A stretch of 64,000 bases of DNA, from assembly GCA_003149635.1 (NCBI GenBank), contig QCWI01000001.1, positions 250,588 through 314,587 on the forward strand. The letters run 5' to 3'. Source of the DNA: Fluviicola sp. XM-24bin1 (lineage in GTDB: Bacteria > Bacteroidota > Bacteroidia > Flavobacteriales_D > Crocinitomicaceae). Below the pieces are notes generated by a model that saw only the letters and a program-made list of their open reading frames with translations, had not been told where the DNA came from and did no database searches. Positions 1-64,000 of this stretch are shown one piece after another (positions within the stretch are counted from its first letter, which is position 1; each line of letters opens with the position of its first letter). The translations under genes were made by a program, and so were the position numbers.

Positions 1-299
1 AGGGATAAATACCCGTCGGGTGAAAGAAAAATGTCTGCCTTGTACTTCTTTAAAGCGCGCTTTACCGATAAATTGAACCAAATCTTGAATAAGATCGGAT
101 GTCGTGCCTGAGGATTCAATACCACCGGAATCACATTTTCTCCAAAAACAAATTTCGGGTCGAATTTGCGATCGAAAAACAGGATAAATGTCACCTCAGG
201 ATGTTGCTCCACCAAACGCTTAGTAATCTCGTACGTGTACCATCCAAAACCTTCCATTTTATGCGGAAGCAAGAATCGTGTATTGATGGCAACGCGCAT
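1..299 (-). CDS. Glycosyltransferase, GT4-like, N-terminal part (runs off the window)
   Basis: Only the first 99 codons lie in the window; the gene continues past base 1. The ATG read from 299 directly follows the stop codon (302-300) of the metallo-hydrolase gene, so the two are adjacent in one operon. The protein opens MRVAINTRFLLPHKMEGFGW, which resembles the first strand and glycine-containing loop of GT-B retaining glycosyltransferases, followed by helix YEITKRLVEQ and strand TFILFFDRKF. GT4 enzymes move a sugar from a nucleotide-sugar donor to a glycan or lipid acceptor at the cytoplasmic face. Donor and acceptor cannot be inferred because the donor-binding C-terminal half is outside the window. 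Confidence 0.75.
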   Translation of the reverse strand, partial: MRVAINTRFLLPHKMEGFGWYTYEITKRLVEQHPEVTFILFFDRKFDPKFVFGENVIPVVLNPQARHPILFKIWFNLSVKRALKKYKADIFLSPDGYLS

Positions 300-944
300 T
301 TACGATTGCAAAATGTAGTTGGTTAATTTTTCCTGTCCAATGGTGGTTTCTGGCCCGTGTCCTGAATATACGACCATGGTATCCGGCAGTTTGAACATCA
401 CATCAAAAATGGATGTTTTCAAAGTGGCCATATCGCCGCCCGGTAAATCAACTCTTCCATATGATCCAGCAAATAGAACATCTCCGTTAATGACAAAATC
501 TTCGGATCGGTTTACGTAAACCACATGTCCAACGCAATGCCCCGGAGTAAACAACACCTCAAATTCCATTTCTCCAAACTTCAACACCTCGTTGCCTTGC
601 AATAGTTTGTTCGGTGTTTCAGGTCGAACGACGCCGGGAATTCCATAAGCAGTCGCAGATCGTTCGGCTAAATCAAGTGTGAAAAGATCTTTCTCGTGCA
701 TGTACGCATCAATACCGTAATGCTTCGAGATGTAGTCACAACCAAAAATATGATCCAAATGCGCGTGTGTGAGCAGAACCGCTTCTGGCTTCAGCCCGTT
801 TTCATCAATGAAACGAACCAATTGTTCACCCTCCTCGGCAAAATAACATCCCGGATCAATAATGACACAAACAGAGCCATCGTGCACAACGAAGGTATTC
901 TCCTGAAATGGATTGAACGTAAATTTTTCGACGGTGATGGCCAT
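300..944 (-). CDS. MBL-fold metallo-hydrolase (glyoxalase II-like)
   Basis: A 214-residue cytoplasmic protein of the metallo-beta-lactamase fold. Metal ligands are visible: THAHLDH (His60, His62, Asp64, His65), TPGHC (His136) and INGDVLF (Asp155), with a C-terminal SGHGPETT that supplies the last histidine. Length and motif spacing fit the short YcbL/glyoxalase II-like hydrolases that cleave thioesters such as S-lactoylglutathione; the true substrate is unknown. An upstream in-frame ATG at 1004 would add 20 residues, but the family begins at the strand after MAITVEKFTF, and the -7 element at 962-969 lies inside that extension, so the start at 944 is preferred. It is followed without a gap by the glycosyltransferase. 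Confidence 0.88.
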   Translation of the reverse strand: MAITVEKFTFNPFQENTFVVHDGSVCVIIDPGCYFAEEGEQLVRFIDENGLKPEAVLLTHAHLDHIFGCDYISKHYGIDAYMHEKDLFTLDLAERSATAYGIPGVVRPETPNKLLQGNEVLKFGEMEFEVLFTPGHCVGHVVYVNRSEDFVINGDVLFAGSYGRVDLPGGDMATLKTSIFDVMFKLPDTMVVYSGHGPETTIGQEKLTNYILQS

Positions 945-961
945 GCGTTTATTGGTTTCTG

Positions 962-969
962 CAAAAATA
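962..969 (-). promoter_or_regulatory. Bacteroidota -7 element TATTTTTG before the metallo-hydrolase
   Basis: Minus-strand TATTTTTG is an exact match to TAnnTTTG, the -7 element recognised by the primary sigma factor of Bacteroidota. It ends 17 bases before the ATG at 944. No convincing -33 TTG box is seen at the usual distance. Confidence 0.6.
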
Positions 970-1246
970 GATAAAAGACAAAAGATCGCTGCGCTTTTAG
1001 ACATTAGACCGCTTCGCTCAAAGATGAAAGTTTTAGTTTAAAACGGAAGAGTAGCTCCCCCTTTGGAGGAGAAGAAGCACTGCTTCTGAAGACCGAAGGG
1101 ACTAAGGAGGGGGAGGACTGAAGCTACCTAAATCAAGCCGTAACTTCACGATAATCAAGCTTCGCTATAGATCAAAAGCACTGCTTTTCCATCTTCGGTG
1201 GTCAATAGCTAGCGCTGTTTCTTATTCATGATTCTTTATTCCTTAT
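970..1246. repeat. Gene-free stretch with small hairpins and low-complexity words
   Basis: No coding sequence is visible. Positions 1073-1087 form the hairpin AGAAGC-ACT-GCTTCT and 1174-1188 form AAAAGC-ACT-GCTTTT: same core AGCACTGCT, different but self-complementary flanks. A C-rich/G-rich pair (CTCCCCCTTTGGAG near 1055 and ACTAAGGAGGGGGAGG near 1101) belongs to the CCCCT/AGGGG hairpin family also seen at 11055, 51777, 51839, 58802 and 58864. Around 1220-1250 is a TTATTCATGATTCTTTATTC word that recurs in other intergenic gaps. Confidence 0.6.
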
Positions 1247-1459
1247 TCAAGAAGTAGTATCAATCTCAAAATTGCGAATTTCCTCTACGTCGTCCGGATT
1301 TTTAGTCGGAGACTCTTTCTTCGGCTCCTCTCTCAAAAAATAAATCAGCAAGAGCATTCCCGCTACCAACGCAGCATAAATGGCAAATCGCACCAAATAA
1401 CGCCGCGAAACTTTGGGGCTTACGTGCTTTTGAAGATCAATGGGCTTTTCGTCGCTCAT
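1247..1459 (-). CDS. Small single-pass membrane protein, unknown function
   Basis: A 70-residue protein with a charged N-terminus (about residues 1-20), one hydrophobic segment (about 24-42, FAIYAALVAGMLLLIYFL) and a lysine/acid-rich C-terminus. The positive charges before the helix suggest the N-terminus is inside. It is divergent from galE with 37 bases between the two start codons. A near -7 element, TAAATTAG (1464-1471, minus), ends four bases before its ATG. I recognise no family. Retained as real because its composition is that of a membrane protein and it fits between its neighbours. Confidence 0.55.
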   Translation of the reverse strand: MSDEKPIDLQKHVSPKVSRRYLVRFAIYAALVAGMLLLIYFLREEPKKESPTKNPDDVEEIRNFEIDTTS

Positions 1460-1483
1460 ACTGCTAATTTACACCATTTCTGT

Positions 1484-1491
1484 TACCTTTG
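1484..1491 (+). promoter_or_regulatory. -7 element TACCTTTG before galE
   Basis: Exact TAnnTTTG match ending five bases before GTG 1497. It lies inside the reading frame that would start at ATG 1440, which argues for the GTG as the true start and for a transcript with almost no leader. Confidence 0.65.
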
Positions 1492-1496
1492 ACGCC

Positions 1497-2525
1497 GTGG
1501 AAAATGCTCCGAACATATTGGTTACTGGTGGCGCTGGATTTATTGGTTCACATACCGTGGTATCCTTGATGCAACAAGGATATAATCCTGTTATCGTGGA
1601 TGATTTTCGAAACTCGGAAAAGCGAGTCTTGAAAGGAATCGAAAAAATTACGGGAAAACGCCCTATCGTTCACGAAGTCGATGTAGTGAATAAAGAATCC
1701 ATGCGTTCGATTTTTGAGCAATATACATTTGAAGGGATCATTCACTTTGCAGCTTACAAGGCCGTTGGTGAATCAGTTCAGGAACCATTAAAGTACTACC
1801 GCAACAATCTCGTTAGTTTGATGAATTGTATCGAACTCTGCGAGGAATTTGGGGTGAAGAATTTTGTATTCTCATCTTCATGTACAGTTTACGGTGAACC
1901 TGACGGAATTGTAGTTAAGGAAACAACGCCAGTAAAACCAGCCAGTTCTCCTTACGGACAAACGAAACAAATTTCCGAGCAAATGCTGAAAGATGCGATT
2001 GCGTCTAAAAGCGATCTTCGTGTATTATGTCTTCGCTATTTCAATCCTATTGGAGCGCACGAAAGTTCATCAATCGGAGAGCTACCGCTGGGAATCCCAA
2101 GCAATTTGGTGCCATACGTTACGCAAACGGCGATCGGGAAATTGCCTCAATTAACCGTCTTCGGAGATGATTACGATACCCCAGATGGATCTTGCATCAG
2201 AGACTATATTCACGTGATGGATTTGGCCGAGGCGCATATTTTTGGATTGAGATGGTTGACGCATCAAGATGATAATACGTATCAAATTGTGAATGCTGGA
2301 ACTGGCGTTGGAGTGAGCGTCTTGGAAATAATTCATACCTTCGAAAAGGTTTCGAATGCAAAGCTCAACTGGACAATCGGGCCGAGACGGGAAGGTGATG
2401 TTTCTCAGATCTACGCCGATCCCAAACTCGCAGAAGATTTGCTGGGTTGGAAAACGAAGCGAAGTCTTGAAGAAAGCCTAAGAGATGCATGGAACTGGGA
2501 GCAAAAATTGGCAAATGAAGAATAG
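1497..2525 (+). CDS. galE: UDP-glucose 4-epimerase
   Basis: A 342-residue short-chain dehydrogenase-type epimerase that interconverts UDP-glucose and UDP-galactose (Leloir pathway and precursor supply for surface polysaccharide). Visible features from the GTG start: NAD-binding TGGAGFIG (residues 10-17), catalytic SSSCTVYG (about 126-133) and YGQTK with Tyr153 and Lys157, and the C-terminal UDP-sugar site with RREGDVSQIYADP. Length is normal for GalE. The start is chosen at GTG because it gives the canonical NILVTGGAGF opening and a TACCTTTG promoter sits just upstream; ATG 1440 would overlap the divergent gene and that promoter. The next gene overlaps its stop by 11 bases. Confidence 0.94.
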   Translation: MENAPNILVTGGAGFIGSHTVVSLMQQGYNPVIVDDFRNSEKRVLKGIEKITGKRPIVHEVDVVNKESMRSIFEQYTFEGIIHFAAYKAVGESVQEPLKYYRNNLVSLMNCIELCEEFGVKNFVFSSSCTVYGEPDGIVVKETTPVKPASSPYGQTKQISEQMLKDAIASKSDLRVLCLRYFNPIGAHESSSIGELPLGIPSNLVPYVTQTAIGKLPQLTVFGDDYDTPDGSCIRDYIHVMDLAEAHIFGLRWLTHQDDNTYQIVNAGTGVGVSVLEIIHTFEKVSNAKLNWTIGPRREGDVSQIYADPKLAEDLLGWKTKRSLEESLRDAWNWEQKLANEE

Positions 2526-3255
2526 CATATTACTTATCGGATGTTTACTGATAGCATCGGTTGCCAATGCGCAATATGACAGTAAAGGAGATGAGCCATC
2601 TTTGTTTCGTCCGGGATTTATGTGGTATTACACCGGAATTCGTCCTGCCAAAACGGAGCGTCTGAGAAAATACGATCGACTCATTTTTGATATTACCTAC
2701 AACGATTGGATCGGTGATCAAGAACCGTTCAATAATCATTGGGCTTCCATTGGTTTCAATACCAACTTCATGTTCGATATCCCCTTAACGAAGGGAAATA
2801 CGGTTGCTTTGGGAATTGGCGTCGCACATCAATTGACACGTGTACGTCATGATAATCTGTTCACGAAAACATCGGATCCAGCATCCACCTTGCTAGTGCC
2901 GAAAACGACGCAAACCTTTAATAAAAATACCTTGGTTGGAAATGCTTTCAGCATGCCAGTAGAATTGCGCTTTCACAAAGAATCTTGGAAGCATTTCAAG
3001 TTTCATATCGGAGGTCGCATTGGATATCAAGCGAATATGTATTCAAAAACGATATTCGGATCAGGTGCAGATCGCGATGTGGTAAAAGATTACGGATTCC
3101 CGGATTTAAATCCGCTTATTTATGGGGCGCACGTTCGTTTTGGATTTAGAAATTGGGCGCTTTTCGCGAACTATCATTTCAACAAGATTTTTACAGAATC
3201 ATCAAGTACGCAACTCAATCAAATGCAATTCGGATTGAGTATTTCATTGTATTAA
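2515..3255 (+). CDS. Secreted beta-barrel-like outer-membrane protein, unknown function
   Basis: A 246-residue protein that starts inside the galE stop region (ATG 2515), implying translational coupling. The start MKNSILLIGCLLIASVANA is a clean signal peptide cleaved before QYDS. The mature part alternates hydrophobic and polar residues with aromatic strand ends (FKFHIGGRIGYQANMY, LNPLIYGAHVRFGFRNWALF, MQFGLSISLY) and finishes with a terminal Tyr, the pattern of an eight-stranded porin-like barrel. I recognise no named family. It sits between galE and the TatD gene in one operon. Confidence 0.8.
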   Translation: MKNSILLIGCLLIASVANAQYDSKGDEPSLFRPGFMWYYTGIRPAKTERLRKYDRLIFDITYNDWIGDQEPFNNHWASIGFNTNFMFDIPLTKGNTVALGIGVAHQLTRVRHDNLFTKTSDPASTLLVPKTTQTFNKNTLVGNAFSMPVELRFHKESWKHFKFHIGGRIGYQANMYSKTIFGSGADRDVVKDYGFPDLNPLIYGAHVRFGFRNWALFANYHFNKIFTESSSTQLNQMQFGLSISLY

Positions 3256-3258
3256 CAT

Positions 3259-4035
3259 ATGTACGTAGATACGCACACACATTTATTCACGGACGCATTC
3301 GACGACGACCGTGATACTGTTGTTCAACGCGCCATTGACGCAGGAGTTGAATATTTATTGCTGCCGAATATCGATGGTGGCACGATTGAAGCAATGCTCA
3401 ATCTGGAGGCCAAATTCCCGGAACATTGTTTCTCAATGATGGGCTTGCATCCCGGATCAGTGAACGAAACATGGGAAGAAGAACTGGCAAAGGTCAAAGA
3501 ACATTTGTTCAGTCGTAAGTACACTGCAGTCGGTGAAATTGGAATGGATTTGTATTGGGATAAGACTTTTGTGGAGGAACAACGCAAAGCCTTTTGTCAG
3601 CAAGTGGAGTGGGCGAAAGAATTACAACTTCCGATTGCCATTCACGCTCGCGAAGCCTTCGATGAAATTTTCAGCATTTTGGATGAGATAAATGACGATC
3701 GATTGACTGGGGTATTCCATTGTTTCACTGGAAATATCGACCAAGCGCGTCATATTGAAGCTTACGGAGGATTTAAATTGGGCATCGGCGGTGTCGTGAC
3801 CTACAAGAAAGCGGCCATGGATCAAGTGCTTGAGCATGTAGATTTGAATCATTTGATTTTAGAAACGGATTCACCGTATTTATCTCCCGTTCCGTTCCGA
3901 GGAAAGCGCAATGAAAGCTCTTACCTTTTGCATATTGCTGAAAAACTGAGCGATATTTATGGTGTTCCACTCAAGGAAATCGAAGAAACGACCACAAAAA
4001 ACGCGATTGAATTGTTTAATTTGACCGTAAAATAA
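3259..4035 (+). CDS. TatD-family metal-dependent hydrolase (DNase)
   Basis: A 258-residue TIM-barrel amidohydrolase-type protein. Metal ligands are in place: THTH (His6, His8), GEIGMD (Glu93), AIHA (His129), FHCF (His154) and ETDSP (Asp204). TatD proteins are cytoplasmic 3'-5' exonucleases or DNases involved in DNA repair and turnover. Length matches the family. The ATG begins three bases after the upstream stop, so it belongs to the galE operon. Which paralogue (TatD, YcfH or YjjV type) it is cannot be decided here. Confidence 0.92.
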   Translation: MYVDTHTHLFTDAFDDDRDTVVQRAIDAGVEYLLLPNIDGGTIEAMLNLEAKFPEHCFSMMGLHPGSVNETWEEELAKVKEHLFSRKYTAVGEIGMDLYWDKTFVEEQRKAFCQQVEWAKELQLPIAIHAREAFDEIFSILDEINDDRLTGVFHCFTGNIDQARHIEAYGGFKLGIGGVVTYKKAAMDQVLEHVDLNHLILETDSPYLSPVPFRGKRNESSYLLHIAEKLSDIYGVPLKEIEETTTKNAIELFNLTVK

Positions 4036-4104
4036 ACGGCGAAGGCCATTCCCTCAAGAATTCGACAAGAGGTTTAGAAATATGAATTTCGATGCGTAAA
4101 TTAT

Positions 4105-5136
4105 ATGAAAGCAAAGCCTAAAGTACTGATCGTCTACACAGGTGGAACAATCGGAATGATTAAAGATCCCGTAACTGGAGCACTTTCAAATGTGGATTTT
4201 AATCTCATTTCGCATCATGTACCTGAGATCAATCGTTTAAACATCGAAATTGATAGTGTGAGCTTTCCAGAACCAGTGGATTCATCGGAGATTCATCCGG
4301 GACATTGGATAGAGATCGCCAAAACGATTGACGAACAATACGAGCATTACGACGGTTTTGTAGTCCTGCATGGTTCTGATACAATGGCATTTACTGCTGC
4401 AGCTTTAAGTTTCATAATGGAGGGTCTACAGAAACCAGTGATTCTGACAGGATCTCAACTACCGATCGGGGTAATTCGCACCGACGGGAAAGAGAATCTG
4501 ATTACAGCATTGGAAATCGCGGTAGCAACCAACGATGAAGGCAAGCCCCTGGTCACAGAGGTAGCTGTCTATTTTGATTACAAATTGCTCCGCGGTAACC
4601 GTTGCACCAAAGACTCTGCGGAACATTTTGAAGCGTTCCGATCTCCGAATTATCCGGAGTTGGCCAGTGCAGGTGTGCACTTGCAGTATTTTGAGGATGA
4701 AATGTACCGACCTTCAGAATCGAAATTTTCATACCTTACTGAAGTCAATTCTCGTGTAGGATTGGTCAAATTATACCCAGGTATTCCGTTCCAATTGTAC
4801 GGTCATATTTTCAATCGGGAGACCACCGACGCAGTCGTTTTGGAAACGTTTGGAGCAGGGAATGCCCCGAAGAACAAAGAAATGTACGCGATGCTAGATG
4901 CTTTCATTAAAGATGGAGGAATCGTTCTGAACATTACCCAATGTAGTTCTGGTAGCGTAGAGCAAGGATTATATCATACCAGTTCCGAATTCAATAAGAT
5001 GGGTGTTTTAAGCGGCGGTGATATGACTACCGAAGCAGCCATCACAAAGCTGATGGTTTATGTAGACCCAAAAAATCCATCGGAATCCCAACAAAAAATC
5101 ATGGAGAACCTCCGCGGCGAACGCAGCGATTCATAA
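4105..5136 (+). CDS. ansA: Type I (cytoplasmic) L-asparaginase
   Basis: A 343-residue asparaginase converting L-asparagine to aspartate and ammonia. Both catalytic threonine motifs are visible: YTGGTIGM (Thr15) and HGSDTMAF (Ser91-Asp92-Thr93), followed by the LTGSQLPIG strand. No signal peptide, so it is the cytoplasmic type I enzyme. It follows the TatD gene after 69 bases in the same direction; the stop is followed within nine bases by the tRNA-Ser promoter. Confidence 0.93.
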   Translation: MKAKPKVLIVYTGGTIGMIKDPVTGALSNVDFNLISHHVPEINRLNIEIDSVSFPEPVDSSEIHPGHWIEIAKTIDEQYEHYDGFVVLHGSDTMAFTAAALSFIMEGLQKPVILTGSQLPIGVIRTDGKENLITALEIAVATNDEGKPLVTEVAVYFDYKLLRGNRCTKDSAEHFEAFRSPNYPELASAGVHLQYFEDEMYRPSESKFSYLTEVNSRVGLVKLYPGIPFQLYGHIFNRETTDAVVLETFGAGNAPKNKEMYAMLDAFIKDGGIVLNITQCSSGSVEQGLYHTSSEFNKMGVLSGGDMTTEAAITKLMVYVDPKNPSESQQKIMENLRGERSDS

Positions 5137-5144
5137 GAAATTGC

Positions 5145-5152
5145 TACTTTTG
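5145..5152 (+). promoter_or_regulatory. -7 element TACTTTTG before tRNA-Ser
   Basis: Exact TAnnTTTG match 28 bases before the mature tRNA 5' end, giving a short 5' leader for RNase P to remove. Confidence 0.65.
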
Positions 5153-5180
5153 CCGTCCCACATTTTGTGGAATTCAGTCC

Positions 5181-5268
5181 GGAGAGGTGCATGAGTGGCT
5201 GAAATGGCACGCCTGGAAAGCGTGTGTACCCTAACCGGGTACCGAGGGTTCGAATCCCTCTCTCTCCG
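5181..5268 (+). tRNA. tRNA-Ser(GGA)
   Basis: Full class II cloverleaf. The acceptor stem GGAGAGG pairs with TCTCTCC before discriminator G5268. The anticodon stem CACGC (5208-5212) pairs with GCGTG (5220-5224) around loop CTGGAAA, anticodon GGA at 5215-5217 (reads UCC/UCU). A long variable arm GTACCC...GGGTAC (5226-5242) is the serine hallmark. T arm GAGGG-TTCGAAT-CCCTC. The terminal CCA is not encoded, as is common in this phylum. Confidence 0.97.
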
Positions 5269-5275
5269 CAACGAG

Positions 5276-5306
5276 AAAGCCGAGTACGAAGTACTTGGCT
5301 TTTTTC
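5276..5306 (+). terminator. Rho-independent terminator of tRNA-Ser
   Basis: Inverted repeat AAGCCgAGTAC-gaa-GTACTtGGCTT followed by a run of T (5300-5305), starting eight bases after the tRNA. Confidence 0.85.
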
Positions 5307-5335
5307 AACGGGATCATGAGCGCTAGCTAGTAATC
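5294..5335 (+). repeat. Copy 1 of a 42-base direct near-repeat
   Basis: Matches 5497-5538 at 35 of 42 positions with no gaps; the invariant middle is TTCAACGGGATCA. It begins within the downstream arm of the tRNA terminator. Confidence 0.8.
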
Positions 5336-5496
5336 AACCGCTTTCATGATTGCACAGACCGCGCTCCAGATTTAAATCACGTAAAAGTTTATGATTTGAA
5401 ACAAAGCTTAGCGATAATCCCTCAACCGTCGTCAAATAAGGATTTGAAGGGTTTCAGTCTTCGACTCATTTTAGGCAAATGAGTCTCTTCTCGTTG

Positions 5497-5538
5497 CTTG
5501 GTTCCCTTCAACGGGATCACGAGCGCCAGCGAGTAATC
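5497..5538 (+). repeat. Copy 2 of the 42-base direct near-repeat
   Basis: Second copy, 203 bases after the first. The stretch between them (5336-5496) and on to 5649 contains no coding frame I can support. Five of the seven mismatches are C/T transitions, and the remaining G/T change is near the end. Confidence 0.8.
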
Positions 5539-5649
5539 CGATATACTCATCAATATTTGATTTTAACAATTTCATTCAAATTATTTTCAACCTGGGTAGG
5601 GTAAACCGAATTCAGCCTGTTCTACTGCCGAACAAGTAAATGAACAAAT

Positions 5650-6110
5650 ATGAAATCGAACCTTAAACAACTATTGCTTTTCGTGATGGTATTCGCAACA
5701 TGCGCATGGCAGAGTCATTCATTTGGCCAATCTCCAGTGCAAGTTGCAGGTACTGCCACCGTTACCGCAGCAACCACCGGAAACTGGTCTGCACCAAGTA
5801 CTTGGGTGGGTGGTGTTATTCCGGGTGATGACGCCCGAGTTCTAATCCCGTCTGGTGTTACTGTCACTGTAGATGGCATGATCTCACAAGAATTTAAATC
5901 CGTGAGAGTGGACAACGGCGGAAAATTGAACTCGGAAACCAAATGGATGTCAATTATAAAGTACATACAGCAGATGGAAGACTAGTTCGTGCTGGTTCGA
6001 ATTCACAAGCGACGTTCAGCATCGATTTGACCGACCAAAAATCGGGTGTGTACTTAATTACCCTAGCGGGTGATCAATTAAACGAAGCGATTCGCATAAT
6101 AAAGCAGTAA
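5650..6110 (+). pseudogene. Remnant of a T9SS-secreted protein: signal peptide and head joined out of frame to the sorting domain
   Basis: Frame 1 (5650-5985) encodes MKSNLKQLLLFVMVFATCAW and the rest of a signal peptide, then GNWSAPSTWVGGVIPGDDAR and VTVDG, the typical head of large Bacteroidota secreted proteins with G8/beta-helix-like modules. It then reads into a meaningless tail. A second frame, open to the stop at 6108-6110, encodes YKVHTADGRLVRAG, FSIDLTDQKSGVYLITLAG and IRIIKQ, a typical type A T9SS C-terminal sorting domain. The join is near 5935-5945. The simplest reading is an internal deletion that removed the body of a much longer gene and broke the frame; a very short live protein is less likely. 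The usual genes of this class exceed 1.5 kb. Confidence 0.68.
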
Positions 6111-6138
6111 CAGTTATCGCATAGATATGTTTTAGGTG

Positions 6139-6171
6139 ATAGCCGGGCAATTTGTGTCCGGCTATTTTTTT
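6139..6171 (+). terminator. Rho-independent terminator after the T9SS remnant
   Basis: Perfect 8-base stem ATAGCCGG (6139-6146) and CCGGCTAT (6158-6165), followed by seven T. Its preservation suggests the remnant decayed recently. Confidence 0.88.
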
Positions 6172-6409
6172 CTTCTTCCAGTACAATTTATTCACGAACC
6201 AAATTGGAGTTATCCACATCCTGAAATTTTCATGTTTGGGGTACTTCTTACCCTTTCTGCCCGAAAATCAGTCAAAAACAGGTCAAAATGGGGGTATTTT
6301 ACACCTTTTTTTGTCCACTTTAAATGACTGTGCTTACCGTTAAATTCCTTGAAACTACGGTTGATACAATGATAACCACACTACGCCCTTTCTGTGAAAT
6401 AAATTTTAT
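6172..6409. other. Gene-free stretch before exbB
   Basis: AT-rich sequence. The two overlapping frames of about 63 codons here have no family resemblance and no plausible start context. Nothing else is recognised apart from the promoter that follows. Confidence 0.5.
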
Positions 6410-6417
6410 TAAATTTG
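6410..6417 (+). promoter_or_regulatory. -7 element TAAATTTG before the exbB operon
   Basis: Exact TAnnTTTG match 45 bases upstream of the ATG at 6463, implying a leader of about 40 bases for the proton-motor operon. Confidence 0.65.
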
Positions 6418-6462
6418 GCTAGATTTTAAACTTAGAATACGATTAAATTAACTTTTACAAAC

Positions 6463-7311
6463 ATGAAAAAAGTAATTAGTTCACTAGCCATTGCTGCGGC
6501 AATCACATTTGGATTTACCGGAGTAACTTATGCTCAAGACGAGGTTGATGGAGCTGAAATGGATAGCACGGAGATGGTTGATGATTCAACTGAAGCGGAG
6601 CCAGAGGTAGATCCTGCTTCAAATTCAGCTTCACAAGTACAAGAAGGTGAAGAGGAAGAGGCAGACAAAGAAGATTTGGGAATTATCGCTAAAATCAAGC
6701 AAAAGTTCATCGAAGGAGATCCAGTATGGATGTCACCAGTATTGATCTGTTTGATTCTTGGATTGGCGCTTTCAATTGAGCGTATCGTTTACTTGAACCT
6801 TTCAACTATCAACACAAAACGTTTCTTGGATGAGGTGGAAACTGCATTGAAGAACGGAGGTGTAGACGCAGCGAAAGATGTTTGTCGTAACACACGTGGA
6901 CCAATTGCTTCTATATTCTATCAAGGACTTGATCGTGCCGATGAAGGTATCGATGTCGTAGAGAAATCAGTAGTTTCTTACGGTGGAGTTCAGATGGGAC
7001 TTTTGGAGAAAGGATTGTCATGGTTATCATTGTTCATCGCCTTGGCACCAATGCTTGGGTTCTTGGGAACGGTAATCGGTATGATCTTCGCCTTCGAACA
7101 AATTGTAGCAGACGGACAGGTATCCCCAATTACAGTAGCAGGTGGTATTCAGGTATCCCTATTGACAACGGTATTTGGTTTGATCGCTGCGATCGTATTG
7201 CAAGTATTCTACAACTATATCGTATCTAAAGTAGACGGTATTGTAAATGATATGGAAGATGCATCAATCTCATTGATCGATATGATGTTGAAGCACAAGG
7301 CAAACGCCTAA
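6463..7311 (+). CDS. exbB: ExbB/TolQ-type proton channel subunit with acidic N-terminal extension
   Basis: A 282-residue MotA/TolQ/ExbB-family protein. Residues 1-24 form a signal-like hydrophobic segment ending TYAQ. Residues 25-70 are extremely acidic (runs such as EGEEEEADKED). The ExbB core follows, with membrane helices at about 89-110, 184-211 and 226-250, and the signature ITVAGGIQVSLLTTVFGLIA in the last two. With ExbD, ExbB forms the inner-membrane stator-like channel that uses the proton motive force to drive outer-membrane transport or related work. It is the first gene of a four-gene operon. A cleavable signal plus acidic spacer is common in Bacteroidota ExbB but absent from the enterobacterial protein. 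Confidence 0.9.
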   Translation: MKKVISSLAIAAAITFGFTGVTYAQDEVDGAEMDSTEMVDDSTEAEPEVDPASNSASQVQEGEEEEADKEDLGIIAKIKQKFIEGDPVWMSPVLICLILGLALSIERIVYLNLSTINTKRFLDEVETALKNGGVDAAKDVCRNTRGPIASIFYQGLDRADEGIDVVEKSVVSYGGVQMGLLEKGLSWLSLFIALAPMLGFLGTVIGMIFAFEQIVADGQVSPITVAGGIQVSLLTTVFGLIAAIVLQVFYNYIVSKVDGIVNDMEDASISLIDMMLKHKANA

Positions 7312-7348
7312 GCCAATCATTAGTTAGAAACTTGTAAAAAAATTAAAA

Positions 7349-7834
7349 ATGGATAATAAGAAATTTGATCTGGCGATGAATGTCATCAAATACGCCATCG
7401 GTATCATCGGTGCCATTGCGTGTATTTGGGTATTGACTTCAAACCCAGGTTCTGAGGCTTTAGAAAAGCCACAAGTGCGAGCTGATTTCGCGGAGTCTGG
7501 TTCCATTTCAATGGCAATCAACTACACGGTAATCATTATCGGCGCAGCACTAGCTGGAGTACTATTGTTCTTCGTTTTCCAGTTGGTGACAAACACTAAG
7601 AAGACAGCACTTTCCATTGCAGGAATTGTTGCCGCTTTTGTATTGTACATGATTCTTCGATTGATCGGAACATCAGATACAAATGAAACTTTGCAACTTG
7701 GTCAAAACTACCACGTATCAGATGCTACTTTGGACGCTACAACAGCAGGTCTTTGGGTAGTAATCATCGGAATCATAGTAGGATTCTTGTTAGCGGTTCT
7801 AGGGCCGTTCCTTCTTGGAAAATACAGAAAATAG
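7349..7834 (+). CDS. Four-helix membrane protein of the ExbB/ExbD operon, unknown function
   Basis: A 161-residue protein with hydrophobic segments at about residues 13-31, 56-79, 87-106 and 135-155, and short polar loops. I recognise no named domain. It lies between exbB and the first exbD, seven bases before the latter, an arrangement found repeatedly in Bacteroidota, so it is probably a partner or assembly factor of the proton motor. Function is inferred from position only. Confidence 0.82.
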   Translation: MDNKKFDLAMNVIKYAIGIIGAIACIWVLTSNPGSEALEKPQVRADFAESGSISMAINYTVIIIGAALAGVLLFFVFQLVTNTKKTALSIAGIVAAFVLYMILRLIGTSDTNETLQLGQNYHVSDATLDATTAGLWVVIIGIIVGFLLAVLGPFLLGKYRK

Positions 7835-7840
7835 ACACTT

Positions 7841-8629
7841 ATGGCGAAGAGAGATATACCGGAAATTAACGCAGGATCGATGGCGGACATCGCTTTCCTA
7901 CTTCTCATTTTCTTCCTTGTAACAACTACAATGGAGAAGGATACGGCATACATTCGCTATATCCCGCAGAAGTTAGAAGATGTTCCACCTCCACCAGAGA
8001 TTGAGAATCGTAACATTTTTGAGATCAAAGCGAACAGCGCCAATCAATTGATGATTCGTGGTGAGATTATTGAGAATCCTGACGATATTTCCGAACGTGT
8101 GTTGGAGTTCTATAGAATGAACGAAAAGTTAACTGCTTCTCAAACGCAAGCTTATATTCAAAATTCAAGCTACAAGGGAATTGACTTTCCGTTCTATAGC
8201 CGTGTAACAATGCAGGGTATTGATGATGAGATTAACAGAAATACTGATGAATTGGAAAGAGCTGAGGCAGATGATGATGAAAACCTCATTACCTTCTACA
8301 CCAAAGTTTTAAAGGACTGGGATAAGAAAAAAGCCGCCCTAAAAACTTTGGGAGGAAGAGAATTGGTAGAGATTCACCCTCAAGCGCACGTCAGAATTGT
8401 AGTACAGCAGCAGACAGAATACAAATTGTTCGCTAAGATTCACTCAGAGATTCAAGAAGCATTGATCGAATTGAGAGATGAAGCGGCGCAAGAGTATTTT
8501 GATGATACGTACTCGAAAATGACGAAGCGCTTGGATCAGGACAAGGATGATAAGAAAGGTGACCGTAAAAAGGTTGCTGCTCTAGAAGTTTTGTTCCCAG
8601 AACGAATCATCGAAGTTAAACCGAACTAA
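7841..8629 (+). CDS. exbD: ExbD-family proton-channel subunit (long form)
   Basis: A 262-residue ExbD/TolR protein with one membrane helix (about 13-31) carrying the conserved proton-path aspartate (Asp16 in MADIAFLLLIFFLV), a short PPPPE linker and a large periplasmic part. The periplasmic part is about twice the length of enterobacterial ExbD: it has ANQLMIRGE (about 67-75), DFPFYSRVT (115-123), a charged helical insert (125-165), then HVRIVVQQQTEYKLF and IQEALIELRDEAAQEYF, ending LFPERIIEVKP. This periplasmic region has a clear lipoprotein counterpart in the window at 31396-32283. Third gene of the operon. Confidence 0.9.
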   Translation: MAKRDIPEINAGSMADIAFLLLIFFLVTTTMEKDTAYIRYIPQKLEDVPPPPEIENRNIFEIKANSANQLMIRGEIIENPDDISERVLEFYRMNEKLTASQTQAYIQNSSYKGIDFPFYSRVTMQGIDDEINRNTDELERAEADDDENLITFYTKVLKDWDKKKAALKTLGGRELVEIHPQAHVRIVVQQQTEYKLFAKIHSEIQEALIELRDEAAQEYFDDTYSKMTKRLDQDKDDKKGDRKKVAALEVLFPERIIEVKPN

Positions 8630-8640
8630 TACTATTTTCT

Positions 8641-9153
8641 ATGTCAAAGTTTAGAAAAGAAAATAAGAAAGGAGCTCCTGGAGTAAACACTTCATCGCTA
8701 CCGGATATCGTATTTATGTTGTTGTTCTTCTTCATGGTAGCAACTACGACGAAAGAATCGGATCCAACGGTAGAAGTGAAGCGTCCCGAAGGAGTTAGCG
8801 CAACGGATTTAACACCGTACAAACAGCGTTCAGAGATCGACTTCCTTTACATTGGACAACCTCGAAATAAAGCACGTGCAGCAGACTTTAAACTAGGTCA
8901 TGCATTGTTCTTGGACAACGTGGCACAGCCGCAACCAGGAGAGCTTTATTCAACAAACAGTATTGCTCAATGGAAACTGGACAAAATGAACCAGAAGCCG
9001 TCGAACATGAATGAGCCAATTTCGAACGTAATTACTTGTATCAAGGCCGATCAGGGTGTACCTACGATCTTGATCTTCGATATTCGTGAGGCATTGCAAA
9101 ACATTAATGCATTGAAAATTGCATACGCTGTAGAAGATAAGTCAGCGATTTAA
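8641..9153 (+). CDS. exbD: ExbD-family proton-channel subunit (short form)
   Basis: A 170-residue ExbD/TolR protein with a basic N-terminus (FRKENKKG), one helix (about 20-38) with the conserved aspartate in SLPDIVFMLLFFFMV, and a periplasmic domain ending LKIAYAVEDKSAI. It starts 12 bases after the long ExbD. Two unequal ExbD genes beside one ExbB suggest a mixed ExbD dimer in the channel. No tonB gene follows; the operon ends at a strong terminator. Confidence 0.9.
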   Translation: MSKFRKENKKGAPGVNTSSLPDIVFMLLFFFMVATTTKESDPTVEVKRPEGVSATDLTPYKQRSEIDFLYIGQPRNKARAADFKLGHALFLDNVAQPQPGELYSTNSIAQWKLDKMNQKPSNMNEPISNVITCIKADQGVPTILIFDIREALQNINALKIAYAVEDKSAI

Positions 9154-9170
9154 TCATATCTAAGTTTATT

Positions 9171-9206
9171 AAGCCCTGATAAGCACTGCTTCATCAGGGC
9201 TTTTTT
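9171..9206 (+). terminator. Rho-independent terminator of the exbB operon
   Basis: Stem AGCCCTGAT / ATCAGGGCT followed by six T. Its loop contains AAGCACTGCTT, the same core as the small hairpins at 1073 and 1174. Confidence 0.9.
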
Positions 9207-9212
9207 ATTTAT

Positions 9213-9240
9213 AGTACCTTTCGGCTACGCTCAAGGTACT
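9213..9240 (-). repeat. Constant-core hairpin, minus-oriented copy
   Basis: Perfect 8-base stem AGTACCTT / AAGGTACT around loop TCGGCTACGCTC. The loop is the exact reverse complement of the loop at 9276-9287. Confidence 0.85.
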
Positions 9241-9269
9241 TGATCCAAAAGAATCCCAAGAAGAGTTAG

Positions 9270-9293
9270 GACACTGAGCGTAGCCGAAGTGTC
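9270..9293 (+). repeat. Constant-core hairpin, plus-oriented copy
   Basis: Perfect 6-base stem GACACT / AGTGTC around core GAGCGTAGCCGA. Core conserved, stem unrelated to its partner at 9213-9240. Confidence 0.85.
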
Positions 9294-9320
9294 ACACTCA
9301 CCCTCCGACTCACATCTGCA

Positions 9321-10349
9321 ATGAAGTTGTCATCAATTTTCCAACTCAGAGAACAAGCAACTCCGGCTCTAATCAACTTGCTGGAGTCTGTGACCTTGGG
9401 GACAAACGGTGCGCATTACCGTCATTTGGATACACGCGAACGCATCCATACAGCAGATAATCCACTACACCTGATTCTGGAACGAAATGATCGGGCTCTC
9501 GGCAATATTTCCTTTTGCAGAAGAGAATCAACCTGGTACGTACGTTACTTTGCCTTCGATAAATTGATGCAGGGAAGCGGGCAGAAGAAATCAAAAGGTT
9601 CGGGAGGAAAAATCAAGCAAGAGCTGGTGCAGTTTTTTGATGAAGTTATTGGCGCCGACCAACCGTATGGAGATATCAATTCCTTTTACGCTTACATCGA
9701 TCCTAACAATGAGAAAAGTCTTTGGATGAGCGAGAATTTTGGGTTCGAAACCAAAGCAACCATCGCAACTCAAACTTTCAGTCGGTCAAAGCATGTAAAA
9801 AACACACGTGTTGAAAAAATAAATGATTGGGAGAACGTCGCACCTTTTATTCGATCCGAATTTGAAGGCAATCATTACTATTTCGAGCACCACTTGAAGC
9901 AGGGGCCATTTTATGTTTTGAGAGACGAAGGAGGAAACATCGAAGCCTGTGCGAAAGCGACCAGAGCTACTTGGGCTTTCGAACGCTTGCCGGGAAAATT
10001 TGGCGGACTCTTAACAAAGATCATCCCCTATATTCCTGGGTTAAATAAAATCATACGTCCGAAAAGACATTCATTTTTAGTCCCGGAAGCCGTCGTCGTA
10101 AAGAACAATGATTCAGAATTACTCGAAGAGCTATTAGAAGGAATGTTGGCGCTTGAAAAAGAACATTTGATGCTTTGGTGGATCGATGAAGTTGCACCCT
10201 TGTTTCAAGCTACGAAGGACAAGGTGAAATGGGGATTGCTGCACAAATTCATTGGTGTTAATAGGGCAAACCTCGTCGTAAAACACAACGATAAATTCGA
10301 ATATGATAATTCGATTCCCGTCTATACCTGCGGATTTGATTTTGTGTAA
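9321..10349 (+). CDS. GNAT-like acyltransferase domain protein, unknown substrate
   Basis: A 342-residue cytoplasmic protein. The first half has features of a GNAT fold: strand LHLILERNDRALGNISF, strand WYVRYFAF, a basic glycine/lysine loop (SGQKKSKGSGGK, about 87-98) where GNATs bind the coenzyme A pyrophosphate, and the motif FYAYIDPNNEKSLWMSENFGF split by family convention at residue N/F near 140. The second half looks like a duplicated or diverged acyltransferase lobe. The acceptor is not predictable. It stands alone before pth, whose promoter overlaps this gene's stop codon. A generic GNAT call is the most I can support. Confidence 0.72.
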   Translation: MKLSSIFQLREQATPALINLLESVTLGTNGAHYRHLDTRERIHTADNPLHLILERNDRALGNISFCRRESTWYVRYFAFDKLMQGSGQKKSKGSGGKIKQELVQFFDEVIGADQPYGDINSFYAYIDPNNEKSLWMSENFGFETKATIATQTFSRSKHVKNTRVEKINDWENVAPFIRSEFEGNHYYFEHHLKQGPFYVLRDEGGNIEACAKATRATWAFERLPGKFGGLLTKIIPYIPGLNKIIRPKRHSFLVPEAVVVKNNDSELLEELLEGMLALEKEHLMLWWIDEVAPLFQATKDKVKWGLLHKFIGVNRANLVVKHNDKFEYDNSIPVYTCGFDFV

Positions 10350-10354
10350 TTTTG
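10347..10354 (+). promoter_or_regulatory. -7 element TAATTTTG before pth, containing the upstream stop codon
   Basis: Exact TAnnTTTG match ending four bases before the pth ATG. Its first three bases are the TAA stop codon of the GNAT-like gene. Confidence 0.7.
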
Positions 10355-10358
10355 CCGT

Positions 10359-10922
10359 ATGAAATACTTGATTGTTGGTTTGGGGAATCCGGGCGCGAAG
10401 TATGAAAATACACGTCACAATATCGGGTTCAAGGTAGTAGAGTCTTTCGCGAAGGAGTTTGAAGGGAAGTTTGCATTGGACAAGCAAGCGGAAATTGCGA
10501 CCGTGAAGTTCAAAGGCCGTACCATCATTTTAGCGAAGCCAACAACCTTCATGAATCTTTCTGGAAAGGCGGTCAATTACTGGATGCAGCAAGAGAAAAT
10601 TCCCATCGAAAACGTTCTGATCATTACCGATGATATCGCACTTCCATTTGGCACCCTCCGCATGCGTGGAAAAGGATCGGATGGCGGTCATAACGGGTTG
10701 AAAGATATTCAAGCAACGTTGAATTCAGCGAAGTATGCTCGTTTACGATTTGGCGTTGGAAGCGATTTCCACAAAGGCCGTCAAGTCGATTACGTCCTCG
10801 GGGAATGGACTCCAGAGGAGAACGAAAAAATGGAAGAGCGCATCAAAACTTCCAAAGAATTCATCAAAGGATTTACCACGATCGGCTTGCAACGCACCAT
10901 GTCGAATTGGAATAATAAGTAG
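10359..10922 (+). CDS. pth: Peptidyl-tRNA hydrolase
   Basis: A 187-residue enzyme that recycles peptidyl-tRNAs released from stalled ribosomes by cleaving the ester bond. Signature residues are visible: VGLGNPGAKYENTRHNIGF with Asn10 and catalytic His20, the TTFMNLSG loop with the substrate-binding Asn, and DDIALPFGTLRMRGKGSDGG followed by HNGLK. Length matches bacterial Pth. The upstream promoter suggests a leaderless mRNA. The gene is followed by a repeat-rich gap rather than by a partner gene. Confidence 0.96.
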   Translation: MKYLIVGLGNPGAKYENTRHNIGFKVVESFAKEFEGKFALDKQAEIATVKFKGRTIILAKPTTFMNLSGKAVNYWMQQEKIPIENVLIITDDIALPFGTLRMRGKGSDGGHNGLKDIQATLNSAKYARLRFGVGSDFHKGRQVDYVLGEWTPEENEKMEERIKTSKEFIKGFTTIGLQRTMSNWNNK

Positions 10923-10928
10923 GCTTCC

Positions 10929-10997
10929 TGCCTGCCGGTCAGGCACGGCGAGGGTCTCAGCCTACACTCATAGTACCCTGAGGTTCTCGAAGGGTAC
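10929..10997 (+). repeat. Cluster of three small hairpins after pth
   Basis: TGCCTG-ccggt-CAGGCA (10929-10945), GGC-gagggtctca-GCC (10947-10962, weak) and GTACCCT-gaggttctcga-AGGGTAC (10973-10997, perfect 7-base stem). The last has the GAGGTTCTCGA version of the constant core. The rest of 10998-11175 holds a CCCCCT/AGGGGG hairpin (11055-11070) and TTCATTATTC-type words (11100-11140); no gene. Confidence 0.75.
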
Positions 10998-11175
10998 GGT
11001 TTCGGTTAAATTCGCACCGTCTTCATGAGGATGATTATTGTCCTCCCCCCCCAGCCCCCTCCAAAGGGGGAGTGAATTTCTATCGAAAATCTGCACTATC
11101 ATTCATTATTCCTAATTCATTATTCTTTATTTCATCACCCCTATTCTGTATATTTACCGTTTCAAAATTTGATAA

Positions 11176-12615
11176 ATGGAAAGAACGAAAATTATCGATG
11201 TTTTGCGCAGTGAAGCAACGGGAAGTGATGTCCTAGTGAAGGGTTGGGTACGATCGTTTAGAGCAAATCGATTTATTGCTTTGAATGACGGTTCTACAAT
11301 CAAAAATATTCAGGCCGTTGTGGATTTCGAGAATTTCGATGAAGCCATTTTGAAGAAGGTATCCACTGGGGCGGCACTGACCATCACAGGAAAATTAGTG
11401 GAGTCCCAAGGGTCGGGTCAATCAGTTGAGATTCAGGTAGCTGCTATCGATGTTATGGGAGAAGTAGATCCTGAGGAGTTGAGCAAAACGGTGATGCAAC
11501 CGAAGCGTCACTCCATGGAATTTTTGCGCGAACAAGCACACTTGCGTTTCAGAACGAATACGTTTGGGGCAGTATTCCGCATTCGTCACGCGGTGGCATT
11601 CGCCATCCACAAGTTCTTCAATGATCGCGGATTCTTCTATTTACACACTCCGATTATTACTGGTTCCGATGCTGAAGGAGCAGGGGAAATGTTTCGTATT
11701 TCGACGCTGGATCCAATCAACCCGCCTTTGACGGAAGAAGGAGAAGTGGATTACAAACAAGACTTCTTTGGAAAGCAAGTGAACTTGACAGTTTCCGGGC
11801 AATTGGAAGCTGAATTAGGAGCGATGGCACTTGGACAAGTTTATACCTTCGGCCCAACGTTCAGGGCGGAAAATTCGAATACTTCTCGTCACCTCGCGGA
11901 ATTCTGGATGATTGAACCAGAAGTAGCTTTCAACAATTTGAAAGACAACATGGATTTGACAGAGGACTTCTTGAAATACATCGCAGATTACGTTTTAACG
12001 AACTGCGCAGATGATTTGCAGTTCTTGCACGATAAAGAAGTGAAAGAAGATTCTCAAAAGCCAACGGCAGAACGCAACGAATTGAACTTGATCGATCGAT
12101 TGAAGTTCGTTGTAGAGAATGAGTTTAAACGTTTGACTTATACTGAGGCTATCGAAGTATTGAAGCGCTCGAAGCCTTATAAAAAAGGTAAGTTCCAATA
12201 CGATGTAGAGTGGGGAATCGACTTGCAAAGTGAGCACGAACGCTATTTGGTAGAGAAAGAATTCAAATGTCCGGTAATCTTGACGGACTATCCAGCTGAG
12301 ATCAAAGCCTTCTATATGCGTCAAAATGATGACGGTAAGACGGTAGCCGCAATGGACGTTTTGTTCCCAGGAATTGGTGAAATCGTTGGAGGATCACAAC
12401 GAGAGGAGCGTTTGGATGTATTGAAAAAGAAAATGGCCGACTTCAATATTCCTGAAGAGGAATTGGATTGGTATTTAGATACACGTCGCTTCGGAACTGC
12501 AGAACACGCAGGCTTCGGACTTGGGTTCGAAAGAATGGTAATGTTCGTTACCGGAATGACCAACATTCGAGACGTAATTCCATTCCCTAGAACACCTCAA
12601 AACGCAGAATTTTAA
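11176..12615 (+). CDS. asnS: Asparaginyl-tRNA synthetase
   Basis: A 479-residue class IIb aminoacyl-tRNA synthetase that charges tRNA-Asn. It starts with the OB-fold anticodon domain ([20 protein letters not shown], residues about 19-38). The class II core follows: [10 protein letters not shown], motif 2 [20 protein letters not shown] (about 235-254) and motif 3 [12 protein letters not shown] with [12 protein letters not shown] at the end. The Asn-specific PFPRTP ending separates it from AspRS. It contains the usual extra helical insert of this phylum around residues 270-330. Co-directional with rpoN, 57 bases apart. Confidence 0.96.
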
Positions 12616-12672
12616 AAGAACGGCACGGTTTTCGTGAAAAATAAAGTATCTTTTAATCCGCGATTTTAATTT

Positions 12673-14109
12673 ATGGCCTTAAAACAGACACTTGCACACA
12701 AATTGGAGCAGCGACTCTCTCCACAACAGATTCAGCTCATGAAACTGTTGCAAGTGCCTACCATGGAATTAGATCAGCGCATCAAACAGGAAATCGAAGA
12801 GAATCCGGCATTGGAAGAAGGTTCCGATCGTGAGGAAGACGAGTTTGAAGGGAACGAAGAGCAAGAAATCCGCGAAGATGAAGATTTCGACATCGGGGAT
12901 TATCTTTCTGACGACGCCGATTACAAAACACGTGTATCCAACAAAGGAAAAGACGAAGACGAGAAGGTAATTCCGCTTTCGGGAGATCAAACGTTCCAAG
13001 AACGAATGACCGAGCAATTGCATCTGTTGGATTTGGATGAAACGGAATTCATGATCGCAGTAACGATTATCGGAAATCTAGATGAATCGGGATACCTGAA
13101 TCGTGAAATCGAAGCGATTGTGGACGACTTGGCGTTCTCATCGAATGTATCCACTACCGAAGAGCAAGTGGAGCATGTGTTGAGCATCATTCAGGAATTG
13201 GATCCAGCAGGCGTTGGAGCCAGAGATTTACAGGAATGTTTGTTATTGCAGATTCAGCGCAAGCAGAACGGCGATATTACAAAATATACAGCACTTAAGA
13301 TTTTGGAGGATCACTTCGAAGAGTTTACGAAGAAACACTACTCGAAGATTTTGAAGAAGTTGGAAATAGATGACGAAGATTTGAAGGAAGCGATCAATGA
13401 GATCGTGAAATTGAATCCGAAACCAGGAGGATCCATGAAGGAGGCTTCCGGGAATTTCCAGCAGATCATTCCAGACTTTATCATTACAGAAAACGAGGGG
13501 AGATTAACACTTTCTCTGAACGGACGGAATGCTCCAGAATTACGCGTAAGCGACGATTACAAAAACATGCTGAAGAAGTATGCAGAAGGTGCGGTAAGTT
13601 CTAAAGCAGACAAAGAAGCCTTGACCTTCGTGAAGCAGAAGTTGGATGGAGCCAAATGGTTTATAGATGCGATCAAACAGCGCCAGAATACCTTGCTTCT
13701 TACGATGGATGCCATCATGACCTATCAGAAGAGTTTCTTCCTTACGGGCGATGAAACGAACATGAAACCAATGATTCTGAAGGATATCGCGGAGAAAGTC
13801 AACTTAGACATCTCAACGATTTCACGTGTAGCGAATAGCAAGTACGTACAAACGGATCACGGAATCTTCTCTCTGAAGTTCTTTTTCTCTGAATCACTTT
13901 CTACCGATTCCGGAGAGGAGGTATCAACGCGAGAGGTGAAGAAAATCCTTAGCGAAGCCGTTGAAGGGGAAGATAAGCGTAAGCCACTCACAGATGAGAA
14001 ATTGGCCAACCTTCTGAAAGAAAAAGGCTACAACATTGCCCGCAGAACGGTAGCGAAATACCGAGAACAATTAAATATTCCTGTAGCGCGATTGCGCAAA
14101 GAGCTCTAA
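12673..14109 (+). CDS. rpoN: RNA polymerase sigma-54 factor
   Basis: A 478-residue sigma-54. Region I is glutamine/leucine-rich (QTLAHKLEQRLSPQQIQLMK), region II is strongly acidic (about residues 52-100), the core-binding domain spans about 110-290, and the HTH is near 380-400 (DISTISRVANSKY). The RpoN box ARRTVAKYRE lies near the C-terminus (about 456-465). Sigma-54 directs activator-dependent transcription from -24/-12 promoters. No sigma-54 activator of the AAA+ type is in the window. The stop codon overlaps the next ATG by one base. Confidence 0.96.
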   Translation: MALKQTLAHKLEQRLSPQQIQLMKLLQVPTMELDQRIKQEIEENPALEEGSDREEDEFEGNEEQEIREDEDFDIGDYLSDDADYKTRVSNKGKDEDEKVIPLSGDQTFQERMTEQLHLLDLDETEFMIAVTIIGNLDESGYLNREIEAIVDDLAFSSNVSTTEEQVEHVLSIIQELDPAGVGARDLQECLLLQIQRKQNGDITKYTALKILEDHFEEFTKKHYSKILKKLEIDDEDLKEAINEIVKLNPKPGGSMKEASGNFQQIIPDFIITENEGRLTLSLNGRNAPELRVSDDYKNMLKKYAEGAVSSKADKEALTFVKQKLDGAKWFIDAIKQRQNTLLLTMDAIMTYQKSFFLTGDETNMKPMILKDIAEKVNLDISTISRVANSKYVQTDHGIFSLKFFFSESLSTDSGEEVSTREVKKILSEAVEGEDKRKPLTDEKLANLLKEKGYNIARRTVAKYREQLNIPVARLRKEL

Positions 14110-14759
14110 TGGAATTATTCTCAAAAATCATATCCTGGGTTTTCTTACCGCTGTTTATGCCGGTATATGCCATGGCGGCCGTGATGTATATTCCATCTGG
14201 TTATGCTTTCGAAGAAATGAAGTTGTATTCGATGTACACCATTGACGACAGTTGGAAACTAGTGACTTTAGGAGCCTATTTCATTTTCACGACCGTAATG
14301 CCAGGTGCAGCTTTCCTAATTATGTACAAATCTGGGATCGTTTCCACTCCTGAGATGGATGATCGTAAGGAACGTTGGTTACCGATGGCGATGACCATAC
14401 TTTTTACAGGTCTATTGTACTTCTTTTTGGCCCGAACCTTTGCACCGATTGAAGAGATTCCAAAGTACATTGAGAACCTTGCTTTGGCTGGGATTCTCGT
14501 ATCGCTTTGTTTCGTTCCATTGAACCGCTGGAAGAAGGTAAGTGTTCATGCCGCCGGAGCCGGAATCTTCACTGGATTTTTGCTCGCGTACTTGGCACAA
14601 CACACCTATTTTTCGGTTTGGTTAGCACCGCTGGCACTGGTTGTTTCGGGTGCGGTAATGACGGCGCGATTATATCTCGAAAAGCACTCATTAACTGAGG
14701 TTTCTGTAGGCTGGAGCGTAGGAACTTTTGTTACCTTTGCGGTTAATTACTGGTTGTAA
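14109..14759 (+). CDS. PAP2-like integral membrane protein
   Basis: A 216-residue protein with about six membrane helices. Two stretches recall the C-terminal phosphatase motifs of the PAP2 family: VHAAGAGIFTGF (about 141-152) and ARLYLEKHSLTEVSVGWSVG (about 185-204), the latter like SRxYLxxHxxxEVxxGxxxG. PAP2 enzymes dephosphorylate lipid pyrophosphates or lipid phosphates. The first histidine motif is degenerate, so activity is uncertain. It overlaps rpoN by one base (TAATG), which implies coupling. Confidence 0.72.
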   Translation: MELFSKIISWVFLPLFMPVYAMAAVMYIPSGYAFEEMKLYSMYTIDDSWKLVTLGAYFIFTTVMPGAAFLIMYKSGIVSTPEMDDRKERWLPMAMTILFTGLLYFFLARTFAPIEEIPKYIENLALAGILVSLCFVPLNRWKKVSVHAAGAGIFTGFLLAYLAQHTYFSVWLAPLALVVSGAVMTARLYLEKHSLTEVSVGWSVGTFVTFAVNYWL

Positions 14760-14805
14760 CATATCATTGGCAACATTTTTGCCGTTTTCATAAGAAATCA
14801 GACAT

Positions 14806-15642
14806 ATGAAAAAGAAAATTCTCCCATTTCTTGCCATGCTCGCAATTATCTCCGCTTGCGGCTTAATCAACGAAAAAAACAAAGGTAAAGGCGTTAACTT
14901 ATTCACCGTTGCCGATGACAAAGCGCTTGGTGCTCAAGTAGCAGCAGAAATTGATGGAAACCCCGAACAATTCCCATTGTTGGACTCCGTGGAATACGCT
15001 GAAGTGTATGAATACATTTACGAGGTGCGTGATAATATCCTAAACTCTGGTCAAGTTGATTATAAAGATGAATTTGACTGGCGTTTGCGCATCATCCATG
15101 ATGATAGCACATTGAACGCTTTCTGTACACCAGGAGGATATATCTACATCTACACAGGGATCCTTAAATTTTTGGAATCGGAAGATGAATTTGCGGGTGT
15201 TTTAGGACACGAGATCGGTCATGCTGATATGCGTCATTCTACACGTCAAATGACAAAAATGTTCGGTGTTCAGGTATTGATTAGTGTTATCGCTGGAGAT
15301 CGTCAAATGTTGAGCGAGATAACATCAGCTTTGGTCAACTTGAGTTTTTCGCGCGCGCACGAGAACGAAGCCGATGAGCGTTCTGTTAAATATTTGTGTC
15401 CTACAGAATACAATTCAGCAGGAGGAGCAGGATTTTTCGAGAAGTTACAAGCTATGGGAGGAGAATCACCACCAGAGTTCTTGAGCACACATCCGAGTCC
15501 AGAAGGGCGAATTGAGAAGTTTAAAGAGCATAAAGAAACCATGCAGTGCGAAGGTGATGAAACTTTCAAAACGCGCTACGAAGAAATGGTGGCAAAACTT
15601 CCTACAACTCCAACAGGAGGGCCTAACTCAGGGAGACACTAA
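14806..15642 (+). CDS. M48-family zinc metalloprotease, lipoprotein
   Basis: A 278-residue protein with signal and lipobox (IISAC, Cys18), so probably anchored to the periplasmic side of a membrane. The zinc motif HEIGH lies at 135-139 (GVLGHEIGHADMRHSTRQM), with the third ligand in ENEAD near residue 190. It resembles BepA/LoiP-type peptidases that degrade misassembled outer-membrane proteins, but lacks the TPR domain of BepA; substrates are unknown. A near -7 element CATTTTTG is at 14774-14781. Confidence 0.9.
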   Translation: MKKKILPFLAMLAIISACGLINEKNKGKGVNLFTVADDKALGAQVAAEIDGNPEQFPLLDSVEYAEVYEYIYEVRDNILNSGQVDYKDEFDWRLRIIHDDSTLNAFCTPGGYIYIYTGILKFLESEDEFAGVLGHEIGHADMRHSTRQMTKMFGVQVLISVIAGDRQMLSEITSALVNLSFSRAHENEADERSVKYLCPTEYNSAGGAGFFEKLQAMGGESPPEFLSTHPSPEGRIEKFKEHKETMQCEGDETFKTRYEEMVAKLPTTPTGGPNSGRH

Positions 15643-15695
15643 TTATCGGGAAATATTTGTAAATTAAGGGTCGTATCCATCTACCTACGGAAAAC

Positions 15696-16688
15696 ATGAA
15701 AACCAAAAGAACCTCTCTCAACGATATCGCCAAGGCGCTGAATGTGTCAAAAGCGACTGTATCATTCGTATTGAACGGAAAAGGAGATCAATTCAATATC
15801 AGCAAGGAAAAACAACGGTTGATTAAGGAAAAGGCCAAAGAACTTTCCTACGTTCCTAACTTCTTTGCGAAGAGCCTTCGCCAGGGAGAAACCAAAACGA
15901 TTGGTTTGGTGTTGCCGGATATTTCTAACTCGTTCTACGCGGAAATCTGTAAGACCATTCAGGAGAAGCTTTACGATACGGGATACAATACCTTCATCGT
16001 AAATACGAACGACGATGTAGAATTGGAGAAGGTTTTGATGCGTGAATTGATTCAACGTTCCATTGATGGAATGATCATCGCGCCTAGTAACGATATCAAG
16101 CAGTTGATTCCAATTCTTTTGGAAACGCATATTCCGGTGGTGTTTACGGATCGTCCGGGAGATGAAAATGCCGATTTTGTTGGGGTAGACAATCGTGCAG
16201 AATCGAAGAAATTGATTCGTTCATTCACGAAAAAACCAAAGCGTTTATCAGCACTAGTTCCATATCCTGAGAATGTTTCTACCATTCAGGAGCGCATCCA
16301 AGGAACAAAAGAAGCGTGTGAAGCCGACGGCATCGAATACAACTATGTGGATCTTCCAGAAGATCAGGAGGAAGTAAACAAGTTGATTCAACAGGAGTTG
16401 GAAGCTGGCACGGATTCCTTCATCGCCTTGAATAACAAATGTACCTTGTTGGCACTTTCTGCATTGAATAAGGCGGGAGTTCGAATTCCAGAGGATGTTC
16501 GTTTGATTTCATTCGACGACAGTGAGGCTTTCCGATACATGAATCCACCAATTTCTGCATTGCGTCAGCCTATTGTTCAAATTGGATTGCAGACGGTAGA
16601 TCGCATGTACGAGCGATTGAAGAAATCAAAATCTCCGGGTGAGCACTTTATCCTAGATTGCGATTTCCAAGCACGCGAGTCGCACTAA
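15696..16688 (+). CDS. LacI-family transcriptional regulator
   Basis: A 330-residue regulator. The N-terminal HTH is textbook (SLNDIAKALNVSKATVSFVL, about residues 7-26) with hinge YVPNFFAKSLRQGETKTIGL, then a periplasmic-binding-protein-like sensor domain (LVLPDISNSFYAEI, DGMIIAPS, PVVFTDRPG, LISFDDSEAF). Such proteins usually bind a sugar or nucleoside and repress catabolic genes. No obvious target operon is adjacent: the gene to the right encodes a secreted protein and the one to the left a protease. Targets are probably elsewhere. Confidence 0.93.
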   Translation: MKTKRTSLNDIAKALNVSKATVSFVLNGKGDQFNISKEKQRLIKEKAKELSYVPNFFAKSLRQGETKTIGLVLPDISNSFYAEICKTIQEKLYDTGYNTFIVNTNDDVELEKVLMRELIQRSIDGMIIAPSNDIKQLIPILLETHIPVVFTDRPGDENADFVGVDNRAESKKLIRSFTKKPKRLSALVPYPENVSTIQERIQGTKEACEADGIEYNYVDLPEDQEEVNKLIQQELEAGTDSFIALNNKCTLLALSALNKAGVRIPEDVRLISFDDSEAFRYMNPPISALRQPIVQIGLQTVDRMYERLKKSKSPGEHFILDCDFQARESH

Positions 16689-16794
16689 GGAGATCTTTCT
16701 GTAAATATTTCGGAATCAAATTGTTTCTTATCTAGGGTTTATCGTTAACTTATAGGTCAACAACTCTATTCTGCGAACTATTCAAATCATCGTG

Positions 16795-18390
16795 ATGTGC
16801 TTCATGGCCTTTGCCCTGCAAGCTCAAGACTCGGACAATTTAATTTCCCAGAATTTCGAAATCCAAAGCGAGAAGTCCAAAATGGGACTGAAGAACAAGG
16901 ATACGGGAACTTTGGAAATTCCGATGGAGAAGTGTTTTCTCTACATTTCGGATCATTCGAATGCACTATTGAAAGTAACGAAAGAAGAAATCGAAGTGTA
17001 CACCTACTTCTTGGACACGCTAAGGTTGGTGCATCAGCCCCAGAATAAAACGCTGCTCTCTTTTGCCAAATTCCACGACTGGAGAGGAGAAGACGATGTG
17101 TGGAGAAATATCATTGTACTGAAGGATAGTACGGTAGACGCCCTCACGGGAAGCGCACCAACATATTATCTACCAAGAAACTACCTCTTTAATGCCGAAT
17201 TAGGTCTGGAGCTTGTCGGAGATAAAATCTTTATTCAGGATCGTAAAATGACGGGAGAGCCCGGGACGGATCCGCTAATTGACGAAGATCCGGAATCTCC
17301 GAATTTTGGAGAACCTCTAATTGTTACAGACCCGGAAACAGGCATGCAGTCCTTTGTTTATGATCCGCCTTCACCAGCCATTGGTAATTCGGGGATTTAC
17401 AAGAGCAAAAAGAAAAATTGGTTCCTTCAGCCCGAGTATTTCGCGGTTACACCAACGTTCGACGGATACGTGTATGAGACGCTCGTTGATTATGAATGGG
17501 GACTGCAACAATCGCAATATCATTCCTACACGTACGGCGGGGAATTGAAACGCACACCTTTTAATGACAAAGAGCTTTTGGACGATCCAAGTCTGTTTGC
17601 GTATATAATTCCATATTTTAAATGCGATTCCATCGTTTCGTTGAGTAAGTCAGATTTGGAGCAATTGGAGTATCGATGGAGTGTTCCCATCCACTTCTAT
17701 TCTGGCCTCAAAATAGGGGTGTACGACTGGTACAATCGGGACGTCGTTGTTTCACCAAAGGATTTGTATTTACCACTAGAGTTCATGGAGTATGGAGGAT
17801 GGATAGGTGTTGATGAAGAGTTGATTTCGATTTCAACACCATTTTTAAATGAGACTTACGGTTTCGAAAAAGGCGTAAAGCTCTCGTTTGTCACCAACTA
17901 TGCTTCGTATCCATCCGATGGATTTGATGCCTTTGAAATGAAGAGCAAAATAGAATCTGAAGAGCACTTTTTTATAGTTCCAGAATTCAAAGATCCGAAG
18001 GAAGTAGACACCTCATTGCTGGGAGACGCAACGTTCAATGATTTTATGGATTTCAGTTTGCATTGCGTTCTAGAAAATCTAGGGAATGGACTCATACTAG
18101 TGAATCATCAACAAGGAATGAGAGTTGGTACTGTTCCATTAATCGACGAAGATCCAAATTCACCGAATTTCGGCGAAAACCTGATCGTCACAGATTCGGT
18201 AACTGGAATGCAATCCTTCATGTATGATTTGCTAGTACCATATGCCGACAAAGCGTGTGTTTTTGATTTGAAAACACATTCTTGGATCATTGTTCCACAG
18301 TACTATTTCATCGAAGCAACAGAGGAGAACTTCATCTCGCATAATGGGGTTGCAATTAGACTGCTGACAAGCAAACAACCTACGATCTAG
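16795..18390 (+). CDS. Secreted protein with internal duplicated acidic motif; 3' end frameshifted
   Basis: A 531-residue frame of unknown function. The signal peptide is incomplete from ATG 16795 (MCFMAFALQAQ); reading back in frame to CTG 16771 gives a normal one (xRTIQIIVMCFMAFALQAQ), so the true start may be non-AUG. The C-terminal part (ACVFDLKTHSWIIVPQYYF) resembles WG-type repeats. Two 95-base segments (17270-17364 and 18134-18228) encode near-identical PLIDEDPxSPNFGExLIVTD blocks followed by TGMQSFxYD. The frame stops at 18388-18390 just as the next frame takes over with plausible coding sequence (see the following entry). It converges with the lectin gene. Confidence 0.72.
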   Translation: MCFMAFALQAQDSDNLISQNFEIQSEKSKMGLKNKDTGTLEIPMEKCFLYISDHSNALLKVTKEEIEVYTYFLDTLRLVHQPQNKTLLSFAKFHDWRGEDDVWRNIIVLKDSTVDALTGSAPTYYLPRNYLFNAELGLELVGDKIFIQDRKMTGEPGTDPLIDEDPESPNFGEPLIVTDPETGMQSFVYDPPSPAIGNSGIYKSKKKNWFLQPEYFAVTPTFDGYVYETLVDYEWGLQQSQYHSYTYGGELKRTPFNDKELLDDPSLFAYIIPYFKCDSIVSLSKSDLEQLEYRWSVPIHFYSGLKIGVYDWYNRDVVVSPKDLYLPLEFMEYGGWIGVDEELISISTPFLNETYGFEKGVKLSFVTNYASYPSDGFDAFEMKSKIESEEHFFIVPEFKDPKEVDTSLLGDATFNDFMDFSLHCVLENLGNGLILVNHQQGMRVGTVPLIDEDPNSPNFGENLIVTDSVTGMQSFMYDLLVPYADKACVFDLKTHSWIIVPQYYFIEATEENFISHNGVAIRLLTSKQPTI

Positions 18391-18446
18391 AAGGGAATAT
18401 TATTTCCGTAAAAGAAGTTGGGCCGAATTATATCAAAGCCGATTAG
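18366..18446 (+). pseudogene. Out-of-frame C-terminal tail of the preceding secreted protein
   Basis: In the frame one base back, codons from 18366 read DKQTTYDLEGNIISVKEVG and then PNYIKAD, stopping at 18444-18446. YDLEGNII fits the WG-like repeat pattern that the upstream frame breaks off. A single-base deletion near 18363-18365 restores one continuous protein. No slippery heptamer is visible, so a mutation or sequencing error is more likely than programmed frameshifting. Confidence 0.65.
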
Positions 18447-18449
18447 CGC

Positions 18450-20474
18450 TTACTGCACCATTATCGACTCCACTTCTTTAGATCCGTCTTCACCGCTCAC
18501 GAGGATTTGATACATCCCAGCTGCTAGTTGTCCCGTTTCGAATTGGATCAGATCTTCTGAAACGGCCGTTTGAAGAATTTGTCCCATGGTATTCATCAAT
18601 TGAACAGTAACCGGTTGATTCGTCTTCACAAATACGGTAGATCCTTCTTGATACACGGATTGCAACAACGAAACATTCATACACAATTTGCTTGAGATTA
18701 AATCAGAATTCTCGAAACTTCCGTTCATGTCTACAGCCTTCAATCGGTAGTAACGTGTGTTTGGATCAGAAGTAGAAACACGAGTTTGATATGCTAGCTC
18801 AGTTGTTGAGTTTCCAACCGCTTGTACCACAGTTTCCGGGTAGAAAATGTATCCATCGTACGTGTATTCCAAAATGAAGTGACTTGCGTTTTGTTCCGTG
18901 CTCGTTGTCCAAGTGAAGAATTCATCCTTTCCGTTACAATCGGAGGTGAATGAAGTCAAACCTACTGGTAAAATCACTACCGAACTAGGGCAGAAATACT
19001 GTTGATTGTTCAATCCTCCCGTAGCGGAAGTTGCTCCCCAGTACACCAAACTCTGACCGCCAAATACATTCGCCACGATATCGTTCGTGTAGGAGAGTCT
19101 AAATACCCCATCGAAGTAGACATAAAGGGTAAGAGCGCTTGCGTCCCAATCAATCGTTACTTCATAAGTTCCACCATCATCAATGTTCCCCATGCTCGTT
19201 TTAGCACAAACAGGGCCCGCTGCCGGAGCAGCATTTTGATGATCACCATCAATTTCAATGGCAATGTGGTCACAAGTCATGTCGTAAATGTGCGCAGGAT
19301 TATCGTTGTCGTACGTATCAAACTCAATAGCGAGAGCATTTGTCAATCCGCCAGCACCTAATTGACCTCCAGCAGTTCCGCAGGCTGTCGAAGCACTTGG
19401 CTGAAAGGTGAATGTGTTCCCATCCGCACCATTAATGTTGTTTCCAAAGTAATAATCGAGGGTTAAACTGAAATCCGTCGCAAAATCAATTTGAGATCCA
19501 CTCCATGCGCACCCCAATTGATTGTTCACAGCGGAGGTCAATTGAATACAATCGTCTCCACCTACAGTGATATTGGTCGCGTTTCCGTTCAATGTCCAGC
19601 AGTCGTCTGTAAGTACAGTCACCGATTGTGATGTTGTCGAACCACAGATGGTATAATCAAGAGTGTACGTTGTTCCTGCTGTTCCATTAGTAATAGCCCC
19701 GGTGGACGCATTTACCTGTGCGCCGTCGCCTGGAGCAGGATTAAATGCAAAGGTTCCTCCTGCATCTCCAGTGATGGTTGCATTAGCTCCTCCGCAAACT
19801 TCTGCCAAAGTGAAAGAAGCATTTCCTGAATTCGGAAGTGTTACCGATTCATTTGTAGCCGTACAGTTTACCGTGTAATCAACATTGTAGGTCGCCCCAG
19901 CTGTTCCATTGGAAATAGCTCCAGTGTTAGGATCAATCGTTGCTGCGTCTAAAGGAGCAGGGTTGAAAGAGAACGTTCCACCTGTATCTCCTGTAATGGA
20001 AGCAGAAGCCGATACACAGTTAACCGCCGATAAGTTGAATGATGCATTTCCAGAAAGCGTCCCCGTGGTCACGTTATATGCCATGGTTCCGTTGAAGGTT
20101 CCATCCAAATTACAGAAGTACTCCGTCACAAGAACATACACAGTTCCAGTAAACGTTGCCTGCCATGAAACATCCGATTGCAGACTACAATTGTCGTCGT
20201 TGTAGGCAAGTTCCGTGGTTCCGTTAGTTTGTAAGATCGTAAGTTGTGTATCCCAACTAGCAGTTCCTCCGTTGTTACAGAAATTGAAATTGTAAGTATC
20301 TCCACAGTTGACATTGATGACCCAATAATCGCCGTTGGAAGTACTTACCGTTTGGTATCCTGTTGTTGGAGTTAACGTTCCTGCATTCGTTTCGTTCCCG
20401 TCAAAGGGACATGCAAATACAGCCGTTGAGATGAAAAGTGTAGCGAATGATGCCAGTAGCTTTACAAGAGGCAT
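18450..20474 (-). CDS. Secreted L-type-lectin-domain protein with tandem repeats and T9SS sorting domain
   Basis: A 674-residue protein. Signal peptide 1-21; an N-terminal beta-sandwich (about 22-140) on the theme YNFNFCNNGGTASWDTQLTI; two tandem modules at about 143-213 and 218-285, each with ITGDxGGTFxFNPAP and NGTAGxTYxxDYT; a legume/L-type lectin-like domain (about 292-500) with GADGNTFTFQPS, LAIEFDTYDN and LVYWGATSATGG; a pre-sorting beta domain (GLTSFTSDCNG...YYRLKAVDMNG); and a C-terminal T9SS domain ending MYQILVSGEDGSKEVESIMV. Probably a surface or secreted carbohydrate-binding adhesin. The ligand is unknown. Confidence 0.86.
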   Translation of the reverse strand: MPLVKLLASFATLFISTAVFACPFDGNETNAGTLTPTTGYQTVSTSNGDYWVINVNCGDTYNFNFCNNGGTASWDTQLTILQTNGTTELAYNDDNCSLQSDVSWQATFTGTVYVLVTEYFCNLDGTFNGTMAYNVTTGTLSGNASFNLSAVNCVSASASITGDTGGTFSFNPAPLDAATIDPNTGAISNGTAGATYNVDYTVNCTATNESVTLPNSGNASFTLAEVCGGANATITGDAGGTFAFNPAPGDGAQVNASTGAITNGTAGTTYTLDYTICGSTTSQSVTVLTDDCWTLNGNATNITVGGDDCIQLTSAVNNQLGCAWSGSQIDFATDFSLTLDYYFGNNINGADGNTFTFQPSASTACGTAGGQLGAGGLTNALAIEFDTYDNDNPAHIYDMTCDHIAIEIDGDHQNAAPAAGPVCAKTSMGNIDDGGTYEVTIDWDASALTLYVYFDGVFRLSYTNDIVANVFGGQSLVYWGATSATGGLNNQQYFCPSSVVILPVGLTSFTSDCNGKDEFFTWTTSTEQNASHFILEYTYDGYIFYPETVVQAVGNSTTELAYQTRVSTSDPNTRYYRLKAVDMNGSFENSDLISSKLCMNVSLLQSVYQEGSTVFVKTNQPVTVQLMNTMGQILQTAVSEDLIQFETGQLAAGMYQILVSGEDGSKEVESIMVQ

Positions 20475-20503
20475 GGGTTGTTAGTTTTTCATGTTAGTCG
20501 CAG

Positions 20504-20511
20504 CGAAAATA
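20504..20511 (-). promoter_or_regulatory. -7-like element TATTTTCG before the lectin gene
   Basis: One mismatch to TAnnTTTG (TTCG for TTTG), about 29 bases upstream of the ATG at 20474. Confidence 0.5.
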
Positions 20512-20573
20512 CGAGGCTAACCCATTATGAATCAAGTGTAAATCGCCCTTCTTTTTGCTACTGTTGACATCTA

Positions 20574-20631
20574 ACTAAACCGTTTAACTAAACCCTTTAA
20601 ATTAGTAAATGGTTTACTAAACGGATTTAGT
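20574..20631. promoter_or_regulatory. Long AT-rich inverted repeat upstream of the lectin gene
   Basis: Two 21-base arms (20574-20594 and 20611-20631) are complementary apart from two single-base offsets. Each contains CTAAACC or GGTTTACTAAACGG. They flank TTTAAATTAGTAAAT. The element is about 100 bases upstream of the lectin start. It could be an operator for a dimer pair. The remaining sequence to 20811 holds a 70-codon frame that I do not support as a gene. Confidence 0.5.
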
Positions 20632-20761
20632 AAAATTTGATTCTTGAAAACCTATGAAGGCAAAATTGGCGACGAATTGAGCAAAAATATCGATGAATAC
20701 GCATTATTGACATCCATGTGCTTGGATTTTGAGGGCAATTATCGGATTGTAAATAACAAAA

Positions 20762-20785
20762 GGGAAACCGACAATTCGATTTCCC
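20762..20785 (-). terminator. Possible terminator of the TetR-hydrolase operon
   Basis: Stem GGGAAA-c-CG / CG-a-TTTCCC with a short minus-strand T tail (CCCTTTTG), located 27 bases beyond the hydrolase stop. Confidence 0.5.
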
Positions 20786-20811
20786 CAGTGCTCCTTTTCT
20801 ATGGTTGGTTA

Positions 20812-22194
20812 CTACTTGATAGTGATGTATTTACGAGTTGGTTGTCCAGAATCTGATTTGATTTCTACCAAATAGACGCCTGATGCGACCCGCAATTCAA
20901 TGAGATGCGTTCCTGATTGATATTTCTTTGCATCGATAAGAGCCCCGTCCATGGATTGAATAATGACGTCGGCATGTTGATCGATTTCCAAGGTAAAGTT
21001 ACCGTCGGAAGGGTTTGGGAAGATGTGCACTTCCGGTAAAATGTTCTCTTCAATTCCTACAGTGAGAAAAACACAATCGGACGTATCTATGCAACTGCCC
21101 GTACCAAGCATTACAGCATAATTGCCGCTGATGGCGGTTTGAAACGTTTGACCTGTTGCTCCCGTCATGACAAAATTCGAATTGCAGTCCAGCCAATGAT
21201 AGGTTGCATTGTCTTGATGTGAAACTAATGTGTTAGGGCCTGAAATGCTTACTTCGGTATTGTAAATTTCGAATCCTCCAGTGCATTCGGTTTGATACGT
21301 GACATCCGCGTCAACAGGTAGATCATTCGTAAAAACGTCACCAGCACTACAGTCGGGTTTTAAATAAAGGTTGAGCCATGGAATCAAATACGTGAACATG
21401 ATAGCTTGTTGTTCTGCGCGAGTGATTGAGATATTTCCTCCCGAACTGCTTTCACCGAAATCACAGTTAAAGTTGGGGTTCGCGTAATAACAGTGCGCGC
21501 CGCCTTGAATATTGATGAAATATTTACAGCTCGAAGAAAGATTATTGTAAATCGGAATATGGTGATCAATGGGTGGAGTCACCGCATCTTCGTCCGCTGA
21601 AAACACCAATGCCGGAACCGTTACATTTACTGCGGCCGTTTCAGCCGATGGATTGGTTTCTGCGGGCGCCAAACCGACTATCGTTTTAATGTTCGAAATG
21701 TTGGCAGCGGCTAGTATTGTCGCACCTCCGCCCATGGAATGCCCCATAATCGCCATGTCGTTAGCAAGATGCTCGAAGAACAAACTGGAATTGTCGGCAT
21801 CAAGAACTTGCATTTCTCCGAGTACAAGTGCCAAATCCAAACCGAATTCGTCATGAGAAGGACTCAATCCACCCTCTGTTCGAGGGAATACGAGGATGAA
21901 GCCTTCGGGAATTAAAGCTTCCCAAATGTTTTCATACGCATCCCATGACATCACAAATCCGTGACCAAATGCAATTACGGGAAATTTACCGTTTGCAAGG
22001 TTTACATCTGTCCCAGCAACGTCCGCAGGGTAGTAGATTTCGCTTTGAATTTGTCTCCCAGGGCCTCCACCAGAACCAAACCCACCAGAGCGGTTGGGAT
22101 CGTTAAATGTGATCGTCGTATGACCTATTTCATAGGGTTGCGCGCCAAGCGTAAATGTAAGACACAGCAGTGCAGTAGTTAGTAGTTGTTTCAT
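20812..22194 (-). CDS. Secreted alpha/beta hydrolase with T9SS sorting domain
   Basis: A 460-residue protein: signal peptide (1-18); an alpha/beta hydrolase domain with oxyanion strand VIAFGHGF (73-80), nucleophile elbow GHSMGGG (Ser153), acid in SADEDAVTPP (about 204-213) and histidine in GGAHCYY; a beta-sandwich linker; and a T9SS type A sorting domain (IFPNPSDGNFTLEI...SGVYLVEI). The catalytic region resembles chlorophyllase/dienelactone-hydrolase-type esterases; the real ester substrate is unknown. It starts five bases after the TetR stop, so the repressor gene comes first in a two-gene operon. Confidence 0.88.
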   Translation of the reverse strand: MKQLLTTALLCLTFTLGAQPYEIGHTTITFNDPNRSGGFGSGGGPGRQIQSEIYYPADVAGTDVNLANGKFPVIAFGHGFVMSWDAYENIWEALIPEGFILVFPRTEGGLSPSHDEFGLDLALVLGEMQVLDADNSSLFFEHLANDMAIMGHSMGGGATILAAANISNIKTIVGLAPAETNPSAETAAVNVTVPALVFSADEDAVTPPIDHHIPIYNNLSSSCKYFINIQGGAHCYYANPNFNCDFGESSSGGNISITRAEQQAIMFTYLIPWLNLYLKPDCSAGDVFTNDLPVDADVTYQTECTGGFEIYNTEVSISGPNTLVSHQDNATYHWLDCNSNFVMTGATGQTFQTAISGNYAVMLGTGSCIDTSDCVFLTVGIEENILPEVHIFPNPSDGNFTLEIDQHADVIIQSMDGALIDAKKYQSGTHLIELRVASGVYLVEIKSDSGQPTRKYITIK

Positions 22195-22199
22195 TACTT

Positions 22200-22778
22200 T
22201 TAATTTGAAGGGATGAGTCCGAACAGCACGTATTTGACGAAGGCTTCACGATCGGCATTGTGCGCGTGCATTTGATCGGTAACAAACATCTGGATTTCCA
22301 ATCCTTTCAGACTCTGCATAAGGAGTTGAGCAGAAAACTGAGCGTTCGGGATGTGAATTTGTTCTTGTTCTTCTAACTTTTTAAGGATTTCAGTCAAGAA
22401 TTCAATTTCACGGGCGTCGCACTCTTTTCGATTTTCATCTACAAGTGGCATAAGTTGAAAAAATTCACTCTTCAAGAAATGATAGCGCTTGCTGACCTTT
22501 TCCATAAGATCCAATCGCGTGTTTACATAGAGATGCAATTGCTCTTTCGCAACGGTCGATTGATTTGTTCCTTCCATGAGACTTTTAAGAAAGTCATCGG
22601 CTTCTGAGCGTACCAACGCTGCAAAGATTTCTTCCTTGCCACTGAAGTAGTAATAGATAGCAGATTTTACGTTGCCCATCGATCGAGCGATACCGGAAAG
22701 CGTGGTTTTTTGATAACCGAATCTTTCAAACAACTCTTTCGAGTGTTGCATGATGCTCGTTTTTTTCGATTCTCCCAA
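22200..22778 (-). CDS. TetR/AcrR-family transcriptional repressor
   Basis: A 192-residue regulator with an N-terminal HTH (ELFERFGYQKTTLSGIARSM, then VKSAIYYYFSGKEEIFAAL) and a helical ligand-binding C-terminal domain. The start used is TTG 22778; ATG 22751 is possible but would trim the first HTH helix. An 8-base perfect inverted repeat overlaps its promoter, so autorepression is likely. It is co-transcribed with the secreted hydrolase, which is therefore its probable target. The inducer is unknown. Confidence 0.92.
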   Translation of the reverse strand: MGESKKTSIMQHSKELFERFGYQKTTLSGIARSMGNVKSAIYYYFSGKEEIFAALVRSEADDFLKSLMEGTNQSTVAKEQLHLYVNTRLDLMEKVSKRYHFLKSEFFQLMPLVDENRKECDAREIEFLTEILKKLEEQEQIHIPNAQFSAQLLMQSLKGLEIQMFVTDQMHAHNADREAFVKYVLFGLIPSN

Positions 22779-22788
22779 AAGATGTAAT

Positions 22789-22817
22789 TTTTGAACAAAT
22801 GATTGAATAGTTCAAAA
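22789..22817. promoter_or_regulatory. Operator-like inverted repeat on the TetR promoter
   Basis: Arms TTTTGAAC (22789-22796) and GTTCAAAA (22810-22817) are perfectly complementary with a 13-base spacer. The right arm overlaps the -7 element at 22813-22820. The repeat lies 11-39 bases upstream of the TetR start. Confidence 0.6.
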
Positions 22818-22820
22818 GTA
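22813..22820 (-). promoter_or_regulatory. -7 element TACTTTTG before tetR
   Basis: Exact minus-strand TAnnTTTG match about 34 bases upstream of TTG 22778, overlapped by the inverted repeat 22789-22817. Confidence 0.65.
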
Positions 22821-22989
22821 GAAAAATGGAATTGCGGAAATGATTTTTTACGAAATCTCAACGTTTTAAATTGTGACTGTTAAAATTATTAAAGCACTTT
22901 AATTCCCTTTTAAACGCGGTTTTCCGTTCGAATTCACGATTCCGAACGCCTGCAACCCCTTATCATTACTCACTTTTCGCCCTCAGATC

Positions 22990-22997
22990 TACATTTG
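22990..22997 (+). promoter_or_regulatory. -7 element TACATTTG before the giant T9SS gene
   Basis: Exact TAnnTTTG match ending 24 bases before ATG 23022, so the in-frame TTG at 22995 lies inside the promoter and is not the start. Confidence 0.65.
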
Positions 22998-23021
22998 CTC
23001 CACCTTAATATTTTGACTACC

Positions 23022-26000
23022 ATGAATCGAATACTATTGAATGTTTTCGTGTGGATCCTTATAACTTTCGCGTACGGACAATCGGTTTACATTACATCAT
23101 CCGGCGGAAGTCTCGCAACAGAAAAATGGATGAGCATTACAACTGGGCCTAACGGAACCGGAACGCAAGTTTGGGGGCAAGGAAATGGAACTTACGGAAA
23201 CGGCCAAGGGTTGTTGACTGATCAGCAAGTAGACTTAAGTGCCTACTGTGGACAGACATTATACATCAATGCGTACGATCGTTATGATGATTCGTGGGAT
23301 GGAACCACTTATGTCATTTACGATGCAGCCGGACAAACTGGAAACCTTCTTGCTAACAACGGTGGAGCATCGCCTGATTCCGGTGATGATAACGATTGTA
23401 ATACGTCCAATTGGTGCACAACCGATCCAGCTTCCGAATTAGAAGCGTCAGAAGCGTTTACAGTGCCAGCTTGTCCATGTACTTTCCCTTCAGCTACGTT
23501 TACGGTGCTACCAGATTGCGGGAACGGTCAATTTTCTATTCAGATCGATGTTACTTCTACAGGAGATGCATCTGGTGTTGACATCACGGATGGAACCACG
23601 ACGTATCAAACAAATGTTGGAAATGGAACCTATGTGGTTGGGCCTTTCATAGCGGCGTCCAATCAGATCATTGATGTAGAAGGAACGAATTATGGTGGAT
23701 GTGATTTGAGTTCTACCACTTTGACGGAAGCATGTATTTGTACAAATGCTCCTGTCGCAACAGTAAATGGAGTCAACCTAGATTGCTCCGCTTTCGATTA
23801 CGATATTGAAGTTACGGTAACCAACTATGGAGACGGAACTGCTGCTGATATCTGGATTGACGGTGCATTGGTGCAATCCAGTGCCGTGTTATCCAATCTG
23901 TACACGTTCTCAAATTACAGCACTGGATCGCACAATGTGGAAGTCCGTGCAACAGGCGGAGCATTTGTTACTTGTCAGTCTTCGTACAATGTGAATGAAA
24001 CATGCAACGGGTCAGAGACTTGCGCAGGTGCACCAGACATTACTAATTCATGTTCGACTGGTGATTTAACCACAGCGACCGTTGATGGTGGAGCATTGGT
24101 TGAGAATTACATCAGTTGCGGAAATGGAAATACTATTGCTTTGTGCGGTGCCAACAGCGGATTCACCGGATCCAGTTATTCGAGAACCGATCACGCAGAT
24201 ATTTGGTATAGTGTTTATCCGAATGGAGCCAATACAGTCACCGTAACCATTTCCAATTTAGCAGGTGGAAATCTTATGGTACTTCCGTATTTGAGCAGTG
24301 GTGCGTGTCCATCGAATGCCTCGGATAATGTAACGTTGGAAGGGCATATAACAAATGGAGGAATTACGGGAAGCAGTTGTCCCTACTTCTCAGCGGATGG
24401 GTCGCTGGTGTTATCGGGAACGGATGTTGCGAATGCGAGTGTAATTTACTTGCGCATCATGGCGTACGCGAACAATGGTTCTGGAGCGACGAACTGCCAA
24501 ACGTTAACGTATCCAACTTTTGATATTTGTACTTCGGTTCCGCAAGCGAATGATATTTGTGCTGATGCCATCGACATAGACGGCGTTTCGTCTTCAGGTG
24601 ACTTCTGTGCTGCAAATACGGATGTCGAAAATGCAGAAACGTGTAACGCCGGAAGCGGTTGTAATGCTTGTGGTTTGGCATCTGAAACCAACGATTTGTG
24701 GTACTCTGTTTCGATGGATCCAGGAGACGACGACCAAAAGTTAGAGGTCGATATTACCTTCCAAAATGCTTCGGATGCTGTGGTTGTAACCCTTTACGCA
24801 GGATGTTTTAGCAACAGTCAAATGGATCCGGGTGGAGTAGCAGATTGTGCAACTATTTCTAGTACTGGTGCAGGTTCTACAGTAACGCATCAATTCCTTT
24901 CTACCATTACAGAAGGTGGATTTGGCCCTGATTGGTATATCCGAGTGGCTCCTGCTGCAGGAAATTCTATTTGCGGATTTGATATCCAAGCGAAACGTGT
25001 TGCAGAAAACAACGATTGTTCACATTTCCAGAATGTATTCCCGGGATTTGATATCACCTCACCGCAAACCGTGGATTTCAACTATTCATCCGATTCGCAA
25101 GCTGCACCGACTGTTGTTGGTAACGATTTATGGTATCAATTCGATCCAAATTCAGGATCGGACAACGGTTTGTTGGTGTATTCAACTTCGGCAGATATCA
25201 CTGTTTCTGGATTGGGTGCCGGAGAGGAAATTGAAGTACTGATCTATGAAGGAAATGGCGTGAGCGCGAACAATTGTGCGAACTTATCAAGCGATTACCT
25301 CGCTAGCATCACGCTCAATTCGAACGGAACAGAATTGTACAATTGTTTGAATGAAGTTCACGGCCCAACGGATGGAGGATATTTAGTTCGAATTGTGCAA
25401 ACGGCTGGCGGAACGACTGCAACTCCAATGGTGACAATTACGCCATCGGCACAAGTGGGTAAATACAACAACTCTTGTGTGAATATTTGGGATGGAAATT
25501 CACCTACCAACCTGGGTGTTTCTGATGCAGCGCATGAATTCAATGCCTTCTACATATTGGATGGTGAAACCATTTCTGGAAATTTCTCGGGTACAACAGA
25601 TTGCGATTCAGAAATTACGAATTCCCTTTGTTCGGGATTATCTAACGATCCTTTCTCGGATACCAACCAACGCGATTTGTGGTACATCTTCCGTATCCCG
25701 CCAGCAAGCTGTCCAGGATTGACAGTCTCAACTGTCATCAATAGCGTGGATTTGACCTACAATGCATCCAATGCTTTCCGTGATGCGAAATTGTATGTCT
25801 ATTCCGATTGTGGCGATGGAGATTTGATCGCGTGTAGCCCGACCTTGGATGGAGCCGGAGATTCTTGGACAGTTTCAGGATTGAATCAAGGGGAGTACTA
25901 TCTGGTTCGAGTAAAACCGAGTTCATTGAACAGCGATTTCGATTATGCATTCGATTTATCGGTGAACAATGGTGCGGTTCGACCGTGCAATAATGAGGGG

Positions 26001-27515
26001 ACATCGGCAGAAAGTATCGCCGTGAATAGCTGTAATGATTATTCCAGTTTGGTGACATACTCCATGCAAGGTGCAGATCCATCTCCAAGTACAGGAGTTC
26101 CTGAAAATGATGTTTGGTTCTCTTTTGTGGCACCATCTCCTGCTAACGGCGGTCCTTACTTTAATGCCAATAAGAGCTGGGTAACGATTTTCCTTGAAAA
26201 TGTATCAGGTACAGCAACAGGCCCGTTGGCTTTGGAATTATATACATCACCCACTACCGTTCTCGCTACAGGTAATACGTTTTCTACTGCTACAAGTCTC
26301 GGAAGTCAGGCCTTTGGTCAGTTTGGCCACCTGAATCCGGGGCAAACGTATTACGTGCGCGTTTATCATAAAGAGTTGGAAACAACTCCAGTCGATTACA
26401 AATTCAATATCTATACCCCAAATGCGAACGAGACGGCCTGGACGTGCGGAAACAATAATGCTTCCTTGACTTCAGGCTGCTCGGAGGGTTGTGATGATTT
26501 GCGTGAGGCGTATTTCAAGATTGATTTGCCTGAAGGATTGGGCTCTAACTATTACTACATGATTGAAGTGGTGGGAGAAGATCAAATTCTTGATTTCGAA
26601 TTGCGATCACAGTTCTTAACGGAATCTTCGGCAACGGAAGGCGATTTTGATGATTACGATTTGCCATGTTCTTCACGTCCGTTGGAACCGGGAGTATCTA
26701 TGGTGAGCGAAACCTTAGGAATCACCATGCCGTTGACAGGGGAATCGTGTAATTTGAATGGTGATCCTGCAGATGGTGGAAGTGGTGTGCGCCGTATTTA
26801 TTTTGGGATGAATGGCCCAGCTGCCGGAATGAAGGATTACTATTACATCAAAGTATTCATGGATCCATCCGATCCCAATTATGCCACAACCGATGGATTG
26901 AAAATTTGTGCGATCAATTTTAATGGCCCATACACAACCCAAGCATTGGCCGAAGCAGGAGGAACCATTGATGTGAATTGTGCTGGAGCCCTTGGAGTAG
27001 AATTGGTGTCCTTCGAAGGAATGGTGCAAGCCGAAAACGATGTCCTAGTTTGGGAAACAGCCAGTGAAATCAATAACAGTCATTTCGTTTTGGAACAATC
27101 GAATGACGGGGTGGTATTTGCACCGATTGCGCAGATAGACGGAAATGGAACTACAACTTCCGCATCGATTTACACGTATGAACACCGCAGAACGAATCCT
27201 CAAAATTACTATCGCCTCAAGCAATTCGATTACGATGGAACGGTAAGCATGAGCGATGTGGTTTATCTGGAAGGAACTGTTGAGGGAGTGAGCATCTTCC
27301 CAAATCCAGTCGCGAAAAACAACCAGTTTACAGTGACCTCAGATCAGAAAATCAATGGTGTTGAAATTCGAAATTCGATGGGAGCGATTGTATATCAAAG
27401 AGATCAATTGCAAACAAATAGTCTGGTAATAAACGAGCTTAAGGAGCCGGGAGTTTACATAGTTAGTCTTGTATTAGGTAGTCAAAGAGTAATACAAAAG
27501 TTAGTTGTAAGGTAA
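23022..27515 (+). CDS. Giant secreted multi-domain protein with T9SS sorting domain
   Basis: A 1497-residue protein, probably exported by the type IX system and surface-attached or released. The signal peptide is MNRILLNVFVWILITFAYGQ. The body consists of repeated beta-sandwich modules, several with the pattern NDLWYSV or NDVWFSF followed by LYxxC, as in pre-peptidase C-terminal-like domains; cysteines are frequent and paired. A pre-sorting domain (LVWETASEINNSHFVLEQSN...YYRLKQFDYDG) and a C-terminal sorting domain (IFPNPVAKNNQFTVTSD...GVYIVSLVL, ending RVIQKLVVR) close the protein. No catalytic domain is evident, so an adhesin or scaffold role is likely. ATG 23022 is preferred because the promoter ends just upstream. 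Confidence 0.86.
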   Translation: MNRILLNVFVWILITFAYGQSVYITSSGGSLATEKWMSITTGPNGTGTQVWGQGNGTYGNGQGLLTDQQVDLSAYCGQTLYINAYDRYDDSWDGTTYVIYDAAGQTGNLLANNGGASPDSGDDNDCNTSNWCTTDPASELEASEAFTVPACPCTFPSATFTVLPDCGNGQFSIQIDVTSTGDASGVDITDGTTTYQTNVGNGTYVVGPFIAASNQIIDVEGTNYGGCDLSSTTLTEACICTNAPVATVNGVNLDCSAFDYDIEVTVTNYGDGTAADIWIDGALVQSSAVLSNLYTFSNYSTGSHNVEVRATGGAFVTCQSSYNVNETCNGSETCAGAPDITNSCSTGDLTTATVDGGALVENYISCGNGNTIALCGANSGFTGSSYSRTDHADIWYSVYPNGANTVTVTISNLAGGNLMVLPYLSSGACPSNASDNVTLEGHITNGGITGSSCPYFSADGSLVLSGTDVANASVIYLRIMAYANNGSGATNCQTLTYPTFDICTSVPQANDICADAIDIDGVSSSGDFCAANTDVENAETCNAGSGCNACGLASETNDLWYSVSMDPGDDDQKLEVDITFQNASDAVVVTLYAGCFSNSQMDPGGVADCATISSTGAGSTVTHQFLSTITEGGFGPDWYIRVAPAAGNSICGFDIQAKRVAENNDCSHFQNVFPGFDITSPQTVDFNYSSDSQAAPTVVGNDLWYQFDPNSGSDNGLLVYSTSADITVSGLGAGEEIEVLIYEGNGVSANNCANLSSDYLASITLNSNGTELYNCLNEVHGPTDGGYLVRIVQTAGGTTATPMVTITPSAQVGKYNNSCVNIWDGNSPTNLGVSDAAHEFNAFYILDGETISGNFSGTTDCDSEITNSLCSGLSNDPFSDTNQRDLWYIFRIPPASCPGLTVSTVINSVDLTYNASNAFRDAKLYVYSDCGDGDLIACSPTLDGAGDSWTVSGLNQGEYYLVRVKPSSLNSDFDYAFDLSVNNGAVRPCNNEGTSAESIAVNSCNDYSSLVTYSMQGADPSPSTGVPENDVWFSFVAPSPANGGPYFNANKSWVTIFLENVSGTATGPLALELYTSPTTVLATGNTFSTATSLGSQAFGQFGHLNPGQTYYVRVYHKELETTPVDYKFNIYTPNANETAWTCGNNNASLTSGCSEGCDDLREAYFKIDLPEGLGSNYYYMIEVVGEDQILDFELRSQFLTESSATEGDFDDYDLPCSSRPLEPGVSMVSETLGITMPLTGESCNLNGDPADGGSGVRRIYFGMNGPAAGMKDYYYIKVFMDPSDPNYATTDGLKICAINFNGPYTTQALAEAGGTIDVNCAGALGVELVSFEGMVQAENDVLVWETASEINNSHFVLEQSNDGVVFAPIAQIDGNGTTTSASIYTYEHRRTNPQNYYRLKQFDYDGTVSMSDVVYLEGTVEGVSIFPNPVAKNNQFTVTSDQKINGVEIRNSMGAIVYQRDQLQTNSLVINELKEPGVYIVSLVLGSQRVIQKLVVR

Positions 27516-27531
27516 AATAAGACTCTCGGTG

Positions 27532-27577
27532 GAAAGGGATCGTGCTTCTTTAGTTTTCGGAGTGCGGTCCCTTTTTT
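27532..27577 (+). terminator. Terminator of the giant T9SS gene
   Basis: Stem AAAGGGA (27533-27539) with TCCCTTT (27568-27574) and a T-run after it. A further inverted repeat follows at 27586-27648 (AGTAGAAAGTAGAAGG and CCTTCTACTTTT...CTTTCTACT), which may serve both converging genes. Confidence 0.75.
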
Positions 27578-27643
27578 ACAGCTAGTAGAAAGTAGAAGGC
27601 TGAAAGCTGAAGGATGAATAAACCTTCTACTTTTCGCTTTCTA

Positions 27644-28735
27644 CTAATTACCACTCCTCCGAAACTCCGACGGTGTCACTCCGGTGATGGATTTAAAAGT
27701 GGTGTTGAACGTCGATTTCGATCTGAATCCGCTTTCGTTACCGATACCTTCCAACGAGTAGTTCGAATAGTCTGGATTGAAAAGAAGTTCTTTTGCGTAC
27801 TTTATCCGTTTTTGGTTGATGTACTTGTTGAAGTTCAAATCACCCTGTTGATTGATCGCTTGCGAGAGGTATTTTGAATTCATTTTCAGCTTAACGCCCA
27901 ATTCATGGATCGTTAAATCCGATTTCAGATAGAGTTTTTCTTCGTCGATCAATGTATCCAATCGGTAGAAAATTTCGTTAGATTTTGTCCGATCTACTTC
28001 CTGAGATTCTTGCGCGACCGACTCAGTTTCGGGAGTATCCGAAATGCTCTCCGCTGCCGGGAATTCTTTCGACTGAGGTTTGCTTGTCGACTGCAAATAC
28101 TTCGCAATAACCTTGATTTGGTAGTATCCTAGGTACAGTGTTAGTGTAAGGATGGAGATGTTGAACAGCAACTCCGACACCACTGGATTGATCAATTCTG
28201 ATATGATAACTCCAACAAAGAAAAGGAGGTAAAAAAGCAAGGATAATTTCGACCAGTTGAGGTTGACCAAATGGGCTTCGGCGTAGGCATCTTTGTTCGA
28301 TTGCTCCTCCATCCGAATCTTGGCAAAATTCAACGCAATCAGCATTCCTCCATAAATCGGGAAGAGGTAGGTCATGGTAAATACCGTAAAATCGATGCGG
28401 AAGAAGCGAACGTAATTATGAAAACGATTGTTGACGAAAGATAACTCCAGAACAACCGCAATCCCCATAACGATTAATGGAAGTAGCGCCAAGTAGCGAT
28501 CTATGGGGAATTTCTTCTGCATCCAAACACTATTGAAACGATAAAAGAACAAGGAAAGCGAAACCGTTGAAGGAACAAAGAGCCACAGTAATTTCTGCGC
28601 AATTTCAATCTGTTGAATGTTGATCAACAGGTAAAACCCTGCAATGAACAGCAAATTCAAGAACAGCAAAACACCATTCCGATTTACCTTGCCCGGCAGC
28701 AGACGCGTGGTCAATAACAGCACGATGAAGATCAA
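27644..28735 (-). CDS. Membrane-embedded AraC-family transcriptional regulator
   Basis: At least 363 residues: seven or so membrane helices in the first 215 residues, an acidic linker, then a C-terminal AraC DNA-binding domain (LTIHELGVKLKMNSKYLSQA, NFNKYINQKRIKYAKELL, IGNESGFRSKSTFNTTFKSI, TPSEFR). Such proteins couple a membrane sensor directly to transcription. The first ATG/GTG/TTG-class start is TTG 28735, but the frame is open to 28795, immediately after a stop, and the added residues (xIEQLYYISAAFESAIILAC) look like the normal first helix of this family; the true start may be CTG 28795. Targets are unknown. Confidence 0.88.
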   Translation of the reverse strand: MIFIVLLLTTRLLPGKVNRNGVLLFLNLLFIAGFYLLINIQQIEIAQKLLWLFVPSTVSLSLFFYRFNSVWMQKKFPIDRYLALLPLIVMGIAVVLELSFVNNRFHNYVRFFRIDFTVFTMTYLFPIYGGMLIALNFAKIRMEEQSNKDAYAEAHLVNLNWSKLSLLFYLLFFVGVIISELINPVVSELLFNISILTLTLYLGYYQIKVIAKYLQSTSKPQSKEFPAAESISDTPETESVAQESQEVDRTKSNEIFYRLDTLIDEEKLYLKSDLTIHELGVKLKMNSKYLSQAINQQGDLNFNKYINQKRIKYAKELLFNPDYSNYSLEGIGNESGFRSKSTFNTTFKSITGVTPSEFRRSGN

Positions 28736-28801
28736 ACAGGCCAGAATGATGGCACTTTCGAAGGCGGCTGATATATAGTAAAGTTGCTCGATCAGCTAAA
28801 A

Positions 28802-28836
28802 ATAAGAAAAGCCCTGCTTTGTAAGGCGAGGCTCAT
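28802..28836 (-). terminator. Possible terminator of lysS
   Basis: Minus-strand AGCCTCGC...GCAGGGCT, an 8-base stem with one mismatch and one wobble pair, followed by TTTTCTTATTTTT. Confidence 0.5.
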
Positions 28837-28855
28837 CATATTGAATTGCTTAATT

Positions 28856-30568
28856 TCAATCAATAAGATCCACCAAAAGCGAATCGTCTGTCTTCGTTAC
28901 TTTCGTTAAACCGTGTTTCGCCAATCCTTTCATGGATTTGTCCCACTGCTTATTCGAAAGTCCTGCTGCTTCTTTCAAAGCGCCAAGATCCATTGTTTTT
29001 TCTTTGGATAGGATATCGAAGATGATTTGCTCGTTTTCTGTCAATTCCGGCCCTTGCACGCCCCAAACTTCAGGCTTCATTTGCGGGAAGAATAAAACTT
29101 CCTGAATGGCAGGATTGTTCGTAAGGAACATAATCAATCGATCCATTCCAATTCCCAATCCTGATGTTGGCGGCATACCGTATTCCAGAGCGCGTAGGAA
29201 ATCTTGATCGATAGTTCCCGTAGCTTCGTCGTCTCCTTTTTCCGCCAATCGCACCTGATCTTCGAAACGCTCACGCTGATCAATTGGATCGTTCAACTCT
29301 GAATAGGCATTGGCAATCTCTTTACCACAAACCATCAATTCGAATCGTTCCGTCAATTCTGGATTTTCACGGTGCTCCTTACACAATGGCGACATCTCTT
29401 TCGGGTAGTCTGTGATGAACGTCGGTTGGATGTAATTTCCTTCACATTTCTCTCCGAAGATTTCATCAATGAGTTTTCCTTTACCCATCGTTTCATCCAC
29501 ATCGATGCCCATGTCTTTACAAGCCGCGAACAGTTCTTCTTCCGACTTTCCATTGATATCGAATCCTGTGAATTCCAGGATGGAATCACGCATTGTGACC
29601 CGCTTGTAGGGTGCTTTGAAATCGATTTTATGTTCTCCAAAGGTACATTCCGTCGTTCCGTTTACTTCCGTAGCACAGTGCTCCAAAAGACTTTCGGTGA
29701 ATTCCATCATCCAGTTGTAATCCTTGTAAGCGACGTAGATTTCCATCGCTGTAAACTCCGGATTGTGCGTACGATCCATTCCTTCGTTTCGGAAGTTTTT
29801 CGAGAATTCGTACACGCCTTCAAATCCACCTACGATCAATCGCTTCAAGTACAACTCATTGGCTATTCGCATGTACAAAGGAATATCCAAGGCGTTGTGA
29901 TGTGTAACGAATGGACGAGCAGCCGCTCCACCTGCAATAGATTGCAAAACGGGTGTTTCCACCTCCATATATCCAGCATCATTGAAGAAGTTTCGCATCG
30001 CCGTAAACAACTTCGTACGCTTCATGAAAATCTCTTTCACATGCGGATTTACAGTCAAATCCACATATCGCTGGCGGTAACGCAATTCCGGATCGGTAAA
30101 TGCATCGTGTACATTCCCTTCGGCATCCGTCTTTGGCAATGGAAGAGGCTTCAAAGCCTTACTTAACAACTTGAATTCTTTCACGGCAACCGTTACTTCT
30201 CCCGTTTGCGTTTTGAAAACAGTTCCTTCTACACCAACGAAATCTCCAAGGTCTAAAAGACGCTTAAATACTTCATTGTACAAGGTTTTGTCTTCACCCG
30301 GACAAATTTCATCTCGATTGAAATACACCTGAATTCGACCTTCGGCATCTTGCAATTCACCAAAAGAAGCCTTTCCCTGAACCTTTCGTCGCATCAATCG
30401 CCCAGCAATCACAACCTCTTCACCTTCCTGATAGTTTTTTTTGATGTCGGCAGATTTATGCGTTACCGGATACAGAGCCGCGGGATACGGATTGATTCCC
30501 ATAGCTCTCAGTTTGTCCAAAGTTTCACGTCTTTGGATTTCCTGATCTGAAAGTTCTAGTGCACTCAT
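28856..30568 (-). CDS. lysS: Lysyl-tRNA synthetase, class II, with C-terminal extension
   Basis: A 570-residue class IIb synthetase for tRNA-Lys. An N-terminal OB-fold (VVIAGRLMRRKVQGKASFGE) precedes the class II core: motif 2 EFSKNFRNEGMDRTHNPEFT and motif 3 GLGIGMDRLIMFLTNN with VLFFPQMKPE. After the usual end the protein adds about 65 residues (GPELTENEQIIFDILSKEKT onward) resembling a winged-helix domain; such tails are known in Bacteroidota LysS. ATG 30568 is preferred over 30592 because it starts the normal MSALELSDQEIQRRE and sits just after the -7 element. Confidence 0.96.
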   Translation of the reverse strand: MSALELSDQEIQRRETLDKLRAMGINPYPAALYPVTHKSADIKKNYQEGEEVVIAGRLMRRKVQGKASFGELQDAEGRIQVYFNRDEICPGEDKTLYNEVFKRLLDLGDFVGVEGTVFKTQTGEVTVAVKEFKLLSKALKPLPLPKTDAEGNVHDAFTDPELRYRQRYVDLTVNPHVKEIFMKRTKLFTAMRNFFNDAGYMEVETPVLQSIAGGAAARPFVTHHNALDIPLYMRIANELYLKRLIVGGFEGVYEFSKNFRNEGMDRTHNPEFTAMEIYVAYKDYNWMMEFTESLLEHCATEVNGTTECTFGEHKIDFKAPYKRVTMRDSILEFTGFDINGKSEEELFAACKDMGIDVDETMGKGKLIDEIFGEKCEGNYIQPTFITDYPKEMSPLCKEHRENPELTERFELMVCGKEIANAYSELNDPIDQRERFEDQVRLAEKGDDEATGTIDQDFLRALEYGMPPTSGLGIGMDRLIMFLTNNPAIQEVLFFPQMKPEVWGVQGPELTENEQIIFDILSKEKTMDLGALKEAAGLSNKQWDKSMKGLAKHGLTKVTKTDDSLLVDLID

Positions 30569-30589
30569 ATCGACAATTTTTTGAAGAAG

Positions 30590-30597
30590 CAAAGATA
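30590..30597 (-). promoter_or_regulatory. -7 element TATCTTTG before lysS
   Basis: Exact minus-strand TAnnTTTG match ending 21 bases before the ATG at 30568. Confidence 0.7.
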
Positions 30598-30730
30598 AGG
30601 AATAAGTAATGATGAATGAGGAATTATGAATTATGAATTGTTGAGTAATGAGTTAAGAATTTCAGGGTTATTGTGAATCTTGATGGAAAGAGCGTTATCC
30701 GCGGGAGGGCATTAGGTAACGAGAAATAGA

Positions 30731-30752
30731 GCACTGAGCGGAGTCGAAGTGC
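30731..30752 (+). repeat. Constant-core hairpin, plus-oriented copy
   Basis: Stem GCACT / AGTGC around core GAGCGGAGTCGA, a two-base variant of the core at 9276. The gap around it (30600-30660) also contains GAATAAG/GAATTATGAATTATG words. Confidence 0.8.
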
Positions 30753-30784
30753 GGTATAGAAGTATAAGCAGTTTCATTAAACCT

Positions 30785-30806
30785 GCATTTCGGCTACGCT
30801 CAATGC
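30785..30806 (-). repeat. Constant-core hairpin, minus-oriented copy
   Basis: Stem GCATT / AATGC around TCGGCTACGCTC, identical in core to 9221-9232. It pairs with 30731-30752 in opposite orientation. Confidence 0.8.
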
Positions 30807-30829
30807 GCTAATGATGGTTGAATTCTAAC

Positions 30830-30837
30830 TATCTTCG
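30830..30837 (+). promoter_or_regulatory. -7-like element TATCTTCG before hemJ
   Basis: One mismatch to TAnnTTTG; it ends four bases before ATG 30842. Confidence 0.6.
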
Positions 30838-30841
30838 CATT

Positions 30842-31399
30842 ATGGAATTCGAATCCTATCAAACGATTAAGGCATTACACATCATTTTTATGGTGAGTTG
30901 GTTCGCGGGCTTGTTCTATATCGTGCGTTTGTTCATTTATCATACCGAAGCGCAGGCGAAAGATGAAGCGGCGAAAAAGATTTTGTCGGATCAATTTGAA
31001 ATCATGGAGAAGCGCTTGTGGTGGATCATTACTACTCCGGCAATGATTCTGACCTTCGTCTTTGGATTCTGGATGCTATTCGAGCGATGGGAGTACTTTT
31101 TCGAAACACCGGCAGGCAGATGGATGCACATCAAATTGGCCTTTGTCGGATTACTCTTAGTTTATCACTTCGTTTGCCAGAAGATCATGTTTGACCTAAA
31201 ACGCGGGAAGTTTGCTTGGAAATCGAACATGCTGCGTTTGTGGAACGAAGTTGCCACCTTGGCCTTGGTATCTATTGTATTTATCGTGATGCTGAAAGAT
31301 TCCATGAACTGGATCAAAGGCACTGTTGTCTTTTTTGCTGTGGCCCTCGGATTGATGGTTGCGATTAAGATGTACAAACGTTTTCGTACAAAATCCTAA
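30842..31399 (+). CDS. hemJ: Protoporphyrinogen IX oxidase, HemJ type (CopD-like membrane protein)
   Basis: A 185-residue protein with five hydrophobic helices. The N-terminus IKALHIIFMVSWFAGLFYIV followed by RLFIYHTEA is diagnostic of HemJ, with the histidine that binds haem; the second conserved block is WWIITTPAMILTF and RWMHIKLAFVGLLLVYH. HemJ oxidises protoporphyrinogen IX to protoporphyrin IX in haem synthesis and replaces HemG/HemY in many Bacteroidota. ATG 30842 is chosen over TTG 30818 because the promoter lies between them. It overlaps the 3' end of the convergent lipoprotein gene by four bases. Confidence 0.88.
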   Translation: MEFESYQTIKALHIIFMVSWFAGLFYIVRLFIYHTEAQAKDEAAKKILSDQFEIMEKRLWWIITTPAMILTFVFGFWMLFERWEYFFETPAGRWMHIKLAFVGLLLVYHFVCQKIMFDLKRGKFAWKSNMLRLWNEVATLALVSIVFIVMLKDSMNWIKGTVVFFAVALGLMVAIKMYKRFRTKS

Positions 31400-32283
31400 A
31401 TCGGCGGAACTTCAGGTAAATCTTCCGTAACTTTTATTTCTTCAACCGGAGGCGGTGGTGGAGGAACTGTAGATAAAGTCATAACGGGTTCTTCCAAATC
31501 GGATGTTTTGACACGCTGCAGGTAAGCTGGATACATCTCCTGTAGGTAAAGAAATTGTTTTTTAGCTGTTGCATCTTTCCCAGAATTCACGCGGATGACT
31601 TGATAACTAGTACCGAATTTTTCCTGAGCCAGTTCGTTACGCATGTTGTAGATGTTCGTTGCAATTTGTGTCTCCAACTCGGAAACTTTGTCTTCGGATA
31701 CACCATCGGAAATAGCATAACGGATCAAAGCACCCAAATCAATAAAGCCGATTTCTTGACCGTCATCCAGTGCATCGAACGCCTTGATGCGTCGAACATG
31801 ACGTTGTAGGTACAAGGCCACTTTCAGATCCGTTTCAGCGTTTTTCTTTAATTGTTCGATGAAACTTTGGTAGGAATCACGCGTGAAGTAGCTGAAGAAG
31901 GGATAGTTGTAATACCTGTACTGACCGTCTCGAATGTAAAGCGATGTCTTTTTATTTCCTAGGTATCGATTGCCATTAAAAAAGGTGATAATTTCGGATT
32001 TTAAACCGTCCCAATCCGATTTTTCACCGCGAATGGTAAGGGTACCGTCCGCCGCAAGTTCAAGATCCATCAGCATTCTTGGGTACACTACCATATCTTT
32101 ATCTGATCGCAAAGCCATGGGATAATCATTCGTGGATTCCGTAATGATGTGCTGATAATCGATCGGTTGTTGAGGTTTCTGTGTGTTATTGGTGTCGCGC
32201 AAGGTTACGTCAGACTCCGATTCTCCACCGCAGGAAGTCAAAATGGTAAGGCAGACAGCGATAAATAAATAGTGAAGTTTCAT
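31396..32283 (-). CDS. Lipoprotein homologous to the periplasmic domain of ExbD, with proline-rich tail
   Basis: A 295-residue lipoprotein (lipobox ILTSC, Cys18) with no other membrane segment. Residues about 71-260 match the periplasmic half of the long ExbD at 7841-8629 in order: GTLTIRGE (80-87) with NQLMIRGE; YNYPFFSYFT (125-134) with GIDFPFYSRVT; IATNIYNMRNELAQEKF (207-223) with IQEALIELRDEAAQEYF; FLYLQEMYPAYLQRVK with VAALEVLFPERIIEVK. It then ends with a proline/acid-rich tail (TVPPPPPPVEEIKVTEDLPE) like the linker of TonB proteins. It lacks the ExbD helix and proton-path aspartate, so it cannot be a channel subunit; a soluble partner, competitor or peptidoglycan/outer-membrane anchor of a proton motor is possible. 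Function is inferred. Confidence 0.78.
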   Translation of the reverse strand: MKLHYLFIAVCLTILTSCGGESESDVTLRDTNNTQKPQQPIDYQHIITESTNDYPMALRSDKDMVVYPRMLMDLELAADGTLTIRGEKSDWDGLKSEIITFFNGNRYLGNKKTSLYIRDGQYRYYNYPFFSYFTRDSYQSFIEQLKKNAETDLKVALYLQRHVRRIKAFDALDDGQEIGFIDLGALIRYAISDGVSEDKVSELETQIATNIYNMRNELAQEKFGTSYQVIRVNSGKDATAKKQFLYLQEMYPAYLQRVKTSDLEEPVMTLSTVPPPPPPVEEIKVTEDLPEVPPI

Positions 32284-32288
32284 TGCGA

Positions 32289-34034
32289 TTAGGATTTATA
32301 CGTGTCAATAAAGATGCGAATGTTTCGTAAATCAAAAGTCTCTTTGCCTTGATTCCAGATGTAAATTTTTACGCGTTCGAAGTCGTTGAAATGATCGGGA
32401 ATTTGTCCACTGAAAGAAAGATCCGTCCATTCCTTTATTCCAGCGAGTTTGTCATTGTAAAGCGGAATTGCGTGGTAATGAGTGAAATCGGAATCATCAT
32501 CCGTGGCATGGATGACAATTGATACATTTTCCAGAGGTTTTTTGGAATTCTTCTCCAGCCAAACTCGGAAATACATGCGTTCGTTGGTGCGATTTTTAGG
32601 TGTTTCAAATTCGACGGTTTGGATAAATTCATCGGACTCCGAATAATGGTGCACTTCTTCATTATACGCCAGAATTGCTTCATCAATCCGCTCTCCAAAA
32701 GGAACCACAGATCGACCATAACGCCATCTTGCGAAATTATCTTCTTTCCAAACAGCTAGACTCGCGAAATAATTCTCGGAGGTAAATCGCTGATCGATCA
32801 TGTAACCGCTAATGTAACTTCCGAATCGAATTACACCTAGAAGCGCAAAAGCGGCTACACCAGTCCAAAGCCATTTACGACGATCTTTCAGTACGTAAAT
32901 CATCGGAATCAGCAGGAAGAAACTGTGTTCTGTGAATGGTCGATTTCCAAAGCTGGTTTCGTAATCCCAGCACCACCACGAAGAAATGACAAAGGCGTTC
33001 AAAAGAAAGTAAATCCACCAGGCAAACAAGAAATACTTGTTTTTTCGGATCAAAAAGAACGAGGCAATCGCTGAGATCAATACTATTGGAGAATGCAAGA
33101 ACAGTCCATTTCGGAAACTGAACAAGTTTTCAAAAAATGCAGGATGTCCAAAATTGAATCCTTCTCCCGAGTACGACCAATTCAGCCAATGACCTGATTG
33201 CCATTTCCACAAGAGTAACTGAAGCGACACAACAGCTACGAATCCTGCGAATGCCCAGATCAAGAGAAGTGCCTTGTTCGAAAAGATCATTGTGAAAATG
33301 CGTTTCAAATCGTTCCAATCTTCAAACAGTAATGGAATTGTAAGAACGATCAATAAGTTCGTCGGACGCACCAGAACGATTAGTCCCAGCGTCAATCCAA
33401 TACCAATGACGTATTTCTGTTTTTCTGAATCCTTGAATTTCAGGATGAGGTAAGCGAACAGTCCGAAGAGAAAAAAGCTGTAGTGATGTGATAATCCCAA
33501 TGTCACCGTATTGTACATCAGTAAGGTGGTTGCGGTATAGAGTCCGATTACCAACCAAGGAGCGACGGTTTTCAGATCGGGAAAACGCAATTGAATGCAT
33601 CGATACAAAACCCATAACCCCATTAAACTGTAGAACAAACTTCCCAGTAAAAATGCGAGCTCGAAGGGTTCGGAATACCCATCTACTGGAGCACCAGAAA
33701 CAAGGGCGGCCAGGCATCCGGCTCCGAAAAAAGGGGCTTGCATAACCGCAATACCGGGAAAGTATTTGTTGAATTTCCGACCCTCCTCATTCTGATACAA
33801 ATAGTATTGGTTAAAATTTGGTTGGGCGTTGCGCGTTTCAGCCTCCAGAGAAGCTTCAAACGTTGGGTCATTGTACATGAAAACCGCCGGAAGATAGGCG
33901 TAGTAGCCACGTCCATCAGAACGAATCACATTCTTGAATTCGCCTTCCAACAAGTTGTTGTCCACAGTGAAATACGCAAGGAGTAGTGCAAACCACAACA
34001 AGGGATTTTTCAATATGGGCAGAAAGCGATTCAT
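32289..34034 (-). CDS. Multi-pass membrane protein, GT-C glycosyltransferase-like
   Basis: A 581-residue protein with about ten membrane helices and a C-terminal extracytoplasmic beta-rich domain (from about residue 450). The first loop after helix 1 contains IRSDGRGYYAYLPAVF, where GT-C enzymes place a catalytic acidic residue; the helix pattern also fits lipid-linked-sugar transferases (GT39/GT87-like). If so, it would move a sugar from a polyprenyl-phosphate donor to a periplasmic acceptor. Five bases separate it from the ExbD-like lipoprotein gene, and it is the first gene of that pair. A specific family cannot be assigned by eye. Confidence 0.68.
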   Translation of the reverse strand: MNRFLPILKNPLLWFALLLAYFTVDNNLLEGEFKNVIRSDGRGYYAYLPAVFMYNDPTFEASLEAETRNAQPNFNQYYLYQNEEGRKFNKYFPGIAVMQAPFFGAGCLAALVSGAPVDGYSEPFELAFLLGSLFYSLMGLWVLYRCIQLRFPDLKTVAPWLVIGLYTATTLLMYNTVTLGLSHHYSFFLFGLFAYLILKFKDSEKQKYVIGIGLTLGLIVLVRPTNLLIVLTIPLLFEDWNDLKRIFTMIFSNKALLLIWAFAGFVAVVSLQLLLWKWQSGHWLNWSYSGEGFNFGHPAFFENLFSFRNGLFLHSPIVLISAIASFFLIRKNKYFLFAWWIYFLLNAFVISSWWCWDYETSFGNRPFTEHSFFLLIPMIYVLKDRRKWLWTGVAAFALLGVIRFGSYISGYMIDQRFTSENYFASLAVWKEDNFARWRYGRSVVPFGERIDEAILAYNEEVHHYSESDEFIQTVEFETPKNRTNERMYFRVWLEKNSKKPLENVSIVIHATDDDSDFTHYHAIPLYNDKLAGIKEWTDLSFSGQIPDHFNDFERVKIYIWNQGKETFDLRNIRIFIDTYKS

Positions 34035-34060
34035 TGGTGAGGACTAAAATAGAATAAATA

Positions 34061-34094
34061 GAGCGTACATTGAGGCTCTCGAAATGAAGCGCTC
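34061..34094 (+). repeat. Constant-core hairpin, plus-oriented copy with extended stem
   Basis: Core GAGGCTCTCGA between CATT and AATG, extended by an outer GAGCG / CGCTC stem. Confidence 0.7.
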
Positions 34095-34102
34095 CCATAA
34101 CT

Positions 34103-34125
34103 ATGACTTCTAGAACCTCAGTCAT
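34103..34125 (-). repeat. Constant-core hairpin, minus-oriented copy
   Basis: Perfect 6-base stem ATGACT / AGTCAT around TCTAGAACCTC. TTATTCATTATTCAATATTTC-like words follow to 34170. Confidence 0.75.
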
Positions 34126-34199
34126 CGTTATTCATTATTCAATATTTCTTATTCATGATTCCTTATTAATTATATTTATCGGCTAAACAATATTTTCCC

Positions 34200-34976
34200 A
34201 TGTACAACACAATACTTACAGAGACAAACGGTCATATCCAACGCATTACGATCAATCGACCGAATCAGTTGAACGCACTGAACAAAGAAACGATTGGTGA
34301 ATTGCACGAGGCGCTAAAAGCTGCAGATGCAGATGCGAATGTTGGAGTTATCATTTTGACGGGATCTGGAGAAAAGTCGTTTGTAGCTGGTGCAGATATT
34401 AAAGAATTCGCAGATTTTTCCGTTCCACAGGGAGGAGAATTGGCGGAGAAAGGACAAGAATTATTGTTCAGTTTCGTTGAAAACTTGACGACACCCGTTA
34501 TTGCTGCTGTGAACGGATTCGCTCTTGGTGGTGGATTGGAATTGGCGATGTGTTCGCACATTCGAGTAGCTTCTTCCAACTCGCGCATGGGATTGCCTGA
34601 AGTAAGTTTGGGTGTGATCCCAGGGTATGGTGGAACGCAGCGATTGGCGCAATTGGTCGGACGCGGAAAAGCGAACGAGATGGTATTCACCGCTGGGATG
34701 ATCAAAGCGGATGAAGCGTTGACTTGGGGCTTGGTGAACTACGTAGTGGAACCAGAAGAATTGATGGCGAAAGCAGAAGAAATCGCTGAGAAGATTTTGA
34801 ATAACTCCGGTACAGCAATCGCTTCAGCAATTCGTTCGGTGAATGCGAACTATCAAGACGGAGTCAACGGATACGAAGTAGAAATTCAGGAATTCGCCAA
34901 GTGCTTCGGTACGGCAGATTTCAAAGAAGGAACAACGGCATTCTTGGAAAAAAGAAAGCCTAATTTCAGAGGATAA
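34200..34976 (+). CDS. Enoyl-CoA hydratase/isomerase family protein
   Basis: A 258-residue crotonase-fold enzyme. The CoA-binding and oxyanion-hole segments are visible (FVAGADIKEF at 61-70; ALGGGLELAMCSH at 108-120) together with both catalytic glutamates, Glu114 (GLELA) and Glu134 (LPEVSLGVIPGYGGTQRL). It hydrates trans-2-enoyl-CoA, probably short-chain, in fatty acid or amino acid breakdown. No other beta-oxidation gene is in the window. It precedes the flippase gene by three bases. Confidence 0.93.
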   Translation: MYNTILTETNGHIQRITINRPNQLNALNKETIGELHEALKAADADANVGVIILTGSGEKSFVAGADIKEFADFSVPQGGELAEKGQELLFSFVENLTTPVIAAVNGFALGGGLELAMCSHIRVASSNSRMGLPEVSLGVIPGYGGTQRLAQLVGRGKANEMVFTAGMIKADEALTWGLVNYVVEPEELMAKAEEIAEKILNNSGTAIASAIRSVNANYQDGVNGYEVEIQEFAKCFGTADFKEGTTAFLEKRKPNFRG

Positions 34977-34979
34977 AAT

Positions 34980-36452
34980 TTGAGCAACCCCTTAAAAAGC
35001 TTACTCGGACAAACAGCCATTTACGGTTTGCCTACCATCGTGGGCCGACTGTTGAATTATCTGCTTGTTCCACTCTATACCTACATTTTCGGATCGAATG
35101 CAGATGCGTACGGTGCAGTGTCGGAGTTGTATGCTTGGGTCGCTTTTCTAATGATCTTGCTTACCTTCGGAATGGAAACTACGTTCTTCCGATTTTTCAA
35201 TGAAAAAGAGAACAAAGATCAAGTACTTCGCAACAGTTTCTTGACCGTTATCGGCATTAACTTACTGTTCTTACTCATCTTAATTTCACTCAATCAGACT
35301 ATTGCGTATGCGATGCTCTTTGGCGATCATCAGGAATACATCATTCTGATGGGGTTGATTGTCTTCATGGATGCCGTGACGGCAGTTCCAATGGCCAAGC
35401 TCCGGGCGGAGTTGAAGGCGAAAAAGTTTGCGCTCATTCACTTTTCTGCAATCGCTGTAAACATTGGTCTGAACTTAATTCTGCTGTTGCTTTTTTACGA
35501 CAAATCGAATCCATCCAGTGGAGTTGTCATTATTCTGATTGCCAATCTGCTTTCCTCTTTCGTAAAGGTTATTGGAACGTACAAGGAATTCCTCAAAATT
35601 GAGCTGAAATACGATCGGGAAATGGGCAAGGAAATGTTGAAGTATGCCTTTCCGCTCGTGATTGCTGGATTCGCTGGAATTATCAATGAGACGTTGGATC
35701 GCGCCTTGTTGAAACACGTACTTCACAATCGATCTGGACTTACGGTTAAAGCGGCTCAGGCTGAACTCGGGATCTATAGCGCTTGTTACAAATTGGCGAT
35801 GTTAGCAACGATCTTTCTACAAGCTTTCCGATACGCCGCAGAACCTTTCTTCTTCTCATTGAACAAAGACAAAGATCGAAACAAGACCTACGTGAAAATC
35901 ATGAATTACTTCATTGCGGCAGTTTGTGTGATCTTCCTTGGTGTGAGTTTAAATATTGATATTTTCAAGCATTTCATTCAAAACGAAGTCTATTGGGAAG
36001 GATTGGGCGTGGTTCCAATCTTGCTCATTGCAGGTGTATTTCTTGGAATTTATTTCAATCAGTCCATTTGGTATAAGCTCAGTGGGCAAACGAAATTTGG
36101 AGCGTATATCGCCATTGGCGGGGCCTCTTTAACTATCTTAATTAACCTGATTTTCATTCCGATTTACGGGTATTGGGCATCGGCTTGGGCCACGTTGATC
36201 GTGTACGCTGGGCAGATGATTGCTTCATATCTTCTTGGGCAAAAGCATTATCCGATCAATTACAACCTTCGAAAGTTCGGATTGTATTTTGGAACCGCGG
36301 TGATCTTCTTCCTAATCACCTTTTGGATCGATATGGATCCGGGAGAGCTCACATTCCGCAAGTTTTTATTCCATAATTTCTTGATTTTGGCTTATGTTGG
36401 ACTGGCTTGGTTCATAGAAAAACCGCAAAAAATCAGAACGAATGTTAACTAA
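34980..36452 (+). CDS. Polysaccharide/oligosaccharide flippase (MOP superfamily)
   Basis: A 490-residue membrane protein with about 14 helices. The start TTG 34980 gives SNPLKSLLGQTAIYGLPTIV and RLLNYLLVPLYTYIF, the standard opening of this Bacteroidota flippase type, so the TTG is well supported. MOP-family flippases move lipid-linked oligosaccharide or similar precursors across the inner membrane. It opens the conserved run of flippase, dut, nucleotidyltransferase, TPR, DUF4292 and EnvC genes. The exact lipid substrate is unknown. A second, different flippase is at 46658-48091. Confidence 0.87.
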   Translation: MSNPLKSLLGQTAIYGLPTIVGRLLNYLLVPLYTYIFGSNADAYGAVSELYAWVAFLMILLTFGMETTFFRFFNEKENKDQVLRNSFLTVIGINLLFLLILISLNQTIAYAMLFGDHQEYIILMGLIVFMDAVTAVPMAKLRAELKAKKFALIHFSAIAVNIGLNLILLLLFYDKSNPSSGVVIILIANLLSSFVKVIGTYKEFLKIELKYDREMGKEMLKYAFPLVIAGFAGIINETLDRALLKHVLHNRSGLTVKAAQAELGIYSACYKLAMLATIFLQAFRYAAEPFFFSLNKDKDRNKTYVKIMNYFIAAVCVIFLGVSLNIDIFKHFIQNEVYWEGLGVVPILLIAGVFLGIYFNQSIWYKLSGQTKFGAYIAIGGASLTILINLIFIPIYGYWASAWATLIVYAGQMIASYLLGQKHYPINYNLRKFGLYFGTAVIFFLITFWIDMDPGELTFRKFLFHNFLILAYVGLAWFIEKPQKIRTNVN

Positions 36453-36507
36453 CGTCAGATAGTTAGTAACTCAGCCATTTCCAGTCTTTTTCACGCAACG
36501 CTTTTCT

Positions 36508-36515
36508 TATTTTTG
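36508..36515 (+). promoter_or_regulatory. -7 element TATTTTTG before dut
   Basis: Exact TAnnTTTG match ending 19 bases before ATG 36535, indicating that dut has its own promoter inside the gene run. Confidence 0.6.
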
Positions 36516-36534
36516 AGAGAATAACGAAAAAGCA

Positions 36535-36969
36535 ATGCAAGTCAAGGTAATCAACAAATCGCAGCACCCGCTACCGGAGTACGAAACGAGATCTTCGGCA
36601 GGATTGGATGTGCGCGCAAATATCGAAGCTCCCATCACTTTAGCTCCCATGGAAAGAACGCTCGTGAAAACAGGACTTTTTATGGAGATTCCGGTAGGAT
36701 ATGAGTGTCAGGTGCGCCCACGAAGTGGATTGGCACTGAAGAAAGGGATAACGGTTTTGAATTCACCTGGTACCATCGATGCGGATTATCGCGGAGAAGT
36801 AGGCGTGATTTTAATCAACCTTTCGAACGAGCCTTTTGTGATTGAAAACGGCGAACGCATTGCACAATTGGTATTTGCCAAGTACGACCGCGCCACGTGG
36901 AAAGAAACGGATGCGCTTTCTGAAACTGATCGCGGAGCCGGCGGATTTGGAAGTACTGGAGTGAAATAA
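36535..36969 (+). CDS. dut: dUTP diphosphatase
   Basis: A 144-residue trimeric dUTPase that hydrolyses dUTP to dUMP and pyrophosphate, keeping uracil out of DNA. All five family motifs are seen: [44 protein letters not shown] and the C-terminal P-loop-like [10 protein letters not shown]. Normal length. Confidence 0.97.
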
Positions 36970-37046
36970 ATTAGACAAAACGGATTGATTAGACGAATTA
37001 GACATATCCTAGATGTCTAATGTGTCCAATCCATCAAAAGAAAAAA
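36970..37046. repeat. TTAGAC-word cluster and inverted repeat before the nucleotidyltransferase
   Basis: ATTAGAC occurs three times between 36970 and 37003, and ATTAGACAT (36997-37005) pairs perfectly with ATGTCTAAT (37013-37021). No coding sequence; the frame beginning at 37020 contributes only a weak N-terminal extension. Confidence 0.7.
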
Positions 37047-38066
37047 ATGAAAATAATCGTACCGATGGCAGGCCGAGGAAGCCGCCTCAGACCACATACT
37101 TTAACCGTTCCGAAACCGCTTGTACCTGTAGCAGGACAACCTATTGTTCACCGCTTGGTAAAAGATATTGCCGAAGTGGTAAAATCGCCCATTGAGGAAG
37201 TGGCTTTCGTTTTGGGAGACCCTGCATTCTTTGGGGATGATGTCGTTCAAAGTCTTACGGAATTGGCAGAAGGATTGGGCGCAAAAGCATCCATCTACCG
37301 TCAAGATCAGCCTTTAGGAACCGGACATGCGATTATGTGCGCAAAGGAATCTTTATCCGGGCCGGCGGTGATCGCTTACGCAGATACATTAATTCAAGCG
37401 GAATTTGATTTGGATCCAGAAGCAGATTCTGTGATTTGGACAAAGCGCGTGGAGAATCCATCGGCATACGGAGTGGTACAATTGAACGATCGAAATGAAA
37501 TCACTGAGTTGGTAGAGAAGCCTCAGGAGTTTGTAAGCGATCAAGCTGTAATTGGAATTTACTACTTCAAGGAAGTGGAAGTTTTGAAAGATACTCTTCA
37601 ATACGTACTTGATAATCAAATAATCAATGGCGGGGAATATCAGATCAACGATGGAATCAAGCGCATGATGGCCGATGGAAAAGTATTCAAAACTGGAACC
37701 GTTGAACAATGGATGGACTGCGGTAATAAAAAGGTCACCGTCGAAACAAACGCACAGGTTTTGGACAACGAAGCCGCAAAAGGAGTGAACAATGTTTCAG
37801 CCTCAGTTGTACTGGATAATGCAACGATAATTCCTCCGTGTTTTATTGGTGATAACGTCCAGTTGACGAACGCGGTGGTCGGGCCACACGTATCACTTGG
37901 AGCAAATACCGTTATTGAGAATAGCATCGTGCGAAATTCCATTATTCAGCACGAAACCAAAATTACCAATACCGTAATCGCCGATTCCATGATTGGATCG
38001 AAAGTGCAATACAACGGTTTGGCGCGAGATTTGAGCCTTGGGGACTATACAAATATTGATGAATAA
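37047..38066 (+). CDS. Sugar-phosphate nucleotidyltransferase with beta-helix C-terminus
   Basis: A 339-residue GlmU/RmlA-like enzyme. N-terminal nucleotide loop IVPMAGRGSRLRPHTLTVPK then PLVPVAGQPI (residues about 3-32), metal/sugar segment YADTLI, and a C-terminal left-handed beta-helix made of hexapeptides (ATIIPPCFIGDNVQLTNAVV, NSIVRNSIIQ). It makes an NDP-sugar or GlcNAc-type precursor for the envelope; which one is not decidable. The start at 37047 is the one that gives MKIIVPMAGRG; the ATG 27 bases upstream adds a non-family tail. It overlaps the TPR gene by eight bases. Confidence 0.9.
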   Translation: MKIIVPMAGRGSRLRPHTLTVPKPLVPVAGQPIVHRLVKDIAEVVKSPIEEVAFVLGDPAFFGDDVVQSLTELAEGLGAKASIYRQDQPLGTGHAIMCAKESLSGPAVIAYADTLIQAEFDLDPEADSVIWTKRVENPSAYGVVQLNDRNEITELVEKPQEFVSDQAVIGIYYFKEVEVLKDTLQYVLDNQIINGGEYQINDGIKRMMADGKVFKTGTVEQWMDCGNKKVTVETNAQVLDNEAAKGVNNVSASVVLDNATIIPPCFIGDNVQLTNAVVGPHVSLGANTVIENSIVRNSIIQHETKITNTVIADSMIGSKVQYNGLARDLSLGDYTNIDE

Positions 38067-39774
38067 ATTATTCTACATAACATTTGCCAGTTTGTTGCTG
38101 GTAGCCTGTAAAGCGCCTTCGGGTGCCATTCAGAAATCGGATGCACCGGTTTCCGCTAAGGATTATCCATACATCGAAGCCTTTCACAAAGGATTGCAAT
38201 TCAAGGTTCAGGGACGAACCGAAGAAGCCATCGTTGAATTAGAGAAATGCTTGAGCATACGTAATGACGATGATGCGGTGTATTATGCACTTTCCAAGTT
38301 GGAGTTGCAGCGTGGTAATCCCGAGGCATCCGCCAACTACATTCAAAAGGCACATGAAATTGCACCAATCAATATCTGGTACATAGAAGAGTTGGCGTAT
38401 ATGCACTTCGAGAGTCAGAACTTTGCGCAAGCCGCCAAAGAATTTGGGAAATTGGTGGAGCAGGAGCCGAGAAATATTGATTGGCAGTATGCATATTCCG
38501 AAGCATTGGTTCGCAATGGACAAAACAAAGAAGCGCTTGAAGTCTTCAATACGATGGAAGCACAAGTGGGGAAACATCCGCATTTTGCCCTTCAGCGTTA
38601 TAATGTTTTAATGCAATCAGGAGATGAATCCGGTGCGGAACAGGCCTTACTAAAAGGAAAAGAAGAGTTCCCAACGGATGCTGGAATCATCGGAACATTG
38701 GTAGATCATTATTACCAAACACGTCAGAATGAAAAGGCTGAAATCTTCTTGGTGGAATTGGTGGAAGCCGATCCTGAGAACGGACGTGCACAATTGGCAT
38801 TAACGGATATTTATCAGCGTCGTAATGAAATGAGTAAGGCGTATGGAGCACTCAAAGCTGCAATCACTTCCGCGAATCTTGACATCGATACCAAGATGAA
38901 AGTCTTGATTAACATTCAAGAACAGAGCTCTGAAATTCCAAAAGAAATGTTCCCAATTGTGGAGGCTTTCGTAGAAACAAATCCGGAAAGTTCTAAGGCA
39001 TATTCCATATACGGAGATTACTTGCTCACGGCAGATCGAAAAGAGGAGGCGTTGGCTTCGTATCAGAAGGCGGTTGAACTGGATGACAGCAAATTCGCAT
39101 TGTGGAACCAGGTTTTGATCATGCAATACGAGCAAGACGATTATCCCGCCTTGTACGAATCTAGTAAGGCTTGTTTGGAGTTGTTTCCAACAGCACCGAT
39201 CGTGTACTTCTTGCAGGGTGTTAGTGCGAATGAGACACAACGATACCAAGAGGCATACGACGCCTTAATCTTGGGATTAGAAATGATCGTAAATGACGAT
39301 GGATTGAAGTCTGAATTCTACGGTCAATTGGCAGAATCTAGCTTCGGACTGAAGGAATACAATGAAGCGCTTGATCATTATAAGAAAGCACTGGACTTGG
39401 ATTCCAGAAATGCAGCGATCATGAACAATTACGCACGTCGATTGGCATTGTTAAATAGAGATTTAGATGTTGCGGAATCCGTAGTGGATCAGATTATTGA
39501 TGCTTTCCCGCAGCAATCGCTTTTCCAAGACACGAAAGGGATGATTTACTTTAGTCGTGAGAAGTTTGAGGATGCTGAGAATTTGTTTGATGGTGCAGTG
39601 AAAATGGATCCGAAGAATCCTATCTATTTGGAGCATTTAGGAGATGCACAGATGAAGAATGGAAATGCTTCCGATGCATTGGAAAACTGGAAATTGGCCA
39701 AGGAATACGGATCGAAATCCAAAAATATTGATAAGAAAATTGCAGATAAAAAATACTATGCGCCTAGTCTCTAA
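38059..39774 (+). CDS. TPR-repeat lipoprotein
   Basis: A 571-residue protein with lipobox LLVAC (Cys17) and about 12 tandem tetratricopeptide repeats (for example AIVELEKCLSIRNDDDAVYY, EALASYQKAVELDDSKFALW, EALDHYKKALDLDSRNAAIM). TPR arrays hold protein partners; the lipid anchor places it on a periplasmic membrane face. Its ATG overlaps the nucleotidyltransferase stop. In the operon it is followed directly by DUF4292 and EnvC genes, suggesting a cell-envelope assembly or division role. Confidence 0.9.
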   Translation: MNKLFYITFASLLLVACKAPSGAIQKSDAPVSAKDYPYIEAFHKGLQFKVQGRTEEAIVELEKCLSIRNDDDAVYYALSKLELQRGNPEASANYIQKAHEIAPINIWYIEELAYMHFESQNFAQAAKEFGKLVEQEPRNIDWQYAYSEALVRNGQNKEALEVFNTMEAQVGKHPHFALQRYNVLMQSGDESGAEQALLKGKEEFPTDAGIIGTLVDHYYQTRQNEKAEIFLVELVEADPENGRAQLALTDIYQRRNEMSKAYGALKAAITSANLDIDTKMKVLINIQEQSSEIPKEMFPIVEAFVETNPESSKAYSIYGDYLLTADRKEEALASYQKAVELDDSKFALWNQVLIMQYEQDDYPALYESSKACLELFPTAPIVYFLQGVSANETQRYQEAYDALILGLEMIVNDDGLKSEFYGQLAESSFGLKEYNEALDHYKKALDLDSRNAAIMNNYARRLALLNRDLDVAESVVDQIIDAFPQQSLFQDTKGMIYFSREKFEDAENLFDGAVKMDPKNPIYLEHLGDAQMKNGNASDALENWKLAKEYGSKSKNIDKKIADKKYYAPSL

Positions 39775-40558
39775 CATTGCCATATTGACGTTGGGGATGC
39801 TTGCTTTTGTATCCTGTAAATCTTCCAAAGATGTTGATTCAGATCAGGGAGAAGTTGCGAGCGAAGAGCTGGTCGCTGCTTTAGATTCATTATCGCAGAC
39901 GACTTTCGATTCTTATTATTCCAAGCTCGCGACGAGTTACAAGGATTCCTCCAGAAGTGTTTCTTTCAAGACATCCACTTGGATGATCGCGGACAGTGCG
40001 GCGAATTTCTTGATCAAGTTTGCCAATTTCCCAGTGGCTAGTGCTTTGGTGACGAATGATTCCGTTACTGTAGTCGATCGTCGAGCAAAGTGCTATCAAT
40101 ATTCCACTTTAGATTTGTTAAGCGAGCAGTTCGGAACGGAATTAAGTCTTGAGAATCTTCAAGACATCCTCCTCGGAATCCCAACCAATTTCGACAAGGA
40201 AAAGACCTATTATCAAAACGAGGAGAACGGTTTAACCCTCTGTACGCATGGTTTGAAAGATATTGAGCAGGCGCGACTAGAGAACTCTGATGATATTATT
40301 ACGTATTACACGCTCAACGAAGGTTTGACAGAACTTGAACGCATGACCTTGGTGAGCTTTAAAGACACTACGGAAATCAACTTGGTCTACAACGAGCGCG
40401 AAGTTGTGGACGGATTCAATTCTCCGAAATTGGTAACGGTTCGAATCAGCACGCCGCGACAAGATGCGACTGTTGAACTCAACTACACCAAGATTCGAGC
40501 GAATCAATCCGAACAAATTCAATTCGTAATCCCTGACAGTTATGGCGAATGTAAGTAA
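39758..40558 (+). CDS. DUF4292 lipoprotein
   Basis: A 266-residue lipoprotein (lipobox LAFVSC, Cys20) with a LolA/LolB-like beta-sheet arrangement: SVSFKTSTWMIADSAANFLI, NDSVTVVDRRAKCYQYST, LVTVRISTPRQDATVELNYT. DUF4292 is a Bacteroidota domain of unknown activity, possibly lipid or lipoprotein handling by fold. It starts 17 bases inside the TPR gene and overlaps EnvC by 17 bases. ATG 39758 is chosen because it gives the signal peptide; the 33 residues upstream are shadow. Confidence 0.87.
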   Translation: MRLVSNIAILTLGMLAFVSCKSSKDVDSDQGEVASEELVAALDSLSQTTFDSYYSKLATSYKDSSRSVSFKTSTWMIADSAANFLIKFANFPVASALVTNDSVTVVDRRAKCYQYSTLDLLSEQFGTELSLENLQDILLGIPTNFDKEKTYYQNEENGLTLCTHGLKDIEQARLENSDDIITYYTLNEGLTELERMTLVSFKDTTEINLVYNEREVVDGFNSPKLVTVRISTPRQDATVELNYTKIRANQSEQIQFVIPDSYGECK

Positions 40559-41828
40559 GATTTTATTGGTTCTATTGCTAGGAATTGGGACGGTGCATGC
40601 TCAAGACTCCAGTGATAAGTTGAAGAAAGAGCAGCAACAATTGGAGAGTAAAATCGCCAATACCAAGATGCTTTTGAAGAAAACGAAAAGCAATAAAGAG
40701 GCTTCTTTCAACGAACTCCAGGTGATTGAAAACCAAATTTACTATCGATCGCAACTGTTGAAAAACTACGATAATCAAATTCGTGGTGCCGAATTGAAAG
40801 TAGAGCAGAAGACGGGGCAGATTGAAGAATACGAACAAAAGATTACCCGGTTAAAAGCACAGTACAAAAAGTTGATTTTATACGCCTACAAGAACCGAAA
40901 TAAGTACGGAAAGATGATGTTCATTTTTGCGGCTAAGTCGTATCGCGAGGCGATCAAACGAAATAGTTATTTGAAACGTGTTGCTGAAATTCAAGAAAAT
41001 CAATTCATCGCAATTGCGCAGCATCAGGATTTGATCAAAGAGGAGATCAAGCAGATTGATGAGGAAAAGCAGCGTAAGTTAGCTGTAGTTGCTGACAAAA
41101 AGAAGGAACGCGCGGCTATTGAAGAGGATCGAAAGCGTCAGGAAGCGATTTACCGAGAATTTAAGCAAGAAGAAGATGAGATTCTAGCAAAATTGCGCAA
41201 AGAGGAACAAGATCGTGCGCGATTGAGACAACAAATTGCCGCTGCGATTCAACGTGAAATTGCAGAAGCAGAAGCGGCTAGAAAAGCTGCGGAAGCGAAG
41301 AAGGCGGGAACCAAAAACAATACCGCAAGTACTACCATGAAATCGAATACAACGACCAAGGCCGCACCGAATTTCCAATCAACGAAAGAAGCCGCTGCTT
41401 TAAGCGCCAACTTCGAAGGAAATAGAGGAAAATTGCCATGGCCGGTTGAGAAGGGAACGCTAACGGAGAAATTCGGAAAGAACCCGCACCCTACCCTAAA
41501 GAATGTAACGACCAATAACCGTGGAATTGACATAAGCGCTCCGAAAAATGCTCAGGTTCGAGCCGTTTTCGAAGGAGAAGTAACGAGTGTCCTCAATATT
41601 CCAGGAGCGGGGAAAGTGGTCATCATCAAGCATGGAAACTACCGAACGGTGTACAGTAATTTGCAGGATACGTATGTCAAAGTAGGGCAGAAGGTCTCCA
41701 CGAAAAAGGTGATTGGATCCTTGCTTTCGAAGAAAGATCAGAGTATTTCTGTAGCCCATTTTGAGATTCACAAGGTGGTGGGAAGCAATGTAACGTGTTT
41801 GAATCCGTCTTTGTGGGTACACCAGTAG
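40542..41828 (+). CDS. envC: EnvC-like murein hydrolase activator with degenerate M23/LytM domain
   Basis: A 428-residue secreted protein: signal peptide (1-20), a long coiled coil (about 24-245, rich in K, E and Q), a low-complexity alanine/threonine linker, and a C-terminal LytM domain from about residue 300. The catalytic sites of M23 peptidases are altered: NNRGIDI in place of HxGxD, YSNL in place of YSHL and SVAHFEIH in place of HLHFE. The loss of zinc ligands, with the coiled coil, fits EnvC, which activates cell-division amidases rather than cutting peptidoglycan itself. Last gene of the conserved operon. Confidence 0.85.
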   Translation: MANVSKILLVLLLGIGTVHAQDSSDKLKKEQQQLESKIANTKMLLKKTKSNKEASFNELQVIENQIYYRSQLLKNYDNQIRGAELKVEQKTGQIEEYEQKITRLKAQYKKLILYAYKNRNKYGKMMFIFAAKSYREAIKRNSYLKRVAEIQENQFIAIAQHQDLIKEEIKQIDEEKQRKLAVVADKKKERAAIEEDRKRQEAIYREFKQEEDEILAKLRKEEQDRARLRQQIAAAIQREIAEAEAARKAAEAKKAGTKNNTASTTMKSNTTTKAAPNFQSTKEAAALSANFEGNRGKLPWPVEKGTLTEKFGKNPHPTLKNVTTNNRGIDISAPKNAQVRAVFEGEVTSVLNIPGAGKVVIIKHGNYRTVYSNLQDTYVKVGQKVSTKKVIGSLLSKKDQSISVAHFEIHKVVGSNVTCLNPSLWVHQ

Positions 41829-41887
41829 CACAGATTTGAGGTTGGAGTGTGAGGGTGAACTTTAGGAAAACTATTTACCCGGGTACT

Positions 41888-41954
41888 ATGTCGGCAAAAC
41901 CCGACATTCCGACGAAGCATCTTCGAAAATTCTAGAATCACCTCAATTTTCGAA
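41888..41954. terminator. Two hairpins between convergent genes
   Basis: ATGTCGG-caaaac-CCGACAT (41888-41907) and a perfect 10-base stem TTCGAAAATT (41922-41931) / AATTTTCGAA (41945-41954) with loop CTAGAATCACCTC. There is no strong T-run, so termination is only likely. The second loop resembles the TCTAGAACCTC core at 34109. Confidence 0.55.
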
Positions 41955-41975
41955 CAACAGGCGCATTTTGCGGCA

Positions 41976-42755
41976 TCACTTCACCTTAATCTTCGAATTA
42001 TAATTATCAAAGTTGAGATAGTAATCCCCTGAAGAAAGTCCGGCTAAGTCAATTTGAATCGATTTTCCGGTTAGGACTCGCTCTCCCAATTCGTTGTATA
42101 ACTCATATTGTGTTTCGGAGCTAAATTGCAAAAGGCGTTCGGATTTAAGCATTTCATACGTAACGGCTTCTGCGCTTCCCTGAGCAATGAGATTGTTAGA
42201 GAATGCCCTTACACCATTACCATTATCCGCAGCTATACGAAAGGTATTGGTACCGCTGTGCAGATCATCATTTAACGTAGCTGAATAGTAGCCCTCATCA
42301 TCCGGATTGCTAATGACCACGTCTACTTCGATCCATTTGTTCCAGCGATATTGTTCGATTCGATACGAGCGAAGCTCAGGGTTATCTTTCCATCGGAATT
42401 GACCATTTTTTAGCGAAGCGGGTTCAATTCGAATGGTGCGATTGACATGTGTAAGATCATTATTTAAAATCTTAGGTTTACATCCTTCGCTGTGGATAAT
42501 TTGCACTTTCACTGGTGCTCCAATTTCCAATCCAAGTTCGTTTAGTTTGATTTCGAATGCACCAGAATTGATGTTCGCGCTAAGCGACTGATCATTCACA
42601 AAAACTTCCGTAACACAATACGTTTCAGTCGCATCGTTGTATGGATTCTGAACGTATAGATTTTTTCCTTGATAATTTCCTTCGACCGTCAAGTTGGCAA
42701 AAGCGAAGTTGATAAATCCACTGATAATGAATAGACTAAGTATGAGGTGCTTCAT
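41976..42755 (-). CDS. Secreted protein with probable T9SS sorting domain, unknown function
   Basis: A 259-residue protein: signal peptide (1-20), beta-sandwich domains (about 22-120 and 121-205; FRWKDNPELRSYRIEQYRWN looks like a fibronectin/Ig strand set), and a C-terminal segment YELYNELGERVLTGKSIQID with LAGLSSGDYYLNFDNYNSKI that matches the type A T9SS sorting pattern. No enzyme motif. A near -7 element TATCTTCA precedes the start. Role unknown. Confidence 0.8.
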   Translation of the reverse strand: MKHLILSLFIISGFINFAFANLTVEGNYQGKNLYVQNPYNDATETYCVTEVFVNDQSLSANINSGAFEIKLNELGLEIGAPVKVQIIHSEGCKPKILNNDLTHVNRTIRIEPASLKNGQFRWKDNPELRSYRIEQYRWNKWIEVDVVISNPDDEGYYSATLNDDLHSGTNTFRIAADNGNGVRAFSNNLIAQGSAEAVTYEMLKSERLLQFSSETQYELYNELGERVLTGKSIQIDLAGLSSGDYYLNFDNYNSKIKVK

Positions 42756-42866
42756 ACGGTGAAGATATGGAATTTAGCAGGAATTACAATTGCACGTTTT
42801 TAATTCAATATGCTTACCACAATGCCACGGAGCCACTTGGACAATTATGATTGAATGTGCACAGGG

Positions 42867-42887
42867 GATTATGACGTCGTCATAATC
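42867..42887. promoter_or_regulatory. Perfect palindrome GATTATGACG-T-CGTCATAATC
   Basis: Two exact 10-base arms with one central base, 112 bases upstream of the 41976-42755 gene and between genes read the same way. Possible operator or RNA hairpin. The same gap has inverted CACAAAGGCACAAGG-like and CCACGGAGCCACTTGG words at about 42930 and 42817. Confidence 0.5.
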
Positions 42888-42954
42888 TAGTGTCCTTAAT
42901 TTATAAGTTCGCCTATTCTTGATAGTATCCTTGTGCCTTTGTGGTAGAAAATTA

Positions 42955-44394
42955 TCAGTCTAAAACTTCTTCCTTCTTCTTTAACTGCGCTTCCAAAACA
43001 ATGAAAATCGCGCAGAACGTCCAGATCGGAACGGCGGCCTTGTCGGTATCAAGATAGTTGTTCAGAATTCCGTGCACGAAGTACGTCACCAAGGACATAA
43101 TCATAGCCAGAATGATCGTTCGCATGCGCTTATCTTCCTCTGGCCAGCGATAATAGAGCGTGATGGATTTATAGAAAATCGCCGCAACAATGGCGAACAT
43201 AGCGAGCATTCCCAAAAGTCCCATTTCAGAAAGCGGCCCCAAATATTCGCTATGAGCATTCCCCATGTCACCGTTGGTGGTAGAGATGATTGTGGTGTTT
43301 TCCGGTTCTTGAAAACGCGCGTACTCAAAGGCATACGTTCCCGGGCCAAAACCGAAGACAGGGCGCTCTTTGAACATTTCAATGGCACATGACCAGCGAT
43401 TCAGACGCTCTAAGTTTGAGGCATCTGTAGTTACGTTCGTCGCACTTTGCAGACGTTCTCCAAATTCTTCCGTGGTGTGTTCTTGCTTGTTACGCTCCAG
43501 TTCAATTTGAATGCTGTCCCAGGACATATACAGGAAGAAGGCACCAATCAAAGCCAATCCCGCAAGGATGGAAAATTTGATTCGAAGCTTGATCACAATC
43601 AATACCATTATCGCTGCAACAACACTCAGCCATGCCGCACGTGTATAAGAGAAGTACAATCCGATTAGCGTGATTCCCATCAAGACAATCAAGGTCGTTT
43701 GCACCAAAGCGTTGTGCTTTTTGGAAAAGTAAAGTCCAAAAATCAGCGGAGTGATAAAGGCTACCGTCGATCCATAAATCGTGTGATCCTTGAAGAATGG
43801 CCACATTACCCAGTGTCCTTCTTCTTCTCCAAATCCATAACTCGCATGAACTACAACGGTGTAACAAATCGCGATGATCATTGCCACGCAGAAGAGATAC
43901 AGGAAGGTTTCAATGTTTTTACGTCGACGGTAAATAATAGGGCCGAAAAGCAACAATGGAACTATGAACCAAAGCTTTGCCAAGAGGAATTTAAAGGAAG
44001 TGATTGGATCTGTACTTGTGATTGAAGTCACAAACGTCCAGAAAAGGAAGAGTCCAACGGCCCAAACAATGGGATGTCGCCAAACATACTTAGGAATGAT
44101 AGACTTTCGCATCTCCATGAGAAGGAGCAGAATCATCAACCCGAATAGCAAGGGTTCTGTTGGAATGTATAGCCCAAATCCATCGGCATATTCTTCAATA
44201 TTAATGGAAAGCGGCGCCAAAAATCCAAGCGCTAGAAAGGTGTATTCTGTTCGATAAACCGCAAAATAAACACCAAGAAGCCCAATGGGTGCAAGTACGA
44301 AGTAGGATTGGTCTACCCAAATAAGGTAGGCAGCCAAAGCAGCATACAGCATGCTAAATGCAATAACCCAAATATTCGTACGAAGTGACTGCAC
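42955..44394 (-). CDS. O-antigen ligase / polysaccharide polymerase family protein
   Basis: A 479-residue inner-membrane protein with about 11 helices and a large periplasmic loop (about residues 300-385, with RWSCAIEMFKERPVFGFGPG and HSEYLGPLSEMGLLGMLAMF), the arrangement of WaaL/Wzy-type enzymes that join undecaprenyl-linked polysaccharide to lipid A core or polymerise repeats. The GTG start at 44394 follows the Wzz stop without a gap. Pairing with Wzz supports a role in surface polysaccharide; ligase or polymerase cannot be told apart. Confidence 0.86.
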   Translation of the reverse strand: MQSLRTNIWVIAFSMLYAALAAYLIWVDQSYFVLAPIGLLGVYFAVYRTEYTFLALGFLAPLSINIEEYADGFGLYIPTEPLLFGLMILLLLMEMRKSIIPKYVWRHPIVWAVGLFLFWTFVTSITSTDPITSFKFLLAKLWFIVPLLLFGPIIYRRRKNIETFLYLFCVAMIIAICYTVVVHASYGFGEEEGHWVMWPFFKDHTIYGSTVAFITPLIFGLYFSKKHNALVQTTLIVLMGITLIGLYFSYTRAAWLSVVAAIMVLIVIKLRIKFSILAGLALIGAFFLYMSWDSIQIELERNKQEHTTEEFGERLQSATNVTTDASNLERLNRWSCAIEMFKERPVFGFGPGTYAFEYARFQEPENTTIISTTNGDMGNAHSEYLGPLSEMGLLGMLAMFAIVAAIFYKSITLYYRWPEEDKRMRTIILAMIMSLVTYFVHGILNNYLDTDKAAVPIWTFCAIFIVLEAQLKKKEEVLD

Positions 44395-45378
44395 TTAGGC
44401 GATTTTGCGAAGTTCCTTGATTCGGTCGAAGATCAAAAGCGTGAAAATGATGAATACGAAGGCTCCCAACGTAGACAACAGAACAATGATCAATCGCTTC
44501 GGCTTGTCTTTTTTGTCGGCGGGAACGGCGGGTTCCACAACGAACTTATGGTTGAAGTCCGTATTCGCATCCGATTCCGATTGCTCGTATGAATCCTCAA
44601 ACTTGGTGAGCTTGATGATTCGCTCATCACGTTGTGTTTGCAATCCATCATAGGTAGCTCCAAAGCGCGCATTGATTTCAATTCGGTCTTTGTAGTACGC
44701 GCGATCTTCGGCATTTTTCGCTTCGTTGTAGGCACGGAACAAGTTCGCACGACCTTCAATTGGAACCACTCCCATTTTTGATAGGCTATCCAATTGTGCT
44801 TGAAGGTTGCGCTTTTCTTCCTCCAACATATCTTTCTTACGCTTGTTTATCTCGAAGGCTGGAATGGTACGCTCACGAACCATTTCGTTCTTCACCGTAT
44901 CGATCAAATCGACAATCTTGTTCGCGATTTCCGCAGCTTGCTCAGGGTCTTTGTCCCAAACATCAATTTGAATGGAACCGTATCGAGTTCGTGTAAATTT
45001 GATGTGATTATCGTACGCTTTACCCAATTTGAACTGCTTGTTCGGATCGTTTTTGTCGATTTTATAATGCTTCAACAAATCAAACTTCTGTACAATTCGA
45101 TTTCGAATTCTTGATGAGGTAAGAATCTGCACCAATTGCTCGGCTTGTTCTTCCTCTCCAAAGTCCATAGCGGCTGCCTTGGCATTACGCTGCTCTGAGA
45201 AGGATACCGTACTGGTAGCAGCAGGGAAGACTACCGCGGTGGACTTAAACTTCGGCGTTAGCAAGAGTGAAATTACGATAGACGCTGCAAAAGCAATGAA
45301 CGTCCCGATAATGATGATTTTACGTTTTTTCCAAATGAACACCAACAGATTCTGGCGTTCTTGATCCAATTCGTTCAC
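44395..45378 (-). CDS. Wzz-type polysaccharide chain-length regulator
   Basis: A 327-residue protein with two membrane helices at the ends (about 17-38, IIIIGTFIAFAASIVISLLL, and 297-318, LIIVLLSTLGAFVFIIFTLL) and a long helical periplasmic domain with EINKRKKDMLEEEKRNLQAQ. No cytoplasmic tyrosine-kinase domain is attached. These proteins control the length of surface polysaccharide chains. The start is GTG 45378; the -7-like element at 45400-45407 lies upstream. First gene of the pair with the O-antigen ligase. Confidence 0.86.
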   Translation of the reverse strand: MNELDQERQNLLVFIWKKRKIIIIGTFIAFAASIVISLLLTPKFKSTAVVFPAATSTVSFSEQRNAKAAAMDFGEEEQAEQLVQILTSSRIRNRIVQKFDLLKHYKIDKNDPNKQFKLGKAYDNHIKFTRTRYGSIQIDVWDKDPEQAAEIANKIVDLIDTVKNEMVRERTIPAFEINKRKKDMLEEEKRNLQAQLDSLSKMGVVPIEGRANLFRAYNEAKNAEDRAYYKDRIEINARFGATYDGLQTQRDERIIKLTKFEDSYEQSESDANTDFNHKFVVEPAVPADKKDKPKRLIIVLLSTLGAFVFIIFTLLIFDRIKELRKIA

Positions 45379-45399
45379 TATATTCGATTTTTAGTAGCG

Positions 45400-45407
45400 C
45401 GAAGATA
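45400..45407 (-). promoter_or_regulatory. -7-like element TATCTTCG before wzz
   Basis: One mismatch to TAnnTTTG, ending 21 bases before GTG 45378. Confidence 0.55.
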
Positions 45408-45613
45408 CAGTTTCTTTGTTCTTCGTGGTTTGTTTTTAGTTTTCCTTTGCGTGCTGAACCCGGACAAAAAGCAGGTGTGACACGGTAGCAATGTTATAAA
45501 CGCAGAAATTGGGATTTATTATGTCGGTTGCGAACAATTTCATTCAAGCCAACTGATTTCATTCTGCTTACCTGCTGATTCCCTCATTTTCCTTATACTT
45601 GCACCGCAAAAAA

Positions 45614-46474
45614 ATGGCAATGATCAAAACATTGTATCGTTTCGTTTCCGGGAAATTTCAAAATGTTTTTTTGGATTACAAAGTCGATTTCAAACCTCGG
45701 TTTGGACACGGGAATGGTGGCGCGCATCCGCAATTGTTAGACATTGTTGAGGCGCAGCGCGAAACCTACGCGAATCATTTGGAATCTTTTCTGAAGTACA
45801 AAGAGGTCTATTTCGACATCAGCAAAGCAGATCAGGAATCGGATGATACCCAGCCGGGATGGAACAACGATTTTCTTCCAGGACTGGATATCGTTGCCAT
45901 GTACGGATTGTTACGCGAGTTGAATCCGAAGCAATACATCGAAATTGGATCGGGGAATTCTACGAAAGTCGCACGAAAGGCCATCAAGGAAGGTGAATTG
46001 GATACTAAAATCACTTCGATTGATCCGTACCCAAGAGCTCAAATCGATGCGATGGCCGATAAGGTAATCCGCAAGCCGATAGAGGAAATGGAGGATTACA
46101 GCGATATTACCAACTTAGAGGCTGGTGATATTTTGTTCATTGATAACAGTCACCGTTGTTTGCCGAATTCAGACGTTACAGTTTGTTTCCTTGAGTTGTT
46201 GCCGCAATTGAAAAAAGGAGTTATCGTCCACGTACACGATATCTACATTCCTTACGATTATCCACAATTCATGTGTGATCGTGCGTATTCGGAACAGTAC
46301 GTGTTGACGGCCTTCTTGCTGGCGAATCCGAAGAAGTATCGTCCTATCTTACCGAATTATTTCATTAGCGAGGATGCTGAATTGAAAAAGATTCTAGCCC
46401 CTGTTTGGGAACATGAAAATCTTCAAGGTGTTGAACAACACGGAGGATCTTTCTGGTTTGAGGTGACTGAGTAA
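45614..46474 (+). CDS. Class I SAM-dependent methyltransferase
   Basis: About 286 residues. Motif I is YIEIGSGNSTKVARKAI with the acidic strand end TSIDPYPR; the later strand DILFIDNSHR and the VIVHVHDIYIPYDYP segment (metal-coordinating His/Asp) match methyltransferase family 24-like proteins. Substrate unknown, perhaps a polysaccharide precursor given its position between Wzz and a flippase. A TATACTTG element (45594-45601) lies upstream, so ATG 45614 is preferred over the TTG at 45599. Confidence 0.85.
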   Translation: MAMIKTLYRFVSGKFQNVFLDYKVDFKPRFGHGNGGAHPQLLDIVEAQRETYANHLESFLKYKEVYFDISKADQESDDTQPGWNNDFLPGLDIVAMYGLLRELNPKQYIEIGSGNSTKVARKAIKEGELDTKITSIDPYPRAQIDAMADKVIRKPIEEMEDYSDITNLEAGDILFIDNSHRCLPNSDVTVCFLELLPQLKKGVIVHVHDIYIPYDYPQFMCDRAYSEQYVLTAFLLANPKKYRPILPNYFISEDAELKKILAPVWEHENLQGVEQHGGSFWFEVTE

Positions 46475-46500
46475 TTTTTAGGAAAATTTTGCCCTCCTAC

Positions 46501-46582
46501 CTTGAGAAGAGAAAACGACTCAAGAGTTTTTGATGCCGGGAGGGTGACAAAAGTATGTATTTCGGATTGTCACCCCTTTTTT
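46501..46582 (+). terminator. Terminator region after the methyltransferase
   Basis: CTTGAG...CTCAAG followed by GTTTTT (46501-46531) and a stronger hairpin GGGTGACAA / TTGTCACCC with a long T-run (46543-46582). Confidence 0.8.
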
Positions 46583-46657
46583 ATCACAAGCTCATTCGCC
46601 TGCTCTTCCTAAAGGGGATAGAGAGATTCCCCATCATTCAAGCTTTAATAAGCCTGA

Positions 46658-48091
46658 TTAAGTTCGTTCCTTAAACACCTGGAATAAGTTCTTCAAATCA
46701 ATGATTCGGAATAAGAACATGGAGGCGAGTGAGGCCGCTAGAATTGCAAAGAAGGACAAGAGGCTATTGGCGCGGAGGAAGTAGCCAATTCCCACAAGTC
46801 CAACAACGTACAATGCAAAAAGCAAAATGTCAATTAGGGAGAATTCTACTTTCAAAACGCGTACACTGTAGATGAACTGAATTCCAGAAATTGACGATTG
46901 AGTAATTACCGTTGCAATGGCAGCTCCCGTTGCTCCGTACTCCGGAATTAGGAACAAGTTCATAACAATATTCACCACCACGCCAATGGCAGAAACGATG
47001 TTCAAAAAGCGCATGTTTCCTCTTGCTGTAAGAAGCGTTCCATACAAGATCGTTGAACACATTCCAATAAAGCTGAACATCAGCAATTGGAAGGATTGAT
47101 TGCTTTCTGTCGTATGTTTTCCATAGATGAGATCAAGAATGTATTCGCTGTTGAAGTAAGATACAACGGCCAAGAGGATGGATCCGCCGATGAGTAATTT
47201 TGCCGAAGTTTTTAAAAGTGGGCGAACATCTTCCGTTTCTTTGAACATCCGTGAGAAGATGGGCAACAACAAACTCGAAAAGATCATCGCAAACATGAAA
47301 AATGCATTGATCAATCGGAAGCCCATGGCGTAGAACCCGGCTTCTTCTTTACCTGCAATATGCATCCGTTCGATCATTACGGAGTCGGTACGCGTATAGA
47401 TCATCATGAGGAAAATCAACAGGGCATACGGAAAACTTTGTCGTACGATACTGAATGAAAATGCCGGCTGAACTTTGAGTTTTGGAATTCCGAACTTTGT
47501 AAAGAGAAGGATGACCGCAACCAATAAGGTCAAGAGATAACATCCTGTTTGAATCCAAATGAACCACTCAATCCGGAAGTTTTGATTCGTGGACGGGAGG
47601 AGTAGCAGAATCCCACAAAAAATGATCAGAAGGAATCGATCCAATACGCTGATAATAGCATCGGTCTTAAACATCAATGCACCACCAAAATAACTTCTTG
47701 CGTAGGCAATCAGTGTAATTATGAACTGGTTTAGCACAAGGAAACTCAGCAAGAACAAGTGGTATGTACTCCATTGTAAGGCGAATGCGATGGCATAGGA
47801 AACCAGAGCATAAAGTAGGAAAAGCATGAATCGGAAACCGAGGACTTTTCCTAAGTACTTACTGGCCATTTGCGGGTGCTGCGCAACATTCTTGGTCGTG
47901 AAATTGTTGATTCCGAAATCCAGAAGGATGTTGAACAAAAAGGAAAAATTCAGCAGGGCAAAATAGATTCCGTAATTGGCGTCACCAACAACGCGTTGTA
48001 CTTGCGCGTCTATTCCAAAAATGGCCACAGGTTTCACCAGAAGGTTCAAAAGAACCATCAGAGCCAAGTTGGAAATAAACTTTTTCTGCAT
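46658..48091 (-). CDS. Polysaccharide flippase (Wzx-like, MOP superfamily)
   Basis: A 477-residue membrane protein with about 14 helices; RVVGDANYGIYFALLNFSFL and LLDFGINNFTTKNVAQ are typical of the N-terminal half of Wzx-type flippases, and GATGAAIATVITQSSISGIQ of the C-terminal half. It is expected to move undecaprenyl-linked repeat units across the inner membrane in the same pathway as the neighbouring ligase and Wzz. It differs clearly from the 34980-36452 flippase. Confidence 0.87.
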   Translation of the reverse strand: MQKKFISNLALMVLLNLLVKPVAIFGIDAQVQRVVGDANYGIYFALLNFSFLFNILLDFGINNFTTKNVAQHPQMASKYLGKVLGFRFMLFLLYALVSYAIAFALQWSTYHLFLLSFLVLNQFIITLIAYARSYFGGALMFKTDAIISVLDRFLLIIFCGILLLLPSTNQNFRIEWFIWIQTGCYLLTLLVAVILLFTKFGIPKLKVQPAFSFSIVRQSFPYALLIFLMMIYTRTDSVMIERMHIAGKEEAGFYAMGFRLINAFFMFAMIFSSLLLPIFSRMFKETEDVRPLLKTSAKLLIGGSILLAVVSYFNSEYILDLIYGKHTTESNQSFQLLMFSFIGMCSTILYGTLLTARGNMRFLNIVSAIGVVVNIVMNLFLIPEYGATGAAIATVITQSSISGIQFIYSVRVLKVEFSLIDILLFALYVVGLVGIGYFLRANSLLSFFAILAASLASMFLFRIIDLKNLFQVFKERT

Positions 48092-48149
48092 GTATTTTGC
48101 GCGTTTCGGCTGTAGGTTGACGAAGAGAGGGTATATCTCTCAAACGGCG

Positions 48150-48157
48150 CAAAAATA
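48150..48157 (-). promoter_or_regulatory. -7 element TATTTTTG before the 46658-48091 flippase
   Basis: Exact minus-strand match about 58 bases upstream of ATG 48091. Confidence 0.55.
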
Positions 48158-48171
48158 GGAAAAGTTGGCTG

Positions 48172-48858
48172 TTATTTAACCACGAGTTTGAATCCTTTAC
48201 CGTGAACGTTCAAGATCTCAATTGTTTCATCCTCACGAAGTAGTTTACGCAATTTCGCAATGTAAACGTCCATGCTTCGACCGTTGAAATAGTTGTCGTC
48301 TCCCCAAATCGCACGCAAAGTTGCTTGTCTGTCCAAGATTTCATTTTGGTTCTTCACCAACAAGTGCAACAATTGATTTTCTTTGGTGGTCAGCTTCTTC
48401 GTTTCTTCATTTAAGTGGAGTAGACGAATTTCAGGCTCGTATTTAATTCCGCCAATTTGGTAAGAATCTTCGTGTTTTACATCCTCTCCTGTACGACGTA
48501 AAATCGCAGTGATTCGCGCGAGCAACTCCTCCATAGCGAATGGCTTCGTCAGGTAATCATCTGCACCTGCAGAGAATCCTTCCAACTTGTCCTCCTTCAT
48601 CGACTTTGCCGTCAAGAAGAGAATAGGAATTTTCTTATCAATTTCACGGATTTCCTTAGCAAGGGTGATTCCATCCATTTCTGGCATCATGACATCCAGA
48701 ATACAGAATTGGAAACTACCGTTGTTGAATTTTTCAAAGGCAATTTTACCGTTTTGTGCCAATGACACATTGAATCCTTTTGATTTTAGGAAGGTTTGAA
48801 GCAAGTGTCCCAAATTAACATCGTCTTCAGCGAGTAGAATTGAAGTTCCGTTTTCCAT
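48172..48858 (-). CDS. OmpR-family response regulator (RprY-like)
   Basis: A 228-residue regulator: a receiver domain (ILLAEDDVNLGHLL, phosphoacceptor Asp55 in LDVMMPEMDG, Thr in FLTAKS, Lys in LTKPF) and a winged-helix DNA-binding domain (TTKENQLLHLLVKNQNEILD, RSMDVYIAKLRKLL). The start at 48858 gives MENGTSILLAEDD; the preceding in-frame codons overlap the kinase gene. It follows the kinase gene by seven bases and is its cognate partner by position. Targets unknown. Confidence 0.93.
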   Translation of the reverse strand: MENGTSILLAEDDVNLGHLLQTFLKSKGFNVSLAQNGKIAFEKFNNGSFQFCILDVMMPEMDGITLAKEIREIDKKIPILFLTAKSMKEDKLEGFSAGADDYLTKPFAMEELLARITAILRRTGEDVKHEDSYQIGGIKYEPEIRLLHLNEETKKLTTKENQLLHLLVKNQNEILDRQATLRAIWGDDNYFNGRSMDVYIAKLRKLLREDETIEILNVHGKGFKLVVK

Positions 48859-48865
48859 AGTTAAG

Positions 48866-50479
48866 TTATGCTTTAAATTCAATAGTAAATTCCGATCCAG
48901 CACCGTATTTACTACGTACCCTCACGTTCCATCCGTGGAGGTCGGAAATCACTTTCACGTAACTCAGCCCGAGTCCGAAGCCTTTTACGTTGTGAATGTT
49001 TCCGGTTGGAATACGATACAATTTGTCGAATATTTTGTTCAAGTGCTCTTTTTTTATTCCGATCCCTTCGTCTTTGACCGTAAGTTCATAGGCATTGCCT
49101 TTTGATTTCAAGTCAACGGTAATCTGTGGTGCCTTATCACTGTATTTGATGGCATTGTCCACCAAATTTGAGATGACATTGGCCGTATGCATAGGGTCGC
49201 CTTTGATCACAACACCTTCTTCAGGAAGGCTCAATTGGATGGTTCCACCTGAGTTACGAATGCGGAATTGTGCGTTTTCAACCACCCCTGAAATCAGTTG
49301 ATTGAGCGGAAGCGATTCTTTCTTGATATTCAAATCTCCTTTATCCAACGTGGCGCTTTGAAGAATGCGTTCCACTAACAAACTCAATCGCTTGTTCTCC
49401 TCACTGATCATGTTCACGTAAGGTTTGGTCTGTTCGTCCATGCTTCCGACAACATCTGAGTCGTTCATAGCCTCACACGCAAGTGAAATGGTCGATATAG
49501 GGGTTTTGAACTCGTGCGTCATGTTCGAAATGAAATCATTCTTCATCTCTGATAACTTCTTTTGGGTCAAAATGGTACGGAACATGAAGACCAAGGCCAC
49601 GATAATTAGAATCATTAAGGTAAAATTGATCGCCAAACCACCGCCAATTCCTTTTAAGAGGATGCTATTTTGTTTCGGGAAGGAAATGTAGAGGAAGAGA
49701 TCTTCGTCCAGATCATTCGCCGGGAAAAGTTTGGTGCTGTGACTCTTGGTCGTGTCTAGTTTCGTTTTGTAATGCTTCGGTGCATTTTTGAATCGAACGG
49801 GTTTTCGATTCGCATCGGTGATCATGAACTCATAATGCGAGGGAAGTTTATCGATGGCCAACTCCGTTTTTAGCACGGAATCTAGAAATTGAACGTCGAC
49901 GCGCTCGTCTGGAGAACCACTGATTCCGCTTCGGAAAACATCCAGCATCATTTCATTGACAAACCGGGCTTTCTTGAAGATTTGTTGCACAACGCGCTGG
50001 TCTAACTGAACGGACAAACTGCCTTCATTGCCAATAGTATGATCATCGGTTTTTTTGAAGAGATCGCGCAACTGGGTCATGTTTCGAGCCAATACTTTTT
50101 GCTCGGCCATCACACCAGAAATAGAGTCGTAAGAAGTTCCTCGGATAATGAGGTAATCCTGCATTTCGCCGTTTTCGAATACGGAAGTGTCTTGAATGGA
50201 AATGGTTTCTTCGACCGCCAACATCGATTTGAACTCTTCCTTGAGAATGTCTCGATACTGCACATTGAAGTCCTGATTTCCGAGGGCCATATAACGTCGG
50301 ATATCCTCCGCTTTTTCATGTCGGATGGCAATGCGATCCATGGTTGTGGTCATGCGATCGCCAAATTCTGTAGACTCACGATCGTAGAGTTGTGCGGATT
50401 GAAATGCTTGAATTATGAGCAAGGCAATCATGGCGACTACCACCATTAAGATTACCGTATTCAATCGTATTCTTTGCAC
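48866..50479 (-). CDS. Membrane sensor histidine kinase (RprX-like)
   Basis: A 537-residue kinase: N-terminal helix (about 9-27), large periplasmic sensor (about 30-275), second helix (about 282-301), dimerisation/phosphoacceptor domain with His322 in SNMTHEFKTPIS, and a HATPase domain with NLVDNAIKYS, VKDEGIGI and GFGLGLSYVK. It phosphorylates the adjacent response regulator. The start is GTG 50479; a TACATTCG element (50493-50500, minus) lies 13 bases upstream. The signal is unknown; related B. fragilis RprXY regulates membrane-protein and antibiotic-response genes. Confidence 0.93.
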   Translation of the reverse strand: MQRIRLNTVILMVVVAMIALLIIQAFQSAQLYDRESTEFGDRMTTTMDRIAIRHEKAEDIRRYMALGNQDFNVQYRDILKEEFKSMLAVEETISIQDTSVFENGEMQDYLIIRGTSYDSISGVMAEQKVLARNMTQLRDLFKKTDDHTIGNEGSLSVQLDQRVVQQIFKKARFVNEMMLDVFRSGISGSPDERVDVQFLDSVLKTELAIDKLPSHYEFMITDANRKPVRFKNAPKHYKTKLDTTKSHSTKLFPANDLDEDLFLYISFPKQNSILLKGIGGGLAINFTLMILIIVALVFMFRTILTQKKLSEMKNDFISNMTHEFKTPISTISLACEAMNDSDVVGSMDEQTKPYVNMISEENKRLSLLVERILQSATLDKGDLNIKKESLPLNQLISGVVENAQFRIRNSGGTIQLSLPEEGVVIKGDPMHTANVISNLVDNAIKYSDKAPQITVDLKSKGNAYELTVKDEGIGIKKEHLNKIFDKLYRIPTGNIHNVKGFGLGLSYVKVISDLHGWNVRVRSKYGAGSEFTIEFKA

Positions 50480-50492
50480 TACTCGTTTTTGC

Positions 50493-50500
50493 CGAATGTA
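50493..50500 (-). promoter_or_regulatory. -7-like element TACATTCG before the histidine kinase
   Basis: One mismatch to TAnnTTTG; 13 bases separate it from GTG 50479. Confidence 0.5.
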
Positions 50501-50592
50501 GTGGAAACCCCCATGGTAGCTGGGATGCTTAACGTTTTTTAACAGCGATTAGAGGGGTGAATTATGCCCTCCGGAGAGTGTGGGATTTAGAA

Positions 50593-51177
50593 TTAATCAG
50601 GCTTGTTCGCTAAAATCTGATTGGCGTTTTTAATGAACAAATCTTCCTCTTTGCCAACTTCAGCACCTCTTGGATATCCGAGCGATCCAAGTGCAGAAAT
50701 ACTCATGTTATTCGCGTCTTGGTCGAACTCTGTTTCGAAAATCCAGATGGTTGGATAACCGGAAACGCCAAAGGCTCTTTGTAAGCCGTAGTTTTGAGCT
50801 TGAAGTGTGCTGTCAAGCACTTTTCTTCTTGGGAAATCAAGTTCCAACAATACGACATTATCGTTTGCCCATTCAACAAAAGCTTCCTTCGCAAATACTT
50901 CCGCCTGAAGTTTTCTGCACCATCCGCACCAATCGCTTCCTGTGAAAAATGCAAAGATGGGTTTGCCCGTTTCAGTGGAAATTTGATGCACTTCATTGAG
51001 ATCGGTGTGCCATTGTAAAGTTTCCGTTTCGGATTTCACTGCAGCCTTTTTAGGAGTATCGATTTCCGTTTCCGATGTCGAAGTTTCATTATCCGAAAGA
51101 ACGAACGACACTAGAAAGAGTCCTCCAGCAACGATTGGAAGAATCCAGAATTTTTTATTGATAGATTTCATTGTCAT
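50593..51177 (-). CDS. Secreted thioredoxin-fold protein
   Basis: A 194-residue protein with an N-terminal membrane/signal segment (FWILPIVAGGLFLVSFVL), an acidic/lysine spacer and a thioredoxin domain with redox motif WCGWC (SDWCGWCRKLQ). Length and spacing fit DUF255/thioredoxin-7-like periplasmic thiol proteins. It could reduce or isomerise disulfides or act in envelope stress. Met1 and Met3 are both possible starts; the first is used. Neighbouring genes do not reveal a partner. Confidence 0.87.
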   Translation of the reverse strand: MTMKSINKKFWILPIVAGGLFLVSFVLSDNETSTSETEIDTPKKAAVKSETETLQWHTDLNEVHQISTETGKPIFAFFTGSDWCGWCRKLQAEVFAKEAFVEWANDNVVLLELDFPRRKVLDSTLQAQNYGLQRAFGVSGYPTIWIFETEFDQDANNMSISALGSLGYPRGAEVGKEEDLFIKNANQILANKPD

Positions 51178-51210
51178 ATCCCTTAGACGGAAAAATAACC
51201 AAAGGCTTAC

Positions 51211-51678
51211 TCAATAGAGCCTTCTTACCTGTAAAAATCGCTTTGGATAATTGGAATTGTAATAATCCGTAACGACGACGCCGAAGTGTTTTTTGGAACT
51301 CGAACAATGAATGAACTTGATCCCGTTTTCATCATTAGATAGCACGATTCCGACATGACCAATCGTCGTACTTCCCGCGGCGGTGCCAGAGAAAATCATG
51401 CAATCTCCCGGCTGACAGGTTTCGAGCGAGACTTTCGTTCCTAACTTACCATACGCTTTGGAACTACGCGAGCTTGGAACATCGCAAGAGCTATAAACGT
51501 AATAGGTAAATCCGGAGCAATCAAAACTGACATCAGGATTACTCGTGGCATACTTGTAGGGAACACCGATTTGAGCTTTGGCAATTTCCACAATCGAATC
51601 AGACTTGGTCAACAAAGTATCTTGACCAAATGTAAGTGTGCTGCAGATGAGAAATCCAGTGAAAATCAACGCTTTCAT
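51211..51678 (-). CDS. NlpC/P60-family peptidoglycan hydrolase
   Basis: A 155-residue secreted C40 peptidase: signal peptide (1-18), IVEIAKAQIGVPYKYATSNP with catalytic Cys in FDCSGF, GDCMIFSG, the His in IGHVGIVLS, and the third polar residue in FIHCSSS. It cleaves cell-wall peptides, usually D-gamma-Glu-meso-DAP bonds. It contains only the catalytic domain, with no SH3b or LysM anchor. It has a promoter ending four bases before its ATG. Confidence 0.92.
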   Translation of the reverse strand: MKALIFTGFLICSTLTFGQDTLLTKSDSIVEIAKAQIGVPYKYATSNPDVSFDCSGFTYYVYSSCDVPSSRSSKAYGKLGTKVSLETCQPGDCMIFSGTAAGSTTIGHVGIVLSNDENGIKFIHCSSSKKHFGVVVTDYYNSNYPKRFLQVRRLY

Positions 51679-51682
51679 GATG

Positions 51683-51690
51683 CAAAATTA
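51683..51690 (-). promoter_or_regulatory. -7 element TAATTTTG before the NlpC/P60 gene
   Basis: Exact minus-strand TAnnTTTG match ending four bases before ATG 51678. Confidence 0.7.
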
Positions 51691-51776
51691 CGAAAGTGAA
51701 TCTGAATGAGTTGTTAATGAATTTGAAGAAACGTTATTAACGAGTATCCCGAGCAACGTTCGGTCACCCCTCTTTT

Positions 51777-51794
51777 TCTCCCCTCAAGGGGAGA
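51777..51794 (+). repeat. CCCCT-ca-AGGGG intergenic hairpin
   Basis: TCTCCCCT / AGGGGAGA around CA. A second copy, CCCCCT-tcag-AGGGGG, is at 51839-51854, followed by ACTAAGGGGGAGGACAACAA. No gene in 51679-51941. Confidence 0.8.
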
Positions 51795-51928
51795 GGGGGC
51801 TTTCCCTGTAATTGATGATCATTTGGAATTAGTATTTTCCCCCTTCAGAGGGGGACTAAGGGGGAGGACAACAACGGGCGATTACTTTATATTCCCCCGA
51901 AAGCACGATTTTTCCGCTTATTACGTTG

Positions 51929-51936
51929 TATTTTCG
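51929..51936 (+). promoter_or_regulatory. -7-like element TATTTTCG before the 1150-residue outer-membrane protein
   Basis: One mismatch to TAnnTTTG; it ends five bases before ATG 51942 and overlaps the possible GTG at 51936, so the ATG is the true start. Confidence 0.6.
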
Positions 51937-51941
51937 TGAAG

Positions 51942-54900
51942 ATGTCCTCGCTGTTTCGATGTTTGGGATTAATTCTACTGCTGCTTGTTGGTGAAAACGC
52001 ATTTGCCCAGCAACAGAGCTTCCGTGTGCAAACGATTCCGGTGACCGACACGCTGATGCGCATTGATTCACTTTCAATCGATCCTACTTCTTTTGTAGTA
52101 AAGTGCGGAAACACTGAATTAGACAGATCCGCTTATGTGCTTTATCCAGCCAGCTCTCAGTTTCAATTATTGGAGCCTTGCAGTGATTCGCTCATCGCAG
52201 AGTATCGGGTGTTTCCAATGGATTTATCTCAGCGTTTGCAGATTTACGACTCCACCAACATTTACTATCGAAACAAGGGCGATCGTGAGAAATTCTTGAT
52301 TACCACCAGAGACATCCAAAATGATATTTTCGGAGGATCGTCATTGAATAAATCTGGAAGTATTTCCCGAGGCGTAACGTTCGGAAACAACCAAGATTTG
52401 GGGGTTAATTCCACTTTAAACCTTGAGCTCTCTGGGCAAATTGCACCCAATCTGAAATTATTGGCCTCCGTATCCGATGATAACTTACCCATCCAGCCAG
52501 ATGGAAACACAAACCAATTGCAAGAATTTGACCAGGTGTTTATTCAGGTTTATAACGATCGATTCAAGATGATCGCAGGAGATTTTTGGTTGTATCGACC
52601 GAAGGGATACTTCATGAATTACAAGAAACGGGCGCAGGGTTTAACGATCAATTATCAGTGGACTGAGGATACCGTCGGAGTTTGGACGTCGCAATTCAGC
52701 GGGGCGTTATCAAGAGGGAAGTTCCAACGTCAGATTATCCAGGGAGTGGAGGGAAACCAAGGGCCATATCGATTGGTAGGAGCTGAGAATGAACCCTTCA
52801 TCATTGTTCTAGCAGGTACGGAACGCGTGTACATCGATGGTCGCTTATTGGAGCGTGGTCAGGAATACGATTACGTTGTCGATTACAACACAGCGGAAGT
52901 CGTCTTTACCGCCAGAAATCAAATCACCAAGGATATTCGAATCGTTGTTGAATTCCAGTATTCCGATCAGAATTACGCCCGATCCTTGTTCCAGACTTCA
53001 CAAACCTATCATGGAAAGAAGTTCGATTATTGGTTCAATGCGTACTCGGAACAAGATGCCAAGAATCAATCACTACAACAGACCTTGACTCTCGGTCAGA
53101 AAGAATATTTGGCGGGCATTGGCGATACTTTGGGTGAAGCGCGCATTTCGAGTATTGATTCCATTGGTTATTTCGAGAATCAAAATATGTACAAGCTCAT
53201 CGATTCAGTTTCCAATGGCGTTACGTACGACACGGTTCTGGTCTCGTCCGTTAATCCAGATTCTGCGCTGTATCGCGCCACTTTTGAATTCGTGGGTGCC
53301 AATCAAGGGAATTATATCTTTGAAGGATTCAATGCACTGGGACGCGTCTATCGATGGGTAGCACCAGACATCAACGGCGTTCCGCAGGGAGATCATCAAC
53401 CGTCTCGTTTGATCGTGACTCCAAAGCAGCGGCAGATGGTCAGCACCGGAATGGAATATCGATTCAATAAGAATCTAAAATTGATTTCGGAGGTGTCTTA
53501 TACCAATAACGACGTCAATACTTTCTCAAGACTTGATGCGGATGACAATCAGAGCGTGGGAGGTTTTGTACGTTTGGTGGGCGATGTTCCACTAAGTAAA
53601 GATTCTGTGGTGCGTTGGTTGATGCGAACGAAAGTGGAAGTGGAAGGACGTGAACGCAATTTTGTTCCGATTGAGAATTATCGTGCGGTAGAATTCGACC
53701 GCGACTGGAACACCAGAAACAGAGGATATCAAGGAAATCAATTGGCGTCTTCCATCGGAACGAATTTTATCGGGCCCGGAGGAAATATCAATGTTGAAGG
53801 ACAGCAATTCCTTATTGGAACTGATTATCTCGGACTTCGTGCCGCTACGGATGGGGAATGGAATCAGAATGGTTTACGCGCTACTTGGGATGGAAGTTTT
53901 CTGTCTAGTTCGGCTGAAAATGATAACCGTTTCATACGACATCGGGCTGATGTTTCGAAGGCGTTCAAGTACATTCGATTTGGGTACAAAGACGATCACG
54001 AGCGCAATGAATTCCAAAGCAATTTTTTGGAAACGCAGAGCTATGAATTCTTCGATTATCAGTTCTACATAGGAAATGGCGATTCCATCAAGAACGATTA
54101 CCGCCTGTTCTATCGTGAGCGGATCGATAGAAAATCGGACAGTACGCGATTGACACAAGCGGCGAAGGCACGATCAATTGGAGGGGAAATTCGTTTTACC
54201 GAATGGGAGAATCAGCAATTAAATATCGTTACGAGTTACCGTCAATTGGAGGTACAGGAACCCAGTCTGATCAACGCGACACCTGAGAATACCTTATTGG
54301 GACGAATCGAATACCGCCTGTCAGCTTGGAAGAATGCGGTTAGCTTAAACACGTTTTACGAGTCTGGATCAGGTTTAGAGTTGAAGCGTGAGTTCTTATA
54401 TATTCAGGTGAATGACGGTCAGGGGGTGTACACATGGATTGATTACAACGGCGATGGCGTAAAGGATTTGAACGAGTTCGAAATTGCGCAGTTCGTAGAT
54501 CAAGCCAGTTATATTCGCGTCTTTACTCCGAGCAATGAATACGTGAAGACCTTTTCCAACGAATTCAACCAATCGATTCAATTACGTCCCCAGCGAATTT
54601 GGGCAAAGAAGAAGGGATTTCTGAAATTCCTGACACGTTTCTCAGATCAGGCTCGCTTTCGAATTCAACGCAAAACCAATTATTTTGAAGGGGTGAATGC
54701 TTTCAACCCATTCGTCACAGAAATCAACGATACCAATTTGATTTCGACGAATTCCAACATTCGAAATACCATCTTTTTCAATCGAACGAATAGCATTTTT
54801 GGCGCCGATTATACGTTCCAGGATACCCGTAGTAAAACGCTTCTCGCTAGCGGATTTGATTCCAGAGCGAACACCTTACACGAAATGAAAATTCGATGGA

Positions 54901-55394
54901 ACATTAAGCGCAAGTTCACTTTAGAGGTAGTCTCTGGACGCGGATCACGATCTACGAATGCAGATTATACAGCAGGAAGAAATTACAACATCAATTTTAT
55001 CACATTGGAACCGAAATTGACCTTCCAACCGAATACCATTTTCCGAGTTTCGCTAGAAGCCAGAGGTTCGGAGAAAAGAAATGCTCCAGAGCTGGGTAAT
55101 GAACTTTCAACGGTGATGGAAATTGGAACGACTTTCAAACTGAATCAGCGAGAGAAAGGAAGTTTTCAAGGTAATTTTCGAATGGTGAATATTCGCTACA
55201 ACGGTGAACAAAACTCAGCACTTGGATTCGAAATGTTGGAAGCATTACGTCCAGGAATGAACTTCACCTGGAATTTCGGATACCAACGCTCTATTTCCCG
55301 AAATCTTCAATTATCCATTCAGTATCAAGGACGAAAATCAGAGGACAATCGCACGATTCACTCAGGAGGAATGGAGGTGAGAGCGTTATTTTAA
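51942..55394 (+). CDS. Very large outer-membrane beta-barrel protein with SprA-like motif
   Basis: A 1150-residue protein with signal peptide (MSSLFRCLGLILLLLVGENA, cleaved before QQQ). After a plug-like N-terminal part comes ISRGVTFGNNQDLGVNSTLN and ASVSDDNLPIQPDG, then many amphipathic strands up to the C-terminal aromatic (SGGMEVRALF). The block YIDGRLLERGQEYDYVVDYN and TAEVVFTA resembles the ERGxDYxIDY block of the T9SS translocon protein SprA and related long barrels. It may be a conserved Bacteroidota protein of unknown function; a T9SS or gliding role is suggested by motif only. It converges with the SpoIIE-type gene. Confidence 0.8.
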   Translation: MSSLFRCLGLILLLLVGENAFAQQQSFRVQTIPVTDTLMRIDSLSIDPTSFVVKCGNTELDRSAYVLYPASSQFQLLEPCSDSLIAEYRVFPMDLSQRLQIYDSTNIYYRNKGDREKFLITTRDIQNDIFGGSSLNKSGSISRGVTFGNNQDLGVNSTLNLELSGQIAPNLKLLASVSDDNLPIQPDGNTNQLQEFDQVFIQVYNDRFKMIAGDFWLYRPKGYFMNYKKRAQGLTINYQWTEDTVGVWTSQFSGALSRGKFQRQIIQGVEGNQGPYRLVGAENEPFIIVLAGTERVYIDGRLLERGQEYDYVVDYNTAEVVFTARNQITKDIRIVVEFQYSDQNYARSLFQTSQTYHGKKFDYWFNAYSEQDAKNQSLQQTLTLGQKEYLAGIGDTLGEARISSIDSIGYFENQNMYKLIDSVSNGVTYDTVLVSSVNPDSALYRATFEFVGANQGNYIFEGFNALGRVYRWVAPDINGVPQGDHQPSRLIVTPKQRQMVSTGMEYRFNKNLKLISEVSYTNNDVNTFSRLDADDNQSVGGFVRLVGDVPLSKDSVVRWLMRTKVEVEGRERNFVPIENYRAVEFDRDWNTRNRGYQGNQLASSIGTNFIGPGGNINVEGQQFLIGTDYLGLRAATDGEWNQNGLRATWDGSFLSSSAENDNRFIRHRADVSKAFKYIRFGYKDDHERNEFQSNFLETQSYEFFDYQFYIGNGDSIKNDYRLFYRERIDRKSDSTRLTQAAKARSIGGEIRFTEWENQQLNIVTSYRQLEVQEPSLINATPENTLLGRIEYRLSAWKNAVSLNTFYESGSGLELKREFLYIQVNDGQGVYTWIDYNGDGVKDLNEFEIAQFVDQASYIRVFTPSNEYVKTFSNEFNQSIQLRPQRIWAKKKGFLKFLTRFSDQARFRIQRKTNYFEGVNAFNPFVTEINDTNLISTNSNIRNTIFFNRTNSIFGADYTFQDTRSKTLLASGFDSRANTLHEMKIRWNIKRKFTLEVVSGRGSRSTNADYTAGRNYNINFITLEPKLTFQPNTIFRVSLEARGSEKRNAPELGNELSTVMEIGTTFKLNQREKGSFQGNFRMVNIRYNGEQNSALGFEMLEALRPGMNFTWNFGYQRSISRNLQLSIQYQGRKSEDNRTIHSGGMEVRALF

Positions 55395-55427
55395 AACTCC
55401 CGCAGATCTCATTTAACCACGGGAGTT
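55395..55427. terminator. Bidirectional hairpin between convergent genes
   Basis: Perfect 8-base stem AACTCCCG / CGGGAGTT with an 17-base loop, T-rich on the minus-strand exit. Confidence 0.7.
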
Positions 55428-55434
55428 ATCAAAG

Positions 55435-56283
55435 TTAAATTGTAACACCTAGTACACAAACGTCATCTATCTGTTCTGTTTGCCCTTTCCAATTGGAATA
55501 GGCCAATTTCAGTTCTTTATGTTGTCTTTCCATCGGATAATTCGAAATGGATTGTAACATATTTCGAAATCGTCTTCGATTGAACTTCTTGATATTCTCT
55601 CCACCAAACTGATCGGTGTATCCATCTGAGAATAAGTAGAATTGATCTCCTTTCTGAAGTTCAAATTCCTCGTTGTAGAAGTCTTTATCGTTCTCACCAT
55701 TGTAGCCAATGGAACTGTTTCCTTTTTTGAATTCTATCAACGCTCCGTTTCGAACTAGCAATAAAGGTCTTCCCGCTCCACAGAATTGTCCTTTCCCAGT
55801 AGATAAATTGAATTTACAAAAAGCGATTTCCATGCCGTCTCGTGTGATTCCCGAGGTGAGATGTTCATTGAATAAGTTACTCAGTTCAGAATCCAATTGT
55901 CGTACAATTTGATCAGGAGCTGAGAATCCTTCACGCCTGATGACATTTCTCAAGATTGTATTCCCGGCTATGTTGACCATGGCGCCCGGAACACCGTGTC
56001 CTGTGCAATCACCAACGGCGAAGTAGATGTCATTTCCATGCAAATAGATCCAATAAAAGTCGCCTCCGACTATATCCTTGGGTTGAAAAAAAACAAAGGC
56101 ATCACGGAAAGTATTCATGAAAATGCGGGGATTCGGCAGAATAGATTGTTGAATTAATCCAGCGTAGCGAATGCTTTCATCCATTTCACGACTTTTTCTT
56201 TCCAGAACTTCCACTCGCTGTTGCAAGTCTGCTTCGAATGTGTTTAAGTGCTGCTGCAATTGCACTTGTGCCAATGTTTCCAT
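55435..56283 (-). CDS. SpoIIE/PP2C-type serine phosphatase
   Basis: A 282-residue protein: N-terminal coiled coil (about 1-45) and PP2C-like SpoIIE domain (about 60-280). Metal-binding acids are visible in DIVGGDFYW, GDCTGHGVPGA and LFSDGYTDQFGG. These phosphatases act on anti-sigma or signalling proteins, usually under a sensor; here no separate sensor domain is present, so the coiled coil probably recruits a partner. No anti-sigma gene is adjacent. Confidence 0.88.
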   Translation of the reverse strand: METLAQVQLQQHLNTFEADLQQRVEVLERKSREMDESIRYAGLIQQSILPNPRIFMNTFRDAFVFFQPKDIVGGDFYWIYLHGNDIYFAVGDCTGHGVPGAMVNIAGNTILRNVIRREGFSAPDQIVRQLDSELSNLFNEHLTSGITRDGMEIAFCKFNLSTGKGQFCGAGRPLLLVRNGALIEFKKGNSSIGYNGENDKDFYNEEFELQKGDQFYLFSDGYTDQFGGENIKKFNRRRFRNMLQSISNYPMERQHKELKLAYSNWKGQTEQIDDVCVLGVTI

Positions 56284-56662
56284 TACACGAAATAATTAAA
56301 TAAAAAATTGAGGAAAAATGAAGATTTTATTCGATGAGATCAACAACTCATATTAGGTCTTTATTAGCAATAAAAGCTGGTAAAGACCATAATAATGGCG
56401 GTCATAGGAATGACCAGCCGATTACGCAAATTGATATGTGTCAATAGGTTTGACATAGATAGAATCAAAGGTAGCGTTTCCGCAAATACTGGCAAGAATG
56501 GAATAAAAAAAATAAGATATGAAATGTTACTTTTTACGGAAGAAGGTTTTGATGCCCAAGAAAGTCGATGGTTTGATATTGAACTAGCGCACCGCAGATC
56601 ATTTTGATTGGTGCGATGCGCCTGATTTCCTGAACATGCTATACAAATGTCGCAAAGTATAG
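56284..56662. other. Gene-free stretch, possibly with decayed membrane-protein sequence
   Basis: No gene is supported. A minus frame ending at 56364 contains two hydrophobic runs (ISYLIFFIPFLPVFAE and LVIPMTAIIMVFTSFYC), but its only ATG far upstream lies inside the next gene, and the plus frame at 56395 is no better. It may be degraded coding sequence. Confidence 0.4.
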
Positions 56663-57220
56663 TTAGAAGGTATATCGTATTCCAAGAGCCCCGTCGTATC
56701 CAAGTCCGCCATAGTATGTGCTGAATAGCCCCCACATCGGACGTGCGTCAAGACTCAACTGCAATGGAATACCATGTTCATTGAAATCGTATTCAATTCC
56801 TATTTGACCGCCAACATTCAGTATGACACCATTTTCTCTAAAATCTTCATCGTCGTGATCATGGCCATGACCGACACCATTACCGTGATTGTGATTGTCT
56901 CTGTGACTGTAGAATCCCAGTTGACTGTAGAATCCAAGTTGTCCACCAGGGCCAAGGAACCAGTACAATCCACCGTCGATGTTCCAGCGCCAATGGTAAA
57001 TTACTGATATACCAACCACGTTGTAATGGTTGTTTGCTCTCAATCCTAAATCCAGTTCTACACGGTTTTTGTCAGAGATTCCGTGTTGGTATGAAATCTC
57101 AGCTCCGTTGCCAAAATTGGAAGCTCCTAAACGCAATCCGATGGCCCGATCTTGCCCGAAAGAAAACGATCCGAGCAGCAAAAAAACAATGAGTATGGCA
57201 AAAATTAATCCTTTCATCAT
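56663..57220 (-). CDS. Outer-membrane beta-barrel protein with histidine-rich loop
   Basis: A 185-residue protein with signal peptide (MKGLIFAILIVFLLLGSFSF, cleaved before Q) and a repeating aromatic/hydrophobic strand pattern ending YDGALGIRYTF, typical of eight-stranded barrels. The segment FYSHRDNHNHGNGVGHGHDH then DDED lies between strands and would face outside or the periplasm; such clusters often bind zinc, nickel or copper. Starts at 57217 and 57256 are also possible; 57220 gives the signal peptide. Confidence 0.82.
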   Translation of the reverse strand: MMKGLIFAILIVFLLLGSFSFGQDRAIGLRLGASNFGNGAEISYQHGISDKNRVELDLGLRANNHYNVVGISVIYHWRWNIDGGLYWFLGPGGQLGFYSQLGFYSHRDNHNHGNGVGHGHDHDDEDFRENGVILNVGGQIGIEYDFNEHGIPLQLSLDARPMWGLFSTYYGGLGYDGALGIRYTF

Positions 57221-57414
57221 GACAATTTCGCTCTGATGAAGCAATAAGAATACCAAGGTTGAAAGAAAGTGAAGTTTCGAATCTTACTGTAGAGTGAGAC
57301 CTTTTAAAAGCCTGATTTATAAGATTTCTGGTCGGTCTTGATAGTAATTCAAAAAATCTGAAATGATTGGAATCCTTCCCAAAACCGATCAAAGTATTTT
57401 CAAAATGAAAAAAC

Positions 57415-58722
57415 CTATTTCTTTCTGAAGAAGATTTTGATGGGAACTCCTTCGAAATCGAAGTTCTCGCGCAAGCGGTTTTCGATGAAACGTCGGTAGC
57501 TTTCTGGAATATATTGTGGCAAATTACAGAAGAAGGCAAAAGACGGTGCATGCGTAGGCAACTGCTGTGCGTATTTGATCTTGATGTATTTCCCTTTTAC
57601 CGATGGAGGAGGAGTAGCCTGAATGATTTCTTGCATCACCTCGTTCAATTCAGATGTAGGAATCTTCTTAATACGGTTGTGATATACTTCCGTAGCCGTC
57701 TCTAATGCTTTGTGAATTCGCTGCTTTGTAATGGTTGAGGTAAAAATGATCGGAACATCGTTGAACGGTGCCAATTGCTCACGAACCTTATCCTCAAACG
57801 CTTTCATCGTGGTGTGATCCTTTTCGACCAAATCCCATTTGTTGACCAAAACGACAACCCCTTTGGAGTTCTTTTCAATGATATAGAAGATGTTCAAATC
57901 TTGCTTTTGTAGTCCTTCTTCCGCGTCGATCATGAAAATACAGACATCCGAATTTTCAATGGAGCGCACTGATCGCAATACCGAATAGTATTCAATATCT
58001 TCCGTGACTTTCGCTTTCTTTCGAATTCCTGCGGTATCGATCAACATGAAATCGAATCCGTAAGCATTGTATCGCGTATTGATTGAATCTCGCGTGGTTC
58101 CTGAGATATCAGTCACGATGTTGCGTTCTTCACCTGTAAGCGCGTTTACCAAGGAGGATTTTCCAACATTCGGTTTTCCAACGATCGCAAAATGAGGCAA
58201 TTCACGTTCTTTATTTTCCTCGGGTTCTGATGTGAATTCTTCGCAGATAGCATCCAGCAAATCACCCGTTCCAGATCCGTTAGTGGCAGATAAATCGAAT
58301 ACCTCTCCAAGGCCTAGAGACCAAAATTCCGAAGACAGTCCAACGCGTTCCGTGTTATCCACTTTGTTGGCTCCGATAAATACTTTCTTTCCAGATTTGC
58401 GCAATAATTCGGCAACTGTAAGATCCAAATCCACGATTCCCGTCATCACGTCCAACATGAAAATGATCACGTTCGCTTCTTCGATGGCAATTTCTACTTG
58501 TTTCCGAATTTCACCTTCGAAAATATCTTCTGTACCTCTAGCGTATCCACCGGTATCGATTACAGAAAACGGAATACCGTTCCATTCACCACGACCGTAA
58601 ATACGATCGCGTGTCACCCCGCTCACCTCCTTAACAATGGCTTGTTTGGATTCTGTTAAGCGGTTGAATAAGGTGGATTTTCCGACGTTCGGACGTCCTA
58701 CTATGGCAATGATATTCCCCAT
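57415..58722 (-). CDS. der: Ribosome biogenesis GTPase Der (EngA)
   Basis: A 435-residue double GTPase required for 50S assembly. G domain 1: [20 protein letters not shown] domain 2: [22 protein letters not shown]-terminal KH-like domain (about 355-435) ends FRKK. Length is normal. The ATG 58722 gives [14 protein letters not shown]. It is followed by the hairpin gap that separates it from the S8 peptidase. Confidence 0.97.
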
Positions 58723-58801
58723 GTGCGCGAATTAGGATGCAAAGAAACGAATAATTTGAGAATCAAATCATAATCAATCCATCTTGGTTGGAGAAATTCC
58801 T

Positions 58802-58879
58802 CCTCCCTTGAGGGAGGTCTTGGGAGGGTGATTTCTATTATGTTTTGTACTGTCTCCCCTATGATCCCCTCAAGGGGAT
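58802..58879. repeat. Two CCCT/AGGG hairpins
   Basis: CCTCCCT-tg-AGGGAGG (58802-58817) and ATCCCCT-ca-AGGGGAT (58864-58879), the second followed by GGGGAGGATAACAACG, which resembles the tail after 51854. Confidence 0.8.
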
Positions 58880-58901
58880 AGGGGAGGATAACAACGTTCA
58901 C

Positions 58902-58934
58902 AAAAAAAAGCGCTGATCTTCCAACCAGCGCTTT
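58902..58934 (-). terminator. Terminator of the S8 peptidase gene
   Basis: Perfect 9-base stem AAAGCGCTG / CAGCGCTTT; read on the minus strand it is followed by eight T. Confidence 0.9.
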
Positions 58935-58953
58935 CCTTTACGAATTATGGTAA

Positions 58954-61900
58954 TTAATCCTGGATCACAATTTTGCGGATGGCGCGTTGTCCTTCCGATG
59001 CGAAACGAACCGTGTAGACAGCAGCTTGCCACTGACTAACATTGATCGTTGTGGTTTGTGTTCCTTTGGATATCGTTTGTTCCCAGACCACTTTTCCATC
59101 CATGCTTACCACGCTCACTTTCGTATCCTCAGCGAGTGGTTGCGCGAATTGAATCGTCGTTTCTTCATTCGCCGGGTTCGGCATAAAGGTCAAATTCAAG
59201 TTGTTCAATTCATTCAAAGATGCCGATGACTGTACCTCCAAGTTGATGTTGTCCAAGTAGAGGTTATTTCCATATCCACAGATATTTACAAATCGAACGA
59301 TGGCATTGCCTCCAATGTACGAGCTCAAATCGATGGTGTCATTTCTCCAATCTCCGGCACTCGTTGGTTCCCAGTTAGAGGTAGTGGTTGGCCCTGTTGC
59401 AAGGGTTGGCCCATCTTTTAAATACACCTGAGTGAACGATTGCCCGCAGTCTCCTGAAACATCGATACGCATATCATCGCTAAAGTTTGAACTGTATTCG
59501 CGATAAGCCACGTCAAAAGTAAGAATGGCCGTTGCAGGGTTTAAAACGTTGCTCAAGTCGAAGTTCACGAAACGAAGTTCATCTTCTTGCCCTGCGGCAT
59601 TGTAGGAGAAGTTGTTGATGAAAGTTGCGGTCGTTGCATTTCCATCGGCTCCGGTAGTGTTTGCATCTGTCCATGTTAAATCTCCGTCTGGGTTGATCAC
59701 TTCAGCAGTTGCTGGCGGGAATCCAGATTCGAAATCTTCTGATAAAGGGAAGGTAGAAACCGATGCAGATACCGTAATGATTTGCGTGATTGTATCATTA
59801 CAAGTCGTGCTATCGCCGTTCAGACCCGTCCATGTTTTCAATTCATAGGTTCCTGCACTTGGGAAAGTAAATGGAGTTGCAAAGGTATGCGTGGCACTTC
59901 CTCCCGGCGCGAGACTTCCCGCATACGTTTCAGTAACGATGCTTCCATTATCGACTTGATAATTTACTGGGAAATTCGATTCTGTAAAGAGTCCGATGTT
60001 TTCCAAATCGATAACTACATCTGTTGTTGTATTTCCTGAACACGTCTGAAAGCTAGCCGCTGGTTCTGATAATGCCGCAATTCCCACATCGGAATCAGAG
60101 AAGCACGAAAGGACACAGTTTCCGTTTCCTGCCGCTCCAGGGAAGTAAATAGCAATTTGACGGTTACTTCTCAATCCGTTAGCCCCTTTCGCACGAACGG
60201 TAAACCACTGCGGATCGGCCACATCAGTCACGATTGCATCAAACTCTTCAATCGTAGATGATCCGATAGAATCCATGAACTGTGATCCGAGCATAAATAC
60301 GTCGTATCCCGTTGCTCCCACTACTGGATCCCAACGAAGTACTACTGTGTTCGTGCTCTCACAAACTCTGTACACTTCAATGTTCTCAGGGCGATCCATA
60401 ATGCTGAAGTTTGCAGCACTTTCGCCTTGTGATCCTCCGCGAGAAACACGCACGCGCACTTCCCCAGAAAGAATGTTTGGAACGTTCCACTCGTAAATAC
60501 GATCTGCACCGCTTACGTTATTTGCGATTGTATTCCATGATCCTCCATTGTCATCGGTGTACTCCAATGTGAAATCACCAGAAGTTCCGTTCGCATCCCA
60601 GTGAATGCGATCGTTAGATCCAGGAATCAATCCTTCTCCACCAAATGGGTATGTTACCGTAATATCATCTGTGATGAATTCCCAAACTACCCAGTACTCT
60701 TGTGGGCCAAATGGCACCGTGGTACCTGTGATATCCAAAGTGTAGGTTCCAGCCATTGGGTTATCAATCGCGATTTGCTCTACGTTGTTTAAGTGATCGG
60801 CTCCTGTTGTAGCTGGCAATGCCAATGTTGTAGCGTTTGGCGTGTGATCCAACAACCAAGGTTGATACGAAGCAAGGTTTGGATCTGTCAAAAGTGCATC
60901 CAAATCATTTACCAATGCAGTCGAAGCGGAAGTCGAAGCTTCTTTGTCCGCCCAATAGACCATTACTTTTACTTGTTCAACGCCTGCTGGAACCGTAATA
61001 GAAACTTGATCGTTTCCACCTTGAGAAATGCTTCCGCTTGTGTAGCGTCCATCTTCCAACAGTTGAATAGATTTCAATCCGTTGATTTTTCCCCATCCGT
61101 AGATGAAGTCCGGCCCTTCATTTCCAAGATCATTTGCCGTATTCATGACTGTCGCCTTCAGCAAAGCTGAGTTTGCCGTAGTTCCATTCATGTCTTCGTA
61201 AGCATGGTGCAGCTGTGTCAAAACACCCGTAATTCCCGGTGCTGCTGCTGAGGTTCCTCCCCCTGCCGCATACGTATTATTCGGATCGGTGGACATTTGT
61301 CCGGCTCCGTGTGCCGCAATATCCGGTTTGATACGTCCATCATTTGCAGGCCCACGACTTGATGAGTTAACAATTCCATCGTCGTTATCTAGGTTAGCCG
61401 TTGCGATAACGTTTTTACCCATTTTGTGCCCTCCGGTAATATTTCCCCATTGGTTACCTGCTCCATATCCACAGTTTTGATTGTTCGAATTTCCAGCAGA
61501 GAATACTTGGATTAAGGTTGGATTGTTGTAGATTTCTTCGTCTACAAGAACCGTTGTATTGGTATATCCCGCATTACATCCGTTACTGTATGAAGATTGG
61601 AAGATCAACACGTTACTGTCAAGGTGCAAAGGCATTGTTCCAGCCATCGACGAAACGTACTGTCGAATGTGCATGTAACAAGCTGGTGCCATTCCGCGCA
61701 TTGTTGGATCCAAGTTTCCGGCTGCACCAACGATTCCAGCTACCATATCTCCATGGTCTCCTGTAAAATCTCCAGCGACATCGTCTTGGTTCACACGTCC
61801 TGTGTAGTCGATATGTGGCCCAACAGCACCGTCGTCATTCACCGCTACTGCGATTCCAGTTCCATCGTATTGGCGTGATCCGAAGTAATCACCGTCAATC

Positions 61901-62559
61901 GCATTTGCTCGGTGCAAGTTACGCCCGTCATCTGATTCCGGTGTTCCTGGATGTGGAACGATATCGATGTATTTCACATACGGCTTGTTCATTAAGGATT
62001 GAATAGCGCTTGGCAATACTTCGATGAATGCCATGTTTGCATGGCTTAACAAAACATTGGTGTTTACTCCTTCATTTTCCAATTCTGAGATCGCTACTTC
62101 GAATTCAACATCATCGAACAAAGCAATGCTCAAGAGTACCGTTCCAAATTTGGTCACAGCCCACTCTGGATATTCTTCATCCTGAACGCGCTGACCGATT
62201 TTATAGATATCATCGATTTTCTGAATGCTACGAATGTTCAATTGTGTCAATTCTGCACCGGTAATGTTGGATGGAACAGAAGCGATATACGTGAAATTCG
62301 GGATGTATTCTAGCAATTCTATTCCTGCAGTTTCGATGGCTAATTTTTCTTCATCGGTTGGAATTGCATTGAATTGAATAAATCGATAGACCTTGTTTTG
62401 CCAGATTTCTTGACTTGAAATCGAACTGGCATCGAAGGTTTTTGCGTTGGCTTCAAACGTCCGTGCTCCTTTGTAGAAGTTCACGGTGTAATCTTGCGCC
62501 AGGCTGGTTGTTCCGAAGGCAAATAGGGCCAGGAACAGGAAGGAGTAACACAGTTTCAT
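58954..62559 (-). CDS. Secreted S8 (subtilisin-type) serine peptidase with T9SS sorting domain
   Basis: A 1201-residue protein: signal peptide (MKLCYSFLFLALFAFGTTSL), a propeptide-like region (about 22-205), a subtilisin domain with Asp242/243 (AVNDDGA), His269 (GDHGDMVAG), oxyanion Asn (FSAGNSNNQNC) and Ser437 (GGGTSAAAPG), a P-domain-like beta-sandwich (about 505-640), fibronectin-type and adhesion-like domains, and a T9SS sorting domain (FMPNPANEETTIQF...AAVYTVRFASEGQR). The complete triad indicates an active exported protease, with likely nutrient or surface-remodelling roles. Substrate preference is unknown. Confidence 0.92.
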   Translation of the reverse strand: MKLCYSFLFLALFAFGTTSLAQDYTVNFYKGARTFEANAKTFDASSISSQEIWQNKVYRFIQFNAIPTDEEKLAIETAGIELLEYIPNFTYIASVPSNITGAELTQLNIRSIQKIDDIYKIGQRVQDEEYPEWAVTKFGTVLLSIALFDDVEFEVAISELENEGVNTNVLLSHANMAFIEVLPSAIQSLMNKPYVKYIDIVPHPGTPESDDGRNLHRANAIDGDYFGSRQYDGTGIAVAVNDDGAVGPHIDYTGRVNQDDVAGDFTGDHGDMVAGIVGAAGNLDPTMRGMAPACYMHIRQYVSSMAGTMPLHLDSNVLIFQSSYSNGCNAGYTNTTVLVDEEIYNNPTLIQVFSAGNSNNQNCGYGAGNQWGNITGGHKMGKNVIATANLDNDDGIVNSSSRGPANDGRIKPDIAAHGAGQMSTDPNNTYAAGGGTSAAAPGITGVLTQLHHAYEDMNGTTANSALLKATVMNTANDLGNEGPDFIYGWGKINGLKSIQLLEDGRYTSGSISQGGNDQVSITVPAGVEQVKVMVYWADKEASTSASTALVNDLDALLTDPNLASYQPWLLDHTPNATTLALPATTGADHLNNVEQIAIDNPMAGTYTLDITGTTVPFGPQEYWVVWEFITDDITVTYPFGGEGLIPGSNDRIHWDANGTSGDFTLEYTDDNGGSWNTIANNVSGADRIYEWNVPNILSGEVRVRVSRGGSQGESAANFSIMDRPENIEVYRVCESTNTVVLRWDPVVGATGYDVFMLGSQFMDSIGSSTIEEFDAIVTDVADPQWFTVRAKGANGLRSNRQIAIYFPGAAGNGNCVLSCFSDSDVGIAALSEPAASFQTCSGNTTTDVVIDLENIGLFTESNFPVNYQVDNGSIVTETYAGSLAPGGSATHTFATPFTFPSAGTYELKTWTGLNGDSTTCNDTITQIITVSASVSTFPLSEDFESGFPPATAEVINPDGDLTWTDANTTGADGNATTATFINNFSYNAAGQEDELRFVNFDLSNVLNPATAILTFDVAYREYSSNFSDDMRIDVSGDCGQSFTQVYLKDGPTLATGPTTTSNWEPTSAGDWRNDTIDLSSYIGGNAIVRFVNICGYGNNLYLDNINLEVQSSASLNELNNLNLTFMPNPANEETTIQFAQPLAEDTKVSVVSMDGKVVWEQTISKGTQTTTINVSQWQAAVYTVRFASEGQRAIRKIVIQD

Positions 62560-62809
62560 AAGTATTTTCTTAACAGTTAATAGTAAATTCTCACAAAGGA
62601 AAATTTAATCGCACAAAAAGATACAAAATAATCGATAGGTGAACTAGGCTAATGCGTTTGAGGTTGTTAAGAAATGGTTTGAATGTTGGAATTCTGAAAT
62701 GGGACGTCTGAACTTCAAGCTTCGAGAACCTCAGCCCTCGATTTCGCTATAAAGAACTGTTGTAGCCCAGAATGGACTAACTGCACTCACTCTTCCAACT
62801 CCCTACTGT

Positions 62810-63685
62810 TTAGTATCCGTATTTCTTCAATTTCTGGTCAGAAGAACGCCAGTCTTTATCCACTTTAACGAACGTTTCCAAGAAGATCTTCTTCCCTACA
62901 AAGCGCTCCATTTCTTTCCGAGATTCACGGCCGATTCGCTTGAGCATATCACCGCCTTTTCCGATAATAATTCCTTTTTGAGAATTGCGTTCTACGATGA
63001 TCAGTGCACGAATGCGGATGATATCGTCTTCTTCCAGATATTCTTCGACCTCCACCTGACAAGCGTAAGGCACTTCTTTTTTGGTGTGGATGAAAATCTT
63101 TTCACGGATGATCTCAGAAATGAAGAATCGCATTGGGCGATCTGAAATCTGGTCTTTATCAAAATAGGGTGGGCTTTCAGGAATGTTGTTTCGAATCTCT
63201 TCCCAAACACCTTCAATTCCGAAGCCGTGCAAAGCTGAAATCGGGAAGATTTTTGCGTTCGGCAATTTTTCTTGCCAGTACGCCAATCGTTCGGCTACCG
63301 CTTGTTGATCCGATAAATCCATCTTGTTGATAAGGCAAAGCACAGGAATTTCCAATTTTTGGATGCGCTCCAAAGTTTCCTTGTGATTCATCTCGTTTTC
63401 CTTGGGATCGGTAACGAAGATGAGTACATCTGCATCTTTCAACGATGTGTTCACATACTCCATCATGTTGTCGTGCAACTTGTAGGCAGAGTTCACAACG
63501 CCCGGAGTATCAGAGAAAACAATTTGATGGTCTTCGTCATTTACAATTCCGAGGATGCGGTGTCGCGTTGTTTGAGCCTTTGACGTCACAATGGATAACT
63601 TCTCGCCAATGAGTTGATTCATCAAGGTTGATTTTCCAACGTTCGGACTACCAACAATATTTACGAAACCGGATTTGTGTGCCAT
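62810..63685 (-). CDS. era: GTPase Era
   Basis: A 291-residue GTPase that binds 16S rRNA and helps 30S maturation. G domain: [21 protein letters not shown]-terminal KH domain: RNSQKGIIIGKGGDMLKRIG. The start ATG 63685 is preferred over TTG 63709 because it begins MAHKSGFVNIVGSPNVG at the family position. Der lies about 4 kb away on the same strand, separated by the S8 peptidase. Confidence 0.96.
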   Translation of the reverse strand: MAHKSGFVNIVGSPNVGKSTLMNQLIGEKLSIVTSKAQTTRHRILGIVNDEDHQIVFSDTPGVVNSAYKLHDNMMEYVNTSLKDADVLIFVTDPKENEMNHKETLERIQKLEIPVLCLINKMDLSDQQAVAERLAYWQEKLPNAKIFPISALHGFGIEGVWEEIRNNIPESPPYFDKDQISDRPMRFFISEIIREKIFIHTKKEVPYACQVEVEEYLEEDDIIRIRALIIVERNSQKGIIIGKGGDMLKRIGRESRKEMERFVGKKIFLETFVKVDKDWRSSDQKLKKYGY

Positions 63686-63783
63686 TCTGGAATTGATTTT
63701 TGCTTGCAAAAGTTGAAAGCGGCTACAAAGGAACGGAAATTCTGGGAAATCTGGATTTAGCTAGAGAAGTTAGGGGTTAAAAA

Positions 63784-63829
63784 TCGCCATTCCGCGAATT
63801 CGCGAATTCGCTTGTTCGCGAAATGGCGA
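63784..63829. repeat. Long GC-rich hairpin upstream of era
   Basis: TCGCCATT and CGCGAA pair with TTCGCG and AATGGCGA across one mismatch, with loop TTCGCGAATTCGCTTG. Core palindrome GCGAATTCGC is repeated. It sits between era and the hydrolase. Confidence 0.75.
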
Positions 63830-63843
63830 ACAAGGTCTGAGAT

Positions 63844-64000
63844 TTACAATTCATTCAAAAATGCCGTAATAGCCTCCCAATATTCCTCACCACCATCCTG
63901 ATTGATCCACAATGCGCGCGATCCATGATGTCCTGCACTTTGAGGAATAAACTGCACCTCGTTCTGATTCAATCCACTTTCATTTACCAATCCTGCTAAT
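63844..64000 (-). CDS. Alpha/beta-hydrolase, C-terminal end (runs off the window)
   Basis: Only the last 52 codons are inside; the gene starts beyond base 64000. The sequence has IPQSAGHHGSRALWINQD, with the catalytic His expected in GHHG, and ends EYWEAITAFLNEL. It fits an esterase or chlorophyllase/acetyl-esterase-like alpha/beta hydrolase; the rest of the protein is needed to be precise. Same strand as era. Confidence 0.68.
   Translation of the reverse strand, partial: LAGLVNESGLNQNEVQFIPQSAGHHGSRALWINQDGGEEYWEAITAFLNEL

Follow-up and report, generated by a model that had tools for sequence, protein, structure and literature searches.

A lipoprotein with an ExbD-type periplasmic domain and no ExbD transmembrane helix in Fluviicola sp. 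XM-24bin1

ExbD is usually treated as part of a proton motor. In E. coli, the periplasmic ExbD dimer binds a single, proline-flanked TonB D-box strand (PMC10907165), and Serratia ExbD was reported to bind peptidoglycan transiently (PMC10771500). Pal and PorE are described as outer-membrane lipoproteins that provide tethering to peptidoglycan, and the survey describing them reports no identifiable tol-pal loci in the phylum to which this bacterium belongs (PMC12204202).

We analysed a window of 64,000 nucleotides from Fluviicola sp. XM-24bin1 (contig QCWI01000001.1, positions 250,588 to 314,587); the window is this whole stretch, and coordinates given without a locus name refer to it. The open reading frame of the original prediction, 31396-32283, proved exact and lies on the minus strand (frame 32283→31396). 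The lipoprotein gene, its parts and its neighbours are as follows.

31396..32283, minus strand: lipoprotein gene, 295 amino acids, with an ExbD-type periplasmic domain and no ExbD transmembrane helix (open reading frame and homology)
32230..32283, minus strand: signal peptide II and lipobox LTSC, with Cys18 at 32232-32230 (sequence)
31501..32079, minus strand: ExbD-like domain, residues ~69-261, with a helical insert (~108-180) common to the long ExbD (BLASTP, alignment, model and hhalign)
31399..31500, minus strand: proline/acid-rich C-terminal tail, residues 262-295 (sequence; low model confidence)
30842..31399, plus strand: hemJ (UPF0093), convergent with the lipoprotein gene and overlapping it by 4 bases (family search)
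32289..34034, minus strand: GT-C-like membrane protein, upstream of the lipoprotein gene and adjoining hemJ in relatives (weak model match)

The encoded protein consists of a signal peptide with the lipobox LTSC, a tether of ~50 residues, the ExbD-like domain and a proline/acid-rich tail that ends in PVMTLSTVPPPPPPVEEIKVTEDLPEVPPI. The signal peptide, predicted to be of type II, carries the lipobox and its cysteine (MKLHYLFIAVCLTILTSC; CLTILTSC, Cys18), and the lipobox of two orthologues reads LASC and LSSC. It occupies the place of the single N-terminal transmembrane helix of the ExbD/TolR family, with its conserved aspartate inside ExbB, and this helix is absent; the earlier view of a lipobox in place of the proton-path helix was thus borne out by both sequence and alignment.

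Compared with the long form of the ExbD/TolR family (PF02472) found in Bacteroidota, the lipoprotein has the same block order, the helical insert and the C-terminal YP segment, and the homology of its periplasmic domain was shown against such long ExbDs. Unlike ExbD, it has no N-terminal transmembrane helix and so no proton-path aspartate, and it has a lipobox, an added proline-rich tail, no Pfam match and no location in an exbB cluster. It shares with TonB a proline/acid-rich stretch, which is presumably periplasmic, whereas it lacks a transmembrane helix and the TonB C-terminal domain, and its tail is C-terminal and partly conserved. Like Pal and PorE as described in the survey, it would join a lipid anchor to a possible peptidoglycan-binding domain, but that domain is of the ExbD type where theirs is OmpA-like (PMC12204202). 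Our searches of open-licence papers on lipoprotein, soluble or helix-less ExbDs and on flavobacterial ExbDs yielded no description of an ExbD-domain lipoprotein, in agreement with the original statement that no system of this kind had been described.

Sequence relationship to the long ExbD and predicted fold

The ExbD proteins of the window are encoded in a motor gene cluster.

6463..9153, plus strand: motor gene cluster of ExbB, a small membrane protein, the long ExbD and a second ExbD (family search)
6463-7311, plus strand: ExbB
7349-7834, plus strand: small membrane protein, flanked by the ExbB and long-ExbD frames
7841..8629, plus strand: long ExbD, 262 amino acids, homologue and possible parent of the lipoprotein, with its periplasmic part from ~7976 (PF02472, E 4.6e-12)
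8641-9153, plus strand: second ExbD

The lipoprotein gene is not beside exbB or tolQ; it lies ~22 kb from this cluster, with hemJ and the GT-C-like gene as its neighbours. The small membrane protein of the cluster matched DUF4064 below threshold only, and a similar frame occupies the same place in L031 and L011.

The central claim of the original prediction, that the lipoprotein is an ExbD periplasmic domain without the motor helix, was upheld by BLASTP, by the profile-profile score and by shuffle controls. BLASTP aligned the lipoprotein with the long ExbD at 43.9 bits (E 1e-9, 24% identity over 172 residues), and the four blocks that had been singled out fell in the same order in one alignment (GTLTIRGE/NQLMIRGE, NYPFFSYFT/DFPFYSRVT, RNELAQEKF/RDEAAQEYF and FLYLQEMYP/VAALEVLFP), in which the strand and YP motifs of ExbD are kept. 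The score of the lipoprotein domain was 42.0 bits, as against at most 24.3 bits in 2000 domain shuffles. When the lipoprotein was searched against its own genome (E ≤10), the sole non-self match was the long ExbD (E 6.6e-7). Comparison by hhalign of the three orthologue domains with 50 long ExbD domains gave a probability of 99.2 and a score of 123.2, whereas the reversed control scored 20.7 and 60 column shuffles scored at most 20.2; eight other lipoprotein domains reached a score of 278.1 against the same 50 domains. The reversed, shuffled and column-shuffled controls argue against a chance similarity of the short blocks to ExbD, which is rejected at the level of sequence.

A direct match to Pfam ExbD, which had also been envisaged, was not obtained, and the lipoprotein reaches PF02472 only by way of the long ExbD. 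The Pfam search of the lipoprotein returned no family at E ≤1, PF02472 included, NCBIfam returned no match, and PF02472 matched none of 10 non-helix proteins. A profile of nine lipoproteins searched against PDB sequences found no ExbD chain, the best match being unrelated (E 0.057). The alignment of the lipoprotein with the long ExbD continues through residues 108-180, whereas profile matches to other long ExbDs of the class break in two at this insert among the matches listed. Since the alignment spans the insert of the long ExbDs, we infer that the lipoprotein descends from a long ExbD form that carried it.

An AlphaFold model built from the lipoprotein, one orthologue and the long ExbD had a mean pLDDT of 62 and a pTM of 0.59; residues ~71-100 and 191-250 were well predicted, whereas 108-130 and the tail were predicted poorly. 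Going by the alignment, a predicted strand at 255-258 would fall close to where the long ExbD has its C-terminal segment. When the model was used to search PDB structures, ExbD periplasmic chains (8p9r, 8pek, 8vgd and 8vgc) took ranks 1-4 and 6, and the best of them had a probability of 0.98 and a TM by target of 0.64 but an E-value of 0.26; no match reached 0.001. A model made without the ExbD row (pLDDT 39, pTM 0.30) was too poor to serve as a structure control. The structural match that had been anticipated therefore ranked first in the PDB but was not significant and depended on the ExbD row. Because the PDB E-values are weak and the model fails without that row, the model is consistent with an ExbD fold and is no independent proof of it. 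No match at E ≤0.001 emerged from a search of a viral fold library.

Occurrence among relatives and origin

We searched 399 genomes of the order, and 23 had a match at E ≤0.001. Three of these contain an orthologue, all in one genus (the window genome, G153 and G314; 3 of 34 genus genomes). The orthologues in G153 and G314 are 49-51% identical to the window lipoprotein, the reading frames are intact in all three genomes, and in each the gene shares a contig with the long exbD. Against 396 genomes of the class, the lipoprotein profile gave no full-length match besides the window's own at E ≤1e-6; long-ExbD domains had matches in 157 of the 396, and among the matches listed the frames were of 180-268 residues, a length typical of ExbDs.

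ExbD-domain proteins without the ExbD helix were surveyed by a profile search of the 34 genus genomes and 240 family genomes together with a scan of fetched frames. Matches that covered no more than the initial 40-120 positions of the model (L081, L082 and similar weak rows) were counted as signal-peptide matches. Such proteins occur at several loci in 10 of the 34 genus genomes (G000, G153, G314, G276, G192, G248, G344, G234, G372 and G399). Nine of the ten have at least one lipobox-bearing form; the G399 protein has no lipobox, and a contig end truncates the G372 copy. Beyond the genus we found two further lipoproteins (L093 in G266 and L116 in G250) and two distantly related proteins that are probably secreted (L124 in G185 and, as a weak match, L121 in G407). 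The second lipoprotein of G153, L033, bridges the long ExbD and the lipoprotein of the window: it matches the former at 35% identity (E 5.4e-35) and the latter at E 3.4e-6.

L033 (1504-2403, minus strand, G153 contig 48) has as neighbours, identified by eye, a frame resembling methionyl-tRNA synthetase and a possible outer-membrane protein. In L077 (5134-5670, minus strand, G314 contig 2) an L033-type C-terminal part is fused in frame with other sequence that resembles the end of a protein neighbouring L033, by appearance a deletion fusion or an assembly artefact. In three genomes (L073, L076 and L079) such lipoproteins lie beside the same methyltransferase-like gene, as judged by eye; L073 has a second copy in tandem, and a partial second copy may lie near L079. 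The distant proteins L124 (3334-4419, plus strand) and L121 (5028-6089, minus strand; weak) are longer and probably secreted; L124 ends in VPPPPISVEEVLGE, and by eye its N-terminal half might be another ExbD-like domain. A short match to the lipoprotein profile in another genus member (G387:C201:21729-21911, minus strand) has five internal stops and is possibly a gene remnant.

Synteny with hemJ and the 32289 protein had been proposed as a check. The score of the 32289 protein against the LA_3751/LA_3752 glycosyltransferase model was far below the cut-off. The neighbours of its orthologue were inspected at 13 of 30 loci, hemJ being identified by eye through comparison with the HemJ of the window. 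At four of the 13 (G344, G198, G372 and G393) the 32289-type gene and a hemJ-like frame converge and overlap by 4 bases, without any lipoprotein gene; the remainder comprised the G153 locus with the lipoprotein (1 of 13) and loci with other neighbours (8 of 13). As the pair adjoins without the lipoprotein in four relatives, the synteny carries no functional message, and an operon-based argument from hemJ and the 32289 gene was rejected as evidence of function. The same four relatives suggest that the lipoprotein gene was probably gained at this locus. The three gene-bearing genomes group by their long ExbDs (99/100), with L033 inside the group, so that the simplest reading is a gain within it, losses elsewhere being the less simple alternative.

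A tree of 62 domains, with long branches and bootstrap not settled, needed three changes of label, and the lipoprotein formed a very long branch in it. None of the groupings compared was rejected, whether one clade of all 12 non-helix domains (p-AU 0.233), the orthologues with the lineage's own ExbDs and L033 (0.506), the orthologues with the other lipoproteins (0.446), the orthologues with L033 (0.405) or L033 with the other lipoproteins (0.117). The tree and the five one-clade tests neither demonstrate nor reject a single origin or a derivation from the long ExbD of the lineage itself. The pN/pS ratio was 0.39-0.45 for three lipoprotein pairs as against 0.22-0.28 for three long-ExbD pairs; for one pair of the 32289 gene, taken over its last 1455 bases, it was 0.26. 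Because synonymous sites are near saturation, the ratio shows constraint and nothing more. The lipoprotein evolves faster than the long ExbD. It is accessory: of the 34 genus genomes, 3 have an orthologue and 10 a non-helix form.

The proline/acid-rich tail

The last 35 residues of the lipoprotein include 10 prolines and 8 acidic residues. The richness behind the proposed TonB-like tail is therefore real, but the likeness to TonB is compositional only, as the Pfam search, in which no family appeared at E ≤1, gave no match to the TonB C-terminal domain (TonB_C). Tails were compared for 14 of 16 non-helix rows; L112 and L117 were left out, read as truncated ExbDs. PP occurs in the last 35 residues of 10 of the 14 non-helix proteins and in none of 53 distinct ExbD tails. 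Two of the four non-helix tails without PP (L073 and L079) are not proline tails, and the other two (L001 and L077) have five or more prolines. The contrast was weaker for at least three prolines in the tail (12 of 14 non-helix proteins versus 19 of 53 ExbDs).

Conservation of the tail is only partial, with a PxEEI(K)VTE motif in two of the three orthologues, and six TonB_C matches over the cut-off are found elsewhere in the genome. The suggestion that the tail replaces a missing TonB linker thus found no support, since the lipoprotein has no TonB_C and its genome has six matches. The proline-flanked, D-box-like PVMTLSTVP of the window lipoprotein is absent from its two orthologues, so that a D-box in the tail is kept as a lead only. 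On contig 3 of the same genome, L068 (1495-2388, minus strand) has a TonB C-terminal domain and an N-terminal cysteine-containing region, with an internal lipobox-like SLASC ahead of a proline-rich linker.

Possible roles of the lipoprotein

Our main reading, to which we tentatively assign a probability of roughly 0.4, is that an ExbD periplasmic domain was detached from the proton motor and retargeted by a lipid anchor, and acts as a passive periplasmic module binding TonB-type segments or the cell wall. The protein would be lipidated and face the periplasm, probably from the outer membrane. The surface-export signals of Bacteroidota lipoproteins that the cited work gives are K-(D/E)2 or Q-A-(D/E)2 (or SDDDD, SDDFE) after the cysteine (PMC5080379). 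Residues +2 to +6 of the lipoprotein, GGESE, match none of these, a rule that may not be this genus's, and this points to the periplasmic side near the outer membrane. The helix/beta-sheet fold of ExbD would be kept, and its edge strand and dimer groove would bind a TonB strand and, transiently, peptidoglycan. As the helix is absent, the lipoprotein should be unable to enter ExbB or carry protons, which makes passive binding the likeliest role. Such a module would capture TonB-type strands, proline segments or the cell wall on the outer-membrane side, and this capture would dock or buffer the Ton system. The proline-rich tail may act as a TonB-like peptide that folds back on its own groove or binds ExbD. 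It is considerably more doubtful that mobile outer-membrane ExbD modules catch TonB-type strands or offer their own tail so as to form a Ton- or Tol-like bridge with ExbD-type domains at both membranes.

We consider it unlikely that the lipoprotein regulates the motor, with the lipid-anchored domain forming a mixed dimer with the long ExbD or competing for TonB and thereby damping or gating ExbBD. The alignment of its domain with the long ExbD spans the insert, ExbD periplasmic domains were reported to dimerise (PMC10771500), and the two genes share a contig in the three orthologue genomes; however, an identity of ~24% may be too low for the ExbD dimer interface, and the gene is outside the exbB cluster. 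Similarly improbable is a fold kept with a changed function, whether in an accessory lipoprotein that evolves fast and has nothing to do with the Ton system or in a duplicate that is slowly decaying. Frames that are intact in three genomes at ~50% identity, a pN well below pS and the retained strand and YP motifs argue against this reading, whereas the long branch, the higher pN/pS than that of the long ExbD, the several different loci, a tandem copy and one fused or truncated copy (L077) are in its favour.

An envelope anchor, in which an outer-membrane lipoprotein would bind peptidoglycan by a TolR/ExbD-type domain and stand in for Pal, seems rather improbable. Peptidoglycan binding was reported for both ExbD and TolR (PMC10771500), and the survey detected no pal genes in Bacteroidetes, but that survey proposes PorE as the Bacteroidetes tether (PMC12204202). 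The patchy occurrence (3 of 34, or 10 of 34 for all non-helix forms) also misfits an essential tether. Chance or convergent resemblance of the short blocks to ExbD could appeal to the absent Pfam match and to the poor model without the ExbD row; with scores far above the reversed, shuffled and column-shuffled controls and with the bridging lipoprotein L033, it is hardly credible.

The natural and repeated split of an ExbD periplasmic domain from its motor provides a ready test of what the domain does alone, and TonB capture, peptidoglycan binding and dimerisation are testable activities. As no ExbD model of Pfam or NCBIfam reaches the proteins tested, they would be annotated as unknown lipoproteins. 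Should the passive module, seated in the outer membrane, bind TonB or the cell wall, it would add a component of a new kind to envelope energy transfer.
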